Below the pieces are notes generated by a model. It was given only the letters and a program-made list of their open reading frames with translations. It did not search any database and had not been told where the DNA came from. From positions 1 through 64,000 of the forward strand of contig JAFLDE010000011.1 in assembly GCA_017302655.1 (NCBI GenBank): a stretch of 64,000 nt of DNA, written 5' to 3'. How positions within the stretch are numbered: the stretch's first letter is position 1; every line of letters begins with the position of its first letter. Positions 1 to 64,000 of this stretch are shown piece by piece. The position numbers were made by a program, and so were the translations under genes. The stretch is from Burkholderiales bacterium. GTDB lineage: Bacteria; Pseudomonadota; Gammaproteobacteria; Burkholderiales; Burkholderiaceae_C.

Positions 1-126
1 GCCAACGCCATCACCCGCAGCCTGGTGGCCTGGGCCAGCGGGGGCTGGGGCTATGCGCGCTGGCTCGTGGCGGCGCTGGCACTGCAGGCGGCGGCGGCGG
101 GGGCGGTGGCCTGGGCCCTTCGGTGA
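1..126 (+). CDS. C-terminal fragment of a membrane protein, 5' end outside window
   Basis: An open frame runs from base 1 to a TGA at 124-126 and encodes 41 residues that are very rich in Ala, Trp and Leu. They look like a last transmembrane helix followed by a single terminal Arg. The next gene starts only 10 bases further on the same strand, so the two may be co-transcribed. Too little is present to assign a family. Confidence 0.55.
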   Translation, partial: ANAITRSLVAWASGGWGYARWLVAALALQAAAAGAVAWALR

Positions 127-136
127 CACTCAGGCC

Positions 137-1489
137 ATGAGCCGACGCCGTTTTCTGCAGCATCTGGCGGTGGGCGGCCTGAGCCCGCTCGCCGCCTCCT
201 TCGCCGCACCCGCCTGGGCGCGCCCCGTGTCTGGTTACGGCCCCCTGCGGCCGGTGGCCGACGAGCACACCGGCCTGCCGCTGCTGATGCTGCCCGAGGG
301 CTTCAGCTACCGCAGCTTTGCATGGGCGGGCGAGGCGCTGGGCAACGGTGGCGTGGCGCCTGGCGCGGCCGATGGCATGGGCATCGTGAAGGCGGAGGGT
401 GAGGTGTTCACCCTGGTCCGCAACCATGAGCTGCTGGGTTTCGGGGGCAGCTTCGGCTCCACGGCTACACACTACGACCCGCCTTGTGGCGGCGGCGCGG
501 TGACGCTGCGCTACGACCGAGCGGCAGGCAAACTGCTCGAACTTCGGGGTTCGCTGTCGGGCACGCTGGTGAATTGCGCGGGCGGGCTCACGCCATGGAA
601 CAGCTGGTTGAGCTGCGAGGAAATCGTTGCGCCGGCGGGGAAGAGCGGCCGCATGGGTGGCCGCGAGTACAAGCTGGAGAAGGCCCACGGCTTTGTCTTC
701 GAAGTGCCGGCAGATCGCGGCTCGGACGCGCAGGCGCTGACCGCGCTCGGCCAGTTCAAGCACGAGGCGGCCCTGGTGGATGGGGACGGCACGGTCTACC
801 TGACCGAGGACGCACAGCCTGCCGGTTTCTATCGCCTGCTGCCGACCCGCAAGGGCCAGTTGACGGCGGGTGGGCGCTTGCAGATGCTGCGTGTCAAGGC
901 CAGGCCGGATCTGCGGCGCGGCTTGAAGCAGGGCCAGCGCTTCGATGTGGACTGGGTGGACATCGAACGCCCGGCGGAAGGCGTGGGCACGAACGGCTTC
1001 AACGGCGTGCTGCTGCAGGGTCAGGTGCAGGGCGCCAGCCTGTTCACGCGCCTGGAAGGGCTGCACAACGGCAGCGACGAGATCTTCTTCACCAGCACCG
1101 ACGGGGGCGATGCCGGCGCCGGGCAGGTGTGGCGCTTCGTGCCCTCGAAGCAGCAGCTGGAGCTCTTCCTGGAGTCGCCGGGCAGCGAGGTGCTTGACTA
1201 CCCGGACAACCTCATCCTGCACCCGCGCAAGCCCATGATGGTGATCTGCGAGGACAGCAAGCAGCCGGTGCAGCGGCTCTACGGCGTGACGCGGCCCCTG
1301 GATGGCGCGGCACCGGGCTGGTTCGAGCTGGCGCGCAACAACGTGCAGCTGAATGGGGAGCACCTCGGGTGGAAGGGCGACTTCCGCGGCGCCGAGTGGG
1401 CGGGCTGCTGCTTCAGCCCGGATGGACGGACGCTCTTCGCCAACGTCTACCGGCCCGGCTTCACCGTGGCGATCAGTGGACCCTTCTGA
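137..1489 (+). CDS. Tat-exported PhoX/DUF839 family protein
   Basis: The 450-residue product starts with a twin-arginine signal (SRRRFLQ at residues 2-8, then a hydrophobic stretch ending in A-W-A), so it should be exported folded to the periplasm. The body resembles the PhoX/DUF839 beta-propeller family, whose founder is a calcium- and iron-dependent alkaline phosphatase. Supporting stretches are LVRNHELLG, NCAGGLTPWNSWLSCEE and the late CFSPDGRTLFANVY. It is shorter than classic PhoX. I chose ATG 137 because the Tat motif follows directly; an in-frame start at 53 would add residues before the motif and overlap the upstream gene. Phosphatase activity is inferred from family only; many DUF839 proteins are uncharacterised. 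Confidence 0.85.
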   Translation: MSRRRFLQHLAVGGLSPLAASFAAPAWARPVSGYGPLRPVADEHTGLPLLMLPEGFSYRSFAWAGEALGNGGVAPGAADGMGIVKAEGEVFTLVRNHELLGFGGSFGSTATHYDPPCGGGAVTLRYDRAAGKLLELRGSLSGTLVNCAGGLTPWNSWLSCEEIVAPAGKSGRMGGREYKLEKAHGFVFEVPADRGSDAQALTALGQFKHEAALVDGDGTVYLTEDAQPAGFYRLLPTRKGQLTAGGRLQMLRVKARPDLRRGLKQGQRFDVDWVDIERPAEGVGTNGFNGVLLQGQVQGASLFTRLEGLHNGSDEIFFTSTDGGDAGAGQVWRFVPSKQQLELFLESPGSEVLDYPDNLILHPRKPMMVICEDSKQPVQRLYGVTRPLDGAAPGWFELARNNVQLNGEHLGWKGDFRGAEWAGCCFSPDGRTLFANVYRPGFTVAISGPF

Positions 1490-1572
1490 CTCACCAGGTA
1501 ACTTCTGGCACCGCATGACTTCTTGAGGGCACACTGCGCGCCGTCCACCGCTTGCGAGGAGTCCTCCCGTCC

Positions 1573-2697
1573 ATGAACACCGCCCCACGCGTCGCCGGCA
1601 CCCTGGCCGTGCTGGCCTTGTTTGGCGCCGCCCTGTTCTTTGCGCTGCGCTCCGAGGAGGAGACGCGCGCCATCGCGCAGGAGCAGGCCGCCATCGCGCA
1701 GGCCGAACCGTTGCGCGCGGCGGTGTCGGTGGACGTGGAACCCTTCTTCAAGGACGAGCGCGTGCAGCGCATCCTGGCGCAACACAAGCTGCCGGTGCAG
1801 GTGTCGCGCGTGGGCAGCCGCGACATGGCGGCCAAGGTGGGCGGCGCTGACCAGCCCGCCTTCTTCATGGCCAGCGGCGTGGTCGCGGCGAACATGGTGG
1901 TGGATGCCGCGCGCAAGGCCGGCAAGGCGGCCACGCAAAGCACGCCCTTCCACACGCCGCTGGTGGTGGCCTCGTGGGAGCCGGTGGCCAAGATCCTCGT
2001 GGCCAACGGCATGGCCAGGGGCCTGTCGCCCAAGGTCTACGGGCTGGACATGGAGAAGCTCACCCAGGCCATGCTGGCCAAGCAGCGCTGGCGCGACCTA
2101 AAGGGGAGCGGCGAGTACGCGGTGTCGCGCAGCGTGCTGGTCTCCACCACCGACATCCGGCGCAGCAACTCAGCCGCCATGTACCTGGCGCTGACGTCGG
2201 CGGCCTTGAACGGCGACGTGGTGGCCGACCGCGCCAGCGCGCAGCAGCTGGCCACGAAGCTGGCCGAACTGTTCAAGCGCCAGGGCTACCAGGAGAACTA
2301 CGTCAACGGCGCCTTCGACGACTACCTGGCCATCGGCATGGGCAAGACGCCGATGGCCTTCGTGTACGAGGCGCAGATGCTGGCCCAGGGCCTGCGCGGC
2401 GGCCTGCGGCCGGAGATGGTGCTGCTCTACCCGCAGCCCACCATCGTCAACAAGCAGGTCTTCGTGGCCATGGACGAGCGCGCCAAGCAACTGGCCGAGC
2501 TGCTGGCCGCGAACAAGGAACTGCAGGCGATCGCGCTGGAGTTCGGTTTCCGCACCGGCGATGCCGCCGCCTTCGCCGCCACGGCGGCCAAGGCCGGGCT
2601 GGCGGTGGAGGCCAACGTCACCCAGGTCATCGACCCACCGGGCTTTGACCTGATGTTCGAAATGATCGACATCGTGTCGCGGGAGATGAACCAATGA
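1573..2697 (+). CDS. Membrane-anchored periplasmic binding-protein-like protein, first gene of the TelA operon
   Basis: The 374-residue product has one N-terminal hydrophobic segment (about residues 7-28) and then a soluble domain. Its mixed alpha/beta pattern and phrases such as PAFFMASGVVAANMVV and TPLVVASWEPVAKILV recall type 2 periplasmic solute-binding folds. I do not recognise a named family. A GAGGAG about a dozen bases before ATG 1573 supports this start; a TTG at 1552 is possible. The stop overlaps the start of the VWA lipoprotein gene (ATGA, 2694-2697), so translation is probably coupled. Its place ahead of the VWA, XpaC-like and TelA genes suggests an envelope-stress or toxic-anion role (inference). 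Confidence 0.6.
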   Translation: MNTAPRVAGTLAVLALFGAALFFALRSEEETRAIAQEQAAIAQAEPLRAAVSVDVEPFFKDERVQRILAQHKLPVQVSRVGSRDMAAKVGGADQPAFFMASGVVAANMVVDAARKAGKAATQSTPFHTPLVVASWEPVAKILVANGMARGLSPKVYGLDMEKLTQAMLAKQRWRDLKGSGEYAVSRSVLVSTTDIRRSNSAAMYLALTSAALNGDVVADRASAQQLATKLAELFKRQGYQENYVNGAFDDYLAIGMGKTPMAFVYEAQMLAQGLRGGLRPEMVLLYPQPTIVNKQVFVAMDERAKQLAELLAANKELQAIALEFGFRTGDAAAFAATAAKAGLAVEANVTQVIDPPGFDLMFEMIDIVSREMNQ

Positions 2698-4340
2698 GGG
2701 CTCGTCATCTGTTGCTTCTGCTGGGTGTGGCGCTGCTGACCGCCTGCGGCAAGGAAGCCCTGGCCCCTGCGCCGTCGAGCCCGGCCGCTGGCGGCGCCGA
2801 GCCGCTGCGCGTGCTGGCCACCAGCGACCTCAAGGACCTGGAACCGCTGGCCGCGCAGATCGAGAAGGCGACCGGCGTGCCGGTGAAGTTCCGCTTCGGC
2901 GGCACCATGGAAAGCACGCAGGCCGTGCTGGAGGGGCGTGCCGACGCCGACGCCGCCTGGTTCGCCAATGCCAAGTACCTGCTGTCCGACGCCGCCGGCC
3001 AGGGCCGGGTGAAGGTGCAGGAAAAGATCATGCTGTCGCCCATCGCCGTGGGCGTGAGCGAAAGCGACGCCGCCAAGTTCGGCTGGAACCGCCCCGACGC
3101 GAAGCTGAGCTGGGCCGATATCGCCCGCGCCGCGCGCGACGGCAAGCTGCAGTACGCGCTGGCCAACCCGGCCACCAGCAACCAGGGTTTCATGAGCCTC
3201 TTGGGCGTGGTGGCGGCGGCCGGCGGCAAGGGCGAGGCGCTGGCGGCCTCCGACGTGGACCGCGGCGCCATCGCTGACTTTCTCAAGGGCTACAAGATCG
3301 TCGGCGACAACTCGACCTACCTGGCCGAACAGTTCACCAAGCAGCAGGGCACGCGTGCCAATGCCTTCATCAATTACGAGAGCTGGCTGCTCAGCCTGAA
3401 CGCCAGCGGCCGCCTGCGCGAGAAGCTGCACCTCATCTACCCGCACGAGGGCGTGAGCACGGCCGACTACCCGCTGATGCTGCTCAACGACGCGCGCCGC
3501 GCCGACTACCTGAAGGTCGTCGAGTACCTGAAGGGCGACAGCGCGCAGCTCTGGCTGGCGCGTCAGACCCTGCGCCGACCCATCAGACCGGAACTGGCCC
3601 GGCAGGTGGAAGACTTGCTGCCGGCGCGCGGCATGCAGGTGGAGCTGCCCTTCTCGCCCGACCGCCAGCTGGCCGATGGCCTGATCGACGCCTACCTGAA
3701 CGAGTTCCGCAAGCCCATCGCCAGCACCTTCGTGCTGGACACCAGCGGCAGCATGCAGGGCCAGCGGCGCGAGCAGCTGGTGGAGGCCCTGCACTACATC
3801 GCCGGCAGCGACGTCTCGCTCACCGGACGCATCGCCAAGCTGACCAACCGCGAGAAGCTCTGGTTCATGACCTTCAGCGGCCGCGTGCGCCCGCCGCAGC
3901 TCTTCGAGGTGCCGGCCGGCAGCCGCCCGGCCAAGGGCGTGCTGCCCCAAAGCGATACCGAGGCCAAGCAGGCCAAGCTGCGCGAGGTGCGCGACGCCGC
4001 CGATGCGCTGCACATGGACGGCGGCACCGCGCTCTTCGACGCCGTCTACGAGGGCCTCACCCACATGCTGGCCGAGCGCAAGCGCCAGCCGGGCTATCAG
4101 TACTCAGTGGTCGCCTTCACCGATGGCAAGAACACTGCCGGGCGCAGCCTCGAAGCCTTCAAGCGCGACTACGAGCAATTGCCCGAGGACGTGCGCGGCA
4201 TCCCGGTCTTCATGGTGATGTTCGGCAACGCCAGCGAGGACGAGCTGAAGTCGGTCGTGGAGCTGACCGGCGGCAAGGTCTTCGACGCGCGCAAGACGCC
4301 GCTGTACCAGGTGTTCAAGGACATCCGGGCGTATCAATGA
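2694..4340 (+). CDS. Lipoprotein: substrate-binding domain fused to a VWA domain
   Basis: The 548-residue product begins with a lipoprotein signal (lipobox LTAC, Cys at residue 18), so it should be anchored in the envelope. Residues about 38-310 look like an extracellular solute-binding domain (LRVLATSDLKDLEPLA, KFRFGGTMEST). Residues about 343-545 are a von Willebrand A domain with an intact metal-ion-dependent adhesion site: DTSGS (Asp 349), the later DGGTALFDA Thr, and AFTDGKNTAG. VWA domains usually bind a protein partner through a divalent metal. The 4-base overlap with the upstream gene and the downstream XpaC-like and TelA genes point to one transcriptional unit. The ligand is unknown. 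Confidence 0.8.
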   Translation: MRARHLLLLLGVALLTACGKEALAPAPSSPAAGGAEPLRVLATSDLKDLEPLAAQIEKATGVPVKFRFGGTMESTQAVLEGRADADAAWFANAKYLLSDAAGQGRVKVQEKIMLSPIAVGVSESDAAKFGWNRPDAKLSWADIARAARDGKLQYALANPATSNQGFMSLLGVVAAAGGKGEALAASDVDRGAIADFLKGYKIVGDNSTYLAEQFTKQQGTRANAFINYESWLLSLNASGRLREKLHLIYPHEGVSTADYPLMLLNDARRADYLKVVEYLKGDSAQLWLARQTLRRPIRPELARQVEDLLPARGMQVELPFSPDRQLADGLIDAYLNEFRKPIASTFVLDTSGSMQGQRREQLVEALHYIAGSDVSLTGRIAKLTNREKLWFMTFSGRVRPPQLFEVPAGSRPAKGVLPQSDTEAKQAKLREVRDAADALHMDGGTALFDAVYEGLTHMLAERKRQPGYQYSVVAFTDGKNTAGRSLEAFKRDYEQLPEDVRGIPVFMVMFGNASEDELKSVVELTGGKVFDARKTPLYQVFKDIRAYQ

Positions 4341-4362
4341 CGAGCCGCGCATGGCCGTTCCG

Positions 4363-4410
4363 AAGCGGCGAGCGCCCCCTCGGGGGGCAGGAGCGAAGCG
4401 ACGTGGGGGC
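4363..4410. repeat. Intergenic C-rich/G-rich palindromic repeat
   Basis: Between the VWA and XpaC-like genes lies a palindrome CCCCCTCGGGGGG followed by GAGCGAAGCGACGTGGGGGC. The same palindrome core, also followed by a second G-run, occurs in the tandem repeat at 49383-49558. Elements of this shape are scattered between genes in many Burkholderiales genomes. It sits in front of ATG 4414, so a hairpin in the mRNA could influence expression of the downstream genes. Confidence 0.6.
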
Positions 4411-4413
4411 GCC

Positions 4414-5064
4414 ATGACAGCTTTGTTCCGTTGGTTGAACGCGCCGGCCAACTGGTGCGGGCTGCTCGCCGCCACGGCGGTGCTGACGCTGAAGGCGCTC
4501 GGCCTGCTCGGCAGCCTGGGTCTGCTGCTGGCGCCGGTGGCCTACGGCACCGGCCTGGTCGTCGGCGCGCTGTGGTGGGGCTGGCCCTCCTTCAAGGAGC
4601 CGGCCTTCGAGGCCCTGCAGTTCAAGGACGAGGGCGACGCCCGCGAGGCCATGGGCCGCGCCCTGGATGGCGTGCGCCGCCTGGCCGAGCACAACCCGGG
4701 CGGGCGCATCCCGGCGCCGCTGGTGCAGCGCATCGTGCAGCTCTGCGCCAAGCTCGAAGGCCTGCTCGACCAATGGGAGCGCAGCAAGGGCCAGCTCTCG
4801 CTGCAGGAGAGCTTTCACGCAAGGCACATCGCCATCCGCTACCTGCCGGAGGCGTTGAACACCTATCTCTCCATTCCCACCCAGTTCGCCAAGACCAAGC
4901 TGCTGGCCAACGGCAAGACGGCGCAGACCACCTTTGAAGGCGTGCTGGGCGAGTTGGAGGCCAAGGTCGAGCAACTCGGCGACGACCTCGCCGGCCAGGA
5001 CGCGCAGGCCTTTCTTGCGCACAGCGAGTTCCTCAAGCAGAAGTTCGGAGCCAAGCAACCATGA
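4414..5064 (+). CDS. XpaC-like (5-bromo-4-chloroindolyl phosphate hydrolysis) protein
   Basis: The 216-residue product has a hydrophobic N-terminus (about residues 10-55, probably two membrane helices or a re-entrant hairpin). A helical cytoplasmic part follows, rich in Leu, Glu, Lys and Gln (ARHIAIRYLPEALNTYLSIP). The YLPEALNTY region matches my memory of the XpaC family, which is often encoded next to TelA. ATG 4414 is chosen because it starts after the repeat; an upstream in-frame ATG at 4351 would translate the repeat. The stop overlaps the telA start by 4 bases. The biochemical function of XpaC is not well established. Confidence 0.7.
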   Translation: MTALFRWLNAPANWCGLLAATAVLTLKALGLLGSLGLLLAPVAYGTGLVVGALWWGWPSFKEPAFEALQFKDEGDAREAMGRALDGVRRLAEHNPGGRIPAPLVQRIVQLCAKLEGLLDQWERSKGQLSLQESFHARHIAIRYLPEALNTYLSIPTQFAKTKLLANGKTAQTTFEGVLGELEAKVEQLGDDLAGQDAQAFLAHSEFLKQKFGAKQP

Positions 5065-6257
5065 GCACCACGACCGCCACCCCACCCGCCTTCACGCTGA
5101 CCGCCCCGGAGGTCATCACCCCGGTGGAGCCGCCGCAGGCCGTGGAAACCGTGCCGCTCAAGCCCGAGGTGCAGAGCCAGGTCGACCAACAGGTGCAGCG
5201 CTTCATCGACGCGCTCGAAAAGGAAGACCTGCACAGCGAGCCTTTCAAGGCCCGCCTGGACTCGGCCTTTCAGCTCGGCCGGCAGGAAATCAGCGTGGCC
5301 GCCAGCCTGATGCAGGGCCGGCTGATGCAGCGCAACTTCGTCGGCGCCACCGACACTCCGGCCTACCAGGCCATTCACGCCATCCGAGCCCAGCTCGACG
5401 AACTGAACCCCGGCAAGGACGGCGACTTGCTGCAGCCGCGCAAGCTGCTCGGCCTCATTCCCTTCGGCAACAAGCTGGAGGCCTACTTCCGCCGCTTCGA
5501 GTCGGCATCGAGCCAGCTGCAGAAGAGCATGACCGCGCTGTACGCGGCCAAGGACGACATCCAGAAGGACGTCATCGACATCGAAGGCACGCGCGGCAAG
5601 CTGTGGGAGGCCATGCAGAGCCTGGCCGCGGCCGCGCGTTTCGCCAAGGTGCTCGATGCGCGCCTGGCCGAGCGCGTCGAGCAGCTCAAGCCCACCGACC
5701 CCATGAAGGCCAAGGCACTCGAACAGGAGGTGCTGTTCTACGCCCGCCAGAACCTCGCCGACATCCAGACCCAGCAGGCGGTCTGCGTGAACGGTTACCT
5801 GGCGCTGGACGTGCTGAAGAAGACCGGCCGCGAAATGATGATCGGCTGCGACCGCGTGGCCACCACCGGCATGAGCGCGCTGGCCGTGGCGCAGACGGTG
5901 GCGCGCGCCACCGGCAACCAGATCGAGGTCATGCACATGCTGCAGGGCGTGAACCAGACCATCGGCAACCTGATCCAGCAGACCGGCACCGCGCTGAACC
6001 AGCATGTGGAGAAGACCGCCGAGTTCGCTGCCAACCCCATGCTCGGCATCGAGCAGATCCAGTCCTTGTTCGACCAGACCTTCCAGGCCATGGATGCGAT
6101 GGACAGCTTCCGCAGCAAGGCCATCGAGACCATGGGCAAGAACAACGCGCTCATCGAGGCCCAGCTGCAGCGCAGCGAGACCTACCTGGACCGCGTGCGC
6201 CAGCAGCAGGCGCGCGAGGCGGTGAGCGTGGTGGACGCGGGGCCGGTCAAGCTCTGA
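5061..6257 (+). CDS. telA: TelA/KlaA toxic anion resistance protein
   Basis: The 398-residue, largely helical protein fits TelA in length and in conserved blocks: LLGLIPFGNKLEAYFRRFESA near residue 135, then VLFYARQNLADIQTQQAVCVNGYLALDVLKK and a long C-terminal coiled region. TelA-family proteins are linked to tellurite and cell-envelope stress resistance, but the mechanism is unclear. It lacks a signal peptide and should be cytoplasmic or peripheral to the membrane. It overlaps the XpaC-like gene by ATGA and is followed after 7 bases by the peptidase lipoprotein gene, so it is inside one operon. Confidence 0.88.
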   Translation: MSTTTATPPAFTLTAPEVITPVEPPQAVETVPLKPEVQSQVDQQVQRFIDALEKEDLHSEPFKARLDSAFQLGRQEISVAASLMQGRLMQRNFVGATDTPAYQAIHAIRAQLDELNPGKDGDLLQPRKLLGLIPFGNKLEAYFRRFESASSQLQKSMTALYAAKDDIQKDVIDIEGTRGKLWEAMQSLAAAARFAKVLDARLAERVEQLKPTDPMKAKALEQEVLFYARQNLADIQTQQAVCVNGYLALDVLKKTGREMMIGCDRVATTGMSALAVAQTVARATGNQIEVMHMLQGVNQTIGNLIQQTGTALNQHVEKTAEFAANPMLGIEQIQSLFDQTFQAMDAMDSFRSKAIETMGKNNALIEAQLQRSETYLDRVRQQQAREAVSVVDAGPVKL

Positions 6258-6264
6258 GCGCCTC

Positions 6265-6903
6265 ATGCGTGTGGGTTATGCGGTCTTGCTCGCCGGGCTG
6301 AGCCTGACGGTCGCCATGCCGTTGGCTGGCTGTGCCACCACGCCAGCCGACGAGCGCGACCCGGCGCGTTTCGAGCAGTGGCGCCAACCGCTGGATGCGC
6401 CCTCCAGGCCTGATGTTCGCGAGTTGGAGGCATACCTGGCGGCCGAGAACTTGGGCACGGTGGTTCCGCTGTACCAGTTGCTGCGCTCGGCCAGCGACTG
6501 GCGCGTTTGCGCAGCCGAACCCTTCAGCGTGCCGCCGCCGGCGCAATGGCCGGCCATGAAGTCGGTGCTCCAGCTGCTGCAGCACCTGCGCCAGACAGGG
6601 GTGCTGGAGACGTTCGAGGTGGTCTCAGCCCACCGGGACGAGGCGCTGAACCGGTGTGCGCAGGGAGCGCCGCGCAGCGCTCACTTCGTGGCTTTCGCCG
6701 TCGATCTGGTTGCCGAGGACCCCAAGGCCACGGGTGCGCGGCTGTGCCGTTTCTGGCAAAGCCAGGGGCGCGCGTGGCGCATGGGCTTGAGCCAGTACCC
6801 CTCGGGCCGCATCCACATCGATGCCCACGGCTATCGCACCTGGGGCGCCGACCACAGCACGGGAACGGCGTTCTGCGCGCCCCTGCTGGCTGCGACGCCC
6901 TGA
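6265..6903 (+). CDS. M15-like peptidase lipoprotein
   Basis: The 212-residue product has a lipoprotein signal with lipobox PLAGC (Cys 23). The rest resembles the Peptidase_M15 D,D-carboxypeptidase fold: SAHRDEALNRCAQGAPRSAHFVAFAVD contains the S-x-H...D zinc-site pattern, and GRIHIDAHGYRTWG supplies the second His. It is therefore probably a small peptidoglycan peptidase in the outer or inner membrane leaflet. It starts 7 bases after telA and is probably the last gene of that operon, which fits an envelope role for the group. Substrate and activity are inferred. Confidence 0.75.
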   Translation: MRVGYAVLLAGLSLTVAMPLAGCATTPADERDPARFEQWRQPLDAPSRPDVRELEAYLAAENLGTVVPLYQLLRSASDWRVCAAEPFSVPPPAQWPAMKSVLQLLQHLRQTGVLETFEVVSAHRDEALNRCAQGAPRSAHFVAFAVDLVAEDPKATGARLCRFWQSQGRAWRMGLSQYPSGRIHIDAHGYRTWGADHSTGTAFCAPLLAATP

Positions 6904-6915
6904 TGCGAAGCGGCG

Positions 6916-7935
6916 TCAGCCCGCTTTCGCGCTTTCGATCAAGGCCCGGATGCGCGCATTGGCGTTGATGGACACCAACTCCACCTGCGGGTGGTTGGCA
7001 CCGTAGACGCGGAACAGTTCGTCGGCGAAGGCGTGGCCGATGTCGCTGATGCCGTCGAAATCGATCTCGGCGCGCTTGAAGCGCTCCAGCCGCGTGGTGA
7101 CGCGGCGCGCCTGCGCGCGGCTGTCGAGCATGCCACCGGCACCCGCCAGCAGGCGCAGGCTGATGACTGTGCGGTCGAAGGCGATGCCGTCGCCGGCGAT
7201 GCTCCAGGCCTGCAGCACCTGCTCCAGCGTGCGCGTGGTGTCCAGCGCAATGGCCAGGTAGATGCTGGTGCCCTGGCGCGGCAAGGCCTTGCCGGGCCGC
7301 CAGCCGCTGGTGTCCCAGGCGCGGCGTTGGTAGGCGCTGCCGTTGGCATGCAGGTCGAACACATCGGCCAGCTGGCTGCTGAAGAACAGCCCGCGACCGG
7401 TGTGCGCCTGCGGGGCAGTGGTCAGGCGGCCCTTGCTCAGTTCCAGCATGGCCAGGCCGGGGTCGGCGATGTCATAGGTGCCGGCGATGCGGTCGAACAC
7501 GCCGCAGCCGTCGTCGCTCACCAGCAGCTGAACATGGGTCGGCGTCTGGCGCAGGGACACACGCGCACTGGTGCCGCCGCTGTGGTCGATGGCGTTGTTC
7601 AGCAGTTCGGTGAAGGCGTGCTGCACCATGCGCGCCACATGGGGCGGCAGCGTGAAATGCGGGGCGTAATCGCGCTGCCAGGGCAGGTCCTCCTGCAGGC
7701 CGTGCAGTGGGTAGTTGCGCACCACCTGGCGCAGGCTGCCGGGGCTGTAGACCGGGCGGCTGACCGGGCCTTCACGGTGCAGCCAGCCGGTTTCGCTGAG
7801 GCGCTTGAGCATGGCACGCACGGCACGGCGACTGGCACCGGTGCGCTCGATGACATGGTCGGCGAGGTCGTGCGAGTGCTCGCGCGCGGCGGCGGTGATC
7901 CACTGCGTGAAGTGGTCGAAGTCGAGGCGGGCCAT
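6916..7935 (-). CDS. HTH - HATPase - DUF4325 (STAS-like) single-chain regulator
   Basis: The 339-residue protein combines three parts. Residues about 1-60 look like a winged-helix domain (RTGASRRAVRAMLKRLSETGWL). Residues about 105-240 are a GHKL ATPase domain with N box HAFTELLNNAIDHS, G1 box SDDGCGVFD and G2 box GRGLFF. The C-terminus (about 255-330) matches the STAS-like alternating domain DUF4325 (AEIDFDGISDIGHAFADELF). No phospho-acceptor His domain or membrane segment is visible. ATG 7935 is chosen because an upstream start would overlap the preceding gene by about 29 bases. It lies 16 bases downstream of the GGDEF gene on the same strand. Partner and target are unknown. Confidence 0.75.
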   Translation of the reverse strand: MARLDFDHFTQWITAAAREHSHDLADHVIERTGASRRAVRAMLKRLSETGWLHREGPVSRPVYSPGSLRQVVRNYPLHGLQEDLPWQRDYAPHFTLPPHVARMVQHAFTELLNNAIDHSGGTSARVSLRQTPTHVQLLVSDDGCGVFDRIAGTYDIADPGLAMLELSKGRLTTAPQAHTGRGLFFSSQLADVFDLHANGSAYQRRAWDTSGWRPGKALPRQGTSIYLAIALDTTRTLEQVLQAWSIAGDGIAFDRTVISLRLLAGAGGMLDSRAQARRVTTRLERFKRAEIDFDGISDIGHAFADELFRVYGANHPQVELVSINANARIRALIESAKAG

Positions 7936-7951
7936 GGCCTTGATTGTGGTG

Positions 7952-9637
7952 TCAGCTGTGGCGAGTCCACCATGCCTCAAACCCTGGTCCGTCCATGGCC
8001 TCGGTCAAGCCAGGCCCGAGGAGCGCCTGCGCACCCAATGCGCGCAAGCGCTCGCCGGCGGCTGCATGGGGCACCCCCTTGGCAATGACTTGCAGGTCAT
8101 GCGCGCGCGCCAGCTCGCTGACGCAACGCAGCCAAGCGTCGCCGGTGGGGCTGCCGGCCAGGCCGACCCGTTGGGGCGCCAGCTTCACGCAGCAGAGCCC
8201 GGGGTGGCTGAGGCTGTCGAGGCTGCAGGTGTCGGCGCCGAAATCGTCGAGGGCCAGGGTCAAACCGGCGGCGCGCAGCGCGGGACGGTGCAGCAAGGTT
8301 TGAAGAGCGGGGTCGTGCAGAAGCGGTTCGCGAAGATCCAGCGTGAGCTGCGGCAAGCCCAGGCGTTGCAGCTTGGCTGCCCAGTCTGCGGCGCTGTGAC
8401 CCCATCGCCGCAGCTGGCTGGCACCGAGTTTGACGCTGAGGCCCAGCGGCCGCGCCCAGCGCCGTTGCCAGCGGGCGGCCTCATCGAGCAGCCAATCGCC
8501 GATGTCGGGCATCAGGCCAGCGGCTTCGGCGGTGAACAGGAAGCTAGGGGGCGCCAACTCGCCGAAATGAGGATGGGCCCAGCGTAGCAGCAGCTCCGCC
8601 TGGAGGCAGCGGCCCGTCTCGGCGTCCACCACCGGTTGGAAGCGCAGGCGCAGTTCGCCGCGCTTTAGCGCGTCACGCAGCTCAGCTGCCAGATGATTGC
8701 GTTGCTGCGCCAGCTCCTGCAAGTGGGGTGTGTGAAAGCGGAACAAGCCGCTTCGGCCTGCATGCTTGGCGGCGTAGAGCGCGCGGTCGGCGGCGCCCAT
8801 CAGGCTGTCGGGCTCCGTGCCGTCGGTGGGGCACAGCGCGATGCCGATGCTGGCCGATACCGGCGCTTGCAAGGGGCCAAGACGGTAGGGCTCGGCCAGG
8901 CGCTGCGACAGCTGGTGCGCCACGCGCTCGGCGACCCCGGCATCGGCACCTGGCATGAGCACGGCGAACTCGTCTCCGCCCAGGCGCGCGGCCATGTCCA
9001 GCTCGCGCACGCTGGCTTGAAGCCGCCGCCCCACCTCGGCAAGCAACAGGTCGCCGACCGCATGGCCATGTTGGTCGTTGACGGGCTTGAACCGGTCCAG
9101 GTCGATGGCCAGCAGGGCCATGGGTTGGTGGTCGCGGGCGTGTCGGCGCAGCTCGTGGCGCAGGCGCTCCGCGAAGCGGCGTCGGTTGGACAGGCCGGTC
9201 AGCGAGTCGAAGTTGGCGGCCTGCCAGATGGCCGCCTCGCCAAGCTTGCGCGCCGTGATGTCGGTGTGCGTGCCCACCATGCGCAGCGGTTTGCCGTCGG
9301 TGCCGCGGGCGATCACCAGCCCGCGGGTCAGCACCCATTTCCAGCTGCCGTCCTTGCAGCGCACCCTGTGCTCGTTGCGATAGAGAGCCTCGGCGCCGCT
9401 GAAGTGCGCCTCGCGGTCGGACTGCATCTGCGCGCGGTCGTCGGGGTGGGTGAGGGCGTCCATGGCTGCCGGGGTGGCCTCGATGTCGCCTTCGGCGTAG
9501 CCATACATCTGCAGCAGGCCGGCCGAGAAATGCTCGACGCCGGTGGCGATGTGCCAGTCCCAGACGCTGTCGCCCACTGCTTCCAACGCCATCTTCCAGA
9601 GGGCCTCGGGGTCTTGAGGCAAATTCTTGTCCGGCAT
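7952..9637 (-). CDS. PAS - GGDEF diguanylate cyclase with degenerate EAL domain
   Basis: The 561-residue protein has an N-terminal PAS/PAC module (about 14-135, ending MVGTHTDITARK). A GGDEF domain follows (about 140-300) with the active-site LGGDEF near residue 220 and FDSLTGLSNRRRF at its start. The C-terminal EAL-like domain (about 315-550) has lost its signature: EAL reads ELL, and the usual DDFGTGYSSL reads DDFGADTCSL. The lysine/IDxSF and EGVE motifs are also altered. It probably makes cyclic di-GMP and cannot degrade it. ATG 9637 has a GGGAG 8 bases upstream; a GTG at 9646 overlaps that site and is less likely. No membrane segment is seen. Confidence 0.9.
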   Translation of the reverse strand: MPDKNLPQDPEALWKMALEAVGDSVWDWHIATGVEHFSAGLLQMYGYAEGDIEATPAAMDALTHPDDRAQMQSDREAHFSGAEALYRNEHRVRCKDGSWKWVLTRGLVIARGTDGKPLRMVGTHTDITARKLGEAAIWQAANFDSLTGLSNRRRFAERLRHELRRHARDHQPMALLAIDLDRFKPVNDQHGHAVGDLLLAEVGRRLQASVRELDMAARLGGDEFAVLMPGADAGVAERVAHQLSQRLAEPYRLGPLQAPVSASIGIALCPTDGTEPDSLMGAADRALYAAKHAGRSGLFRFHTPHLQELAQQRNHLAAELRDALKRGELRLRFQPVVDAETGRCLQAELLLRWAHPHFGELAPPSFLFTAEAAGLMPDIGDWLLDEAARWQRRWARPLGLSVKLGASQLRRWGHSAADWAAKLQRLGLPQLTLDLREPLLHDPALQTLLHRPALRAAGLTLALDDFGADTCSLDSLSHPGLCCVKLAPQRVGLAGSPTGDAWLRCVSELARAHDLQVIAKGVPHAAAGERLRALGAQALLGPGLTEAMDGPGFEAWWTRHS

Positions 9638-9778
9638 CTTGTGCACTCCCAGGCCCGAGTCAGCGCAGCCGGGCCCAGAAAAGGGCGGGCTCCGGGATGC
9701 GTGGGTGGGCAGAAAGCCCGTGCGTCAAACGGTGCATGGCGAACTTCCGACAGGGCGCCGACAAGCTGATAGCGTCGC

Positions 9779-10315
9779 ATGCCTGAGCGTCTCCTGGAGA
9801 TGGACTTGCGCCAACTGTTGCGTGTTTTGGGCATCGGGCTCTCGGGCATGGGGGCCGCCGCGGCGCAACCGGCGCCAACGTCACCACCTGCTTGTCAGGC
9901 GGCCGAGCACCGCCAGTTCGATTTCTGGATCGGCGACTGGGACGTGTTCGCTGGCGACAAATTGGTCGGTCACAACCGCATCGAGGCCGTTCAAGATGGC
10001 TGTGCGCTGCGTGAGCAGTACCGCACCCCGCGCGGCTACAGCGGCGAAAGCCTCAATGTGTACGACCGCCAACGCCAGCGCTGGCACCAGACCTGGGTCG
10101 ACAACCAGGGCCTGCTGCTGCTGCTAGATGGGAGCCTGCAGGATGGCCGCATGGTGCTCGAAGGCGCGGCTCGCGACGCCAAGGGCCAGCCGCAGCGACA
10201 GCGCATCAGCTGGACGCCGAATCCGGACGGTTCGGTGCGCCAGCATTGGCAGGTGCAGCGGCCGGACGGCCAGTGGCAGACGGCCTTCGACGGGCTGTAC
10301 CGGAAGCGGCGCTGA
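9779..10315 (+). CDS. Secreted DUF1579-like (lipocalin-like) protein
   Basis: The 178-residue product has a signal peptide (hydrophobic residues about 11-27, cleavage near AAAAQ). The mature domain carries FDFWIGDWDV near its start and ends FDGLYRKRR; it is rich in beta strands with many Trp. This pattern matches secreted DUF1579-type domains seen in proteobacteria. ATG 9779 and ATG 9800 are both possible starts and neither has a clear ribosome site. It lies divergent from the GGDEF gene and upstream of the molybdenum hydroxylase genes. Its function is unknown. Confidence 0.65.
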   Translation: MPERLLEMDLRQLLRVLGIGLSGMGAAAAQPAPTSPPACQAAEHRQFDFWIGDWDVFAGDKLVGHNRIEAVQDGCALREQYRTPRGYSGESLNVYDRQRQRWHQTWVDNQGLLLLLDGSLQDGRMVLEGAARDAKGQPQRQRISWTPNPDGSVRQHWQVQRPDGQWQTAFDGLYRKRR

Positions 10316-10387
10316 GATCCTGGCCTTCGCCCCTGCACAGCCTGGTGAGAGATGGTGGGTTGATGAAGACGTCGGCGAGGCGTTACC

Positions 10388-10846
10388 GTGGGCCACATGG
10401 ATACGCTGCGCGTTAACGGCGAGACGCGATCGCTTGCCGGCGTTGCGCCCGACACCCCCTTGCTCTGGGTGCTGCGCGACGAGCTGGGCCTGACCGCCAC
10501 CAAGTTCGGCTGCGGCGTCGCTGCCTGCGGTGCCTGCACTGTGCACCTGAACGGCGAGGCCACGCGCTGCTGCGTGCTGCCGGTGTCAGCGGTGCAGGCG
10601 CCAGTGACGACGATGGAGGGGCTGCAATCCGATCCGCTGATGCAGCGGCTGCAAGCCGCGTGGCTGCGAATGCAGGTGCCGCAATGCGGCTACTGCCAGA
10701 CCGGCATGCTGATGGCCGCGCACGCGCTCTTGCGCAGCAACCCGAGGCCGGACGATGTCGCCATCGACGCGGCCATCACCAATCTGTGCCGGTGCGGCAC
10801 GTACGGCCGCATCCGCGCGGCCATCCGTTGGGTGGCCTCCGCATGA
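10388..10846 (+). CDS. iorA: [2Fe-2S] subunit of a molybdenum hydroxylase (isoquinoline 1-oxidoreductase alpha-like)
   Basis: The 152-residue protein is a complete small subunit of the xanthine oxidase family. The plant-type ferredoxin cluster is GCGVAACGACTVH with a further Cys in TRCCVLP. The second cluster domain is QCGYCQTGMLMAA plus CRCGTYGRI. It passes electrons from the molybdopterin subunit encoded next. GTG 10388 has a GAGG 7 bases upstream and is preferred; ATG 10397 is the alternative. It overlaps iorB by 4 bases. The symbol follows family similarity; the substrate may differ from isoquinoline. Confidence 0.88.
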   Translation: MGHMDTLRVNGETRSLAGVAPDTPLLWVLRDELGLTATKFGCGVAACGACTVHLNGEATRCCVLPVSAVQAPVTTMEGLQSDPLMQRLQAAWLRMQVPQCGYCQTGMLMAAHALLRSNPRPDDVAIDAAITNLCRCGTYGRIRAAIRWVASA

Positions 10847-13080
10847 AGCGGCGCAGCCTGCTCGTCGCCGGCGGCTTGCTCGGCGGTGGTCTGCTGATCG
10901 GAGGCTTCGGCACGCGCCGGCCCTCCGATCTCAGTCGCGTTGGCTCGCCGGCCGACTTTCCCGCCCCGGAAGGAGCGGTGGCGCTGAATGCCTGGCTGCA
11001 CATCGGTCTAGACGGCCGCGTCACCGTCGCCTCGCCCCGAGCCGAGATGGGCCAGGGCACGCACACCGGCTTGGCCGTGCTGGTGGCCGAGGAGTTGGAT
11101 GCCGACTGGGCGCAGGTGCGCGTGGCCAACGCGCCTATGCAGCCGGTCTATGCCAACGCGGCCATGTTTCTCAACCTGCTGCCGCTGGAAGGTGAAGGCG
11201 GCCTGGCCCGCTGGGCGCGCGGCGCCACGCTGCGTTTCGGCGTGTCGCTCGGATGGCAGGTCACGGGCGGCTCGGCCAGCATCCGCGATGCATGGGGCCC
11301 GCTGCGCTTGGCCGGCGCCATGGCGCGCGCGCTGCTGCTTCAGGCCGCAGCGCATCGGCTCCAGCGCCCGCTTGCCGAATTGCGGACGGAGGCCGGCGCT
11401 GTCTGGGCCGGTCCGCAGCGCCTGCTTGGTTTCGGCGAGTTGGCTGGCGCCGCCGCTTTGCTCGAGGCGCCCGCTGAGGTGACCCTGAAGTCCCGCAAGG
11501 ACTGGAGGCTGATCGGCCGCTCGCCGCCGCGCCTGGACCTGCCGGCCAAGGTCAACGGCACGGCCCAGTTCGGCATCGACACCCGGCTGCCGGGCATGCT
11601 GTATGCGTCGGTGCGGCGCTCGCCGACCTTCGGCGGCCGCTGCAGCGGACTTGCCGTCGAAGCCATTCGCCAACGCCAGGGCGTGCACAGCGCCTTCGTC
11701 CTCCATGACCAGCTCGCGGTGGTGGTGGCCGAACGCTGGTGGCAGGCCGAGAGCGCGCTGCGTGAGCATCCGCCGGTGTTTGTCCCCGGCCCCCGAGGCA
11801 GCCTGAACAGCCAGGACATGCGGGCCACGCTGCGGCGCGCGCTGGACCAGCACGAGGGCTTTGCTTTCGAGGATCGGGGCGATGCCAAAGCGCAGGTCGC
11901 CAAGGCCGTTGGAGCGGTCAAGGCGGAGTACGAAGCGCCCTTCCTGGCCCATGCCCCCCTGGAGCCACAGAACTGCGCGGCGCAGGTGGCAGCCGGTCAG
12001 GTGACGATCTGGATGCCGACTCAGGCGGCGAGCCTTGTGCGCTGGAAGATTGCCCGGTTGCTCAAGCTCGACAGCGAGGCGGTGACCGTGCACACCACCT
12101 GGCTGGGCGGTGGCTTCGGCCGGCGCCTCGAAACCGACTTGGCGGAGCAGGCGGTGGCCATTGCGCAGCGGCTCGATGGTCGACCGGTGCAGTTGCTTTG
12201 GAGTCGCGAGGAGGACTTCACCCAAGGTGTCTACCGGCCGATGGGCGTGTCCCGCTTCGAGGCCGTACTGGCCGAGGATGGCAAGCCCCTGGCTTGGCGC
12301 AATCAGCTTGCCGGCCCGTCCATCGGCTACGAGCAGACAGGCCGCATCGCCGAGTGGGCAGCGATGGATGCGCCGGACAAGAACCACTTGGAAGGCGCCT
12401 TTCACTTGCCCTATGCGATCCCGCATTTCGAGGCGCGGCAGCTACGCATTCCGCTGGGCGTGCCGGTGGGCAGCTGGCGCAGCGTGGGCCATTCGCTGAA
12501 CGGTTTTTTCACAGAGTGCTTCCTGGACGAGCTGGCACAGGCGGCTCAGCAGGATCCTCTGGCCTACCGCGACGCCCTGCTCGACGCCCAGCCACGCCAC
12601 CGCGCCGTATTGCGCGAAGTCGCCATGCGGGCGGGCTGGGGCCAGCCCCTGCCACCTGGCCGGGCACGGGGTGTCGCCTTGCACGAGAGCTTCGGTTCCA
12701 TCTGTGCGCAGGTGGTGGAAGCCTCGGTGCACGAAGGGCAGCCGAGAGTGCATCGTGTGTGGGCGGTGCTCGACGCGGGCACCGTCGTGCATCCCGATGC
12801 CGTGAAGGCCCAGGTTGAAGGCTCGATCGTGTTTGCGCTCAGCGCCGCGCTGCACGGCGAGATCACCATCGAGAACGGCGCGGTGCAACAGCGCAACTTC
12901 CCGCAGCAGCCGCTGATCGGCATGGCCGACATGCCGATCATCGAGGTGGCTTTGATGGACAGCGAGGCCGAGCCCGGCGGGGTCGGCGAACCCGGCGTGC
13001 CGCCCTTGGCCCCTGCGTTGGCCAATGCCTTGTCCTCCCTCTTGGGTCGGCGCATCCGCCGCTTGCCGATCCGCTTGTGA
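10843..13080 (+). CDS. iorB: Molybdopterin-binding subunit of an aldehyde/isoquinoline oxidoreductase
   Basis: The 745-residue product begins MKRRSLLVAGG, a Tat-like signal, so the enzyme is probably exported folded. Xanthine-dehydrogenase-type motifs are present: ASPRAEMGQGTHTG for cofactor binding, WLGGGFGRRLETD, and the C-terminal GVGEPGVPP that carries the presumed catalytic glutamate. The arrangement of a split molybdenum subunit plus a single two-cluster iron-sulfur subunit is that of IorAB and related periplasmic aldehyde dehydrogenases. Its start overlaps the iorA stop by ATGA. No cytochrome c subunit or XdhC-type maturation gene is visible in the window. Confidence 0.88.
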   Translation: MKRRSLLVAGGLLGGGLLIGGFGTRRPSDLSRVGSPADFPAPEGAVALNAWLHIGLDGRVTVASPRAEMGQGTHTGLAVLVAEELDADWAQVRVANAPMQPVYANAAMFLNLLPLEGEGGLARWARGATLRFGVSLGWQVTGGSASIRDAWGPLRLAGAMARALLLQAAAHRLQRPLAELRTEAGAVWAGPQRLLGFGELAGAAALLEAPAEVTLKSRKDWRLIGRSPPRLDLPAKVNGTAQFGIDTRLPGMLYASVRRSPTFGGRCSGLAVEAIRQRQGVHSAFVLHDQLAVVVAERWWQAESALREHPPVFVPGPRGSLNSQDMRATLRRALDQHEGFAFEDRGDAKAQVAKAVGAVKAEYEAPFLAHAPLEPQNCAAQVAAGQVTIWMPTQAASLVRWKIARLLKLDSEAVTVHTTWLGGGFGRRLETDLAEQAVAIAQRLDGRPVQLLWSREEDFTQGVYRPMGVSRFEAVLAEDGKPLAWRNQLAGPSIGYEQTGRIAEWAAMDAPDKNHLEGAFHLPYAIPHFEARQLRIPLGVPVGSWRSVGHSLNGFFTECFLDELAQAAQQDPLAYRDALLDAQPRHRAVLREVAMRAGWGQPLPPGRARGVALHESFGSICAQVVEASVHEGQPRVHRVWAVLDAGTVVHPDAVKAQVEGSIVFALSAALHGEITIENGAVQQRNFPQQPLIGMADMPIIEVALMDSEAEPGGVGEPGVPPLAPALANALSSLLGRRIRRLPIRL

Positions 13081-13185
13081 GGTCCGATGCATGGCTGCCT
13101 CGGGGCGGCTCAGCCCTCAAGCTGGGGGGGGCAGCCGCGTCGCTCGCGAGGCTAGAGTCCGGCCATCCAAATGCGAAAGGTTCTC

Positions 13186-14244
13186 ATGCGCAACAAGCTC
13201 CTTTTCTGGGCCTGGGTCTTGGGCCTGGTGGCCACTTGGGCCAGTCCAGCTTCGGCACAGACCGCACCGGCGCGCGAATTGCGCTTGATCACCGATCGCA
13301 CCGACCAGGGTGTGCTGCGACCGATGCTGGACGCCTTCGAAGCCCGCAGCGGTGCCAAGGTCACGGCGGTGTTCATGGACCAGGGTCTGGTGGCGCGCCT
13401 GGAGTCGCGGCCCACCGAGGCCGATGTGGTCATCACCAAGGACGCCGAGCTGCTGGAGATCGCCGCACAGAAGGGCTTGCTCGCAACATTCAATTCCAAG
13501 ACCATCAGCGAGGGCATCCCCGCCAGCTTCCGCGACCCCGGCAACCGCTACTTCGTCGACGCCTACCGCGCCCGGGTCATCTATTACGCCAAGGCGCGCG
13601 TGAAGCCGAGTGAGCTGTCCAGCTACGAGGATCTGGCCGCGCCGAAATGGAAGGGCCGCATCTGCATCCGCCCCGGTGGTCACGACTACAACCTCGCGCT
13701 GTTCGGCCAGTTCATGGCCAGCTACGGCGAGGCCAAGGCCAAGGCCATCATCCAAGGCATTGCCGCCAACCTGGCGCGCACGCCCAAGGGCAACGACCGC
13801 GAGCAGGCCAAGGGCATCTTCGAAGGCAAGTGCGACGTGGCGCTGATGAACACGTACTACCACGCCATGATGGCCTACACGCCCGAGCAGAAGCCCTGGG
13901 CGGACGCCACCGCGGTGCTCTACCCGAACCAGGCCGGCAAGGGCACCTTCATCATGCGCTCGGCCATCGGCATGACCAAGGCGCAAGGCAACCAAGATCT
14001 GGCGCTCCAATTCATGGAGTGGCTGGCCAGCCAGGAGGGCCAGGAGGCCATGGTGCGCGCCACCCGGCAGTTCTCGCCTCGGCCCGATGTCGAGATCCAT
14101 CCGCTGCTGAGCACGCTCGGCGCCGAGCAGGGGGTTCCCGGCGGGCGCTTCAAGATGGACTTTGTGCCGCTCGCGGCAATGGCCGGGCAGCGCGAGGCGG
14201 TGCTGAAGTACGTGGCCGAAATCGGCTTTGACAAGGAGCGTTGA
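13186..14244 (+). CDS. futA: Ferric-iron ABC transporter substrate-binding protein (FutA/FbpA type)
   Basis: The 352-residue periplasmic protein has a signal peptide (cleavage near ASA-QTA, about residue 25) and the conserved FutA-type block with SSYEDLAAPKWKGRICIR and GGHDYNLALFGQF. The tyrosines in VALMNTYYHAMMAY are probably the iron ligands. ATG 13186 has AAAGG 5 bases upstream and is preferred to ATG 13171. It heads a transporter operon with the permease and ATPase. I looked for a Fur-like palindrome between 13081 and 13185 and did not find a convincing one. Confidence 0.9.
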   Translation: MRNKLLFWAWVLGLVATWASPASAQTAPARELRLITDRTDQGVLRPMLDAFEARSGAKVTAVFMDQGLVARLESRPTEADVVITKDAELLEIAAQKGLLATFNSKTISEGIPASFRDPGNRYFVDAYRARVIYYAKARVKPSELSSYEDLAAPKWKGRICIRPGGHDYNLALFGQFMASYGEAKAKAIIQGIAANLARTPKGNDREQAKGIFEGKCDVALMNTYYHAMMAYTPEQKPWADATAVLYPNQAGKGTFIMRSAIGMTKAQGNQDLALQFMEWLASQEGQEAMVRATRQFSPRPDVEIHPLLSTLGAEQGVPGGRFKMDFVPLAAMAGQREAVLKYVAEIGFDKER

Positions 14245-15796
14245 CTGGCGCGGCGCCGCGGCGCTGCTGCTGTTCCTGCTGCTCTTGCTGCCGGCGCTCG
14301 GGCCCTCAAGCTACCTTCTGGCCCAGGCGGGCCAGGCGCCGGCGGGCTGGTGGTCGCACTTCGTGACCAGCAGCCTGCCGGCGCAGGCGCTCACCACCCT
14401 GTTGCTGGCTGCTGAGGCGCTGACCGTGGCCTTGCTGGCAGGCGCCCCGCCGGCCCTGGCCGTGGCAAGGCGGCAGTTTGCCGGCCGCTGGCTGGTCGCT
14501 CCGCTGATGTTGCTGCCGCTCTTCTTCGCGCCCTATGTCACCGTGGGTCTGTGGACGACGGGCTTTGCCAGCGGCGCCTTCGAAGGCCGCCGCGCGCTGG
14601 CGCTGCAGCAGGGCTTGGCGTGTGCGCCCTATGTGTTCCTGATCTTCCGCATTGCTGCGGCACGCCTGCCCAGCAGCCTGGGCGAGTTGGCGGCGGCCTT
14701 GGGCAAGACGCCCTGGCAGCGCTTCGTGCAGGTGCATCTGCCGCTGCTGGCGGCGCCGCTGGCGGCCAGCAGCCTGGTGGTGCTGGCGATCACCCTGGGC
14801 GACTACGCGGCGGCTGACCGTTTGGGTGTTGCCACGCTGGCAGTGGGCATTCATCAGCTCTGGCTGGCCAGCCAAAGCCCGGCGCTGGCAGCACAGCTTT
14901 GCGTGCTGCTCATCGTGCCGGTGCTGGCCATGGTGGCGCTGGCCACCTGGGCCGGAACGCGCCTGCTGGTGCAGAACCCGGCCAATGCGGCGGCCAGTCA
15001 GGTCAGGCGTCGGCGGCTGAAGCCGATGGCGGCGAGCGGGCTCTGGCTGCTGGTGGCCGTGGTAGTCGGTCTGGGTTTCGCGCTGCCGCAGGGGCTTGTG
15101 CTGCGCAGCATGCAGACCGCCGCTGCCGCCCGTACGCGCTGGGACAGCCTGGGCGCTGACACCATGCACGCGCTGGGCACGGCGGCGCTTACGGCCACGC
15201 TCACCCTGCTGCTGGCGCTGGCCCTGCTGTCGATGCTGCGCAGCGGCGCACGAGCCGGCTGGCGCGAGCGACTGCCTTGGGCCTTTCTTGCCAATCTGGC
15301 CCTGCCCACCCTGGTGCTGGCACTGGCCTTCCTGATGATGAGTGCCGACGGCACGCTGGGCGCGCGCATGCTGGGCGAGTGGCGTGACTCGCGTCTCTTG
15401 ATCAGCGTGGCCGAGGCGCTGCGCTTCTTCCCGCTCTTGATGCTGCCCCTGCTGGACGCGCTTCGCCGCACGCCGCCCGAGGCGCTGCTGCTGGCGCGCG
15501 CTCTCGGTGATCCGCCCTGGCGCGCCGCTTGGCGCGCCTTCGCCGGGCACGGCTTGCCGGCCCTGGGATTGGGGCTGGCGCTGGTGGCGATGGAGTCGCT
15601 GAAGTCGCTGGACCTGGCGCTGACCCTGCAGCCCTTCGGCTACAGCGCGCCGCCCTTGAAGATCTATGCGTTCTCACGCGAGCAGATGATGGACCGGGCT
15701 GCGCCATGGGTGCTGATCACCCAGGCGCTGATGCTGCCCTGCTGGCTGCTGCTGAGCACACGACTGCAAAGGATGGGTGAGCATGCTCAAGCTTGA
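14228..15796 (+). CDS. fbpB: Ferric-iron ABC transporter permease (FbpB type, fused two-domain)
   Basis: The 522-residue protein has about 12 hydrophobic segments in two repeated permease halves. Each half has an EAA-like loop: ELAAALGKTPWQRFVQVHLPLL near residue 160 and LLLARALGDPPWRAAWRAF near residue 425. Length and layout match FbpB. The only plausible start in frame is TTG 14228, inside the futA coding sequence (17-base overlap). An AAGGAG lies just after this TTG rather than before it, so the start is uncertain. Its stop overlaps the ATPase gene start. Confidence 0.85.
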   Translation: MTRSVDWRGAAALLLFLLLLLPALGPSSYLLAQAGQAPAGWWSHFVTSSLPAQALTTLLLAAEALTVALLAGAPPALAVARRQFAGRWLVAPLMLLPLFFAPYVTVGLWTTGFASGAFEGRRALALQQGLACAPYVFLIFRIAAARLPSSLGELAAALGKTPWQRFVQVHLPLLAAPLAASSLVVLAITLGDYAAADRLGVATLAVGIHQLWLASQSPALAAQLCVLLIVPVLAMVALATWAGTRLLVQNPANAAASQVRRRRLKPMAASGLWLLVAVVVGLGFALPQGLVLRSMQTAAAARTRWDSLGADTMHALGTAALTATLTLLLALALLSMLRSGARAGWRERLPWAFLANLALPTLVLALAFLMMSADGTLGARMLGEWRDSRLLISVAEALRFFPLLMLPLLDALRRTPPEALLLARALGDPPWRAAWRAFAGHGLPALGLGLALVAMESLKSLDLALTLQPFGYSAPPLKIYAFSREQMMDRAAPWVLITQALMLPCWLLLSTRLQRMGEHAQA

Positions 15797-16496
15797 TGGC
15801 TTGTCGCGCGAGCTGGCCGGGCGACAGCTGCTGGACCGGGTGGATTTGCATTTGCAGGCCGGCGAGGTGCTGGCCCTGCTCGGGCCTTCTGGCAGTGGCA
15901 AGACGACGCTGCTGCGCCTGGTGGCTGGCTTCGACGCGCCCACTGGTGGACAGGTGTGGCTGCACGGGGCACTGGCTTCCCAAGCCGGACGTGTGCTGCT
16001 GGCGCCGGAGCGGCGCCAGCTCTCGCTGGCCTTGCAAGACGCGACGCTCTACCCGCACCTGGACGCTGCAGGCAACGTCGCTTTCGCCGTGCCGGCGGAG
16101 CGCGCGCCTTCGCGTGCAGCCCGGCGCGAGCGGGCCGAGGCCTTGCTGGCCGCCATGGGCTTGTCCGGCATGGGCAAGCGCCAGGTGGCCAGCTTGTCGG
16201 GCGGTGAGGCGCAGCGTGTGGCGCTGGCACGGGCGCTGGCGCGCGAGGCGCCGCTGCTGCTGCTGGACGAGCCTTTTGGCAATGTCGACCGGTTGACGCG
16301 CTTGGACCTGCTGGCGCGCCTGCGCGATCAACTCGGCTCGACCACCGCCGCCTTGGTCATCACCCACGACCCCCAGGACGCCGAGGCCTTGGGCGCCCGG
16401 GTGCTGTTGCTGCGTGAGGGGCGGGCAGAGGCGCAGGCGGACAGCCTGGCTCGGCTTCGGGAGCGAGGGGGCTGGGCGCGGGAGTTCGTCGGCTGA
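15783..16496 (+). CDS. fbpC: Ferric-iron ABC transporter ATP-binding protein (FbpC type)
   Basis: The 237-residue ATPase has Walker A GPSGSGKTTL, signature LSGGEAQRVALARAL, Walker B LLLLDEPFG and H-loop VITHD. It lacks the long C-terminal regulatory domain of some FbpC proteins. ATG 15783 has AAAGGA about 9 bases upstream. It overlaps the permease gene by 14 bases, as expected for a three-gene transporter operon. Ferric substrate is inferred from the FutA-type binding protein. Confidence 0.9.
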   Translation: MLKLDGLSRELAGRQLLDRVDLHLQAGEVLALLGPSGSGKTTLLRLVAGFDAPTGGQVWLHGALASQAGRVLLAPERRQLSLALQDATLYPHLDAAGNVAFAVPAERAPSRAARRERAEALLAAMGLSGMGKRQVASLSGGEAQRVALARALAREAPLLLLDEPFGNVDRLTRLDLLARLRDQLGSTTAALVITHDPQDAEALGARVLLLREGRAEAQADSLARLRERGGWAREFVG

Positions 16497-16506
16497 TACT
16501 GCCGGC

Positions 16507-17289
16507 ATGGAGATCCTGCAGACCGAGGTGGACGCGCGCGGCGTGGCTCGCCTGATCATGAACCGGCCCGCGCGCCACAACGCCTTCGATGAGGCTTTGA
16601 TCGAAGCATTGCATGCCGCGGTGGAACGATGTGCGGCCGACCCGGCGGTGCGCGTTCTGCTGTTGTGCGGTGCCGGTGCCAGCTTCAGCGCTGGGGCCGA
16701 CATCGACTGGATGCGGCGGGCAGCGAGCGCCAGCGAAGCCGACAACCGCGCCGACGCCGAGCGCTTCGCCGCGATGCTGCACGCGCTCGCCAGCTGCCCC
16801 AAGCCCAGCGTGGCGCGGGTGCAGGGCCTGGCACTGGGGGGCGGCGTGGGCCTGGCTTGCGCTTGCGACATCGCCGTTGCGGCCAGCGACGCGCGCTTCG
16901 CAGTGAGTGAGGCGCGCTTTGGCATCCTGCCGGCCGTGATCGGCCCTTACCTGATGCGCGCTGTCGGTCCGCGCCAAGCTCAACGTCTGGCGCTCACGGC
17001 TGAGCGCGTCAGCGCCGCCGAGGCGCTGGCACTCGGGATGGTGCAGCGGCTCGTGAAACCGTCGATGCTGGACGAGGCGGTGGAAGCCTGCGTTCTTGAG
17101 TTGCTGGCAAGTGGCCCGCAGGCACAGGCCGAGATCAAGGCGCTGTTCGCACAACTGCGCCCTGATGACCTGGGGCCGCAGGCGCGTGCACTGACCGCCA
17201 ACACAATCGCTCGCGTGCGGGCCACACCCGAGGCGCGCGAGGGTTTTTCGGCCTTTGTGGAAAAGCGGAGCCCGGCATGGAAGACTTGA
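16507..17289 (+). CDS. Enoyl-CoA hydratase/isomerase family protein
   Basis: The 260-residue protein is a full-length crotonase. The oxyanion-hole motifs are ASFSAGADIDWM (about residues 57-68) and LALGGGVGLACACDIA (about 108-123). The hydratase Glu of the second motif is not obvious: after ACDIAVAASDARFAVSEARFGI the first Glu is in SEARFGI, as in methylglutaconyl-CoA hydratase relatives. It overlaps the dehydrogenase gene by 13 bases, so both should act in one beta-oxidation-like pathway. The exact acyl substrate cannot be read from sequence. Confidence 0.85.
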   Translation: MEILQTEVDARGVARLIMNRPARHNAFDEALIEALHAAVERCAADPAVRVLLLCGAGASFSAGADIDWMRRAASASEADNRADAERFAAMLHALASCPKPSVARVQGLALGGGVGLACACDIAVAASDARFAVSEARFGILPAVIGPYLMRAVGPRQAQRLALTAERVSAAEALALGMVQRLVKPSMLDEAVEACVLELLASGPQAQAEIKALFAQLRPDDLGPQARALTANTIARVRATPEAREGFSAFVEKRSPAWKT

Positions 17290-18722
17290 TGAGCGTCGGG
17301 GTGGTCGGCGCCGGGGTGATGGGCATCGGCATCGTCCAGGTGGCGGCGCTGGCCGGTCACCCGGTCAAGCTGCTGGACGCGCGCGAAGGCGCTGCGGCAG
17401 CGGCCATCGTCCGCCTGGGCGATACGCTGGCGACCTTGGTGAGCAAGGGCCGGCTGGCCGCCGATGCGCGCGACGCAGCCCTGGCGCGCATTGAGGCTGT
17501 CAGCGAGGTGGCGCAGTTGGCGGGTTGTGGCTTGGCCATCGAGGCCATCGTCGAGCAAGTGGAGCCCAAGCGCACCTTGCTGCGCCAGCTCGAAGCGGTG
17601 CTGGCGCCGCAGGCGCTGCTGGCTTCAAATACCTCCTCGCTGTCCATCACGCTGCTGGCCAACGGCCTGTCCCGGCCGGAGCGCCTTGTCGGCATGCACT
17701 TCTTCAACCCGGTGCCCCTGATGCGTTTGGTGGAGGTGGTGTCAGGCGCAGAGACCGATCCAGCGGCGGCCGCGCAGGTGGAGGCGCTGGCGCGTGCCTG
17801 GGGCAAGCAGCCGGTTCATGCGGCCAGCACGCCGGGTTTCATCGTCAACCGAATCGCGCGGCCGTTCTACGCCGAGACCCTGGCCCTGCTGCAGGAGCGC
17901 GCTGCGGCGCCCGAGGTGCTGGACGCCTGCCTTCGCGCGGCCGGCTTTCGCATGGGGCCCTGCGAGCTGATGGATCTCATTGGCCACGACACCAACGCCT
18001 TAGTGACGCGCGCCGTGTGGGAGGCCAACTTTGGCGACCGGCGCTACCAACCCAGCCTGATTCAACAGGCTTTGGTGGACGGCGGACGGCTCGGCCGCAA
18101 GAGCGGGCGTGGCTTCTTCGTCGGCCCGGCACCGCGTTGGCCCGTGGTGCAGCGACCTGCGGCGGCGCTGCCCATCACGCTCGTCGGGCGCGGACCGAAT
18201 GTGGAGATGCTGGTTCGTCGCCTGCCTGGCGTGGCACGTGAAAGCACCGAGGCGGGTTGGAGCGGGCTGCGCAGTGGCAGCCTGGAGTTGGCGTTCACCG
18301 ACGGACGTTGCGCTTACGAAGCCGGACGTCCGCTGATGGATTGGCTGGCCCATGAGCAGGCCGATGCGCTGGGCGTGACGACGGACGATGCGCAAGTGGC
18401 CGACTTGTTGGCTTGTGCTGGACTGCGCGCCATGGTCTTGCGCGACACGCCAGGGTTGGTCGTAGCGCGCACCCTGGCCATGCTGGTCAACGAGGCCAGC
18501 GATGCGGTCTGGCAAGGGGTCTGCACCGAAGAAGGGGCGGACACGGCCATGCGCCTGGGCGTCAACTACCCGGACGGTCCATTTGCGTGGCGGCGTCTGT
18601 TCGGTGCCGAAGCCCTGTGCAGCTTGCTGGACCATATTTGGACGCAGACGCGCAGCGAGCGCTACCGCATCAGTCCACCCTTGCGCGCCGCTTCAACCAG
18701 CGCGACTCCGTGCAAGCCCTGA
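17277..18722 (+). CDS. 3-hydroxyacyl-CoA dehydrogenase (PaaH type)
   Basis: The 481-residue protein starts with an NAD-binding Rossmann fold (VGVVGAGVMGIGIVQ). It has the dehydrogenase motif MHFFNPVPLMRLVEVV and the HAASTPGFIVNRIARPFYAE block of the first C-terminal domain, then a second 3HCDH domain (LAMLVNEASDAVWQGV). Two C-terminal domains and this length match PaaH/PaaC of phenylacetate degradation or general FadB-like enzymes without the hydratase half. The hydratase is supplied by the upstream gene. ATG 17277 follows a GGAG by 6 bases; ATG 17289 is possible. Confidence 0.87.
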   Translation: MEDLMSVGVVGAGVMGIGIVQVAALAGHPVKLLDAREGAAAAAIVRLGDTLATLVSKGRLAADARDAALARIEAVSEVAQLAGCGLAIEAIVEQVEPKRTLLRQLEAVLAPQALLASNTSSLSITLLANGLSRPERLVGMHFFNPVPLMRLVEVVSGAETDPAAAAQVEALARAWGKQPVHAASTPGFIVNRIARPFYAETLALLQERAAAPEVLDACLRAAGFRMGPCELMDLIGHDTNALVTRAVWEANFGDRRYQPSLIQQALVDGGRLGRKSGRGFFVGPAPRWPVVQRPAAALPITLVGRGPNVEMLVRRLPGVARESTEAGWSGLRSGSLELAFTDGRCAYEAGRPLMDWLAHEQADALGVTTDDAQVADLLACAGLRAMVLRDTPGLVVARTLAMLVNEASDAVWQGVCTEEGADTAMRLGVNYPDGPFAWRRLFGAEALCSLLDHIWTQTRSERYRISPPLRAASTSATPCKP

Positions 18723-18759
18723 GCCCCATGGGTGCTCGAGCAGCGGTCATACTTGCTGC

Positions 18760-20019
18760 ATGAGCGCCGAAGAACTGATCGATGTCGACGCCCTGCAGGT
18801 GGGGATGTTCATCCACCTCGACTTGGGCTGGATGCGCCATCCTTTTCCGCTGTCCAGCTTCTGCATCAGCTCCGAAGAGCAAATCGGCGTCTTGCGAAAG
18901 CTGGGGCTTCGGCAGGTGCGCTGGACGCCAGCGCGCAGTCGGCTGAAGCTGGTCGAATCTTCACCTGCGCCGGAGGGCGTCGCAGCCCCAGATTTGAGCC
19001 ACGAGCAAAAGGTGGCCATGGCCCAGCGCGAATCCCTTCGTCAGCAGCGCGAGGCTCTGGCTCGCTGCGAGGCGCAGTACGGTGAGGCCACGAAGGCCTT
19101 GAGCGAGTTGCATGGCTTGGTGCTGCGTCAGCCGGCCCAGGCAGCGGCGATGGCACGGGATCTCAGTCGCAGCCTGCTCGAGAAGATGCTCGTTCAGGAA
19201 GACGTCAATCTGCGTCTGCTGAACGAAGCAGCGGGCGACCGTGCTTGTGCTCACGGCCTCAATGTCTGCTTGATTTCGCTGCTGCTGGCCCGAGCCACGG
19301 GGATGGAGGAAGAGGACTTGATCGAACTTGGCGTCGGCGCTTTGCTGCACGACGTGGGCAAATTCGAGGTCGAGTCAAGGTTGCGCTTCCGTTCCGAACA
19401 ATTCAGCAGCGCAGAGCTTGCAGCCTATCAATGGCATGTGGCCAAGGGGGTGGAGCTGGGCCAGCGCATGGGGCTTTCCAAGGCCGCGCTTTCGGTGGTT
19501 GCCCAGCACCATGAACAGGCAGACGGCGCTGGTTTTCCTCAGAAGCTTCCGGGTGACAAGGTGCATCCGGCCGCCCGGGTGGTCGCGCTGGTCAATCGAT
19601 TCGACGGGTTGTGCAATCCGCCCGTACCTGGCGCCAAGGCGCTCACGCCTCATGAAGCCCTGTCGCTGCTGTTCGCCCAAGGGCGTAGCCGCTTTGACGC
19701 CACGATGCTCAATGGCTTCATTCGCATGATGGGCGTCTACCCGCCGGGTTCGGCGGTGCAGTTGTCAGATGATCGCTTCGCCTTGGTCGTGTCAGTCAAC
19801 GCGAACCGACCCCTGCGGCCGACGGTTCTGATCCACGAAGCCAGCGTGCCTTCGAGAGAAGCACTGTTCACCCCCCTTGAGACGCAGCCCAATCTGACCA
19901 TACGCCGCAGCTTGCGCCCTGCCGACCTACCGGAAGCGACTCGTGATTACCTTCGCCCGCGCAGCCGAGTGGCCTATTTTCCGCAAGCCGATGCTCCCAA
20001 TTCGGGGAGTGCCGCTTGA
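18760..20019 (+). CDS. DUF3391 - HD-GYP cyclic di-GMP phosphodiesterase family protein
   Basis: The 419-residue cytoplasmic protein has an N-terminal DUF3391 region (about 1-130). An HD-GYP domain follows (about 155-330) with LLHDVGK and AQHHEQADGAGFP. The HD pair is intact but the GYP signature reads GFP, a conservative change at the motif's aromatic position. A C-terminal segment follows (about 330-419). HD-GYP proteins hydrolyse cyclic di-GMP through a two- or three-iron site. A paralogue of the same architecture lies at 51516-52793. It overlaps the following DUF1840 gene by 4 bases. Confidence 0.88.
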   Translation: MSAEELIDVDALQVGMFIHLDLGWMRHPFPLSSFCISSEEQIGVLRKLGLRQVRWTPARSRLKLVESSPAPEGVAAPDLSHEQKVAMAQRESLRQQREALARCEAQYGEATKALSELHGLVLRQPAQAAAMARDLSRSLLEKMLVQEDVNLRLLNEAAGDRACAHGLNVCLISLLLARATGMEEEDLIELGVGALLHDVGKFEVESRLRFRSEQFSSAELAAYQWHVAKGVELGQRMGLSKAALSVVAQHHEQADGAGFPQKLPGDKVHPAARVVALVNRFDGLCNPPVPGAKALTPHEALSLLFAQGRSRFDATMLNGFIRMMGVYPPGSAVQLSDDRFALVVSVNANRPLRPTVLIHEASVPSREALFTPLETQPNLTIRRSLRPADLPEATRDYLRPRSRVAYFPQADAPNSGSAA

Positions 20020-20300
20020 TTCGGTTTCAGTCCAAGGCTGGCGCCGACATCCTCATGCTTCAAGCCCACGCGGACGCCGTGCTGGCGGCATTGGGCCGGG
20101 AGTGCGCGCCGTCGGGCATTTTTGAAGGCGATGGCTTGGCTGCGGCCTTGAACCACTGGGATCAGCGGCTGGAATCAGATGGGCCGGGGGATGGGGCGGA
20201 CGACGATGCGCCGGGCATCGGGCAGCGCGCTTGGCCGCTTTTGCAAATGCTCCGTCGGGCCCAGGACGCGCGCGTGCCCGTGATCTGGTCATCATCTTGA
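20016..20300 (+). CDS. DUF1840 family protein
   Basis: The 94-residue protein begins MIRFQSKAGADILML, followed by LQAHADAVLAALGRE and a C-terminal helix (WPLLQMLRRAQ), matching DUF1840 as I remember it from betaproteobacteria. The start is TTG 20016 with GGGGAG 6 bases upstream, overlapping the stop of the HD-GYP gene. Function is unknown. Confidence 0.75.
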   Translation: MIRFQSKAGADILMLQAHADAVLAALGRECAPSGIFEGDGLAAALNHWDQRLESDGPGDGADDDAPGIGQRAWPLLQMLRRAQDARVPVIWSSS

Positions 20301-20358
20301 AACAGTCCTCTGTTGTGAAATCGCGTCGGCGCTTCCTTCGGGAACAGGGGGCGCTGCC

Positions 20359-20364
20359 TATACT
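20359..20364 (+). promoter_or_regulatory. Possible -10 box for the porin gene
   Basis: TATACT lies 60 bases ahead of the porin start. No good -35 box stands at the usual distance; TTCCTT about 20 bases upstream is the best I can offer. An activator or alternative factor may compensate. Confidence 0.35.
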
Positions 20365-20423
20365 GGCTCGTCTCCAACGGCCCACGCTGGCCGTCTGACT
20401 CACTCATCAAGAAAAGGTCCAAG

Positions 20424-21335
20424 ATGAAGCGCTTCACCCTTTCTGCCCTGGCTCTTGTGGCTGCAGCTGTCGCAGCCCCGGCATTCGCCCAAAGCTCGGT
20501 CACCCTGTATGGCCGTTTCAACACGACCATCGAGAACCAGAAGACCAACGAAGGTTCGCGCGTTTGGGCGGTGAACAACAACGCCTCGCGTATCGGCTTC
20601 AAGGGTGTCGAGGACATGGGTGGCGGCATGAAGGCCAGCTTCAACCTGGAGCATGGTTTCGGCTCTGACAACGGTGTGGCTGCTGCCACGTTCTGGGGTC
20701 GTGAAGCCTGGGTTCAGCTGGCCGGTTCTTTCGGAGCCGTCCGCCTCGGCCGTCAAACGCCTGAGTCGTACTTCGCCACGGCTGACTACATCAGCATGCA
20801 CAACCACGACACGGGTTCGTCGGCAGACAACCTGTACGGCGGTCCGTTCCTGCAGTCGAACAAGGTCACCTATTTCACGCCTTCCATGGGCGGCCTGACG
20901 GCCAGCCTGTCGGTGGCTGCCGGTGAGAACCAAGTCAAGCGTGGCTACGATTTCGCAGCCAATTGGGTGGGTGGGCCGCTGCACCTCGGCTTTGGCTACA
21001 GCGATCAGGGCAGCCAAGATCAGTGGGCGGTTCGCGCACTGTATGAGCTCGGCCCCGTCACCTTGGGCGGCTATTACCAGCAGGTGGATCGTGGCCCGGG
21101 CACGGCAACCTACAAGAATGCCCGCTTGGCCGTGATGTACACGATGGGCGCCTCTGAATTCCATGCCAATTTCGGCAAGGCCAGTGCGGCTGATCAATGG
21201 ACGCTGGGCTACAACTACAACGTGAGCAAGCGCACCAAGATCTACGGGTACTACACGGACCGCGACACCAACAAGATGGCGCGTCGCAACGGCGAGTACA
21301 GCTCGCTGGCCGTGGGTGTGCGTCACAACTTCTGA
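20424..21335 (+). CDS. Gram-negative porin
   Basis: The 303-residue product has a signal peptide (MKRFTLSALALVAA..., cleavage AFA-QSS near residue 23), starts mature as SSVTLYGRFN, and ends in Phe. Both are hallmarks of betaproteobacterial trimeric porins. Alternating strands and the L3-like GRQTPESYFATADY are visible. It is shorter than many family members (usually about 340-400 residues), with a compact set of loops. AAAAGG stands 9 bases before ATG 20424. It is flanked by its own likely promoter and a strong terminator, so it is probably monocistronic. Confidence 0.9.
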   Translation: MKRFTLSALALVAAAVAAPAFAQSSVTLYGRFNTTIENQKTNEGSRVWAVNNNASRIGFKGVEDMGGGMKASFNLEHGFGSDNGVAAATFWGREAWVQLAGSFGAVRLGRQTPESYFATADYISMHNHDTGSSADNLYGGPFLQSNKVTYFTPSMGGLTASLSVAAGENQVKRGYDFAANWVGGPLHLGFGYSDQGSQDQWAVRALYELGPVTLGGYYQQVDRGPGTATYKNARLAVMYTMGASEFHANFGKASAADQWTLGYNYNVSKRTKIYGYYTDRDTNKMARRNGEYSSLAVGVRHNF

Positions 21336-21359
21336 TCGGGCTGCGGCCCCCTCAGCAAG

Positions 21360-21381
21360 AGCGGCCTTCGGGCCGCTTTTT
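21360..21381 (+). terminator. Rho-independent terminator after the porin gene
   Basis: AGCGGCC and GGCCGCT form a perfect 7-bp stem closed by a TTCG tetraloop and followed by five T. It lies between the convergent porin and ruvB genes. Confidence 0.9.
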
Positions 21382-21392
21382 CTTTGGCTGCT

Positions 21393-22439
21393 TCAAAACA
21401 GGTCGCCTTCACGTGTGGGGGGCGACAGTCCGAGATGGCGCCACGTGGCCTGCGTGGCGACCCGCCCACGTGGGGTGCGGTGCAGATAGCCTTGTTGGAT
21501 CAAGAAGGGTTCGATCAAGTCCTCGATGGTGTCGGTGGCTTCACCGATCGCCGCCGCCAGGTTGTCCAGCCCGACGGGGCCGCCGTCGAAGCGATGGATC
21601 AGCGCCTCGAGCAGCTTGCGGTCCATCAGATCGAAGCCCATGCTGTCCACATCAAGCAACTTCAGTGCATGTGCGGCAGATGCCGCGTTGATGCACCCGT
21701 CGCCCTTCACTTCGGCCCAGTCGCGAACGCGGCGCAGCAATCGGTTGGCAATGCGCGGCGTGCCGCGCGAACGGCGCGCCACTTCGAGTGCCCCGGCCTC
21801 GTCGATCGGCGCGCCGAGCAAGCCCGCTGAACGCTTGACAATGCTCAGCAACTCTTCCGGCGTATAGAACTCCAGTCGGGCGGTAATGCCGAAGCGGTCC
21901 CGAAGCGGGTTGGTCAGCATCCCGGCGCGCGTCGTGGCGCCGACCAAAGTGAATGGCTGCAGGTCGAGCTTGATGGATCGGGCGGCCGGCCCCTCCCCGA
22001 TCATGATGTCGATCTGGAAGTCTTCCAGCGCTGGGTACAGGATCTCCTCGACGACCGGCGAGAGGCGGTGGATCTCGTCAATGAAGAGAACGTCGTTCTT
22101 CTCAAGGCTCGTGAGGATGGCAGCCAGGTCGCGCGGCTTTTCCAGCACCGGGCCGGAGGTCTGATGCAGGCGAACTCCGAGTTCGGCTGCAATGATGTGC
22201 GAGAGCGTGGTCTTGCCAAGGCCTGGAGGACCGAAGAGCAGCACATGGTCAAGTGCTTCCTCGCGCTTGCGGGCGGCCCCCACGAAAATCTCCATCTGCT
22301 CGCGCACTCGCGCCTGCCCTACGTAGTCCGCGAGCCGCTTCGGTCTGAGCGCGCGCTCCAGCGCCTCCTCCTTGGGAGAGGCGCTGGCCGCTGAGACGAG
22401 GCGCGGGCCGGAGGCGAAATCGTCGGTCTGGACGGGCAT
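21393..22439 (-). CDS. ruvB: Holliday junction branch migration ATPase RuvB
   Basis: The 348-residue AAA+ motor has Walker [11 protein letters not shown], Walker [10 protein letters not shown], the sensor LVGATTRAG and the C-terminal winged helix ([12 protein letters not shown]). It pulls DNA through Holliday junctions as hexamers on RuvA. ATG 22439 is fixed by overlap with the ruvA stop (TGATG) and by the conserved start of the ATPase about 30 residues later. No ruvC is present in the window. Confidence 0.97.
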
Positions 22440-23014
22440 CAGCGGGACAGGGCTTTGAGCGCCAGTCGAATGCCCTCGCTGACGGCGACATCGGCGGGCA
22501 GCGCCTTCGTGGCCGCCTCTGCCTCGCGTTCGCTGTAGCCCAATGCGAGAAGCGCTTGGTTGATGTCCGCGTGAGTCCCTACGGTGTTCGTTCCGACCGA
22601 GGTCCCGAATCCATCGCCGAGCTTGCCCTTGAGTTCCAGCAGCAGTCGTTCGGCAGTCTTCTTGCCGATGCCGGGTACTTTCACCAAACGGCCCGGCTGC
22701 TGTTGGGCCACCGCCGCGGACAGTTCCGCCACCGAAAGGCCGGAGAGCAACGAGAGCGCTGTGCGCGGACCGACACCGGAGATCTTGATGAGTTGCCGAA
22801 AGGCCTCGCGTTCCTCGTGGCTGAGGAAGCCAAAAAGCACATGGGCATCCTCGCGCACCACTTGGTGGGTAAGCAAGGTCACGGCGCCGCCTGTGGGTGG
22901 CAAGGCGCAGAAGGTGCTCATCGGCACATCCACTTCGTAGCCGACCCCCTGCACGTCCACCAGGACCTGTGGAGGCGCTTTCGCCGCCACGATTCCCGTC
23001 AGGCGGCCGATCAT
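22439..23014 (-). CDS. ruvA: Holliday junction binding protein RuvA
   Basis: The 191-residue protein starts MIGRLTGIV and shows the two helix-hairpin-helix motifs ([19 protein letters not shown] and [23 protein letters not shown]). The C-terminal domain contacts RuvB. Its ATG overlaps the stop of the upstream response regulator by 4 bases, and its own stop overlaps ruvB, so all are in one transcript. I did not see a LexA-type box close to ruvA. Confidence 0.97.
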
Positions 23015-23664
23015 CCGCGCCCGAACAGACCGAGGCGCTGAGCCTCCAGCGCGGCTTCTGCGCGAGACGAAACGTTGAGCTTTCGGTAGATCTGCTTGAC
23101 GTAGTCGGCGATGGTGTGCCGCGACAGCCCAAGTTGAACGCCGATTTCGGGAAGGGTGAATCCTTTGGCGACTCGAAGCAGCACCTCCGTCTCTCGCTCG
23201 GTCAGCTGGACGTCGGGAACGACCGGTGATTGCGGCTTGCGCTGCTGGCTGGTGAAGTAAGCGATCACCTTGCGCGCGATGGAAGGAGAAAGCGGCGGCT
23301 CCCCTTGGCTGATGCGCTGCAGCTGTTCCACCAGCAGCTCGCGGGCCTGCTCCTTGAGCAGATAGCCAAATGCACCAGCCTGGAGCGCAGGGAACAGGTG
23401 TTCGTCGTCGTCGTGGATGGTCACGATGACCGACTGGGCTTCAGGCTGCTGATCGCGCAATGCCTCCACGACGGCAACACCAGATCCGTCGGGCAGACCC
23501 AGATCGATCAGCGCCAACTCAAAACGTTGGCGCGGGATGGCCGCCAAAGCGTCACTGACGCGAGAGCATTCGACGACGGTTGAGCGGGGAAAGACCTGCT
23601 GCACCAGCGTCTTCAGCCAGGAGCGGATCTCGGGGATGTCTTCAAGCAGCAGGATGTGGTCCAT
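23011..23664 (-). CDS. NarL/LuxR-type response regulator
   Basis: The 217-residue protein has a receiver domain ([17 protein letters not shown]; phospho-acceptor Asp in [12 protein letters not shown]; Lys in YLLKEQ). A LuxR-type HTH follows ([15 protein letters not shown] to [17 protein letters not shown]). It is encoded 15 bases after its likely cognate kinase and overlaps ruvA by 4 bases. Its targets are unknown. Confidence 0.9.
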
Positions 23665-23679
23665 GATGAAAGTATCCGC

Positions 23680-25053
23680 TCATAAAGGAATGTTCAAGCG
23701 GATCAAGGTACCCCAGCCTGGTCCCGATTCGACCAAGCACTGGCCCTGCATCTGCTTCGCGCGTGACTTCATGCTCGACATGCCATGGCCACGATCCAGG
23801 CGCCCATCCTTCTCGGTGGGCACGCCTTTGCCGTTGTCCTGGATGATGAGCTGGAAATCGCCATCTGCCAGCTGGCAGCGCACCACGCAACGCGTGGCGC
23901 CGCTGTGCTTGATGACATTGGAAACTGCCTCGCGCAGGATACGCGTCGTCTGTACGTAGGCGCGCGCTGGTAGCGTGTGCGACACGTCCTCGGCCAGCGA
24001 AATCCACTCCGCCTCGACGTTTGACTGTGTGAGGCGGGACACGACTTCAGCTCGCCAGTCGCCGATCGCGTCGAGCAGCTGTACCGGACGACCAGTCAGT
24101 CCGCGAACGGAAAGGCGCATCTCCTCCAGCGCTTCACGCGCCAGCGTGGAGATGCGCTCGTTGTCGCTGGTGTGCACGATCGTCAACAGCTTGGCCCCAA
24201 GGTCATCGTGCAGGTCACCAGCGATGCGTTTGCGCTCACGCTCGGTGACTTGCTCCAGCCGCAGGTCGGCCTGGTGCTGGTGGTGTCGTTCCAACTCCAC
24301 CATGCGCTCCTGGAAGTGCTGTTCCGCTTGGCGCAGACGCTGTTCACTGTGGTGACGTCGGCGCCCAAAGCCAATGACCAGTGCCAGGGCCAGCAAAGCC
24401 ATCAGCAAGCCCACGGAGAGAGGCGGGCGAGCGCGAACCGCGCCGTTCAAGAGCATGCCCCCCACCGACGTGGCGACGAGCAAGGGCAGCACGGTGATTT
24501 GCACCTGTTCCCCCACCTCGGCCCAACTGTTCAGTCCGTCGCGCATCCAGCCGCGCCAACGTTGCCAAAGGAAGTACGCGGCCAGCGCCAACAAGCCAAC
24601 ACCCAGTGCGCCTGGGAGTGCCGTCTCCAGCCGCTGACTTAGCGATCCAGGGCCGAAGCTTGCGATCAGCCACGCCAGCGCGAGCAAGGTGGTGGCGCCG
24701 ACATCAAGACGGCGCATGCGCAAACCCACCTGCCGCGCCAACAGGATGAGCATGCTCAGGCCGAGCAGCAGCAGCAAACCCAGCGAGGTCGGTGTCGAAG
24801 CTTGCTCAACGGTCAGCAGGCCAGCCAGGCTCATCGAGGCGACAGCCACCAGAAGCAGCCGACGCTCCCAACGATGGCTCAAAGCCAGCATGCCAAGCAT
24901 CATGGCCATGCCGCTGAGCAGCCCGGCCAACAGCCAACCCGCCGGAATCTGCCCAGGGGCGACCTGGGTGACTTGGGCTGCGCCTGCTCCTGGCAACAGC
25001 AGCGCACCCAGCGCCAAGGTGACGGGCAATCGGGTGGTGGGGATGCCAGACAT
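23680..25053 (-). CDS. Membrane sensor histidine kinase, HisKA_3 type
   Basis: The 457-residue protein has a signal-like first helix, then about seven more hydrophobic segments up to residue 230. A coiled coil follows, then the HisKA_3 dimerisation motif [18 protein letters not shown] with the phospho-acceptor His. An ATPase domain follows ([33 protein letters not shown]). ATG 25053 is chosen; a TTG at 25098 is possible. No periplasmic sensor domain is apparent, so the signal may be sensed in the membrane. It pairs with the regulator at 23011-23664. Confidence 0.88.
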
Positions 25054-25112
25054 GGCGCGGCATTGTGCAGGAGGGGGGGCGAGGGTGCATTGCGCCAAAA
25101 TCTCGTCTTCCC

Positions 25113-26075
25113 ATGATCCTTCACCACCGATTCGACGGCGCCAGCAACGCGCAACTTGCCCATGTGTGCGGCGAGTTGGATGCGCACCTGAAGCGCATCG
25201 CGCATGCGTTCGACGTCAAGCTCACACGGCGTGTGGACGAGTTTCGTATTGACGGCCCAGCAGCGGGCGCCCGGCGCGCGCTGTCGGTGCTGCAGCGGCT
25301 GTGTGCGCAGTCTGCAGCGCCCATGGGTGATGAACAACTGCATCTGCTGCTGCAGGAAGCCGGCGCGTCCGACGGCGCCGATGCCCCAGTGCCCCTTCCG
25401 CAGCTCACCCTGCACACCCGTCGCAAGGACTTGGCTGCGCGAACGCCCAACCAGCAGCGCTACCTTGAGCGCATCCTGGCGCACGACCTGAGCTTCGGCA
25501 TCGGACCCGCGGGAACGGGCAAGACCTATCTTGCCGTGGCCTGTGCGGTCGACGCGCTGGAGCGACATCAGGTGCAACGCATCGTGCTCACGCGGCCAGC
25601 GGTAGAGGCAGGCGAGCGATTGGGTTTTCTGCCCGGCGACCTCGCGCAAAAGGTAGACCCTTACCTGCGCCCACTGTTCGATGCGTTGTTTGACCTCATG
25701 GGCTTCGAGAAAGTGGCCAAGGCCCAGGAGAAGGGATGGCTTGAAGTGGCGCCGCTGGCCTTCATGCGCGGGCGAACGCTGAACCATGCCTTTGTGATCC
25801 TCGACGAAGCCCAAAACACCACCCCCGAGCAGATGAAGATGTTTTTGACCCGCATCGGCTACGGCAGCCGCGCGGTGGTCACCGGGGACACGAGCCAGAT
25901 CGATTTGCCTCGGGGCGTCACCAGTGGCCTGGTGGACGCGCAGCAAGTGCTCGACGAGGTGGAAGGCGTGGCTTTCACTCGTTTCACGCGTCAGGATGTC
26001 GTCCGCCACCCGTTGGTCGGCCGCATTGTTGAGGCCTACGACACGCGCGCTGCAGCGACCGGAGGCCGACGATGA
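25113..26075 (+). CDS. phoH: PhoH-like ATPase (YbeZ)
   Basis: The 320-residue protein has the PhoH nucleotide-binding core: [47 protein letters not shown] and [12 protein letters not shown]. The family partners YbeY in ribosome and RNA quality control. ATG 25113 is preferred; an earlier in-frame start at 25065 would sit close to the divergent kinase start. The stop overlaps the ybeY start. Confidence 0.94.
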
Positions 26076-26530
26076 AGTCCGAGCCCATGCCCATGCTTCG
26101 TTTGTCCCTGCAGTTTCGTGACGGCAGTCACCGCGCCCAGTTGCCTCGGCACCAGGTGATTCGCTGGATCCGCCACGCCCTGAACACCGAAGGTGAGATC
26201 ACGGTGCGCGTCGTAGGCGAAGCCGAGGGGCGCGAGCTCAACCGCAGTTTCCGGGCAAAGGACTATGCGACGAACGTATTGACCTTCGATTACGACGCCG
26301 ACCCCGTGGTCTTGGCTGACTTGGTCTTGTGTGCCCCGGTGGTGGCGCGGGAGGCAGAAGAACAGGGCAAGTCGCTGGTGGCCCATTACGCCCATCTGAT
26401 CGTCCATGGCGTGCTGCATGCCCAGGGCTGGGACCACGAAAGTGCGCGTGAAGCCAAACGCATGGAGCAGCGGGAGCGCGAAATCCTTGCCGGTTTGGGT
26501 TACCCGGACCCCTACTTGGATCCCAAGTAA
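26072..26530 (+). CDS. ybeY: Endoribonuclease YbeY
   Basis: The 152-residue protein carries the zinc motif H-x3-H-x5-H in [11 protein letters not shown] and the conserved [15 protein letters not shown] block. It matures 16S rRNA and acts in 70S quality control. It overlaps phoH by ATGA. Its 3' end overlaps the convergent corA gene by 19 bases. Confidence 0.95.
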
Positions 26531-27530
26531 CGCTTGCGTCGGAACCAGGCGAACAGACCGCCGCCCACGGCCAGCATCAGGCCCAGGGCGATCCACGCGC
26601 CGAGCCGGTCGTGAATCAGCGGAAGTGCGTCGAAGTTCATGCCGAAGATGCCGGTGATCAGGTTCAGCGGCAGGAACACCGCCGTCAGCGCTGTGAGCAC
26701 GCGCATGATGTTGTTCGTTCGGTGACCGAGCGCCGCGTAGTGCATCTGCACCGCCGACTCGGTGCTTGAAGACAGGCGACGGATATGTGACAGCACGCGC
26801 TCGATGTGCTCCAGCAGGTCGCGGCCCCGAACCCGCAGATGTTCCTGGTCTGGCGGTCCTTCGCCTGGGGGCCACTCGGCCAGCGCATCGAGCCACTCTT
26901 GCACCGCCGATTGCTGGTCCTCGCACAGGTCTTCCAGACGGAACAGGGTGTCGCGAGCGGCCAGCAGGCCTGCCCAGTTCTCGAAGGGTCGTCGGGTGTC
27001 GATGAGCGCTTGCTGCAGATCGCCGTGCTGCCTTGACAACTGGCGCCGAAGGTCCAGGTAGCTGTCCACCACTTGATTGGCCATGCGCAGCATCCACTCG
27101 TCACTGCTCACGGCCAGTCGGCCGTTTCCGACGGGCTGAGCAAGCAGGCGATCGATGAACTGAGCCTGCACCGGACAACCGGTCGGATGCACGCTGATGA
27201 GCAAACGAGGATAGATCGCAAAGCCGATGGCGCGCGTATCGGCGCGCGGTTGCTCCGGATCTTCGGCTGCGCCCAGGCGTTGCAGCACCAGCAGGTCGTA
27301 GGCGACGGTGCTGTCAAAGTACGACGGCAACTGCTCGTTGAGCAAGTCGCTGACGTGCAAGTCCAGCAGCGGCCGTTCACCCCAGGCCTGCAACTGCGAC
27401 TGCAGGTCTGGCCATTGGCCCTGCAGATCCTCCCGAGCCAAGGTCAACCAAGCGAAGCCCTCAGTCGGTGGCGTCACTGGCAGGCGCTGCAGCGCCACCG
27501 CACGTGTGCCGCTGAGCAGCCAGACCTGCA

Positions 27531-27531
<1 letters not shown>
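26512..27531 (-). CDS. corA: CorA-family divalent cation transporter
   Basis: The 339-residue protein has the family layout: a large cytoplasmic N-terminal domain, a long helix, and two C-terminal membrane helices with the GMN selectivity motif ([11 protein letters not shown]). The C-terminus is basic (RRKRYLGSK). It may move Mg, Zn or Co. Its start overlaps the hemB stop (TGATG), so the two are translationally coupled; metal transport beside a metalloenzyme gene is suggestive but unproven. Confidence 0.9.
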
Positions 27532-28553
<1,022 letters not shown>

Positions 28554-28591
28554 TTATTCGCGACAAGTGAGTTTTCGCAGCCCTTTCGCAC

Positions 28592-28622
28592 TTGCGGCCT
28601 CCTGGGAGTCGGGTGCTAGACT
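28592..28622 (+). promoter_or_regulatory. Possible promoter for the small RNA candidate
   Basis: TAGACT at 28617-28622 resembles a -10 box; TTGCGG at 28592-28597 could be the -35, with a rather long 19-base spacer. Transcription would start near 28629. Confidence 0.4.
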
Positions 28623-28628
28623 GGTCAG

Positions 28629-28739
28629 CGAATGGTAGCCGCGAGGTCGCCGTTCCCTGCTTTTCCTCCCTGAGCAGGAGCCTTGTGTGATGACAGCATC
28701 AAGGCTTTCCGCCCCGGCCGATGGCCGGGGCTTTTTTTT
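28629..28739 (+). ncRNA. Candidate small RNA with a CCTCC loop, about 110 nt
   Basis: The 337-base gap between hemB and hemJ holds a promoter-like signal, a short hairpin and a strong terminator. The hairpin is CCTGC (28656-28660) paired with GCAGG (28674-28678), and its 13-base loop contains TCCTCCC, complementary to Shine-Dalgarno sequences. A 13-codon frame (28632-28673) could also be read, making it a leader. I do not recognise an Rfam family. Confidence 0.45.
28711..28739 (+). terminator. Strong Rho-independent terminator upstream of hemJ
   Basis: GCCCCGGCC and GGCCGGGGC form a perfect 9-bp stem with a GAT loop, followed by eight T. It stops transcription before hemJ unless it is read through, so either it ends a small RNA or it acts as an attenuator. 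Confidence 0.9.
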
Positions 28740-28871
28740 GTCACGCTGTTGGCGACATCGGCTGCGCCGACGTCCAGCGCTTCGCGCTGCTGCCGCTGCC
28801 GCTGGCGCGGCAGGCCGCGTGTCCGCGCTTGCAGCGCGATACCGTGCGGTTTGCCCCATCACAATCCAGCC

Positions 28872-29300
28872 ATGCTCTGGATCAAGGCTTTCCACATCGT
28901 CTTCATTGCCGCCTGGTTCGCCGGCTTGTTCTATCTGCCGCGCATCTTTGTGAACCTGGCCATGGTGCCTGCCGACAGCCATGCGGAACGCGAGCGCTTG
29001 CTGGTGATGGGGCGCAAGTTGCTGAGCTTCACGAACCTGCTGGCAGTACCAGCACTCGGCCTTGGGCTTTGGCTGGTGCTCATCAACCCCCAAGGCTTCT
29101 TCTTCGGTCAGGGTTGGATGCACGCCAAGCTGCTGCTGGTGGTGGGCGTGGGCGGCTACCACCACGCCTGCGGCCGCATGCTGCGCACCTTCGAGTTGCT
29201 GCAGAACCGGCGAAGCCACCGCTGGTTCCGCGTGTTCAACGAAGTTTCGGTGCTGTTCTTCGCCGCCATCGTCGTGCTGGTGGTGGTGAAACCCTTCTGA
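28872..29300 (+). CDS. hemJ: Protoporphyrinogen IX oxidase HemJ
   Basis: The 142-residue protein has four hydrophobic helices and the UPF0093/HemJ pattern: IKAFHIVFIAAWFAGLFYLPRIFV at the N-terminus with its conserved His, then GWMHAKLLLVV, and NEVSVLFF near the end. It oxidises protoporphyrinogen IX in the inner membrane. ATG 28872 gives the normal family length. The divergent hemB gene catalyses an earlier step of the same pathway. Confidence 0.93.
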   Translation: MLWIKAFHIVFIAAWFAGLFYLPRIFVNLAMVPADSHAERERLLVMGRKLLSFTNLLAVPALGLGLWLVLINPQGFFFGQGWMHAKLLLVVGVGGYHHACGRMLRTFELLQNRRSHRWFRVFNEVSVLFFAAIVVLVVVKPF

Positions 29301-29302
29301 GC

Positions 29303-30409
29303 ATGACGCGCAGCCGGCGGCGCTCGGGAGCGACCTGGCTGGCCTTGGGCTACCTGCTGCTGGTGGCCTACGCCAGCCTTTACCCGTTCAGCCCTTGGGG
29401 ATGGCCCGAGCGGCTGACCCTTACCGAAGCCTGGCAGTTGGATTGGCCGCGATACTGGAGTCGCTTCGACGTCTGGGCCAACGCGCTGGGTTACGTGCCG
29501 CTGGGCTCGCTGGTGTTCGTGGCCGCTTGGCGAAGCGGCTTGCGCGGCTGGCAGGCGGCCCTGATGGCGGTGCTGCTGCCTTGCCTGCTGGCCTATGGCC
29601 TGGAACTGGCTCAGCGTTTCGTGGCCCTGCGCGTGCCCTCGCTGGCCGACTGGCTGCTGAACAGCGGGGGCGCCGTGCTGGGCGCCCTGCTCGCCGCATT
29701 GGCCGCCCGTTTGGGATGGCTGGACCGCTGGGGCCGCTGGCGCGAGCGCTGGTTCCACCCGAACAGCGCCGGTGCCCTGGCCCTGCTTGCTATTTGGCCG
29801 CTCGGCCTGGTTTTTCCGCTGCCAGCACCTTTGGCCCAAGGGCAGTTTCTGCCTCCTCTCCTCGATACCTTGAACCGCTGGCTGCTGGAAGCCGGGTGGA
29901 TCGAACAAGCCATGCGCTGGGCCGGACCGTCTTCTGCGCTGGAGGCACGCCTGGCGACCGGTCTGGGTTTGCTCGCGCCCTGCCTGCTCTTGCTGGCCGT
30001 GGTGCGGCCGGGCTGGGGCCGGCTGCCCCTGCTGCTCAGCGTGGCGGTGGTCGGGCTCGGCATGTCGGCCTTGGCCACGGCCCTGGGTTTTGGCCCGGCC
30101 AATGCATGGGCCTGGCTGACCGCGGGCACCGCGCAGGCCATCGCTGGCGCCATGGTGGTGGCGGCGTTGCTGGCCCTGCTGCCCTCGCGTGTGAGTGCCG
30201 TGTTGTCGCTGCCGGTACTGACAGGCCTCATGCTGCTGGTCACTCGCATGGACACTGACCCATTCGTGGCCCTGAACCTTCAGCGCTGGGAGTTGGGTCC
30301 GCGGGTGCAGCTGTATGGCCTGCTGCAGTGGTTGGGGTGGCTGTGGCCGCTGCTGGCATTGGGCTGGCTGATGGCCGGTCTGGCGCGTGGCGAACGGCAG
30401 CGTTCCTAG
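29303..30409 (+). CDS. VanZ-family multi-pass membrane protein
   Basis: The 368-residue protein has about nine hydrophobic helices. The first third matches VanZ-like domains (DVWANALGYVPLGSLVF near residue 53 and PSLADWLLNSGGAVLG near residue 113). The rest is an unassigned membrane region. It begins 2 bases after hemJ and probably shares its transcript. Relatives of VanZ are linked to antibiotic tolerance, but no role can be assigned here. Confidence 0.8.
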   Translation: MTRSRRRSGATWLALGYLLLVAYASLYPFSPWGWPERLTLTEAWQLDWPRYWSRFDVWANALGYVPLGSLVFVAAWRSGLRGWQAALMAVLLPCLLAYGLELAQRFVALRVPSLADWLLNSGGAVLGALLAALAARLGWLDRWGRWRERWFHPNSAGALALLAIWPLGLVFPLPAPLAQGQFLPPLLDTLNRWLLEAGWIEQAMRWAGPSSALEARLATGLGLLAPCLLLLAVVRPGWGRLPLLLSVAVVGLGMSALATALGFGPANAWAWLTAGTAQAIAGAMVVAALLALLPSRVSAVLSLPVLTGLMLLVTRMDTDPFVALNLQRWELGPRVQLYGLLQWLGWLWPLLALGWLMAGLARGERQRS

Positions 30410-30437
30410 AATCTCGGGTTTTTCCGGGTCAAGGCCC

Positions 30438-30764
30438 ATGAGCTACTACCAGCGCCACATCTTTTTCTGCCTGAATCAGCGCGCCAATGGGGATTCCTGT
30501 TGCGCGCAGCACGACGCCCAGGCGGCGGCCGACCATTGCAAGGCCCGAATCAAGCAGCTGGGCAAGGCAGGCCCCGGAGGCGTGCGGGTGAACAAGGCAG
30601 GCTGCCTGGATCGCTGCGCAGGCGGGCCCGTGGCCGTGGTGTATCCCGAAGCGGTCTGGTACACCTTTGTGGACCGGACGGACATCGACGAAATCGTCGA
30701 TCGCCATCTGGTAGGGGGCGAGCCCGTGCAACGCCTCATGCTCGACCCCTCGGTGGGCCGATGA
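30438..30764 (+). CDS. Thioredoxin-like [2Fe-2S] ferredoxin
   Basis: The 108-residue protein has the four-cysteine pattern of the thioredoxin-fold (Shethna-type) ferredoxins: Cys in HIFFCLNQR, Cys-Cys after NGDS, then KAGCLDRCAGGPVAVVYPE. AAGG lies 4 bases before ATG 30438. It overlaps the hydrolase gene by 4 bases. Its redox partner is unknown. Confidence 0.88.
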   Translation: MSYYQRHIFFCLNQRANGDSCCAQHDAQAAADHCKARIKQLGKAGPGGVRVNKAGCLDRCAGGPVAVVYPEAVWYTFVDRTDIDEIVDRHLVGGEPVQRLMLDPSVGR

Positions 30765-31378
30765 ACGCGCTGACCCAGCGTTTCACCATCTCCGGCCCGG
30801 CCGGCCTGCTGGAACTTGCGGTGAACGACCCGGCCGATGCGCCGCCGCGCGGCGTGGCCCTGGTGCTTCACCCTCTGCCCACGCATGGCGGCACCATGGA
30901 CAACAAAGTGGTGCAGACCCTGGCGCGTGGGGCGCTGTTGCTGGGCTATCGCACGGTGCGATGCAACTTCCGTGGTGTCGGTGCCTCGCAGGGCGCGTTC
31001 GACGGTGGGCCGGGGGAGATCGACGACGCGTACGCCGTGGCGGCTGCCCAGCGCTTGTCGGGCCAGCCCTTTGTGCTCGCCGGTTTCTCCTTTGGCGCCT
31101 TCGTGGCCACCAAGCTGGCCGAGCGTCTGGCGCTGGAGGGCGCGCCGGTGGATCGCTTGGCCCTGGTCGGGCTGGCGGCCAGTCGCTTTCCGGCCACCCA
31201 GGTGCCCGACACCACGCTGGTGATTCACGGCGAACACGACGATGTGGTGCCCCTGGCCGCGGTGATGGACTGGGCGCGCCCGCAGGCGCTGCCGGTCACC
31301 GTGGTGCCCGGCGCCGGTCATTTCTTCCATGGGCAATTGCCCCTTCTCAAACGCCTGCTCACCCAGGCTTGGTCCTGA
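30761..31378 (+). CDS. Alpha/beta hydrolase (YsgA/CC_3211-like)
   Basis: The 205-residue protein is an alpha/beta hydrolase with LHPLPTHGGTMDNKVV, the RCNFRGVGASQG loop and nucleophile elbow GFSFGAF (Ser). It has Asp in HGEHDDVVP and His in PGAGHFFHG. This family follows the ferredoxin gene in many betaproteobacteria (recollection). Substrate is unknown. Confidence 0.85.
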   Translation: MNALTQRFTISGPAGLLELAVNDPADAPPRGVALVLHPLPTHGGTMDNKVVQTLARGALLLGYRTVRCNFRGVGASQGAFDGGPGEIDDAYAVAAAQRLSGQPFVLAGFSFGAFVATKLAERLALEGAPVDRLALVGLAASRFPATQVPDTTLVIHGEHDDVVPLAAVMDWARPQALPVTVVPGAGHFFHGQLPLLKRLLTQAWS

Positions 31379-31381
31379 TCA

Positions 31382-32527
31382 ATGAAGTTTCCTGTTCTCC
31401 TGGCTTTCCTGTTCGCCACCGTTGGCGCCTTCGCACAAGCGCCGCAAGCCCCAGAAGTGGCGGCGCGGCAGTACCTGCTCATCGACCTCAGCAGCCAGCA
31501 AGTGCTGGCCGAGCGCGCCGCCGATACGCAGGCCGATCCGGCCAGCTTGACCAAGCTCATGACCGCGTACCTGGTGTTTGGCGCGCTGCAGGACAAGCGC
31601 CTGAGCCTGGAACAGACCCTGCCCGTCAGCCAGCGCGCGTGGGAGCAGCGCAAGGGAGATCCCTCGCTGATGTTCATCGACCCCACCATGTCGCCGAAAG
31701 TGGACGAGCTGCTGCACGGCATGATCGTGCAGAGCGGCAACGATGCCTCGGTGGCGCTGGCGGAAGGCGTGGCCGGCTCGGTCGAGAACTTCGTGCAGCT
31801 GATGAACAAGCAGGCCCAGGCCTGGGGGCTGAAGAACACTCAGTTCCGCAACGTCACAGGGATGACCGAAAGCGGCCACCACAGCAGCGCGCGTGACCTG
31901 GCCACCATCGCCGGGCGGCTGATCCAGGACTTCCCGCAGTACTACGGCTACTACAAGGTGCGTGAGTACACGTACAACAAGATTCGCCAGCACAACCGCA
32001 ACCTGCTGCTGACCCGGGACGCCAGCTTCGACGGCCTGAAGACCGGCTACACCGACGCCGCCGGCTACTGCCTGATCGCTAGCAGCCAGCGCGAGTTCCC
32101 CAACGGCAAGCGCCGCTTGCTCTCGGTCGTGCTTGGCACCGACTCTCGCGAGGCTCGCGCCAACGAGAGCCAGAAGCTGCACAACTGGGGCTATGCCGCC
32201 TGGGACGGCCTGCGCCTCTACGCGAAGGACAAGCCGGTGGCCACGGTCCCCGTGTGGAAGGGCAAGGCCTCGCAGGTGCCGCTGGGCGTGGCTCAGGACG
32301 TCTTCATCACCCTGCCGCGCGGCGAGGGCGCCAAGCTGCAGAGCGAGCTGCTGCGCCCCGATCCGCTGCTCGCCCCCTTGCAAGCCGGTCAGGCGGTGGG
32401 CAGCATCCGGATCAAGAGTGCCGGCGGCAGCCTGCTCAAAGAGGTGCCCCTGGTGGCGCAGCAGGAGGTTGCTCAAGCCAATGCCTTCGTCCGCCTCTGG
32501 GACGCCATCCGTTTGTGGATCCAGTGA
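31382..32527 (+). CDS. dacC: Serine-type D-Ala-D-Ala carboxypeptidase (PBP5/6 type)
   Basis: The 381-residue product has a signal peptide (cleavage near AFA-QAP) and the three penicillin-binding motifs: SLTK at the active serine, SGN in VQSGNDASVAL, and KTG in DGLKTGYTDAAG. A PBP5-type C-terminal domain follows, and the last residues (FVRLWDAIRLWIQ) can form an amphipathic membrane anchor. It trims pentapeptide side chains in the periplasm. It overlaps ybeD by one base (TGATG). Confidence 0.94.
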   Translation: MKFPVLLAFLFATVGAFAQAPQAPEVAARQYLLIDLSSQQVLAERAADTQADPASLTKLMTAYLVFGALQDKRLSLEQTLPVSQRAWEQRKGDPSLMFIDPTMSPKVDELLHGMIVQSGNDASVALAEGVAGSVENFVQLMNKQAQAWGLKNTQFRNVTGMTESGHHSSARDLATIAGRLIQDFPQYYGYYKVREYTYNKIRQHNRNLLLTRDASFDGLKTGYTDAAGYCLIASSQREFPNGKRRLLSVVLGTDSREARANESQKLHNWGYAAWDGLRLYAKDKPVATVPVWKGKASQVPLGVAQDVFITLPRGEGAKLQSELLRPDPLLAPLQAGQAVGSIRIKSAGGSLLKEVPLVAQQEVAQANAFVRLWDAIRLWIQ

Positions 32528-32793
32528 TGAACCCTGCCGACAGCCTCATCGAGTACCCGTCGCGCTTCCCCATCAAGGTGATGGGGGCGCATGTGGAGGG
32601 CTTTGTCGAGGCCATCGCACGGGTTGCCCTGCAGTTCGATCCTGGCTTCGACGCCAGCACCATCGAGCAGCGCCCCTCCAAGGCGGGCAACTACCTGGGG
32701 CTGACCATCACCATCACCGCCACGAGCCGTGAGCAACTGGACGAGCTCTACCGGACGCTCAGCACGCACCCGATGGTGAAGGTGGTGCTTTAG
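32527..32793 (+). CDS. ybeD: YbeD/DUF493 family protein
   Basis: The 88-residue protein has the DUF493 signature (YPSRFPIKVMG, RPSKAGNYLGLTITI, YRTLSTHPMVKVVL). It is encoded right after a D,D-carboxypeptidase, a common order, but the usual neighbour lipB is missing. Its end overlaps the convergent SPOR gene by 4 bases. The ferredoxin-like fold suggests a regulatory role. Confidence 0.93.
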   Translation: MNPADSLIEYPSRFPIKVMGAHVEGFVEAIARVALQFDPGFDASTIEQRPSKAGNYLGLTITITATSREQLDELYRTLSTHPMVKVVL

Positions 32794-33479
32794 GTCGCAG
32801 AGGCTGCAACGCTGGCCGGCTCAGGCGGCGCGCTGGCAGCCGAGCAGGCGCGCAGCCCGCCAGGCCAAGCCGGATGGCTGGCCTTGAGTTGCGCTTGCTC
32901 CAAGCCCGGCAGGCGCAGCCACCAGTAGCTGGTCGGCAGGCGCATGGGCAGCAGGCGAAGCAGGCGCAGACCCTTGCCCTGCAGGCGGGCCAGCGCGGCA
33001 CGCGCGGCCGCTTCGTCCTCGAAGCGCTCGACGATCCAGCTGGCTTCACGCTCGCCCATCAGGGCCTGCGACTTCTGCGGCTTCACGCCGGCCTTGTCCA
33101 ACGCGACCCGCTTGCGCTCCAGATCGGCCGCGTTGTCGGCGGCGCGCGTGGCAATCAACCAAAGCCCGCTTTGGCGACGTTCGACGCGCTGCCACTGTCC
33201 TGGCTGCAGGCGCAGCTGTTCGCGCAGTGCCTGCTCGGCCGCCAGCAGCTGCGTTTCTTCGGTGAACTGACCGATCTCTCGGCATTGCAGGGGCTTGAGT
33301 GCCGCGCTGGCCGCCTCCGGGCTGAGCAACTGCAGGCGCTCAGGGTGCAGCTGCGCCGCCAGGCGTGCCGGCTCGCGTTGCGTGCTGCCGGGCTGGCCGC
33401 CGAGGTAACCTTGGCCCCAGGCCCACAGCACAGCGTGGGCCAGCAACAGCGCGAGCAAGAGCAGACCCAGGCGTTTCAT
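32790..33479 (-). CDS. SPOR-domain-like membrane-anchored protein
   Basis: The 229-residue protein has one N-terminal membrane helix (MKRLGLLLLALLLAHAVLWAW). Its middle resembles a SPOR repeat fold (GLWLIATRAADNAADLERKRVALDKAGV and SWIVERFEDEAAARAALARLQGKG), which in known proteins binds denuded glycan strands at the septum. The C-terminal Ala-rich tail has low complexity. It overlaps birA by 4 bases. The SPOR assignment is moderate. Confidence 0.65.
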   Translation of the reverse strand: MKRLGLLLLALLLAHAVLWAWGQGYLGGQPGSTQREPARLAAQLHPERLQLLSPEAASAALKPLQCREIGQFTEETQLLAAEQALREQLRLQPGQWQRVERRQSGLWLIATRAADNAADLERKRVALDKAGVKPQKSQALMGEREASWIVERFEDEAAARAALARLQGKGLRLLRLLPMRLPTSYWWLRLPGLEQAQLKASHPAWPGGLRACSAASAPPEPASVAASAT

Positions 33480-34231
33480 GCGTTCAGCTCCAAGCGCACC
33501 TCACCGGCGCGCAGACCGTGCCTATGGCCGTCACCATCTCGAAGCGCCAGCTGGCCCTCGGCATCGACGCCTTCGGCCATGCCATGCAGGCCGTTGCCCG
33601 TGGAGAGCGGCAGGCCGCGCAGCCCGTCGCGGGCGCTGAAGCGCGCCTGCAAGTCGGCGCCGAATCCCCGCCAGCTCAGCAGCAGCTCCGCCAAAGGGGG
33701 CAGCACCGCGGCCAGGGCGAGCGGGGCCGTCCAGCGCGGGTCCAGCTCGCGCAGGCCGGCGCTGGGTTGATCGACCTGCGGGGCCACCAGGTTCAGGCCG
33801 ACGCCGACCACCACGGCGCGTGGTGCGCCACCGTGGCTGACGGTCTCGATGAGCACACCCCCCAGCTTGCGCCGCTGCCACCACAGGTCATTGGGCCACT
33901 TCAGTTGCAGGCCCAGGCCTTCGGGGTCCAGCGCTTCGACCAGCACGGTGCCCACGGCCAGCGATAGCGCATCCAGCGCGGCACTGGGAGCGGCACAGGC
34001 CAGCGAAAAGGTGAGGGCCGCACCGGGCTCCGCATGCCAGCTGCGCCCGAGACGGCCGCGACCCGCGGTCTGCCGTTCGGCCACCAGCAGTTGCGGCTGG
34101 ATCGGTGCCCCCTGCCGGCAGGCTTCGAGCAGATCGCTGTTGGTTGAGCCGGTTTCCGCCACCGCGCGCAGTTGCCACTGCGGACCCAGTTGCAGGGCCA
34201 GGCTGTGCAGGGTGGCGTCGAATGCAGTCAT
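33476..34231 (-). CDS. birA: Biotin-[acetyl-CoA-carboxylase] ligase, without DNA-binding domain
   Basis: The 251-residue ligase has GRGRLGRSW (biotinyl-AMP loop), KWPNDLWW, KLGGVLIE and the GVGLNLV motif. It lacks the N-terminal winged helix of E. coli BirA, so it should act as an enzyme only. The start ATG 34231 overlaps the SET gene stop by 4 bases. It attaches biotin to the carboxyl carrier protein. Confidence 0.94.
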   Translation of the reverse strand: MTAFDATLHSLALQLGPQWQLRAVAETGSTNSDLLEACRQGAPIQPQLLVAERQTAGRGRLGRSWHAEPGAALTFSLACAAPSAALDALSLAVGTVLVEALDPEGLGLQLKWPNDLWWQRRKLGGVLIETVSHGGAPRAVVVGVGLNLVAPQVDQPSAGLRELDPRWTAPLALAAVLPPLAELLLSWRGFGADLQARFSARDGLRGLPLSTGNGLHGMAEGVDAEGQLALRDGDGHRHGLRAGEVRLELNA

Positions 34232-34689
34232 CGGGCCGGGCGGGGAATGAGCAAGGTGCCGCGACAGTTTGCCGCAGTGCAGCGGCACTCGTATTCGCGC
34301 TTCAGGCGCGGGCTCAGGCGCTCCTCGACGAACAGGTGGTAGTCGTAGAACAACTCCTCGCCGGGCTCGATGTCGCGCAGCGCATGGATGAACACCCGCC
34401 CCTTGACCTCGTTGGCCTCGCAATTGGGCGCGCAGGAATGGTTGATCCAGCGCGCACTGTTGCCCTGGAAGCGCGCGTCGATCACGCCGCCCGCTTCGAG
34501 CGAGAAATAGAAGGTGTGCGTGGGGTGATCCGGGTCGGCCGGATGGCGGCGCGCGGCTTCCTCGTCACTGATGCGCTCGCCCTTGTATTCAACGATGCGC
34601 TCACCCGCCGCGATGGGCACCACCGCGTAGACGCCGCGGCCGTGCACGCCGGAACGACGGACCTGGATGCGGCGGCTGGATGGGGTCAT
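34228..34689 (-). CDS. SET-domain protein lysine methyltransferase-like
   Basis: The 153-residue protein is a compact SET domain: SGVHGRGVYAV at the N-terminus, RWINHSCAPNCEA (about residues 80-92), EELFYDYH, and a post-SET cysteine cluster CRCTAANCRG (about 134-143). Methyl transfer from S-adenosylmethionine to lysine is expected, with an unknown target. Such proteins are eukaryote-like but occur in some bacteria. It is the first gene of a minus-strand set with birA and the SPOR gene, and divergent from topB. Confidence 0.88.
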   Translation of the reverse strand: MTPSSRRIQVRRSGVHGRGVYAVVPIAAGERIVEYKGERISDEEAARRHPADPDHPTHTFYFSLEAGGVIDARFQGNSARWINHSCAPNCEANEVKGRVFIHALRDIEPGEELFYDYHLFVEERLSPRLKREYECRCTAANCRGTLLIPRPAR

Positions 34690-34715
34690 GAAGGGCTTCG
34701 TATAGTGAATTCATG

Positions 34716-34770
34716 GGTGCGCGCGCGTGTACGTGAGCGTGTGCGCACACGCGAGGCGGCGCGCATTGTG
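34716..34770. promoter_or_regulatory. Alternating purine-pyrimidine tract with a 16-bp palindrome upstream of topB
   Basis: The SET/topB intergenic region is rich in GC and GT/CA dinucleotides that alternate purine and pyrimidine, the type of sequence prone to the Z conformation under negative supercoiling. It contains a perfect palindrome GCGTGTGCGCACACGC at 34737-34752. TATAGT at 34701-34706 is a possible -10 for topB. A role in supercoil-responsive control is inference. Confidence 0.6.
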
Positions 34771-34793
34771 CCGTTGCAATCACTTTCGATCCC

Positions 34794-37334
34794 ATGAGCA
34801 ACAAGACCCTGGTCATCGCCGAGAAGCCCTCCGTGGCACTGGACATCGTGCGCGCCCTCACGCCCAAGAGCGGCAAGTTCGAGAAGCACGACGAGTACCA
34901 CGAGAACGAGCACTACGTGGTCAGCTCGGCCGTCGGCCATCTGGTCGAGATCGCGGCGCCGGAAGGACAGGACCCGAAGCGCGGCAAATGGAGCTTCGCC
35001 AACCTGCCGGTGCTGCCCACGCATTTCGATCTGGCGCCCATCGACAAGAGCAAGGGCCGTCTATCGGCGCTGGCCAAGCTGATCCGTCGCAAGGACGTCG
35101 ACCGCATCATCAACGCCTGCGACGCAGGGCGCGAGGGTGAGCTGATCTTCCGACTCATCGTCCAGTACGCACAGCCTGCGCGTGGAAAGTTTGAGAAAAC
35201 CATCGAACGCCTTTGGCTGCAGAGCATGACGCCGGAGGCGATCCGCGACGGTTTTGCCAACCTGCGCGCCGACGCCGTCATGCTGCCCCTGGCCGATGCC
35301 GCGCGCTGCCGTTCCGAGGCCGACTGGCTGGTCGGCATCAACGGCACGCGGGCGATGACCGCCTTCAACAGCCGCGACGGCGGCTTCTTCCTGACCACGG
35401 TCGGCCGCGTGCAGACGCCCACCCTGTCCATCGTGGTCGAGCGCGAGGAAAAGATCCGCAAGCATGTGCCGCGTGACTACTGGGAGGTGCGTGCCAGCTT
35501 TGACGCCCAGGCCGGTCGGTACGAAGGCAAGTACATCCAGCCGGGATTCAAGAAGGGCGACGACGAGCACGCGCGGGCCGACCGCGTCTGGGACAAGGCA
35601 CAGGCCGAAGCGATTGCCGCTGCGGTGCAGGGGCAGCCGGCCACGGTGACCGAGGAGAGCAAGCCCAGCAGCCAGGCCAGCCCAGGCCTCTACGACCTCA
35701 CCACCTTGCAGCGCGAGGCCAACTCGCGCTTCGGCTTCAGCGCCAAGACCACCCTGGCCCTGGCGCAGGCCCTGTACGAAAAGCACAAGGCGCTGACCTA
35801 CCCCCGTACCGACAGCCGCCACCTGCCCGAGGACTACCTGAAGGTGGCCAAGGAAACCGCGCAGGTGCTGAGCAAGGAAGGGCCGGCCGAGTTGGCCCGC
35901 CACGCCGCCACGCTGCTGGCCAAGGACTACATCAAGCCGACCAAGAAGGTGTTCGACAACACCAAGGTCAGCGACCACTTCGCCATCATCCCCACGCTGC
36001 AGGCCCCGGGCGCGCTCAGCGAGGCCGAGGCCAAGCTCTACGAGCTGGTGGTCAAGCGCTTCCTGGCGGTGTTCTTCCCGCCGGCCGAGTACCAGGTCAC
36101 CACCCGCATCAGCACGGCCGCAGGGCACCAGTTCCAGACCAACGGCAAGGTGCTGGTCAATCCCGGTTGGCAGGCCGTGTACGGCAAGGAAGCGCAGGAC
36201 GAGGACGCGCTGCTCACCCCGGTGGCGGCCGGCGAGGTGGTGCGGACCGAGTCGGTGGACGTGAAGGGCCTGCAGACCAAGCCGCCGGCGCGCTACACCG
36301 AAGCCACGCTGCTCGGCGCCATGGAAGGCGCCGGCAAGTTGGTGGATGACGACGAGCTGCGCGAGGCCATGAACGAACGGGGCCTGGGCACGCCCGCCAC
36401 GCGCGCTTCCATCATCGAAGGCCTGCTCAACGAAAAGTACATGCTGCGCGAAGGCCGCGAGCTGATTCCCACCGCCAAGGCCTTCCAGCTCATGACGCTA
36501 TTGCGCGGCCTGGAGGTCGAGGAGCTGACCCGCCCCGAGTTGACCGGCCAATGGGAGTACCAGCTCAACCAGATGGAAAAGGGCAAGCTGGCGCGCGAGG
36601 CCTTCATGGCCGAGATTGCGCGCATGGCCGAGCGCGTGGTGGCCAAGGCCAAGAGCTACGACCGCGACACCGTGCCGGGCGACTACGCCACCCTGAAGAC
36701 CCCCTGTCCCAACTGCGGCGGCGTGGTCAAGGAGAACTACCGGCGCTTCGCCTGCGAGGCCTGCGACTTCAGCATCACCAAGATCCCTGGCGGGCGCAGC
36801 TTCGAGCTGCCCGAGGTTGAGCAGTTCCTGGTCGACAAGCGCATCGGTCCGCTGGAGGGCTTTCGCAGCCGCATGGGCCGCCCCTTCACCGCCGAGCTGC
36901 AGCTGGTGTTCGACGACGAGATCAAGAACTGGAAGCTCGAATTCGACTTCGGCGACGACAAGAGCGAGGACGACGGCCAGCCGGTGGACTTCAGTGGCCA
37001 GACCAGCCATGGTCCCTGTCCGAAGTGCCAGGGCCACGTCTACGAGCACGGCAGCAATTACGTGTGCGAGCACAGCGTGGGTGCGCACGTGACCTGCGAC
37101 TTCAAGACCGGCAAGATCATCCTCACCCAGCCGGTGGACGAGGCGCAGATTCACAAGCTGCTGCACACCGGCAAGACCGATGTGCTGGAGAACTTCGTCT
37201 CGAACCGCACGCGCCGTGCCTTCAAGGCCATGCTGGCCTACGACAAGAAGGAGGGCAAGGTGGTGTTCGAGTTCGAGCCAAGGCCGGAGCGGCCCGCGAA
37301 GAAGGCACCGGCCAAGAAGACGACCAAGGCCTGA
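34794..37334 (+). CDS. topB: DNA topoisomerase III
   Basis: The 846-residue type IA enzyme has the N-terminal Toprim domain (TLVIAEKPSVALDI, then NACDAGREGELIFR) and the catalytic Tyr 336 in LTYPRTDSRHLPED. Two C-terminal zinc-ribbon-like regions follow (CPNCGGVV...CEACDF and CPKCQGHV...C), then a basic Lys/Ala tail (KKAPAKKTTKA). It decatenates DNA and unlinks recombination intermediates. Confidence 0.95.
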   Translation: MSNKTLVIAEKPSVALDIVRALTPKSGKFEKHDEYHENEHYVVSSAVGHLVEIAAPEGQDPKRGKWSFANLPVLPTHFDLAPIDKSKGRLSALAKLIRRKDVDRIINACDAGREGELIFRLIVQYAQPARGKFEKTIERLWLQSMTPEAIRDGFANLRADAVMLPLADAARCRSEADWLVGINGTRAMTAFNSRDGGFFLTTVGRVQTPTLSIVVEREEKIRKHVPRDYWEVRASFDAQAGRYEGKYIQPGFKKGDDEHARADRVWDKAQAEAIAAAVQGQPATVTEESKPSSQASPGLYDLTTLQREANSRFGFSAKTTLALAQALYEKHKALTYPRTDSRHLPEDYLKVAKETAQVLSKEGPAELARHAATLLAKDYIKPTKKVFDNTKVSDHFAIIPTLQAPGALSEAEAKLYELVVKRFLAVFFPPAEYQVTTRISTAAGHQFQTNGKVLVNPGWQAVYGKEAQDEDALLTPVAAGEVVRTESVDVKGLQTKPPARYTEATLLGAMEGAGKLVDDDELREAMNERGLGTPATRASIIEGLLNEKYMLREGRELIPTAKAFQLMTLLRGLEVEELTRPELTGQWEYQLNQMEKGKLAREAFMAEIARMAERVVAKAKSYDRDTVPGDYATLKTPCPNCGGVVKENYRRFACEACDFSITKIPGGRSFELPEVEQFLVDKRIGPLEGFRSRMGRPFTAELQLVFDDEIKNWKLEFDFGDDKSEDDGQPVDFSGQTSHGPCPKCQGHVYEHGSNYVCEHSVGAHVTCDFKTGKIILTQPVDEAQIHKLLHTGKTDVLENFVSNRTRRAFKAMLAYDKKEGKVVFEFEPRPERPAKKAPAKKTTKA

Positions 37335-37348
37335 GGGCAGGGGCGGGC

Positions 37349-38704
37349 ATGAGCAAGTCGACGGCATCCGGCTCTACGGGCACCTGGTTTCAGACCCTCT
37401 CCCGTGCCCTGAACCTTCGTCGGGATCTTGATCGCCCCGAGCAGATCGACGCCGACATCCGCGACGGCGTGGCCGCCGTGGGCACGAATCTGTGGGTGTT
37501 GATGCTGGCGATCCTGATCGCCTCGATCGGCCTCAACGTCAACTCGACCGCGGTCATCATCGGCGCCATGCTGATCTCGCCGTTGATGGGGCCCATCATC
37601 GGCATCGGCTACGCGCTGGCCATCCGCGACTTCGAACTGCTGCGCCAAGCTGCCCGCAATCTGGCCGTTTTCACCGTCATCAGCCTGGCCACATCCACGC
37701 TCTATTTCACGCTCAGCCCCCTGCATTTGCCAGGCAGCGAACTGCTGGCGCGCACCACGCCCACGCTCTGGGACGTGCTCATCGCCTTCTTCGGTGGCTG
37801 CGCCGGCATCATTGCGCTGACGCGCCACAGCTTCACCAATGTGCTGCCGGGTGTCGCGATTGCGACCGCGCTCATGCCGCCGCTGTGCACCGCCGGATTC
37901 GCGCTGTCGCAGGGGCGCTGGGATTGGTTCTTTGGCGCGTTCTACTTGTTCGCCATCAACGGCGTGTTCATCGCCTACGCCGCCTTGCTCTTCGTGAAGC
38001 TGATGCGCCTGCGCCGGCCGATGGCCTTGGAAGCGGCCACCTTGCGCCGCGCGCGAGGGCTGACCGCACTGACCTTGCTGGTGGTGGTTGTGCCCAGCAT
38101 CTACCTGGCCTGGCGGCTGGTGGTGGCCCAGGGCTACCAGCAGGCGATAGGTGGCGCCATCGAGGCCTTGACTCGACAGTCGGGTGCTGTCGTGCTGTCC
38201 AGCCAAATCGACACCGAACGCCGGGAGGTCGAGCTGGTGGTGGACGGCGCACACAAGCCGAGCGAAGTCGCCGAGCAGCTTCGCGAGATCCTGCGGCGTC
38301 AGGGCGACGCGAGCACCCAAGTGGCTGTGCGCAGCGCAGGGGGGCGGGCCATTGATGTCGGTGGGCTCAAGCGCGAACTGGAGCTTGAATTGCTCGGCCG
38401 TCTGGGCGATCAGGATCAGGCCCTGCAGCAGCAAAAGGCCGAACTGGCCCAGCTGCGTGACCAACTCGCGGCCCGACCGCTGGCCCAAAGCGAACAGCGC
38501 CAACAGTTGCAGCAGGAGATTGCCGCCCAGCATCCACAGCTCGCCCACTTGCAGCTGGTGGACCCGGGGGCACCCCAGCCATTGACCGTGGTGGCCGACT
38601 GGCGCCGCATCCAAGCCGCTGAGCAGCAGCGCCTGCGCGCCTGGCTGGCCGTGCGTCTGCCGGGCCGGGATGTGCTGCTGGCGCAGGTGCTGAGCCCCCG
38701 CTGA
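37349..38704 (+). CDS. DUF389 membrane protein (TIGR00341 type) with a coiled-coil tail
   Basis: The 451-residue protein has the DUF389 core ([49 protein letters not shown]) and six to seven membrane helices. The extra C-terminal soluble part (about residues 265-451) includes a Gln-rich coiled coil (about 350-385, [19 protein letters not shown]). It starts 14 bases after topB. The family is uncharacterised. Confidence 0.85.
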
Positions 38705-38760
38705 CGCGCCGCGAAGACGGGCTTGCCCAGCCGCGCAACGCCGCTGCGGACAATCAAGCC

Positions 38761-40002
38761 ATGGACGACCTGCAGGCCCTGGGCCAAGCCACCCGCGCTG
38801 CCGCGACTTTGCTGGCAGCCTCCTCCACCGCCCAGCGCAATGCCGCGCTGCTTGCGCTGGCGCGCCGCCTGCGCTCGCCGCTGCCCGAGGTGCAAGCCGC
38901 CAACGAGCGCGACCTCCAGGCCGCCGCCACGCTGAATGCGCCGCTGCGCGATCGCCTCCAGCTCGACGCCAAGATCCTTGCCACGCTGGCTGAGGGCTGC
39001 GAGCAGATCGCCGCGCTGCCCGACCCGGTGGGCGAGGTACTGAACCTGCGCCGTCGGCCCAGCGGCATCCAGGTCGGCCAGATGCGTGTGCCACTGGGCG
39101 CCTTCGGCATGATCTATGAGAGCCGGCCGAACGTGACCATCGAGGCCGCCTCGCTGGCCATCAAGAGCGGCAATGCCTGCATCTTGCGCGGTGGCTCCGA
39201 GGCCTTGCAAAGCAACCGCGCGCTGGCCCAGCTGGTGCAGGACAGCCTGGAGGAGGCCGGCCTGCCGCGTGCAGCCGTGCAGCTCATCCCCACCACCGAC
39301 CGCGCTGCCGTGGGCTGGCTGCTGGGCGCGACCGAGTTCATCGACCTCATCATTCCGCGCGGCGGCAAGGGGCTCATCGAACGCGTCAGCCGCGAGGCCA
39401 AGCTGCCCGTGCTCAAGCACCTGGACGGGAACTGCCACAGCTATGTCGACGCGCACGCCGACCTGGCGCAGGCGCTGCGCGTGGTGGACAACGCCAAGAC
39501 GCAGAAGGTCAGCCCCTGCAATGCCACCGAGAGCCTCTTGGTGCACCGCGCTGTGGCCGCTCGCTTCCTGCCGCAGCTGGCCTCGCTGTGGGCCCCCAAG
39601 GGCGTGCGCTTTCATGCCTGCCCCGAGAGCCTGCCCCTGCTGCTTGGTGCCGAGCCGGCTACCGAGGCCGACTGGGGCACCGAGTACCTGTCGCTGGACA
39701 TCTCGGTGAAGGTGGTCGATTCGCTCGAAGCGGCCATCGCGCACATCAACCGCTACGGCAGCCACCACACCGACGCCATCCTCACTACCCATCACCCGAG
39801 CGCCATGCGATTCCTGCGCGAGGTCGATTCCGCGTCGGTGATGGTCAATGCCAGCACCCGCTTTGCCGATGGCTTCGAGTACGGTCTGGGCGCCGAGATT
39901 GGCATCAGCACCGACAAGCTGCATGCGCGCGGCCCGGTGGGGCTGGAGGGCCTGACCTCCTTGAAGTGGGTGGTGTTCGGTCAGGGTGAATGCCGCGTCT
40001 GA
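38761..40002 (+). CDS. proA: Gamma-glutamyl phosphate reductase
   Basis: The 413-residue enzyme carries [12 protein letters not shown] with the catalytic Cys 253 and the expected dehydrogenase blocks ([33 protein letters not shown]). It reduces gamma-glutamyl phosphate to the semialdehyde in proline synthesis. proB is not in the window. A 56-base gap separates it from the DUF389 gene. Confidence 0.96.
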
Positions 40003-40084
40003 GCGGCTGAAAGTTCGCGGTTTCGGCTCCAGGTTCCTGCTTCCGGTGGATGCCAAGCGCCTGGCGCGGCGGCACACTGTGCGG

Positions 40085-40834
40085 ATGTGCTCCTGGTTGT
40101 CCTCGGTGCGTTCATGGGCCTGCCTGCTGGCCGGGTTGGTCGTCGGTTCAGCCATGGCGCAGGTTTCGGAGCACCGTCTCAAGCTGAGCACACACGAATT
40201 GCCGCCCTATTCCTCGCAGCTTGCGGGATCGCCCGGGGGCATCGCGGTGACCGTCGTGCGGTGCGCGGCCCGCCGCATGAACCTGGCGCTGGAGATCGAG
40301 TTCGTGCCTTGGGCACGTGCCCAGTTGCATGCCCAGGAAGGTCTCAGCGACGGCTTCTTCGCCGCCTCGCAATCCGATGCACGCGATGCCTATGCGCAGC
40401 TCAGCGAGGTGATCGCGCCGCAGCAGTGGCGTTGGTACTTCCGGGTCGACGCCAGGCTGAGGCCCGGAAGCAGCGAGTTCCGCCGCGCGGCGCGAGTCAC
40501 CAGCTTCCTGGGCGCCAACATGATGGACTGGCTGATCGCCCAGGGCTACCGGACGGAAACCGCCCCCACCGACACCGCTGCCCTGCTGCGCATGTTGCAA
40601 CAGGGGCGGGTCGATGCGGTGTTGGCCAACCAGCTGGTGATGGAGCACTTGCTGGCCACACGCTCCGACGGCACGTCGCTGCAATCCCAGCTGGCCTTGG
40701 ACAAGCCCTTGGGCGTCTACCTGACGCGCCGATTTCTGGCCCAGCGCCCCCCGGACTTCATGACGCGCTTCAATGCCGCCGTGCTGGCCTGCAGGCCCGC
40801 TGAAGAGCCGCGCGGCAAAGCGGCGAAGCACTGA
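40085..40834 (+). CDS. Periplasmic solute-binding protein, family 3-like
   Basis: The 249-residue product has a signal peptide (cleavage near AMA-QVS). The mature part resembles amino-acid-type (SBP_bac_3) domains (HELPPYSSQ near the start, LLRMLQQGRVDAVLANQLVMEHLL near the end). No transporter genes are linked, so it may be an orphan sensor-type binding protein. ATG 40085 lies in front of the signal peptide; a longer frame from 39986 would overlap proA. Confidence 0.75.
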   Translation: MCSWLSSVRSWACLLAGLVVGSAMAQVSEHRLKLSTHELPPYSSQLAGSPGGIAVTVVRCAARRMNLALEIEFVPWARAQLHAQEGLSDGFFAASQSDARDAYAQLSEVIAPQQWRWYFRVDARLRPGSSEFRRAARVTSFLGANMMDWLIAQGYRTETAPTDTAALLRMLQQGRVDAVLANQLVMEHLLATRSDGTSLQSQLALDKPLGVYLTRRFLAQRPPDFMTRFNAAVLACRPAEEPRGKAAKH

Positions 40835-40844
40835 GCCCGTCCGG

Positions 40845-41408
40845 TCAGCACCATTCCGGCGGCGTTTGGAAAGCGGGGTTGAGCCGCTCGCTGAGTTGGT
40901 GGTCGCGCCAGGCGCCGGCAATGCACAGGTAGTCCTTCGCCAGGCCGATGTCCCGAAAGCCCAGCCGATGCAGCAGGCGTTGGCTGCGGTCGTTGTGCGG
41001 CTGCCAGGCGGCTTGCAACCGGTGCAAGTTCAGCCCCGGGGCAAAGGCCTCGGCCATCACCGCCCCCAGCGCTTCGTGCATCAGGCCGCGGCCTTGGCAG
41101 TTGGCATCCAGGCTGTAGCCCAGGCTGGCGCTCTGGTGGTGACCGCGCGCGATGTTGCTGACGCCGATCACGCCGATCACCCGCCAGCCGTCATCGCTGA
41201 GCAGCCAGCGCAGCGCCTGGCCCTCCGCAGCGGCGCTGGCCGCCATGCTGAGGAACTCCACTTGGCGCGCTGGATCGGCCTGGCCCTCACGGCGTGGCTC
41301 CCAGGGCGCCAGGTGCTCGGCATTGCGCCGGTAGAAATCGGCCGTCTGCAAGGCCCAGATCGGCGCGGCCGGCAGCAGGCGCAGCCGGGGTGTGAAAAGC
41401 TCTTGCAT
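40845..41408 (-). CDS. GNAT-family N-acetyltransferase (RimJ/L-like)
   Basis: The 187-residue protein has TPRLRLLPAAP at the start, then GVIGVSNIARG, LGYSLDANCQGRGLMHEALGAV (acetyl-CoA loop) and NDRSQRLLHRLGFRDIG. These fit the RimJ/RimL group that acetylates protein N-termini. ATG 41408 is preferred over TTG 41417. It begins 6 bases after the acyltransferase gene on the same strand. Confidence 0.85.
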   Translation of the reverse strand: MQELFTPRLRLLPAAPIWALQTADFYRRNAEHLAPWEPRREGQADPARQVEFLSMAASAAAEGQALRWLLSDDGWRVIGVIGVSNIARGHHQSASLGYSLDANCQGRGLMHEALGAVMAEAFAPGLNLHRLQAAWQPHNDRSQRLLHRLGFRDIGLAKDYLCIAGAWRDHQLSERLNPAFQTPPEWC

Positions 41409-41413
41409 GGCCG

Positions 41414-43306
41414 TCAAGCCAGCAACGTGGCCACGCGCTCGCGCAAGCCCTCGGCGCCCAGTTGCCGCGCGGCATCGGGAGCGATCGGCTCACCCACCAC
41501 CACCTCTACGCGGCTGAGCAGGCCACGGCGGAAGGGCGTGCGCATGGCAGGTCCGTCGATGCGGCTGAAATAGCTGCCCCACAGGTTGCGCAGCGCCATC
41601 GGCACCACCGGCACGGGGTCGGAATCGAGGATCTTCATCAGCCCGCCCTTGAAGGCCTGCAGCGTGCCGTCGCGGGTGATGCCGCCCTCCGGAAAGATGG
41701 CCAGGATCTCACCCTCGCGCAGCACCCGGCTGGCCTCCTGGAAGGCGCGCTCGTAGGTGCCGGGGTCCTCCTTCTGCGGCGCCACGGGAATGGCCTTGGC
41801 GAGACGGAACATCCAGCCCAGCACCGGCGTCTTGAAGATGCGGTGGTCCATGATGAAGCGCACCGGCCTTGGGCTCACGCCCATCAGGAGCACGGCGTCG
41901 ATGAAGCTCACATGGTTGCTGATGAGAAGCGCTGGGCCCTCGGTGGGGATGTGATCGGCGCCGCGCAGCTTCAGGCGGTACACGGTGTGCGAGAGCACGA
42001 AGGCCACGAAGCGCAGCAGGTATTCGGGCACCACCAGGAAGATGTACAGCCCGACCACCAGATTGGCCAGGCCGAGCAGGCCGAACAGCTCCGGGATGCT
42101 GAACCCGGCCACCAGCAGCAGGCCGGCGATGACGCTGGCGGCCACCATGAACAGCGAGTTCAGGATGTTGTTGGCGGCAATGATGCGGGCGCGGTGCGTG
42201 GGTTGCGCGCGCAGCTGGATGAGTGCGTACATCGGCACGCTGTAGAGCCCGGCGCTGAGCGCGAGCATGGCGAGGTCCACCATCACCCGCAGATGGCCCG
42301 GTGCCTGCACGAAGCTCGCCAGCGTGTGGACGGCGTCAGCGGTCACCGGCGGCAGCGCGCGGCAGGCCAGCCACAAGTCGATGGCGAACACCGACATGCC
42401 CAGGCAGCCCAGGGGCACGAGGCCGATCTCGACCATGCGCCTGGAGAGCATCTCGCACATCAGCGAGCCCACGGCCACGCCGATGGAGAAGATGACCAGC
42501 AAGAGCGTCGCCACCTGCTCGTTGCCGTGCAGCACCTGCTTGGCAAAGGCCGGAAAGTTGGCCAGGAACACCGCGCCGACGAACCACATCCACGAGATGC
42601 CGAGCAGCGAGCGGAACACCGCCAGATTGCCGCGCGCCAGCATGAGGTTGCGCCAGGTTTCGCTGAAAGGGTTCCAGTTGATGCGCAGGCCGGGGTCGCT
42701 GGCCGGCGTGGGCGGCAGCAGCCAGCTCGACAGCACGCCCAGCAGCGCGATCAGCAGGCAGCCCCAGGCGATGTAATGCGGCCCCACCCCCGGCACATGC
42801 ACCAGCACCCCGGCCAGGATGTTGCCGACCAGGATCGACACGAAGGTGCCCATCTCCACCATGCCGTTGCCGCCGGTCAGCTCCTCGGGGCGAAGGTGCT
42901 GCGGCAGGTAGGCGTACTTCACCGGGCCGAACACCGTGCTTTGCAGGCCGAGCAGGAAGATGCAGGCCAGCATGGTGGGCACATGAGTGGCATACAGACC
43001 CCAGGCACCGAGCAGCACCAGCAGCAGCTCCCAGACCTTGGTGAAGCGAATGAGCGTGCGCTTGTCGTACTTGTCGGCCAGCTGCCCCGAGGTGGCGCTG
43101 AACAGCACGAAGGGCAGGATGAAGGCCGCGCCGATGACCAGGCCCGCCTGCTCGGGCGGCAACCAGCTCACGCTGAGCTGGAAGGTGACCATCAGCGTGA
43201 AGGCGCCCTTGAACAGGTTGTCGTTGGCGGCGCCGAGGAACTGCGTCCAGAAGAAGGGCGCGAAGCGGCGCTGGCGCATCAGCGCGAACTGGTTGGACTG
43301 GCTCAT
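41414..43306 (-). CDS. MFS transporter - 1-acylglycerophosphate acyltransferase fusion (LplT-like)
   Basis: The 630-residue protein has about twelve helices of MFS type (residues about 1-410, starting FFWTQFLGAANDNLFKGAF). A PlsC-type domain follows (about 425-630), with NHVSFIDAVLL supplying H-x4-D and IFPEGGITRDG. In E. coli, LplT flips lysophospholipid and the separate Aas protein acylates it; here the acyltransferase half is fused and the AMP-binding domain of Aas is absent. Its likely role is salvage of lysophospholipid at the inner membrane. Confidence 0.88.
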   Translation of the reverse strand: MSQSNQFALMRQRRFAPFFWTQFLGAANDNLFKGAFTLMVTFQLSVSWLPPEQAGLVIGAAFILPFVLFSATSGQLADKYDKRTLIRFTKVWELLLVLLGAWGLYATHVPTMLACIFLLGLQSTVFGPVKYAYLPQHLRPEELTGGNGMVEMGTFVSILVGNILAGVLVHVPGVGPHYIAWGCLLIALLGVLSSWLLPPTPASDPGLRINWNPFSETWRNLMLARGNLAVFRSLLGISWMWFVGAVFLANFPAFAKQVLHGNEQVATLLLVIFSIGVAVGSLMCEMLSRRMVEIGLVPLGCLGMSVFAIDLWLACRALPPVTADAVHTLASFVQAPGHLRVMVDLAMLALSAGLYSVPMYALIQLRAQPTHRARIIAANNILNSLFMVAASVIAGLLLVAGFSIPELFGLLGLANLVVGLYIFLVVPEYLLRFVAFVLSHTVYRLKLRGADHIPTEGPALLISNHVSFIDAVLLMGVSPRPVRFIMDHRIFKTPVLGWMFRLAKAIPVAPQKEDPGTYERAFQEASRVLREGEILAIFPEGGITRDGTLQAFKGGLMKILDSDPVPVVPMALRNLWGSYFSRIDGPAMRTPFRRGLLSRVEVVVGEPIAPDAARQLGAEGLRERVATLLA

Positions 43307-43318
43307 GCGGGCACGCTA

Positions 43319-44131
43319 TCAGCGAACGATCTGTTCCGGCCCCGACAGTGCACGGCGCTGCATCCAGGCAAACACCGAGTCGGCGCTCACCGTGGCGATG
43401 CGGCCAGCGAAGCGCTGGCTGTCGGGGTGATCATCGAAGGCGACGTTGGCCTTCGTGAGCCGAGCACCCAGGCGGGTGAAGGCGTCGATGCGCAGTACGG
43501 TGGGCTCATAGCCCTGAAGGCGCAGCCAGGCCTGGGCGCGCGGGCGGTCGCTGGCAGCCCCCTCCGCGGCGCTGGCCAGGGTTTCGATCAGCCACTGGTT
43601 GCTCTGTTGGTAGGTCGTGGCCCAGGGGTAGGCGAGCAGGTTGTAGCGCGGCTGGTGCAGACGCCTTGCCGCCGCGTTGTCGCGCAGCATCGGCAGCAGC
43701 GCTTCCTGCCAGTCGGCACGGGGCAGCACGAAGGCGGCCTCGAAGCGGTGCGGGTCGTCCAGAAAGAACTCGGCCAAGCCCTGCCGGAAGAGTGCGGCGC
43801 GATCGCTGCCGCAGTGGTTGAGCTTGTGCACCACGCGCCAGGTACCCGGCGCGTCGGCGGTGGGTGCAGCCTCGCGATAGGCAAAGGCCAAGTGCGACCA
43901 GCGCAGGCCCCATCGCGACAAATCTTGCCCGGCACGGGCGAGCACCACCACCTGCGCGCCACTGGCGTCGAGGGCTTGCGCGGTGCGAAGCGCCAGCTCC
44001 AGACCTTGCGCCACGCGCTCGGCGCGTGGCGGCTGAACCTCGCAGCTGCGTCCGGCATGGACGGGCTTCGAAGCCCCGAGACACAAGCTCAGCAGCAGGG
44101 CTCGGCTCAGCTGGGTGTTTCTAGGGCGCAC
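43319..44131 (-). CDS. DUF2145 family secreted protein
   Basis: The 270-residue product begins at GTG 44131 with a GGAG 7 bases upstream and has a signal peptide (SRALLLSLCLGASKPVHAG). Conserved-looking parts are WSHLAFAYR, HKLNHCGSDRAALFRQGLAEFF, YNLLAYPWATTYQQSNQWLIE and the C-terminal DHPDSQRF, matching DUF2145 as I remember it. It overlaps the upstream gene by 11 bases and closes a four-gene operon. Function is unknown. Confidence 0.75.
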   Translation of the reverse strand: MRPRNTQLSRALLLSLCLGASKPVHAGRSCEVQPPRAERVAQGLELALRTAQALDASGAQVVVLARAGQDLSRWGLRWSHLAFAYREAAPTADAPGTWRVVHKLNHCGSDRAALFRQGLAEFFLDDPHRFEAAFVLPRADWQEALLPMLRDNAAARRLHQPRYNLLAYPWATTYQQSNQWLIETLASAAEGAASDRPRAQAWLRLQGYEPTVLRIDAFTRLGARLTKANVAFDDHPDSQRFAGRIATVSADSVFAWMQRRALSGPEQIVR

Positions 44132-44564
44132 GTTCAAGCTCCAAGGCACCAGGGTGCATGGTGGGATCCCAGCCGAATCGGGTCTTGAGATGGAAGTCTC
44201 CCGACAGGCGTCCGTCCCCCACCGAGGTGATGAGCAGGACCAGTTGGCGCTTGCCCGCCGCGTGGCCTTCTGCAAGCACGGCCCCCTGGAGCGACACCTC
44301 GTAATCGAGACGTCCACGGCGACGGACGGGTTGTGTGGGGGGCAGGGTGGCGGCGCCCAGGCGGCCGCTCAGCGTCAGGTCGGAGCCGACATGCAGCCGG
44401 GTGGGCAACGGGCCGTGCTGGTCCGCCAGCTTCTTCTCGTAGAAGCGCGCCTGTCCGTTCCAACTGCCAACCACGCTCTGGGGATCGACAGAGGAGAGCT
44501 TGTCGCTCGCCTGCACAGGCAGCAAGGCGAGCAAGGCCAGCGTGGCGATGAGGACGGACTTCAT
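44121..44564 (-). CDS. Small secreted protein of unknown function, DUF2145 operon
   Basis: The 147-residue product has a signal peptide (MKSVLIATLALLALLPVQAS). The mature protein is beta-rich, with a possible lipocalin-like motif VVGSWNGQARFYEKK. I do not recognise the family. It overlaps the genes on both sides (4 bases upstream, 11 bases downstream), which shows translational coupling. Confidence 0.7.
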   Translation of the reverse strand: MKSVLIATLALLALLPVQASDKLSSVDPQSVVGSWNGQARFYEKKLADQHGPLPTRLHVGSDLTLSGRLGAATLPPTQPVRRRGRLDYEVSLQGAVLAEGHAAGKRQLVLLITSVGDGRLSGDFHLKTRFGWDPTMHPGALELERAP

Positions 44565-44998
44565 GGCGCCAGCGCTTCATGGTGGGTGAGCGCGCGGCCG
44601 ATGGCATTCGGGATGAAGCAGATCGCCTGCCCGGCCACCGACAGCACCATGCCGGCCCCCACCACGGTCACGGACACCGCGGTACCGGCCACCACCGCTG
44701 AAGCGCGGGCGGCTTCGCCGCTGAAGCGAAGGGTCATGCGTGCGCCGTCGCTGGCGCGCTCCAGCACCCAGACCGTGCCCTCCGCGCTGGCCTGCACGGC
44801 CACGACGGCCAGCGTGGCGCCTGCCGAAAGCAGCATCACCGGCGCCGCCACCGACACGGCCACCGGCAGCATGGACAGGGCACTCGCCTCGGACAGATCG
44901 GTGTGCGCCGCCGCAGGCGCCTGCAAGGCCAAGGCCCAGCCCAGGCCGATCGAACACAGGCGCAGGGACGCGTTCAGGGAAAAGGTGCGACGCTTCAT
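44561..44998 (-). CDS. Secreted or membrane protein of unknown function, DUF2145 operon
   Basis: The 145-residue product has a signal peptide (cleavage near AAA-HTD, residue 31) and two further hydrophobic segments (about 45-68 and 102-125) around a small polar loop. It is likely held in the inner membrane. I do not recognise the family. It overlaps the YiaA gene stop and the next gene start by 4 bases each. Confidence 0.7.
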   Translation of the reverse strand: MKRRTFSLNASLRLCSIGLGWALALQAPAAAHTDLSEASALSMLPVAVSVAAPVMLLSAGATLAVVAVQASAEGTVWVLERASDGARMTLRFSGEAARASAVVAGTAVSVTVVGAGMVLSVAGQAICFIPNAIGRALTHHEALAP

Positions 44999-45432
44999 GA
45001 CAGGCACTCCGCTTCCTGCGCATCGCGCAGGGTTTTGGCCAAGGTGAAGGCCGAGGACATCAGAAAGAGCCAGGCCACGAGCAGGAAGGCGCCGTGCGCG
45101 GGCGGGATGGCGAGCACGCTCAGGCCCCAGCCGGTCAAGCCCATGGCGGTGGCCAGTCCGCCCCAGGCCACCAGGCGCCAGCCAGGTGCCTCGGGCAAGC
45201 CAGCCGCGCGGTCGCGCACCGACTTCGCCAGCACGAATGCGGCGCACAGGCAGAACACGTAGGCCATGACCATGAAGGCCCGCTCGATGGGAGTCACCGG
45301 CAGCCAGGCCAGCCCGGAGCCGCAGAGCAGCGCGGCGGCGCCGAAGGAGATCCAGACCTGGGTCTTCCAGGCCGGGGTGTCGCGTCGTGGGGCTGCTTGC
45401 ATGGCGGGGTGCCGAAGTGAAGGTGAGGGCAT
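44995..45432 (-). CDS. YiaA/YiaB-type inner membrane protein
   Basis: The 145-residue protein has four helices in two repeats of the YiaAB two-helix domain (WISFGAAALLCGSGLAWLP and AFMVMAYVFCLCAAFVLAKSVRDR, then a similar second pair). The second repeat ends AFTLAKTLRDA, echoing FVLAKSVRD in the first. The start may be 45432 or 45402. It heads the DUF2145 operon. Confidence 0.75.
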   Translation of the reverse strand: MPSPSLRHPAMQAAPRRDTPAWKTQVWISFGAAALLCGSGLAWLPVTPIERAFMVMAYVFCLCAAFVLAKSVRDRAAGLPEAPGWRLVAWGGLATAMGLTGWGLSVLAIPPAHGAFLLVAWLFLMSSAFTLAKTLRDAQEAECLS

Positions 45433-45513
45433 GGTGTCGGCACCGCCCTGTGCGCACCAGCAACGGCTGCAGGGTGCCGAGCCTTGGCACCCGAGGTATC
45501 GCCGGCCGAGACT

Positions 45514-45557
45514 GAGAGCTTTTCGTCCATGCCCGCCTTGCCCGCCAAAAAGCTCTC
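45514..45557. repeat. Inverted repeat with 10-bp arms
   Basis: GAGAGCTTTT (45514-45523) and AAAAGCTCTC (45548-45557) are perfect complements 24 bases apart. They lie between the small protein gene terminator and the YiaA gene. Role is unknown. Confidence 0.5.
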
Positions 45558-45579
45558 AAGCTCTGAGCCCAAAAAGCAA

Positions 45580-45603
45580 AACGGCCCGCCGAGGCGGGCC
45601 GTT
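45580..45603 (-). terminator. Terminator hairpin after small protein gene A
   Basis: An 11-bp perfect stem (AACGGCCCGCC / GGCGGGCCGTT) is followed on the minus strand by a T-rich tail (TTTGCTTTTT). The same stem recurs at 46108-46131. Confidence 0.8.
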
Positions 45604-45624
45604 GTTCCCCCGAGGACGAGGGCG

Positions 45625-45858
45625 TTACGAAGCGCTGGCGCGCTTGGCCGTCACGACGACGGCGGGCAGGCGCGTGGGCTCAGGGCTCTGGGTGCGCTTG
45701 GCGGTGACCACCACGGTGGGCAGGGTCACGACGGTAGGTTCTGGCAGAACCATCGGTCCGGCCAGCACGGCAGCCGACGCGACGGTCAGGCCGGCCATCA
45801 CGATCATGGTGAGGACGTCGCTCAGAGCGGACAGCGGGGCGATTTGGAAGCGGGTCAT
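45625..45858 (-). CDS. Small membrane/exported protein A with two VVVTAKR motifs
   Basis: The 77-residue protein has an N-terminal hydrophobic segment (about residues 9-34) that could be a signal peptide or anchor. A Pro-rich tail follows with LPTVVVTAKR at 46-55 and LPAVVVTAKR at 64-73, and it ends RASAS. The VVVTAKR motif resembles the TonB-box and plug start of TonB-dependent receptors. AAGGAG stands 6 bases before ATG 45858. Protein B at 46156 is its paralogue, and the cassette is duplicated. No family is recognised. Confidence 0.7.
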   Translation of the reverse strand: MTRFQIAPLSALSDVLTMIVMAGLTVASAAVLAGPMVLPEPTVVTLPTVVVTAKRTQSPEPTRLPAVVVTAKRASAS

Positions 45859-46107
45859 GGTGATCTCCTTGGGGGGCATCGCGAACTGGCGAATTGCGTT
45901 GCGATGACTGAACTTTGGGCGATCACGACCTCGCTTCCCAGCGGCTTGCGACGAGGTGCAGATGCGGGCGCTGAAACGACGTGCAGGCGGTCCGAACGCG
46001 CACGATGCTCGCCCTGTCATGAACTGCGCGTTTGCTGCGGCACGGCCCGCGGCGCACAGAGCGAACGATGAAAGGCAAACGGCCCGCACACAGCGAGCCG
46101 CAATGAA

Positions 46108-46131
46108 AACGGCCCGCCGAGGCGGGCCGTT
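46108..46131 (-). terminator. Terminator hairpin after small protein gene B
   Basis: The same 11-bp stem as at 45580-45603 (AACGGCCCGCC / GGCGGGCCGTT), followed on the minus strand by a short T-containing tail (TTCATTG). It is the copy belonging to the duplicated cassette. Confidence 0.7.
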
Positions 46132-46155
46132 CGTTCCCCCAAGTGATGGGGTTCG

Positions 46156-46383
46156 TTACGAGGCGCTCACGCGCTTGGCGGTCACCACCACGGCGGGCAG
46201 ATGAACGCGCTCGGCGCTGGATTTCGCGGTCACCACCACCAGGGGCAGGGTGGCGGGTTCGGCCTTCTCGTGCTGCACCGGCAGGGCCATCACGGCGGCG
46301 CTGGCGACCGTCAGGCCGGCCATCACGAAGAGGGTCAGGGCGTCGCTCAGAGCGGTCAGCGGGGAGGTGTTGAAGCGGGTCAT
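46156..46383 (-). CDS. Small membrane/exported protein B with two VVVTAK motifs
   Basis: The 75-residue protein is a clear paralogue of the 45625-45858 product. It shares MTRF at the start, the hydrophobic core LTxxVMAGLTVASAAVxA and the ending VVVTAKRxSAS. The repeats are LPLVVVTAKS (46-55) and LPAVVVTAKR (62-71). The ribosome site is again AAGGAGATCACC directly before ATG 46383. The different spacing between repeats (18 residues in A, 16 in B) argues for selection on the motif rather than on the exact length. Confidence 0.7.
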   Translation of the reverse strand: MTRFNTSPLTALSDALTLFVMAGLTVASAAVMALPVQHEKAEPATLPLVVVTAKSSAERVHLPAVVVTAKRVSAS

Positions 46384-46400
46384 GGTGATCTCCTTGGGGG

Positions 46401-46422
46401 GTCATCGCGAACTTGCGATGAC
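46401..46422. promoter_or_regulatory. Inverted repeat in the 5' region of small protein gene B
   Basis: GTCATCGC (46401-46408) and GCGATGAC (46415-46422) are perfect 8-bp arms with a 6-base spacer, about 20 bases before the start codon. A similar arrangement with a longer, degenerated loop precedes gene A (about 45879-45918). It may be an operator or an mRNA hairpin. Confidence 0.6.
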
Positions 46423-46480
46423 TGAACTTTGGGCGATCACGGCCTCGCTTCCCAGCGACTTGCGATGAAGCGCAGAAAGC

Positions 46481-46497
46481 GGCGTCGAACCGACGCC
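46481..46497 (-). terminator. Possible terminator after the NarL-type regulator
   Basis: A 7-bp perfect stem (GGCGTCG / CGACGCC) with a 3-base loop, followed on the minus strand by GCTTTCTGCG, a weak T-tail. It could end the two-component operon. Confidence 0.4.
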
Positions 46498-46513
46498 TTC
46501 GCGCGATGAGCGG

Positions 46514-47164
46514 TCAGATCCAGCCCAGGTCGATGGCCCGCAACACGGCCTGCGTGCGGTCCCGCACCCCCATCTTGGCGAACACCGCCGAGCAGTGGTT
46601 CTTGATCACTCCCTCGCTGTTGCCGAGCAAGGTGGCGATCTCGGTGTTGCTGCGTCCGCTGGCCACCAGGCGCAGTACCTGAAGTTCCTTGGGGCTGAGC
46701 GGCTCGGGGTCGGGCAGGCCTTCGAAGGCGCGCTCGGTGGCACCGGGCCGGGTGGCGCGCTCGGTCAGACCGGGGCGCAGCGCGGTGCCACCGGCGGCCA
46801 CTTCGCGGATGGCCTCGGCCAGGGTCTCGACGCTGATGGCCTTGAGCAGAAAGCCCTTGGCGCCGGCGCGTGCGGCTTCGTCGAAGGCGTCGCGGTCGTC
46901 GAAGGTGGTGAGCAGCAGCACGGGCACCGGCAGCTGGCGCGCGGCCAGGGCGCGGATCAGCCCGATGCCGTCCAGACGCGGCATGCGCATGTCGGACAGC
47001 ACCACGTCGGGAATGTCGGCCTGGATGCGCTCCAAGGCCTGCACGCCGTCCTCGGCTTCGCCGATGAGCTGGATGTCGGGGCACAGCGCGATCAGGCCCT
47101 TGAGGCCCTCGCGCACGAGTTGCTGGTCTTCGACGAGCAGGAGGCGGATGGTGGGTGTGGTCAT
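46514..47164 (-). CDS. NarL-type response regulator
   Basis: The 216-residue protein has a receiver (IRLLLVEDQQLVREGLKGL; phospho-Asp in VVLSDMRMP; Lys in GFLLKAIS) and a LuxR HTH (LSPKELQVLRLVASGRSNTEIATLLGN...MGVRDRTQAVL). It overlaps the kinase gene by 4 bases. The adjacent duplicated small-protein cassette is a likely but untested target. Confidence 0.9.
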   Translation of the reverse strand: MTTPTIRLLLVEDQQLVREGLKGLIALCPDIQLIGEAEDGVQALERIQADIPDVVLSDMRMPRLDGIGLIRALAARQLPVPVLLLTTFDDRDAFDEAARAGAKGFLLKAISVETLAEAIREVAAGGTALRPGLTERATRPGATERAFEGLPDPEPLSPKELQVLRLVASGRSNTEIATLLGNSEGVIKNHCSAVFAKMGVRDRTQAVLRAIDLGWI

Positions 47165-48507
47165 GGCGTCTCGATGGGGCAGCGAAGTTCAATGAGGAAG
47201 CCTGGGCGCTGGCGCAGCACCCGGGCCTGGCCGCCGAGCTCCTGCATGCGCTCGCGCATGCCGGTGAGCCCGTTGCCGGGTTGCAGCCGGCTTTGGCCGG
47301 CACCGTCGTCTTCCACGCACACCACCAACTCGCGGCCTTCGGCCTGCAGGCTGATGTGCACATGGCGCGCACGCGCGTGGCGCACGCTGTTCGTCACCGC
47401 TTCCTGTACGCAGCGCAGGAGCGCGTGCGCGGTGCGCGGCGGCAGGTTGCCGGCCACGGCCTCGTCCAGGCCGAGCGTGATGACGGGGGTTTCGATGCCA
47501 TCGGCAAGCAGGCGCAGCGCTTGGCTGAGGCCAATGCCGCCCTGGGCGCGCTGGCTGCTCACGGCTCGGCGTACGTCGGCGAGCAGGCGCTCTGCCACTT
47601 CGCGCGCCTTCTCGATTTGCGCGCCGGCCTGTGCGCCCTGGTCGCGCTGCAACAGGGCCTGGCCCAGCTGGAGCTGCAGGTTCAGCGCGGTGAGGTGGTG
47701 GCCCATCAGGTCGTGCAGTTCGCGGGCAATCTCCAGCCGTTCGCCGTAGCGCAGCTGTTCGTCATGCAATTGCTCGTTGCTGCGCTTCTCGGCCAGCATG
47801 GCCTGCAGCCAGCGCCGCTTTTCGGCCTGCGCTGCGGCCAGTCGACCCAGGCCGAAGCCCAAGCCGTACAGCGCCAGCATGGTCAGCCCTTCGGTCAGCG
47901 CTGCCGCCAACCAGCCGCGGGCGGCCTGCTCAGCCGCCTGGGCCTCGGTGGGCAGGCCGAAGTAGAGCGCCAGCGCCAGACCCACCTGCAGCGTGGCGAA
48001 GCCCAGCGCCCAGACCGGTCGCAGCAACAGACCCGCCAGCACCGTGACGACGAAGGCCAGGCTCGGCGTGACGGCGAAGGCCAGCAGATCGAGCCCGAGC
48101 AGCCAGGCCAGGGCGTGTGGCGGTGGCTGGTCGATGTGCTGCGGTTGCGCCAGCTTCCACAGGCTCCATGCGGTGAACAGCAGCAGGCCGATGGACAGCA
48201 GCAGCGGACCACGGTCCATGGCGTCGCCGCCCATGCGTGCCCACAACTGGGTGACGAGGCCGTTGTAGGGGTCCGTGGCTTGGCCGGTGAGTGCCGAAAG
48301 CGCCGCCCGCAGTTCGAGCAGCGCCAGAGCCATCGCCGCGCCACGCAGCGCGAACGAGGGCTCGACGAGGCGGTCAAGCCAGCGCCGGGCAGGGGCTGCA
48401 GCGGGGAGGGAGGGGGTGGCCGGAGCGAACACGGGACGCGAGGCTAACGCGTTGGCGTGCGGATGGCGGTGGTCACGCCATGAATAGCTTCCACAGGGTT
48501 GATGCAT
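47161..48507 (-). CDS. Membrane sensor histidine kinase, HisKA_3 type
   Basis: The protein has about 448 residues. Its first 190 residues hold about six hydrophobic helices. Then come HisKA_3 (RLEIARELHDLMGHHLTAL) and the ATPase motifs (VQEAVTNSVRHARAR, VEDDGAG, GNGLTGMRERMQELGG). The start is uncertain: ATG 48507 or a later GTG near 48430. It is the kinase for the overlapping regulator. Confidence 0.85.
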   Translation of the reverse strand: MHQPCGSYSWRDHRHPHANALASRPVFAPATPSLPAAAPARRWLDRLVEPSFALRGAAMALALLELRAALSALTGQATDPYNGLVTQLWARMGGDAMDRGPLLLSIGLLLFTAWSLWKLAQPQHIDQPPPHALAWLLGLDLLAFAVTPSLAFVVTVLAGLLLRPVWALGFATLQVGLALALYFGLPTEAQAAEQAARGWLAAALTEGLTMLALYGLGFGLGRLAAAQAEKRRWLQAMLAEKRSNEQLHDEQLRYGERLEIARELHDLMGHHLTALNLQLQLGQALLQRDQGAQAGAQIEKAREVAERLLADVRRAVSSQRAQGGIGLSQALRLLADGIETPVITLGLDEAVAGNLPPRTAHALLRCVQEAVTNSVRHARARHVHISLQAEGRELVVCVEDDGAGQSRLQPGNGLTGMRERMQELGGQARVLRQRPGFLIELRCPIETP

Positions 48508-48572
48508 GGCTTCGAACACAGCATTCAGTGGCTTGCAAACGCAGCGCATGCTGCGCCTGCGATGCTCCACCC

Positions 48573-49367
48573 ATGTCGCGCCTTCCCAGCTTCTTTCTTT
48601 GCCACGGCGGCGGCCCCTGGCCCTGGATGGATGGCCCGTACCGGGCCGCGCATGCCGGCATCGAGGCGATGTTGCGTGGACTGCTGGCGAGCCTGCCGGC
48701 GCCGCCCAGGGCCCTGCTCATGATCTCGGGGCATTGGGAGGCGCCGGCCTTCACCGTGCAGAGCGGCGCGGCGCCCGGCATGGTGTACGACTACGCGGGC
48801 TTTCCGCCGCACACCTACGGCGTGCGCCATGCCGCACCGGGCGAGCCAGCCCTGGCCGAGCGGGTTCGGCAGCTCGTCGAAGCCAGCGGCCTGCCGGCCG
48901 CGCAGGACGCTGCACGCGGCTTCGACCACGGCGCGTTCTGCACCGCCTTCCCGATGGACCCCGCAGCGCGACTGCCCATGGTGCAGCTTTCTCTGCGCCA
49001 CGGCCTGGTCCCGGCCGAGCACCTGCGCCTGGGACGCGCGCTGGCGCCGCTGCGCGGCGAAGGCGTGTTGATCGTCGGCAGCGGCTTCAGCTTCCACAAC
49101 CTGCGCCTCTACGGGCCGCAGGGCCGAGAGCCCTCGACTGCGTTCGACGCCTGGCTACAGGCGGTGCTGCCGGTGCCGGAGGGCCGCGACCAGGCCCTCG
49201 TGGATTGGTCGAGGGCCCCGTCGGCGCGCCTGGCCCACCCACGTGAGGAGCACTTGCTGCCCTTGATGGTGGCGGTGGGGGCAGCGTCGGCAGAGGTCGG
49301 CCTTTGCATTCACCACGAGACCGGGTTCCTAGGCGGCACCACGATCTCCAGCTGGCGCTTCGGCTAG
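48573..49367 (+). CDS. Class III extradiol dioxygenase (4,5-DOPA dioxygenase type)
   Basis: The 264-residue protein shows the LigB-fold motifs: FFLCHGGGPWPW at the N-terminus, ISGHWEAPAF, GFPPHTYGVRHAAPG, FDHGAFCTAFPMDP, SGFSFHNLRLYG and CIHHETGFLGGTTISSWRFG at the C-terminus. The His residues bind iron. YgiD-like relatives cleave catecholic rings; substrate is uncertain. It runs divergent from the kinase. Confidence 0.88.
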   Translation: MSRLPSFFLCHGGGPWPWMDGPYRAAHAGIEAMLRGLLASLPAPPRALLMISGHWEAPAFTVQSGAAPGMVYDYAGFPPHTYGVRHAAPGEPALAERVRQLVEASGLPAAQDAARGFDHGAFCTAFPMDPAARLPMVQLSLRHGLVPAEHLRLGRALAPLRGEGVLIVGSGFSFHNLRLYGPQGREPSTAFDAWLQAVLPVPEGRDQALVDWSRAPSARLAHPREEHLLPLMVAVGAASAEVGLCIHHETGFLGGTTISSWRFG

Positions 49368-49382
49368 CCCTCCGCCGGGCCG

Positions 49383-49558
49383 CCCGCCGCAGGGCCGCCC
49401 CTAGGCGGGCGCGGCCCCCTCGGGGGGTGGCGAAGGCTCGCCAGAGCCGGAGACCTGGGGGCTGGTTCAGCCCGCCGCAGGGCCGCCCCAAGGCGGGCGC
49501 GGTCCCCTCGGGGGGTGGTGAAGGCTCGCCAGAGCCGGAGACCTGGGGGCTGGCTCAG
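49383..49558. repeat. Two tandem 88-bp repeats with a C/G palindrome core
   Basis: Unit 1 (49383-49470) and unit 2 (49471-49558) differ at only a few positions. Each has CCCGCCGCAGGGC at the start, GGTCCCCTCGGGGGG or GGCCCCCTCGGGGGG in the middle, and GAGCCGGAGACCTGGGGGCTGG near the end. The palindrome and the final G-run are shared with the element at 4363-4410. Unit 2 overlaps the mnmA stop codon, so the repeat supplies the end of that gene. Confidence 0.85.
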
Positions 49559-50649
49559 CCCGCTTGAATCACCCCGCCCCCCAGGCAGACCTCGCCGTCG
49601 TAGAGCACCGCACTCTGGCCGGGGGTGACCGCCCACTGGGGCTCATCGAAGCTCAGGCGATCGCCGCTCAGTGTGCAGGCGGCGTCGCTTTGTCGGTAGC
49701 GCGTCTTGGCCGCGCAGCGGCCGTCAGCCGGCGCGTGACCGCTGATCCAGCTCGCGTCGGCAAAGCGCAGCGCCGGCGACTGGAGCTTGGGGTGCCCATG
49801 CCCCTGCACCACCACCAGCCGGTTGCGCGCGAGATCCTTCTCGGCCACGAACCAGGGTTCGTGCTCGCCCCCACCCCGGGGCGTGCCCTTCTCCTTCACA
49901 CCGCCAATGCCCAGACCCTGGCGCTGGCCCAGGGTGTAGAAGGAGAGGCCCACATGCCGGCCGAGCTTGCGGCCGCGCTCGTCCACGATGTCGCCCGGCT
50001 CATGGTTCAGGTAGCGGTTCAGGAACTCGCGAAACGGGCGCTCGCCGATGAAGCAGATGCCGGTGGAGTCCTTCTTCCTCGCGTTCGGCAGGCCCCACTC
50101 CAGGGCCAGGCGCCGCACTTCGGTCTTGGGCAACTCGCCCACCGGGAAGAGCACCTTGCTCAGCTGCGCCTGGGTCAGCCGATGCAGAAAGTAGCTCTGG
50201 TCCTTCAGCGGGTCGAGGCCCTTGAGCAGCTGGCTTTCACCTGAAGACAGCACGCGCCGCCGCGCGTAGTGGCCGGTGGCGATGGCGTCGGCGCCCAGGC
50301 GCAGGGCGTGGTCCAGAAAGGCCTTGAACTTGATCTCGGCGTTGCACAGGATGTCGGGGTTGGGCGTGCGGCCGGCCTGGTACTCGGCCAGGAAGGACGC
50401 AAACACCCGATCCTTGTACTCGGCGGCGAAGTTGACATGCTCGATCTCGATGCCGATGACCTCGGCCACCGAGGCGGCATCGACGAAGTCGACATTCGAC
50501 GAGCAGTACTCGGAGTCGTCGTCGTCCTCCCAGTTCTTCATGAAGATGCCGAGCACCTCATGGCCCTGGCGCTTGAGCAGGGCGGCGGAGACGGCGGAGT
50601 CAACGCCGCCGGAGAGGCCGACGACGATGCGCTGCTTGGGCGAATTCAT
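49555..50649 (-). CDS. mnmA: tRNA-specific 2-thiouridylase MnmA
   Basis: The 364-residue enzyme has the PP-loop [13 protein letters not shown], the catalytic Cys of NAEIKFKAF (preceded by DILC), the second Cys in [14 protein letters not shown] and the C-terminal beta-barrel. It thiolates uridine 34 of Lys, Glu and Gln tRNAs. Its stop codon lies in the last bases of the 88-bp repeat. Confidence 0.95.
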
Positions 50650-50674
50650 CGCCCGATTGTCCGGTGGGCGTGGC

Positions 50675-51502
50675 TCAGCGCCGCTTGGCCCGGTAGAGCG
50701 ATGCGTCGGCTTCGGCCTCGCCCATGTACTGGACCAGGATGCGCCGCACCGTGCCGTCGTCCAGCATGCTCTGGACGAGTAACTGCCATGCGGCCGCCTG
50801 CTCGGCGCTGAAGCGCTTCTTCGACAGGGTCAAGCCGCTGGGCGTGCCTGGATCTGCATCCCAGTTTTCAACGCGTCTGGGTGTCTTGAGACCCAACTGC
50901 TTCACGTAATGCCCGTACACAAACTGCGAGGAAACAAAGGCATGAAAACGTCCTGCGGCGAACATGCGAAAGACTGCCTCGGTGTCGCCCACTTGGTCCA
51001 GGCGGCCCGCAGCCTGAAGTCTGACCATCGCGGCGTCGTAGAACGGGCCAAAACTGAAGGAGCGGACCGTGCCCATGCGCAAGTCCTTGGCGGCTTCGAA
51101 CTCAGTAAGGCTGGTCACGTGGTCGGGCACGGAGTCCGCCAGCAGCACTTTGTTGATCTCCACGACGTAGTGCGCGTACCAGGCGAAGCGGTCTCGCTGC
51201 GGGTTCTGCACCCCGGAGCCCAGCATGTCGAGGTTTCCCGATTCCAGATCAGTCCAGCTCCGAGCGCGGGGCTGCAGGCTCACCTCGAAGCGGCAGCCGG
51301 TTCGTTGCGCGAGCTCCCGCTGGATGTCGTCGTCAATTCCCGTTCCGGACCTTCGGTTGAAGATCAACCCGAACTCGTAGTGGGCAAAACGAATCGGTCC
51401 ACCATCCGGGCAGTACTTCGAAGGGCCCGCCAAACACGATCCGACCAAGGCCCAGCATGTCAGGAGTGCCGCCGACCATGGCAGTCGTCGTCGTGTGGTC
51501 AT
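50675..51502 (-). CDS. Periplasmic solute-binding protein, family 3-like
   Basis: The 275-residue product has a signal peptide (ending CLAG). Conserved-looking stretches of family 3 binding domains follow ([52 protein letters not shown]). It lacks linked transport genes. It is the second orphan binding protein of this type in the window (compare 40085-40834). ATG 51502 precedes the signal peptide; the gene lies 13 bases after the HD-GYP gene. Confidence 0.75.
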
Positions 51503-51515
51503 GCTTAGCACGTGC

Positions 51516-52793
51516 TCAGCTGCTCTTGCTGCCGTCTGCGTTGAAGAAATAGGTGGTGCGCTTGCGCGGTGACAGGTAGTCGAAGACCTCTTGCGGCAGT
51601 TGCGAAGGTCTGAGCGTGCTGGCCACGCTGACATCAGGCTCCAACTCCAAATCGACCACCACAGAGCTGTCCTTGGGGACAGCCGGGTCGTAGACGAGCA
51701 CGGTGGGCTTGAGCGGGCGGCTGCTGTTGACCGCCACCACCATGCCCAGCGTGCCGTTGCTGAGCGCGACGACGGTTCCCGGCGGATAGATGCCGACGCT
51801 GCGCACGAAGGTGGTCAGCACCGTGGCATCGAACTGCGCGCGGCGCTGCCCGTAGATGATGGACATGGCCTCGTGAGGCGTCAGCGCCCGTTGCGGATCG
51901 AGCGGGTTGCACAGGTTGTCGTAGGCGTTGACCAAGGCCACGATGCGCGTCAGCAGTGACAGCTGCGTGCCGCTGAGGCGACGCGGATAGCCGGAACCGT
52001 CGACCATCTCGTGGTGCTGCTCAATGACGGCACGCACCTCGGCTGGCACGCCCATCGCCGTGCTCATGGCCACACCTTTTTCGCAGTGCAGTTGGTAGAC
52101 GGCAGCCTCGGCCGTCGTCAAGGGCGTGAACTTGCGCACGACGCGATCGGGCAGGTCGGCCTTGCCGATGTCGTGCAGCAGCGCGCCCAGGCCCACCAGC
52201 TTGACGGCGGCGGCAGGGGCCTTCAGCTCGCGTGCCAGGATCATCGACAGGATGGCGACGTTCAGCGAATGGAAGTAGACGTCCTCGTTGCCGATCTTGT
52301 CGGCCATCAGCTGGATGGCGACATCGGCTTCCACCAGCATGGAGTCGGCCATGCCGCCGATGAGCGTCGACGCTTCCGCGTAGGCCTCCTTCGGCTTGGC
52401 GAACAGGTTCTGCGTGATGGACTTCACCGCACGTCCGCTCGACATGAGCGCTCGCTCACAGGCGGCCACCTTGGCCTGATGGGCCGCCATGCGGGCCAAG
52501 CGCTCACGTTTGACCTGGTAGGCCGGATCGTCCTCCAGGGGCTTCACCGACGCAGGCGGCACCGCCGGTGAGTCAGCCGGCCGATCCAGCGGCTGGCCGT
52601 CGCTGCGTTCGGGCGAGTAGCGAAGCGACTTCAGGCCCAGAGATTGCAGCGTGGCAATCTGATCGAGCGACTTGATCTTGAAGCTGGAAAAGGTAAAGGG
52701 GTGATCGGTCCAGTGCATATCGAGGTGCACGTACAGGCCAATGCACAGTTGCTCGGGACTGATCTCGCGGTCTTGGGCAGAGGGGGTGCTCAT
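51516..52793 (-). CDS. DUF3391 - HD-GYP cyclic di-GMP phosphodiesterase family protein
   Basis: The 425-residue protein has the same layout as the product of 18760-20019: DUF3391 (LCIGLYVHLDMHWTDHPFTFSSF) and HD-GYP with LLHDIGK and EQHHEMVDGSGYPRRLSG. Unlike its paralogue, it keeps the full HHE..DGxGYP signature and is probably an active phosphodiesterase. The C-terminal tail (PRKRTTYFFNADGSKSS) matches that of the paralogue in style. ATG 52793 is preferred over TTG 52802. Confidence 0.9.
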   Translation of the reverse strand: MSTPSAQDREISPEQLCIGLYVHLDMHWTDHPFTFSSFKIKSLDQIATLQSLGLKSLRYSPERSDGQPLDRPADSPAVPPASVKPLEDDPAYQVKRERLARMAAHQAKVAACERALMSSGRAVKSITQNLFAKPKEAYAEASTLIGGMADSMLVEADVAIQLMADKIGNEDVYFHSLNVAILSMILARELKAPAAAVKLVGLGALLHDIGKADLPDRVVRKFTPLTTAEAAVYQLHCEKGVAMSTAMGVPAEVRAVIEQHHEMVDGSGYPRRLSGTQLSLLTRIVALVNAYDNLCNPLDPQRALTPHEAMSIIYGQRRAQFDATVLTTFVRSVGIYPPGTVVALSNGTLGMVVAVNSSRPLKPTVLVYDPAVPKDSSVVVDLELEPDVSVASTLRPSQLPQEVFDYLSPRKRTTYFFNADGSKSS

Positions 52794-52836
52794 CGCAGCC
52801 AAATGTTAGGCGGGTGCGACAGGGGATGGGCTGACA

Positions 52837-57777
<4,941 letters not shown>

Positions 57778-57801
<24 letters not shown>

Positions 57802-59274
57802 GGGCTCCTGGTTGCGCTCGCGTCCACTCGCTGTTTCGCGCACCACCGTATCGGCCGCCGCCGCTGCCTCACGGGCTTCAGCCAGAAGCTTCTCGACCTG
57901 CTGGTCGTTGCCGATGCGGAAGCTGGTCAGCACCTCGGCCAGCCGCACCGCTTCATGAAGCAGCGCGGCCGCGATTTCGTTGCTGCGCTGCGCCACGTCG
58001 AGGTTGCGCGTCGTCACCACATCGAGCTCCTTCACCGAGGCGGTCACCACATCGATCGAGACGGCGTGTTCCGCCGAGTCGGCGGTCAGGCTTTCGAAGG
58101 CCTTGCCAACCCCTTGCACCGAGCCGACCAACTGGCTCATGGTGCGACCCGCTGTTTCGGCCTCGCGCGTACCGCGATCGACCGTTTCCAGCGAGGCGGC
58201 AATCAGGCTCTTGATCTCGCGCGCGGCCTCCGCGCTGCGACCGGCCAGCATGCGCACTTCGGTCGCCACCACCGCAAAGCCGCGCCCAGCCTCGCCCGCG
58301 CGCGCGGCTTCCACGGCTGCGTTGAGTGCCAGGATGTTGGTCTGGAATGCAATCGCGTCGATGGTTCCGATGATGTCGGTGATGCGCCGCGAGGAGACGT
58401 TGATCTCCTGCATGGTGGTGACCATGCGACCGACGACTTCGCCCCCCTGCGCCGCCATGCGGCTGGCCTCATAGGCCAGTTGCTTGGCCTCGGCCGAGGC
58501 GCGGGCGCTCTCCTGCACGATGACATTGATCTGTTCGAGGCTCATGGCCGCATCCTCCAGACCCCGAGCCGTGCTGCGCGTGCGCTCGCTGAGCTCGACG
58601 GCACTGCCGCTCAGCTCGCTGGAAACCTGGTGCACCGACATCGTGGCTTCGCGCACCAACCCGAGCGCCTGCGCCATGCGCTGCTGCACTTGCTTGAGTC
58701 GCTGGCCCATCGGCGATTCGGCGCGCACCACGTCCAGGTTGAGGCGGATCGGCCCCTCGCTTCCCATGGCGTTGACCAAGAACTGCAGCTCGAAGCGTTC
58801 GGCCAGCTCGAGCTCCATGCGCCGGGCCAGCAGGCACAGCGCGCCGGTCAGCGCGAGCAGCAGCAACACATCGGTCAGCGCTGACTGGCCCTTGAGCAGG
58901 TCGGCCAAGCCGTGCACGACGCCGGCCAGCGCCAGCGGCCGCCAATCGCGGTAGGGCAGCAGCATGGCCAGTACCACGGGCATGGCGGCGCCGATGGCCC
59001 GTTCGCTGAGCAGGCGGGGGGCCCAGTACTCGATGGCGGCCATCATGAGCGCCGCCACCAGCCCGAGGCCGAGCCGCGCCGACAGGGTGCCGGGCAAGCG
59101 CCAAATCAGGCCAGCGGCGATCGCCACCCCCAGCAGGGCGGCAGCGAGGCCAAAGACGAAGCCGCTCTCGCTCCAGCTGCCGCCGATCAGCAATACCGCT
59201 TCAATCCCGATCAAGGCACCGATCACCTGGTCGTGGCGGCGCGCTTCAGCGGCGAAAGAAAGGTTTGGGTTCAC
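57778..59274 (-). CDS. Methyl-accepting chemotaxis protein with a multi-helix membrane sensor
   Basis: The 498-residue receptor begins with about six hydrophobic helices (residues 18-165) and no periplasmic ligand domain. The signalling domain follows ([47 protein letters not shown]). Its 3' end overlaps the convergent kinase gene by 24 bases. The absence of HAMP and periplasmic domains suggests sensing in the membrane. Confidence 0.9.
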
Positions 59275-59371
59275 GCAGGTTCTCCCGATTTCGCTGCCAT
59301 GCTACAGGCCGTGCTCGTCGAGCCCCGGCTTCGGGCATCATGCAGGCGATAGCCATTCGGAGGAAAGCAGC

Positions 59372-59734
59372 TTGAAGCGTGTGCTGATCATCGAGGACCA
59401 GGAGGAGATCCGAGAGTTGATTCGGGTCACTTTGGAGTTCGAGGATTTCGACATCCACGAGGCCAGCGACGGCCCGAGCGGGTTGGCCGCTGCGCAGCGG
59501 CTGGTGCCTGACCTCATCCTGCTCGACGTGATGATGCCCGGGGGCATGGATGGTCTGCAGGTTTGCCGATCGGTTCGAGCGGATGCCCGGCTTCGCCGCT
59601 GCAAGGTGGTGTTGCTCACCAGCCGCACCGAGGACAGCGACCGTCAAGCCGGCAGCAAGGCCGGCGCTTCTGAGTATCTGGTCAAGCCCTTCAGCCCGAT
59701 GCAGGTGCTGTCAGTCGTCAAGCGCCTGGTCTGA
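59372..59734 (+). CDS. CheY-like single-domain response regulator
   Basis: The 120-residue receiver has LIIEDQEEIRELIRVTLEFEDF, phospho-Asp in LILLDVMMPGG, Thr/Ser in VVLLTSR and Lys in YLVKPFSP. It begins at TTG 59372 with a strong GGAGG 8 bases upstream. It stands between a divergent receptor gene and the convergent cheB, so it is a likely chemotaxis or phosphorelay partner. Confidence 0.88.
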   Translation: MKRVLIIEDQEEIRELIRVTLEFEDFDIHEASDGPSGLAAAQRLVPDLILLDVMMPGGMDGLQVCRSVRADARLRRCKVVLLTSRTEDSDRQAGSKAGASEYLVKPFSPMQVLSVVKRLV

Positions 59735-59775
59735 GCATCCGCCGGTTGAGGATCGACTCGCCGGGCAGCGCCGTT

Positions 59776-60840
59776 TCACTTCAACCACCTGAGCAGCAGG
59801 GCGCCGATGCTCTCCAGCGGGGAAACCTCGGAGGCGGCGCCCAGTTGCACGGCGGCGCGCGGCATGCCGTACACCACACAGCTGGCCTCGTCCTGAGCGA
59901 CGGTCGGTGCACCGGCCTGGCGCATCGCCAGCAGGCCGCGCGCCCCGTCTTCCCCCATGCCGGTGAGCAGGACGCCGATGGCGTTGCGGCCGGCACACTG
60001 CGCCACCGAGCGCAGCAGCACGTCCACCGAAGGCTTGTGGTGGCTGATCAGCGGTCCATCTCTCACTTCCACCTGGTATTGCGCGCCACTGCGGCGCAGT
60101 TGCATGTGCAGGCCGCCGGGCGCAATGAGGACGCGGCCAGTGACGAGTCGCTCGCCGTCCACCGCTTCGCGCACGTCAAAGGGCGTGAGCTGGCTCAGGC
60201 GTGCCGCCATGCTGGCCGTGAAACCACGCGGCATGTGCTGCACCAGCACGATGCCGGCTGGCAGGTCGGGAGGCAGGCTGCATAGCAAGGTCTCGAAGGC
60301 CTGCACACCACCGGTGCTGGCGCCGACAGCGATGACGCGATCGGTGGTTTCTGCCATCGCATCCGGAGCATCTGATGGATCCGGGCTGAGGGCGTTACGC
60401 GGCACCGCGGGCGGAGGCCGGGTTACGGCTGTGCTGGCACGAGGACGTGCACGCGCCGCTTGCGCGATGGCCTCCGCGATCTGCCGGGCGTCTTGCTCGA
60501 AGAACTGCTTGAGGCCGATGCGTGGTTTGGTCAGGCAACCCACGGCGCCGGCGGCGAGGGCTTGCAGGCTGGTCTCGGTGCCCTTGCCTGTCAGCGTCGA
60601 GCACATCAGCACGGGCATCGGGTGCTCGGCCATCAACTCGCGCAGGAAGCTGATGCCATCCTGCCGGGGCATCTCGACGTCGAGCAGCAGCACATCAGGC
60701 CAGTTGGCGCGCAGCTTGGGCCAGGCGAACAGCGGATCGGCGGCGGTGAACAGCAGCTCAAAACCGGCACGTTCGATGAGCGCGCCGAGTTGCTGGCGAA
60801 CCAGCGCGCTGTCGTCGATCAAGGCGACGCGGATCGTCAT
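59776..60840 (-). CDS. cheB: Chemotaxis response regulator protein-glutamate methylesterase CheB
   Basis: The 354-residue enzyme has a receiver (VALIDDSALVRQQL, phospho-Asp in LLLDVEMPRQDG) and a methylesterase domain with Ser in GASTGG, His in VQHMPRGFTASMA and Asp in GMGEDGA. It removes receptor methyl groups or deamidates glutamines. It overlaps cheD by 4 bases. Confidence 0.95.
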   Translation of the reverse strand: MTIRVALIDDSALVRQQLGALIERAGFELLFTAADPLFAWPKLRANWPDVLLLDVEMPRQDGISFLRELMAEHPMPVLMCSTLTGKGTETSLQALAAGAVGCLTKPRIGLKQFFEQDARQIAEAIAQAARARPRASTAVTRPPPAVPRNALSPDPSDAPDAMAETTDRVIAVGASTGGVQAFETLLCSLPPDLPAGIVLVQHMPRGFTASMAARLSQLTPFDVREAVDGERLVTGRVLIAPGGLHMQLRRSGAQYQVEVRDGPLISHHKPSVDVLLRSVAQCAGRNAIGVLLTGMGEDGARGLLAMRQAGAPTVAQDEASCVVYGMPRAAVQLGAASEVSPLESIGALLLRWLK

Positions 60841-61334
60841 GTCAAGCTTGGCACAGGCTGCTTGGCACTGGGGCCACGCACCAGGCGAACCTTGCCCTCG
60901 GGCAGCAGCAGGGTGACGGTTCGCGGAACCTGATCGCCGACGTCCACCGCGACGAGGTTCAGGCCGTAGCGGTCGACCAGTTCCATTCCCATCTCGATAT
61001 TGCGTTCGCCGACGTTGAAGTTCATGGACATGCCGTCCGGCAGCGTGTCAGCTCCACCGTACAGATGCGCTTCGTACTCGTCGCTGCGCGTGCCCATGCG
61101 CCGCATGGCTTGCTCCATCAGTTCCATGGCCTCGTCGCCGTAGCGCGGGTCGAGCGTCTCACCGCCACGGCGCTTGCGCGAGGGCAGCAGGTAATGGCAC
61201 ATGCCACCAAAGCCACGGGCCCGGTGCCAGACCAGGATGGACACGCAGGAACCCAGCAGGGTCTTCAGGGCGCCAGCGCGCACGAAAGCCCACTGACCGG
61301 GCAGCAGGGTCTCGACGACGCGGGCTTCAGCCAT
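60837..61334 (-). CDS. cheD: Chemoreceptor glutamine deamidase CheD
   Basis: The 165-residue enzyme has the catalytic Cys in LLGSCVSILVWH and His in GGMCHYLLPSR, as in CheD. It deamidates receptor glutamines. ATG 61334 gives the normal family length. It overlaps cheR by 8 bases and cheB by 4 bases. Confidence 0.94.
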   Translation of the reverse strand: MAEARVVETLLPGQWAFVRAGALKTLLGSCVSILVWHRARGFGGMCHYLLPSRKRRGGETLDPRYGDEAMELMEQAMRRMGTRSDEYEAHLYGGADTLPDGMSMNFNVGERNIEMGMELVDRYGLNLVAVDVGDQVPRTVTLLLPEGKVRLVRGPSAKQPVPSLT

Positions 61335-62133
61335 GCGCGTAGATGGCGGGCTGCAGCGTGCGAATCGGCAGGTCCAGCCCGCCCAGCGACTCGGCGTGAC
61401 CCGAGTACAGCACGCCCTCCGGCTTGAGGTGCTGCAACACGCTGCGAACGATCTTCTTCTTGGCGTCGGCATCGAAGTAGATCAACACATTGCGCAGGAA
61501 GATGACGTCGAACTGCGGCAGGTTCTCCGGCAGGCGCTCCATCAGATTGGCGCTCAGGAACTGCGTACGCTGGCGCAACTCGCGCGCCACCAGCAACTGG
61601 CCGTCATACGGCCCTTGGCCGCGGCGGCAGTAACGGCGCAGGCGCTCGGGCCCGATGTTCTCGGCCCGGTCGAGTGGATACAGCCCCTGCCGCGCCGCCT
61701 GCACCATGGCGGTGGACAGGTCGCTGCCCCAGACCTCCCAGTCGGCCTTCATGCCCAACGTGTCGGCCAGCACCATGCAGATGCTGTAGGCCTCTTCGCC
61801 CGAACTGGATGCGGCGCTCCAGACCTTGAAGCCATCGTCCCCGGCTTGATCCGCACGCCGCTCCAGATCCTCGAAATGCTTGGGTTCGCGGAAGAAGTAG
61901 GTCTCGTTGGTGGTCAGGCGATCCACCACGCGAACCATCTCCGCCTTGGACACCTGCCCCTTGAGGATGCTTTCGGCATAACGCTGCACGCTGGGTTCAC
62001 CGGCCTCCAGTGCAAGGCGCTGCAGGCGCCCATACACCAGCGCCTGCTTGCTGGCGGCGAGTTGGATGCCCGAGATGCGGTGGAAGAGCGCGACGATGCC
62101 GGCGAAGGTGCTGGGCTGCAGCGACGTGCTCAT
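61327..62133 (-). CDS. cheR: Chemotaxis protein methyltransferase CheR
   Basis: The 268-residue enzyme has an N-terminal helical domain and the methyltransferase core (TNETYFFREPKHFEDL, VWSAASSSGEEAYSICM, GSDLSTAMVQAARQG, DVIFLRNVLIYFD). It methylates receptor glutamates with S-adenosylmethionine. ATG 62133 is preferred over a TTG at 62166 that would touch the receptor gene stop. Confidence 0.95.
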   Translation of the reverse strand: MSTSLQPSTFAGIVALFHRISGIQLAASKQALVYGRLQRLALEAGEPSVQRYAESILKGQVSKAEMVRVVDRLTTNETYFFREPKHFEDLERRADQAGDDGFKVWSAASSSGEEAYSICMVLADTLGMKADWEVWGSDLSTAMVQAARQGLYPLDRAENIGPERLRRYCRRGQGPYDGQLLVARELRQRTQFLSANLMERLPENLPQFDVIFLRNVLIYFDADAKKKIVRSVLQHLKPEGVLYSGHAESLGGLDLPIRTLQPAIYAHG

Positions 62134-62162
62134 GAGGGTCGGGGTGCGGGGTTCACGGTCAG

Positions 62163-64000
62163 TCAACGGCGACGAGAAGGCGCGGCCATGTGCGGTGCCT
62201 CATCGCCGAGCTGGTAGCGGCCGACGGTGTCCTGCAACTGCGCGGCCTGGGCCGAGAGCTCCTCGGCGGTGGCGCTGAGCTCCTCGCTGGCGCTGGCCGT
62301 CTGCTGGGTGTTGCTCGACACATGGTGCATGGCCGCCGTGATCTGGCTCACCCCCTGGCTCTGTTCGCCGCTGGCCGCGGCGATCTCCTGCACCAGCTCG
62401 CTGGTGCGCTGGATGCTGGGCAGCATGTCGCTGAGCAGCTTGCCGGCCTTCTCGGCCATCTGCACGCTGTTGCCGGCCAGGTTGCCGATCTCCTGCGCCG
62501 CCACCTGGCTGCGCTCGGCCAGCTTGCGCACCTCGGCGGCCACCACCGCAAAGCCCTTGCCATGCTCGCCGGCGCGCGCCGCCTCGATGGCGGCGTTGAG
62601 CGCCAGCAGATTGGTCTGGTAGGCGATGTCGTCAATGATGCCGATCTTGGTGGCGATGGACTTCATCGCCTCGACCGTCTGGGTGACGGCCTGCCCACCC
62701 TCCTGGGCCTGCTGCGCCGCCTGCGTGGCCATGCGGTCGGTCACGGTGGCGCTCTCGGCGTTTTGCTTGACGCTGGCGGCCATCTCCTGCAGCGAGGCGG
62801 TGGTCTCCTCGACGCTGGCGGCCTGCTGACTGGCGCTGTGGCTGAGCGACTGCGAGGTCTGCGAGACCTGCTCGGAGGCGGAGCTGAGCTGATCGGCGGC
62901 GACGCGCACCTCGCGGATGGTGTCGCCCACGCTGTCCAGCAGCGCATTGAAGCGCTCGGCCAGCATCTTGAAGAACTCGTCCTTGCCCTCGACGCCGATG
63001 CGCTCGGCAAAGTTGCCCGCCAGCGCGCCGTCAACGACGCCGCGGATCTCGGCCTCGGCGCGCCGCTGCGCCTCAACGTCCTGCCACTGGCCGACGGTGC
63101 CCAGCAACTCGCCCTGGGCGTCCAGCACCGGCGAGGTGGAGACGATGTAGGGGCGCCCACCGAGCTCCATGGCGCTGCTGACGGGTTGGCGCAATTGGCG
63201 CAGGCGCGCCACCGCGCCTGCTGGATCGGCGTAAAACATGCCGATCGAGCTGCCGAGGATGCGCTCCGGATCGAAGGCCGGATTGACTTGGCGGAAGGCC
63301 GCTGCGTCGCGCCGCAACACCGCCAGCAGGGCCTGGTTGGCATAGACGATCCGACCTTCGGCATCGGCGATGCGCACCGGCGAGGCGTTCACGTCGAGCG
63401 CCTGGCGGATCCGCGCGTTCTCGGCCGCCGCAGCCTCCTCGCGTTCGCGTGTCGCCAGCTCCAGGGTCATGTCCTTCCACTCCACCACCGTGCCGATGCG
63501 CTTGCCGGCCACGCTGACCGGATTGACGATCAGGTCGAAGCGTCGCCCGCCGATGTGCAGGCGCGTGCGGTGCACCCCCTGCAGGCCGTCGAGCATTTGG
63601 CGCTGATGCGCCGGGTTCTTGTGGAACTGGTCGATGTTGGTGCCGATCACACTGCTGGCCTGGAAGGCCGGCAGCTCCTTGCGCAGGTCGGCCTCGGCCT
63701 CCTGGAGCATCTGCTTCAGCGAGGCATTGCCGTACACGATGGTGTAGCTGGCATCGGCCACCATCATGTTGGTGGCGGCGGCGTCGAGTGCCTGGCGGAT
63801 GCGCTCGGCCTGCTCGGCGCGGCGCTTGGTGTCGGCGAATTCGAAGCCCAGGCGCGTTTGTACGCGTCGCAGTGACTCCATCAGCGCGGCCAGCGCGTCG
63901 CGTCCGTCCACCGGCACGATGCCGTCAAAGCGCCCCTGCGCATACTGCTCCAGCTGCTCGGTGGCCCGCGCCAGCAGGCGAACCAGGCGTCCGTTGCGTA
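62163..64000 (-). CDS. PAS-domain methyl-accepting chemotaxis protein, 5' end outside window
   Basis: The reading frame is open from the right edge of the window to a TGA at 62163-62165, so the gene is cut. The visible 611 residues contain two PAS-like modules (about 50-165 and 170-290), a HAMP-like linker and a signalling domain ([39 protein letters not shown]). The C-terminus ends [12 protein letters not shown]. It precedes cheR-cheD-cheB on the same strand, so the cluster probably serves this receptor. cheA and cheW are not seen. Confidence 0.93.

Follow-up and report, generated by a model that had tools for sequence, protein, structure and literature searches.

What might two very short proteins do that each carry, behind a hydrophobic N-terminus, two copies of a segment resembling the TonB box of TonB-dependent receptors, and nothing of the receptor itself? 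The question is raised by a pair of adjacent genes in a stretch of 64,000 nucleotides from a Burkholderiales bacterium, referred to as the window. The answer developed here is that the pair belongs to a dispersed family with a common type of promoter, and that small peptides which dock to TonB may be produced as the need arises.

The gene pair and its family

The window genes encode products of 77 and 75 residues, in which an N-terminal hydrophobic helix is followed by two LPxVVVTAK(R/S) motifs at a motif-to-motif spacing of 18 and 16 residues, respectively (Table 1). Open reading frames and translations were checked, and all these features are as an earlier sequence-only reading of the window had claimed. 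The same holds for the claim that no barrel follows, since both frames stop past the motifs and no Plug or beta-barrel hit is found in Pfam. Neither protein reaches a Pfam or NCBIfam cut-off; the sole Pfam signal, to the archaeal type IV pilin family (Pilin_N), was rejected as below threshold (14.1 bits for a curated cut-off of 25.2). AlphaFold predicts for the 77-residue member, at low confidence (pLDDT 66, pTM 0.26), a helix at residues 8–32 and a tail devoid of secondary structure. By eye, both proteins combine a signal-like N-terminus with a TonB-box-like segment; the N-terminus is Sec-like, a double-glycine leader is absent and no exporter adjoins. The products are described as tiny and probably exported proteins. 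A YiaAB-type membrane protein is encoded downstream of the pair on the same strand (44995-45432, −).

Table 1. Features of the gene pair and its surroundings, in window positions
Feature	Position	Strand	Remarks
Terminator stem, gene 1 (intrinsic)	45580..45603	−	T-rich run after stem
Family member 1, P0001, 77 aa	45625..45858	−	helix, then LPTVVVTAKR and LPAVVVTAKR
AlgR/LytTR-like box, gene 1, proximal, GCACCTCGTCGC	45948..45959	−	position −101; putative binding site
AlgR/LytTR-like box, gene 1, 20 bp further upstream, TCGTTTCAGCGC	45968..45979	−	position −121; weak, 8/12 letters
Terminator stem, gene 2 (intrinsic)	46108..46131	−	same 24-nt palindrome as gene 1
Family member 2, P0002, 75 aa	46156..46383	−	LPLVVVTAKS and LPAVVVTAKR
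Gene 2 leader	46384..46449	−	hairpin TCATCGCAAGTTCGCGATGA and AAGGAG ribosome site
AlgR/LytTR-like box, gene 2, proximal, GCGCTTCATCGC	46462..46473	−	position −90
AlgR/LytTR-like box, gene 2, 20 bp upstream, TCGGTTCGACGC	46482..46493	−	position −110; weak, 8/12 letters
AlgR/LytTR-like box, gene 2, 41 bp upstream of proximal, ACCGCTCATCGC	46503..46514	−	position −131
NarL/LuxR-type response regulator	46514..47164	−	neighbour only
HisKA_3 sensor kinase	47161..48570	−	neighbour only

The DNA around both genes is duplicated from promoter through terminator, with direct repeats of 126 nt (83%), 83 nt (86%), 65 nt (78%) and 34 nt (91%) spaced 514–531 nt. The duplicated cassette proposed earlier is therefore real, but the term understates the case, since a third copy sits elsewhere in the same genome (C113:809-1042). 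The common terminator stem AACGGCCCGCCGAGGCGGGCCGTT follows each gene as proposed, and the two terminator regions fold with z = −4.0 and −3.8. The inverted repeat that had been noted upstream of both genes is only partly upheld, the hairpin being strong in the leader of gene 2 (z = −4.3) and weaker in that of gene 1 (45859-45935; z = −1.7).

Homologues with a conserved motif, whose absence the sequence-only reading had named as counting against it, were found in number, which argues that the observation is not due to chance, and the window genes are members of a dispersed multi-copy family rather than a private duplication. All six genomes of the genus Inhella give 3–5 matches each (E ≤ 0.1), often in tandem (three members within 3 kb in genome G003, four within 4.3 kb in G004). 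A search by named genome with the genus-level alignment returned six loci, all from Inhella, and the same search with P0001 as single query returned no match. Within the taxonomic family, a single-sequence query matched 26 of 299 genomes (E ≤ 0.01), and a 35-member profile (A1) matched 65 of them at E ≤ 1e-3 and 50 at E ≤ 1e-6, counted by E-value; A1 matches reach 17 per genome, a figure that includes overlapping pieces and receptors (three of the six in the window's own genome are non-family). A motif-based script identified 38 distinct members in the fetched loci, and the profile was built from 35 of them, without L057:7765, L061 and L080; members of smaller loci are not included either. At the level of the order, A1 matched 26 of 300 genomes, own genome counted; the 27 matches outside the own genome fall into 21 in longer frames and six small ones, clear in G307, G322, G449 and G544 and doubtful in G339 and G429. 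In a sample of 210 genomes from the class, A1 matched only the own genome and one frame of 998 residues, and a plasmid search with one member (L077) gave no match. The family has no Pfam or NCBIfam entry, and the putative regulon is unnamed in Pfam, NCBIfam and the literature searched. At title and abstract level, no treatment of small proteins consisting only of TonB boxes was found, nor were the strings VVVTGRR, VVVTAKR, RVVITGKR, RVVVTGKR and VVITGRS in the literature text searched.

The repeated motif and its likeness to the TonB box

Members of the family are roughly 65–110 residues long, with N-termini that by eye look like cleavable signals in some cases and like anchors in others. Both motif cores are kept in 35/35 aligned members, with invariant L and V in motif 1 and L, P and V in motif 2; a stricter motif expression is found twice in 30 of the 35 and at least once in all. 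Most members have two motifs, three being present in L176, L179 and L181 and one in L020, L023 and L061, and some members have degenerate versions such as LPTVEITVKK and LPTVIVVAKR.

Selection on the motif was assessed from pairs of members, 22 being listed out of 595 and not independent of one another. The window pair has a dN/dS of 0.23 within the motifs and of 0.74 in the rest of the sequence, so that the near-neutral ratio which the sequence-only reading had named as counting against it was not found. Synonymous changes likewise dominate over non-synonymous ones in the motifs of L056/L079 (3 to 0), L051:10440/L057:11352 (5 to 1), L051:13235/L057:13482 (3 to 1) and the Inhella paralogues L066:7219/L072 (8 to 1). 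Against these stand pairs in which motif constraint is weak or absent, namely the L067 pair (8 synonymous, 10 non-synonymous), L064:6821/L067:9922 (2 and 9), L064:6821/L067:7648 (7 and 11) and L064:9239/L067:9922 (5 and 8). The L066/L068 pairs have an overall dN/dS of 1.5–1.9, and two very young pairs are uninformative. Purifying selection on the motif is therefore usual and not universal.

The resemblance to the TonB box, already proposed from the window alone, was strengthened by the profile matches. In the own genome, the three non-family A1 matches are the starts of three Plug proteins. A stored locus was available for 13 of the 21 matches to longer frames in the order; 12 of these were scanned, L125 being left out, and a Plug domain is present in every one. 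In several of them the aligned part spans both the signal peptide and the TonB-box region. A motif expression, composed after the family had been seen, is found in 26 of 30 N-termini of Inhella Plug proteins (taken out of 140 Plug matches, which number 13–35 per genome; L223 is apparently misplaced) and in 35/35 aligned family proteins; among 352 control proteins there are 3 with it, two of them receptor-like themselves. Searched against the PDB, A1 gives one match, a receptor, which is not significant (E = 1.2). The family motifs are devoid of the acidic residues that are common in E. coli TonB boxes. According to PMC11658791, the TonB box is the contact with TonB for receptors, colicin M and pyocin S2.

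Promoter boxes and a candidate LytTR regulator

Upstream regions of family genes have in common a box, TGCAGTTCATCGCA, which recurs as direct repeats at distances of 20, 21 and 41 bp. In 39 such regions, which comprise paralogues too and are therefore not independent of one another, pairs of near-identical 10-mers number 38 at 41 bp, 22 at 21 bp and 20 at 20 bp, compared with maxima at the same distances of 12, 16 and 11 in 60 shuffles. Over all distances the shuffles reach 21, a value that the 20-bp class by itself does not exceed. Counts in these regions are elevated at 15 bp (25, with a shuffled maximum of 13) and 31 bp (18, maximum 14) as well. Direct repeats about two helical turns apart beside a promoter are also a feature of the LytTR regulon, and by eye the box resembles the AlgR site CCGTTCGTC as given in PMC4064291.

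A scan for double boxes over 33 loci (463 kb), most of them fetched because of their family genes, gave 29 places at threshold, 25 of which lie before family genes. Six of these 25 are outside the set used for the matrix (L053, L054, L055, L059:4630, L067:12053 and L082). Among matrix promoters outside the window, 19/37 were recovered with a double box at threshold and 18 were missed. The four remaining places include an adaptor-like gene, MacA-like by eye, before MacB in L066, where the double-box adaptor-like and MacB transporter genes (from L066:10442 onward) are near two family members. Another of the four precedes a 54-residue membrane peptide (L073:8146-8412) that has a double box of the same type and adjoins a family member; by eye, a similar start comes downstream of the member in L070.

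LytTR matches number 8–16 per genome in the genus. One LytTR regulator has close relatives in all six genus genomes, with a LytS-type kinase adjoining (Pfam, L187), and the distance between its gene and family genes is ~7 kb in G002 and ~13 kb in G003. Relatives of this regulator (≥61% identity) are found in 49/50 genomes with clear members versus 37/249 others, these 37 having the regulator and no clear member. Kinship explains part of this co-occurrence, since a control LytTR gene is also associated (42/50 versus 53/249). Where the control gene is present, the regulator occurs in 41/42 genomes with members versus 22/53 without a clear member, and where it is absent, in 8/8 versus 15/196.

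Two loci bring a LytTR gene and a family gene together. In L176, from another taxonomic family, a three-motif member with one box upstream has as neighbours a DUF2807 protein, a kinase and a LytTR gene that shares 56–58% identity with those of Inhella. The L080 member, which has three boxes at 20–21 bp, is separated by little over 20 bp from the end of a LytTR gene; this LytTR gene is a paralogue, the co-occurring orthologue being on another contig of that genome. The DUF2807 (head GIN) protein of L176 (8739-9461) has in L082 (12058-12651) a relative, detected by tblastn only, beside LytTR and kinase matches. In sum, control of the family genes by LytTR, with the above regulator as candidate, is well supported but indirect.

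What the repeated tails may do

The sequences show the family, the repeated and usually constrained motif, its likeness to receptor N-termini, the promoter repeats and the co-occurrence with one LytTR regulator. We infer, at a little short of an even chance, that the products act in the periplasm as TonB-box peptides, made under two-component control, by which TonB is occupied, an inference that takes in their location, the binding to TonB, the direction of the effect and the regulator. Each family gene, apparently transcribed from its own promoter, would give a chain that the N-terminal hydrophobic helix carries across the inner membrane, either as a cleaved signal or as an anchor. The remaining ~40 residues would form an unstructured tail that bears two or, in some members, three TonB-box-like segments. 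Once in the periplasm, the segments would form beta-strand pairs with the TonB C-terminal domain, in the manner of TonB boxes in receptors, and because of this pairing TonB would be occupied and TonB-dependent traffic throttled. A LytS-type kinase and a LytTR response regulator would switch expression on via the tandem AlgR-like boxes next to the −35 region. The simplest role for a periplasmic tail with two free TonB boxes would be to occupy TonB.

A less likely alternative is that the tails are beta-strand ligands or effectors for another periplasmic partner, within an envelope-stress programme under LytTR, the likeness to the TonB box being that of a strand-pairing motif only. The degenerate motifs of some members, the kinase, DUF2807 (GIN) protein and LytTR regulator beside the L176 member, and the MacB-type transporter of L066 with its preceding adaptor-like gene behind a double box all accord with such a partner, whereas the Plug proteins that make up all 12 scanned long matches, several of them aligned over signal peptide and TonB-box region, point back to TonB.

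Somewhat less probable again is that the genes encode precursors of secreted peptides, signals or bacteriocin-like, whose mature part would be the double motif. LytTR regulators are classic controllers of bacteriocin genes, and in three genomes of one other family (L173-L175) a double motif comes after a leader ending in GG (ELSDxQLDxVxGG). These peptides (L173, 6964-7200; L174; L175) have two VTAKR motifs of KLEK/KMEK/KMDK type, and the loci contain NHLM-type ABC exporters, with a C39-peptidase exporter in both L173 and L174, the two loci scanned for exporter type; an ANTAR regulator and an NMT1-like binding protein are near the L174 peptide. The type was found in 0/210 genomes of the class sample, which contained no positive control. 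The window genes, however, lack a GG leader beside a C39-peptidase exporter, the compared loci show no conserved exporter next to family genes, and the copies are many and divergent. Since the double motif also occurs behind this second export route, the comparison suggests that it is the working part, whatever the route out of the cytoplasm.

That the genes are remnants of TonB-dependent receptor genes, with promoter and signal peptide left and the barrel lost, would account for the likeness to receptor N-termini but is very improbable, as the motif is constrained in many listed pairs and present in two or three copies in most members, with similar promoters and wide conservation. Equally improbable is control of the pair by the neighbouring NarL-type two-component system, suggested by adjacency and common strand in the window, because no relative of its kinase or regulator is present in the 33 other loci of the comparison, the majority of which contain family genes, and the promoter boxes look by eye like LytTR sites.

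The way in which a cell divides TonB between its numerous receptors is an open question, and inhibitory synthetic TonB-box peptides exist. If occupancy of TonB by the family is real, cells would have in these regulated, free peptides a new means of balancing TonB among receptors, and the peptides would be a natural counterpart of the synthetic inhibitors. It is conceivable, though rather doubtful, that Burkholderiales have dedicated periplasmic TonB decoys under two-component control that ration TonB among receptors or shut out phages and bacteriocins. Should the proteins not bind TonB, a family of this kind, small and multi-copy, with a repeated motif and a common LytTR-like promoter, would still constitute an unnamed regulon.

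Four known systems come close to this family. TonB-dependent receptors (Plug PF07715, barrel PF00593) have the same order of signal peptide and L-x-x-V-x-V-[TS]-[AG] segment, but the family proteins, at roughly 65–110 residues, are without plug or barrel and mostly repeat the motif. TonB-dependent colicins and pyocins also have a TonB box on a non-receptor (ETLTV in colicin M and MVITH in pyocin S2, PMC11658791); in contrast, the family has neither a receptor-binding nor a killing domain, repeats the motif and has an export signal at the N-terminus where colicins and pyocins depend on release and uptake. The NHLP/NHLM precursors (TIGR03793, TIGR03796) are approached by the L173-L175 peptides with their double-glycine leader and by the L173 exporter, which passes the NHLM_micro_ABC1 cut-off (the second L174 exporter is just under that of ABC2, 673 versus 709), whereas leaders of this type are below curated cut-offs and the window members, with their Sec-like N-terminus, have no adjoining exporter. 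Finally, the AlgR and LytTR regulons share with the family tandem sites near the promoter, and by eye the box is close to that of AlgR (PMC4064291); they differ in that the boxes here are putative binding sites and the candidate regulator is below the BtsR and LytR equivalog cut-offs.
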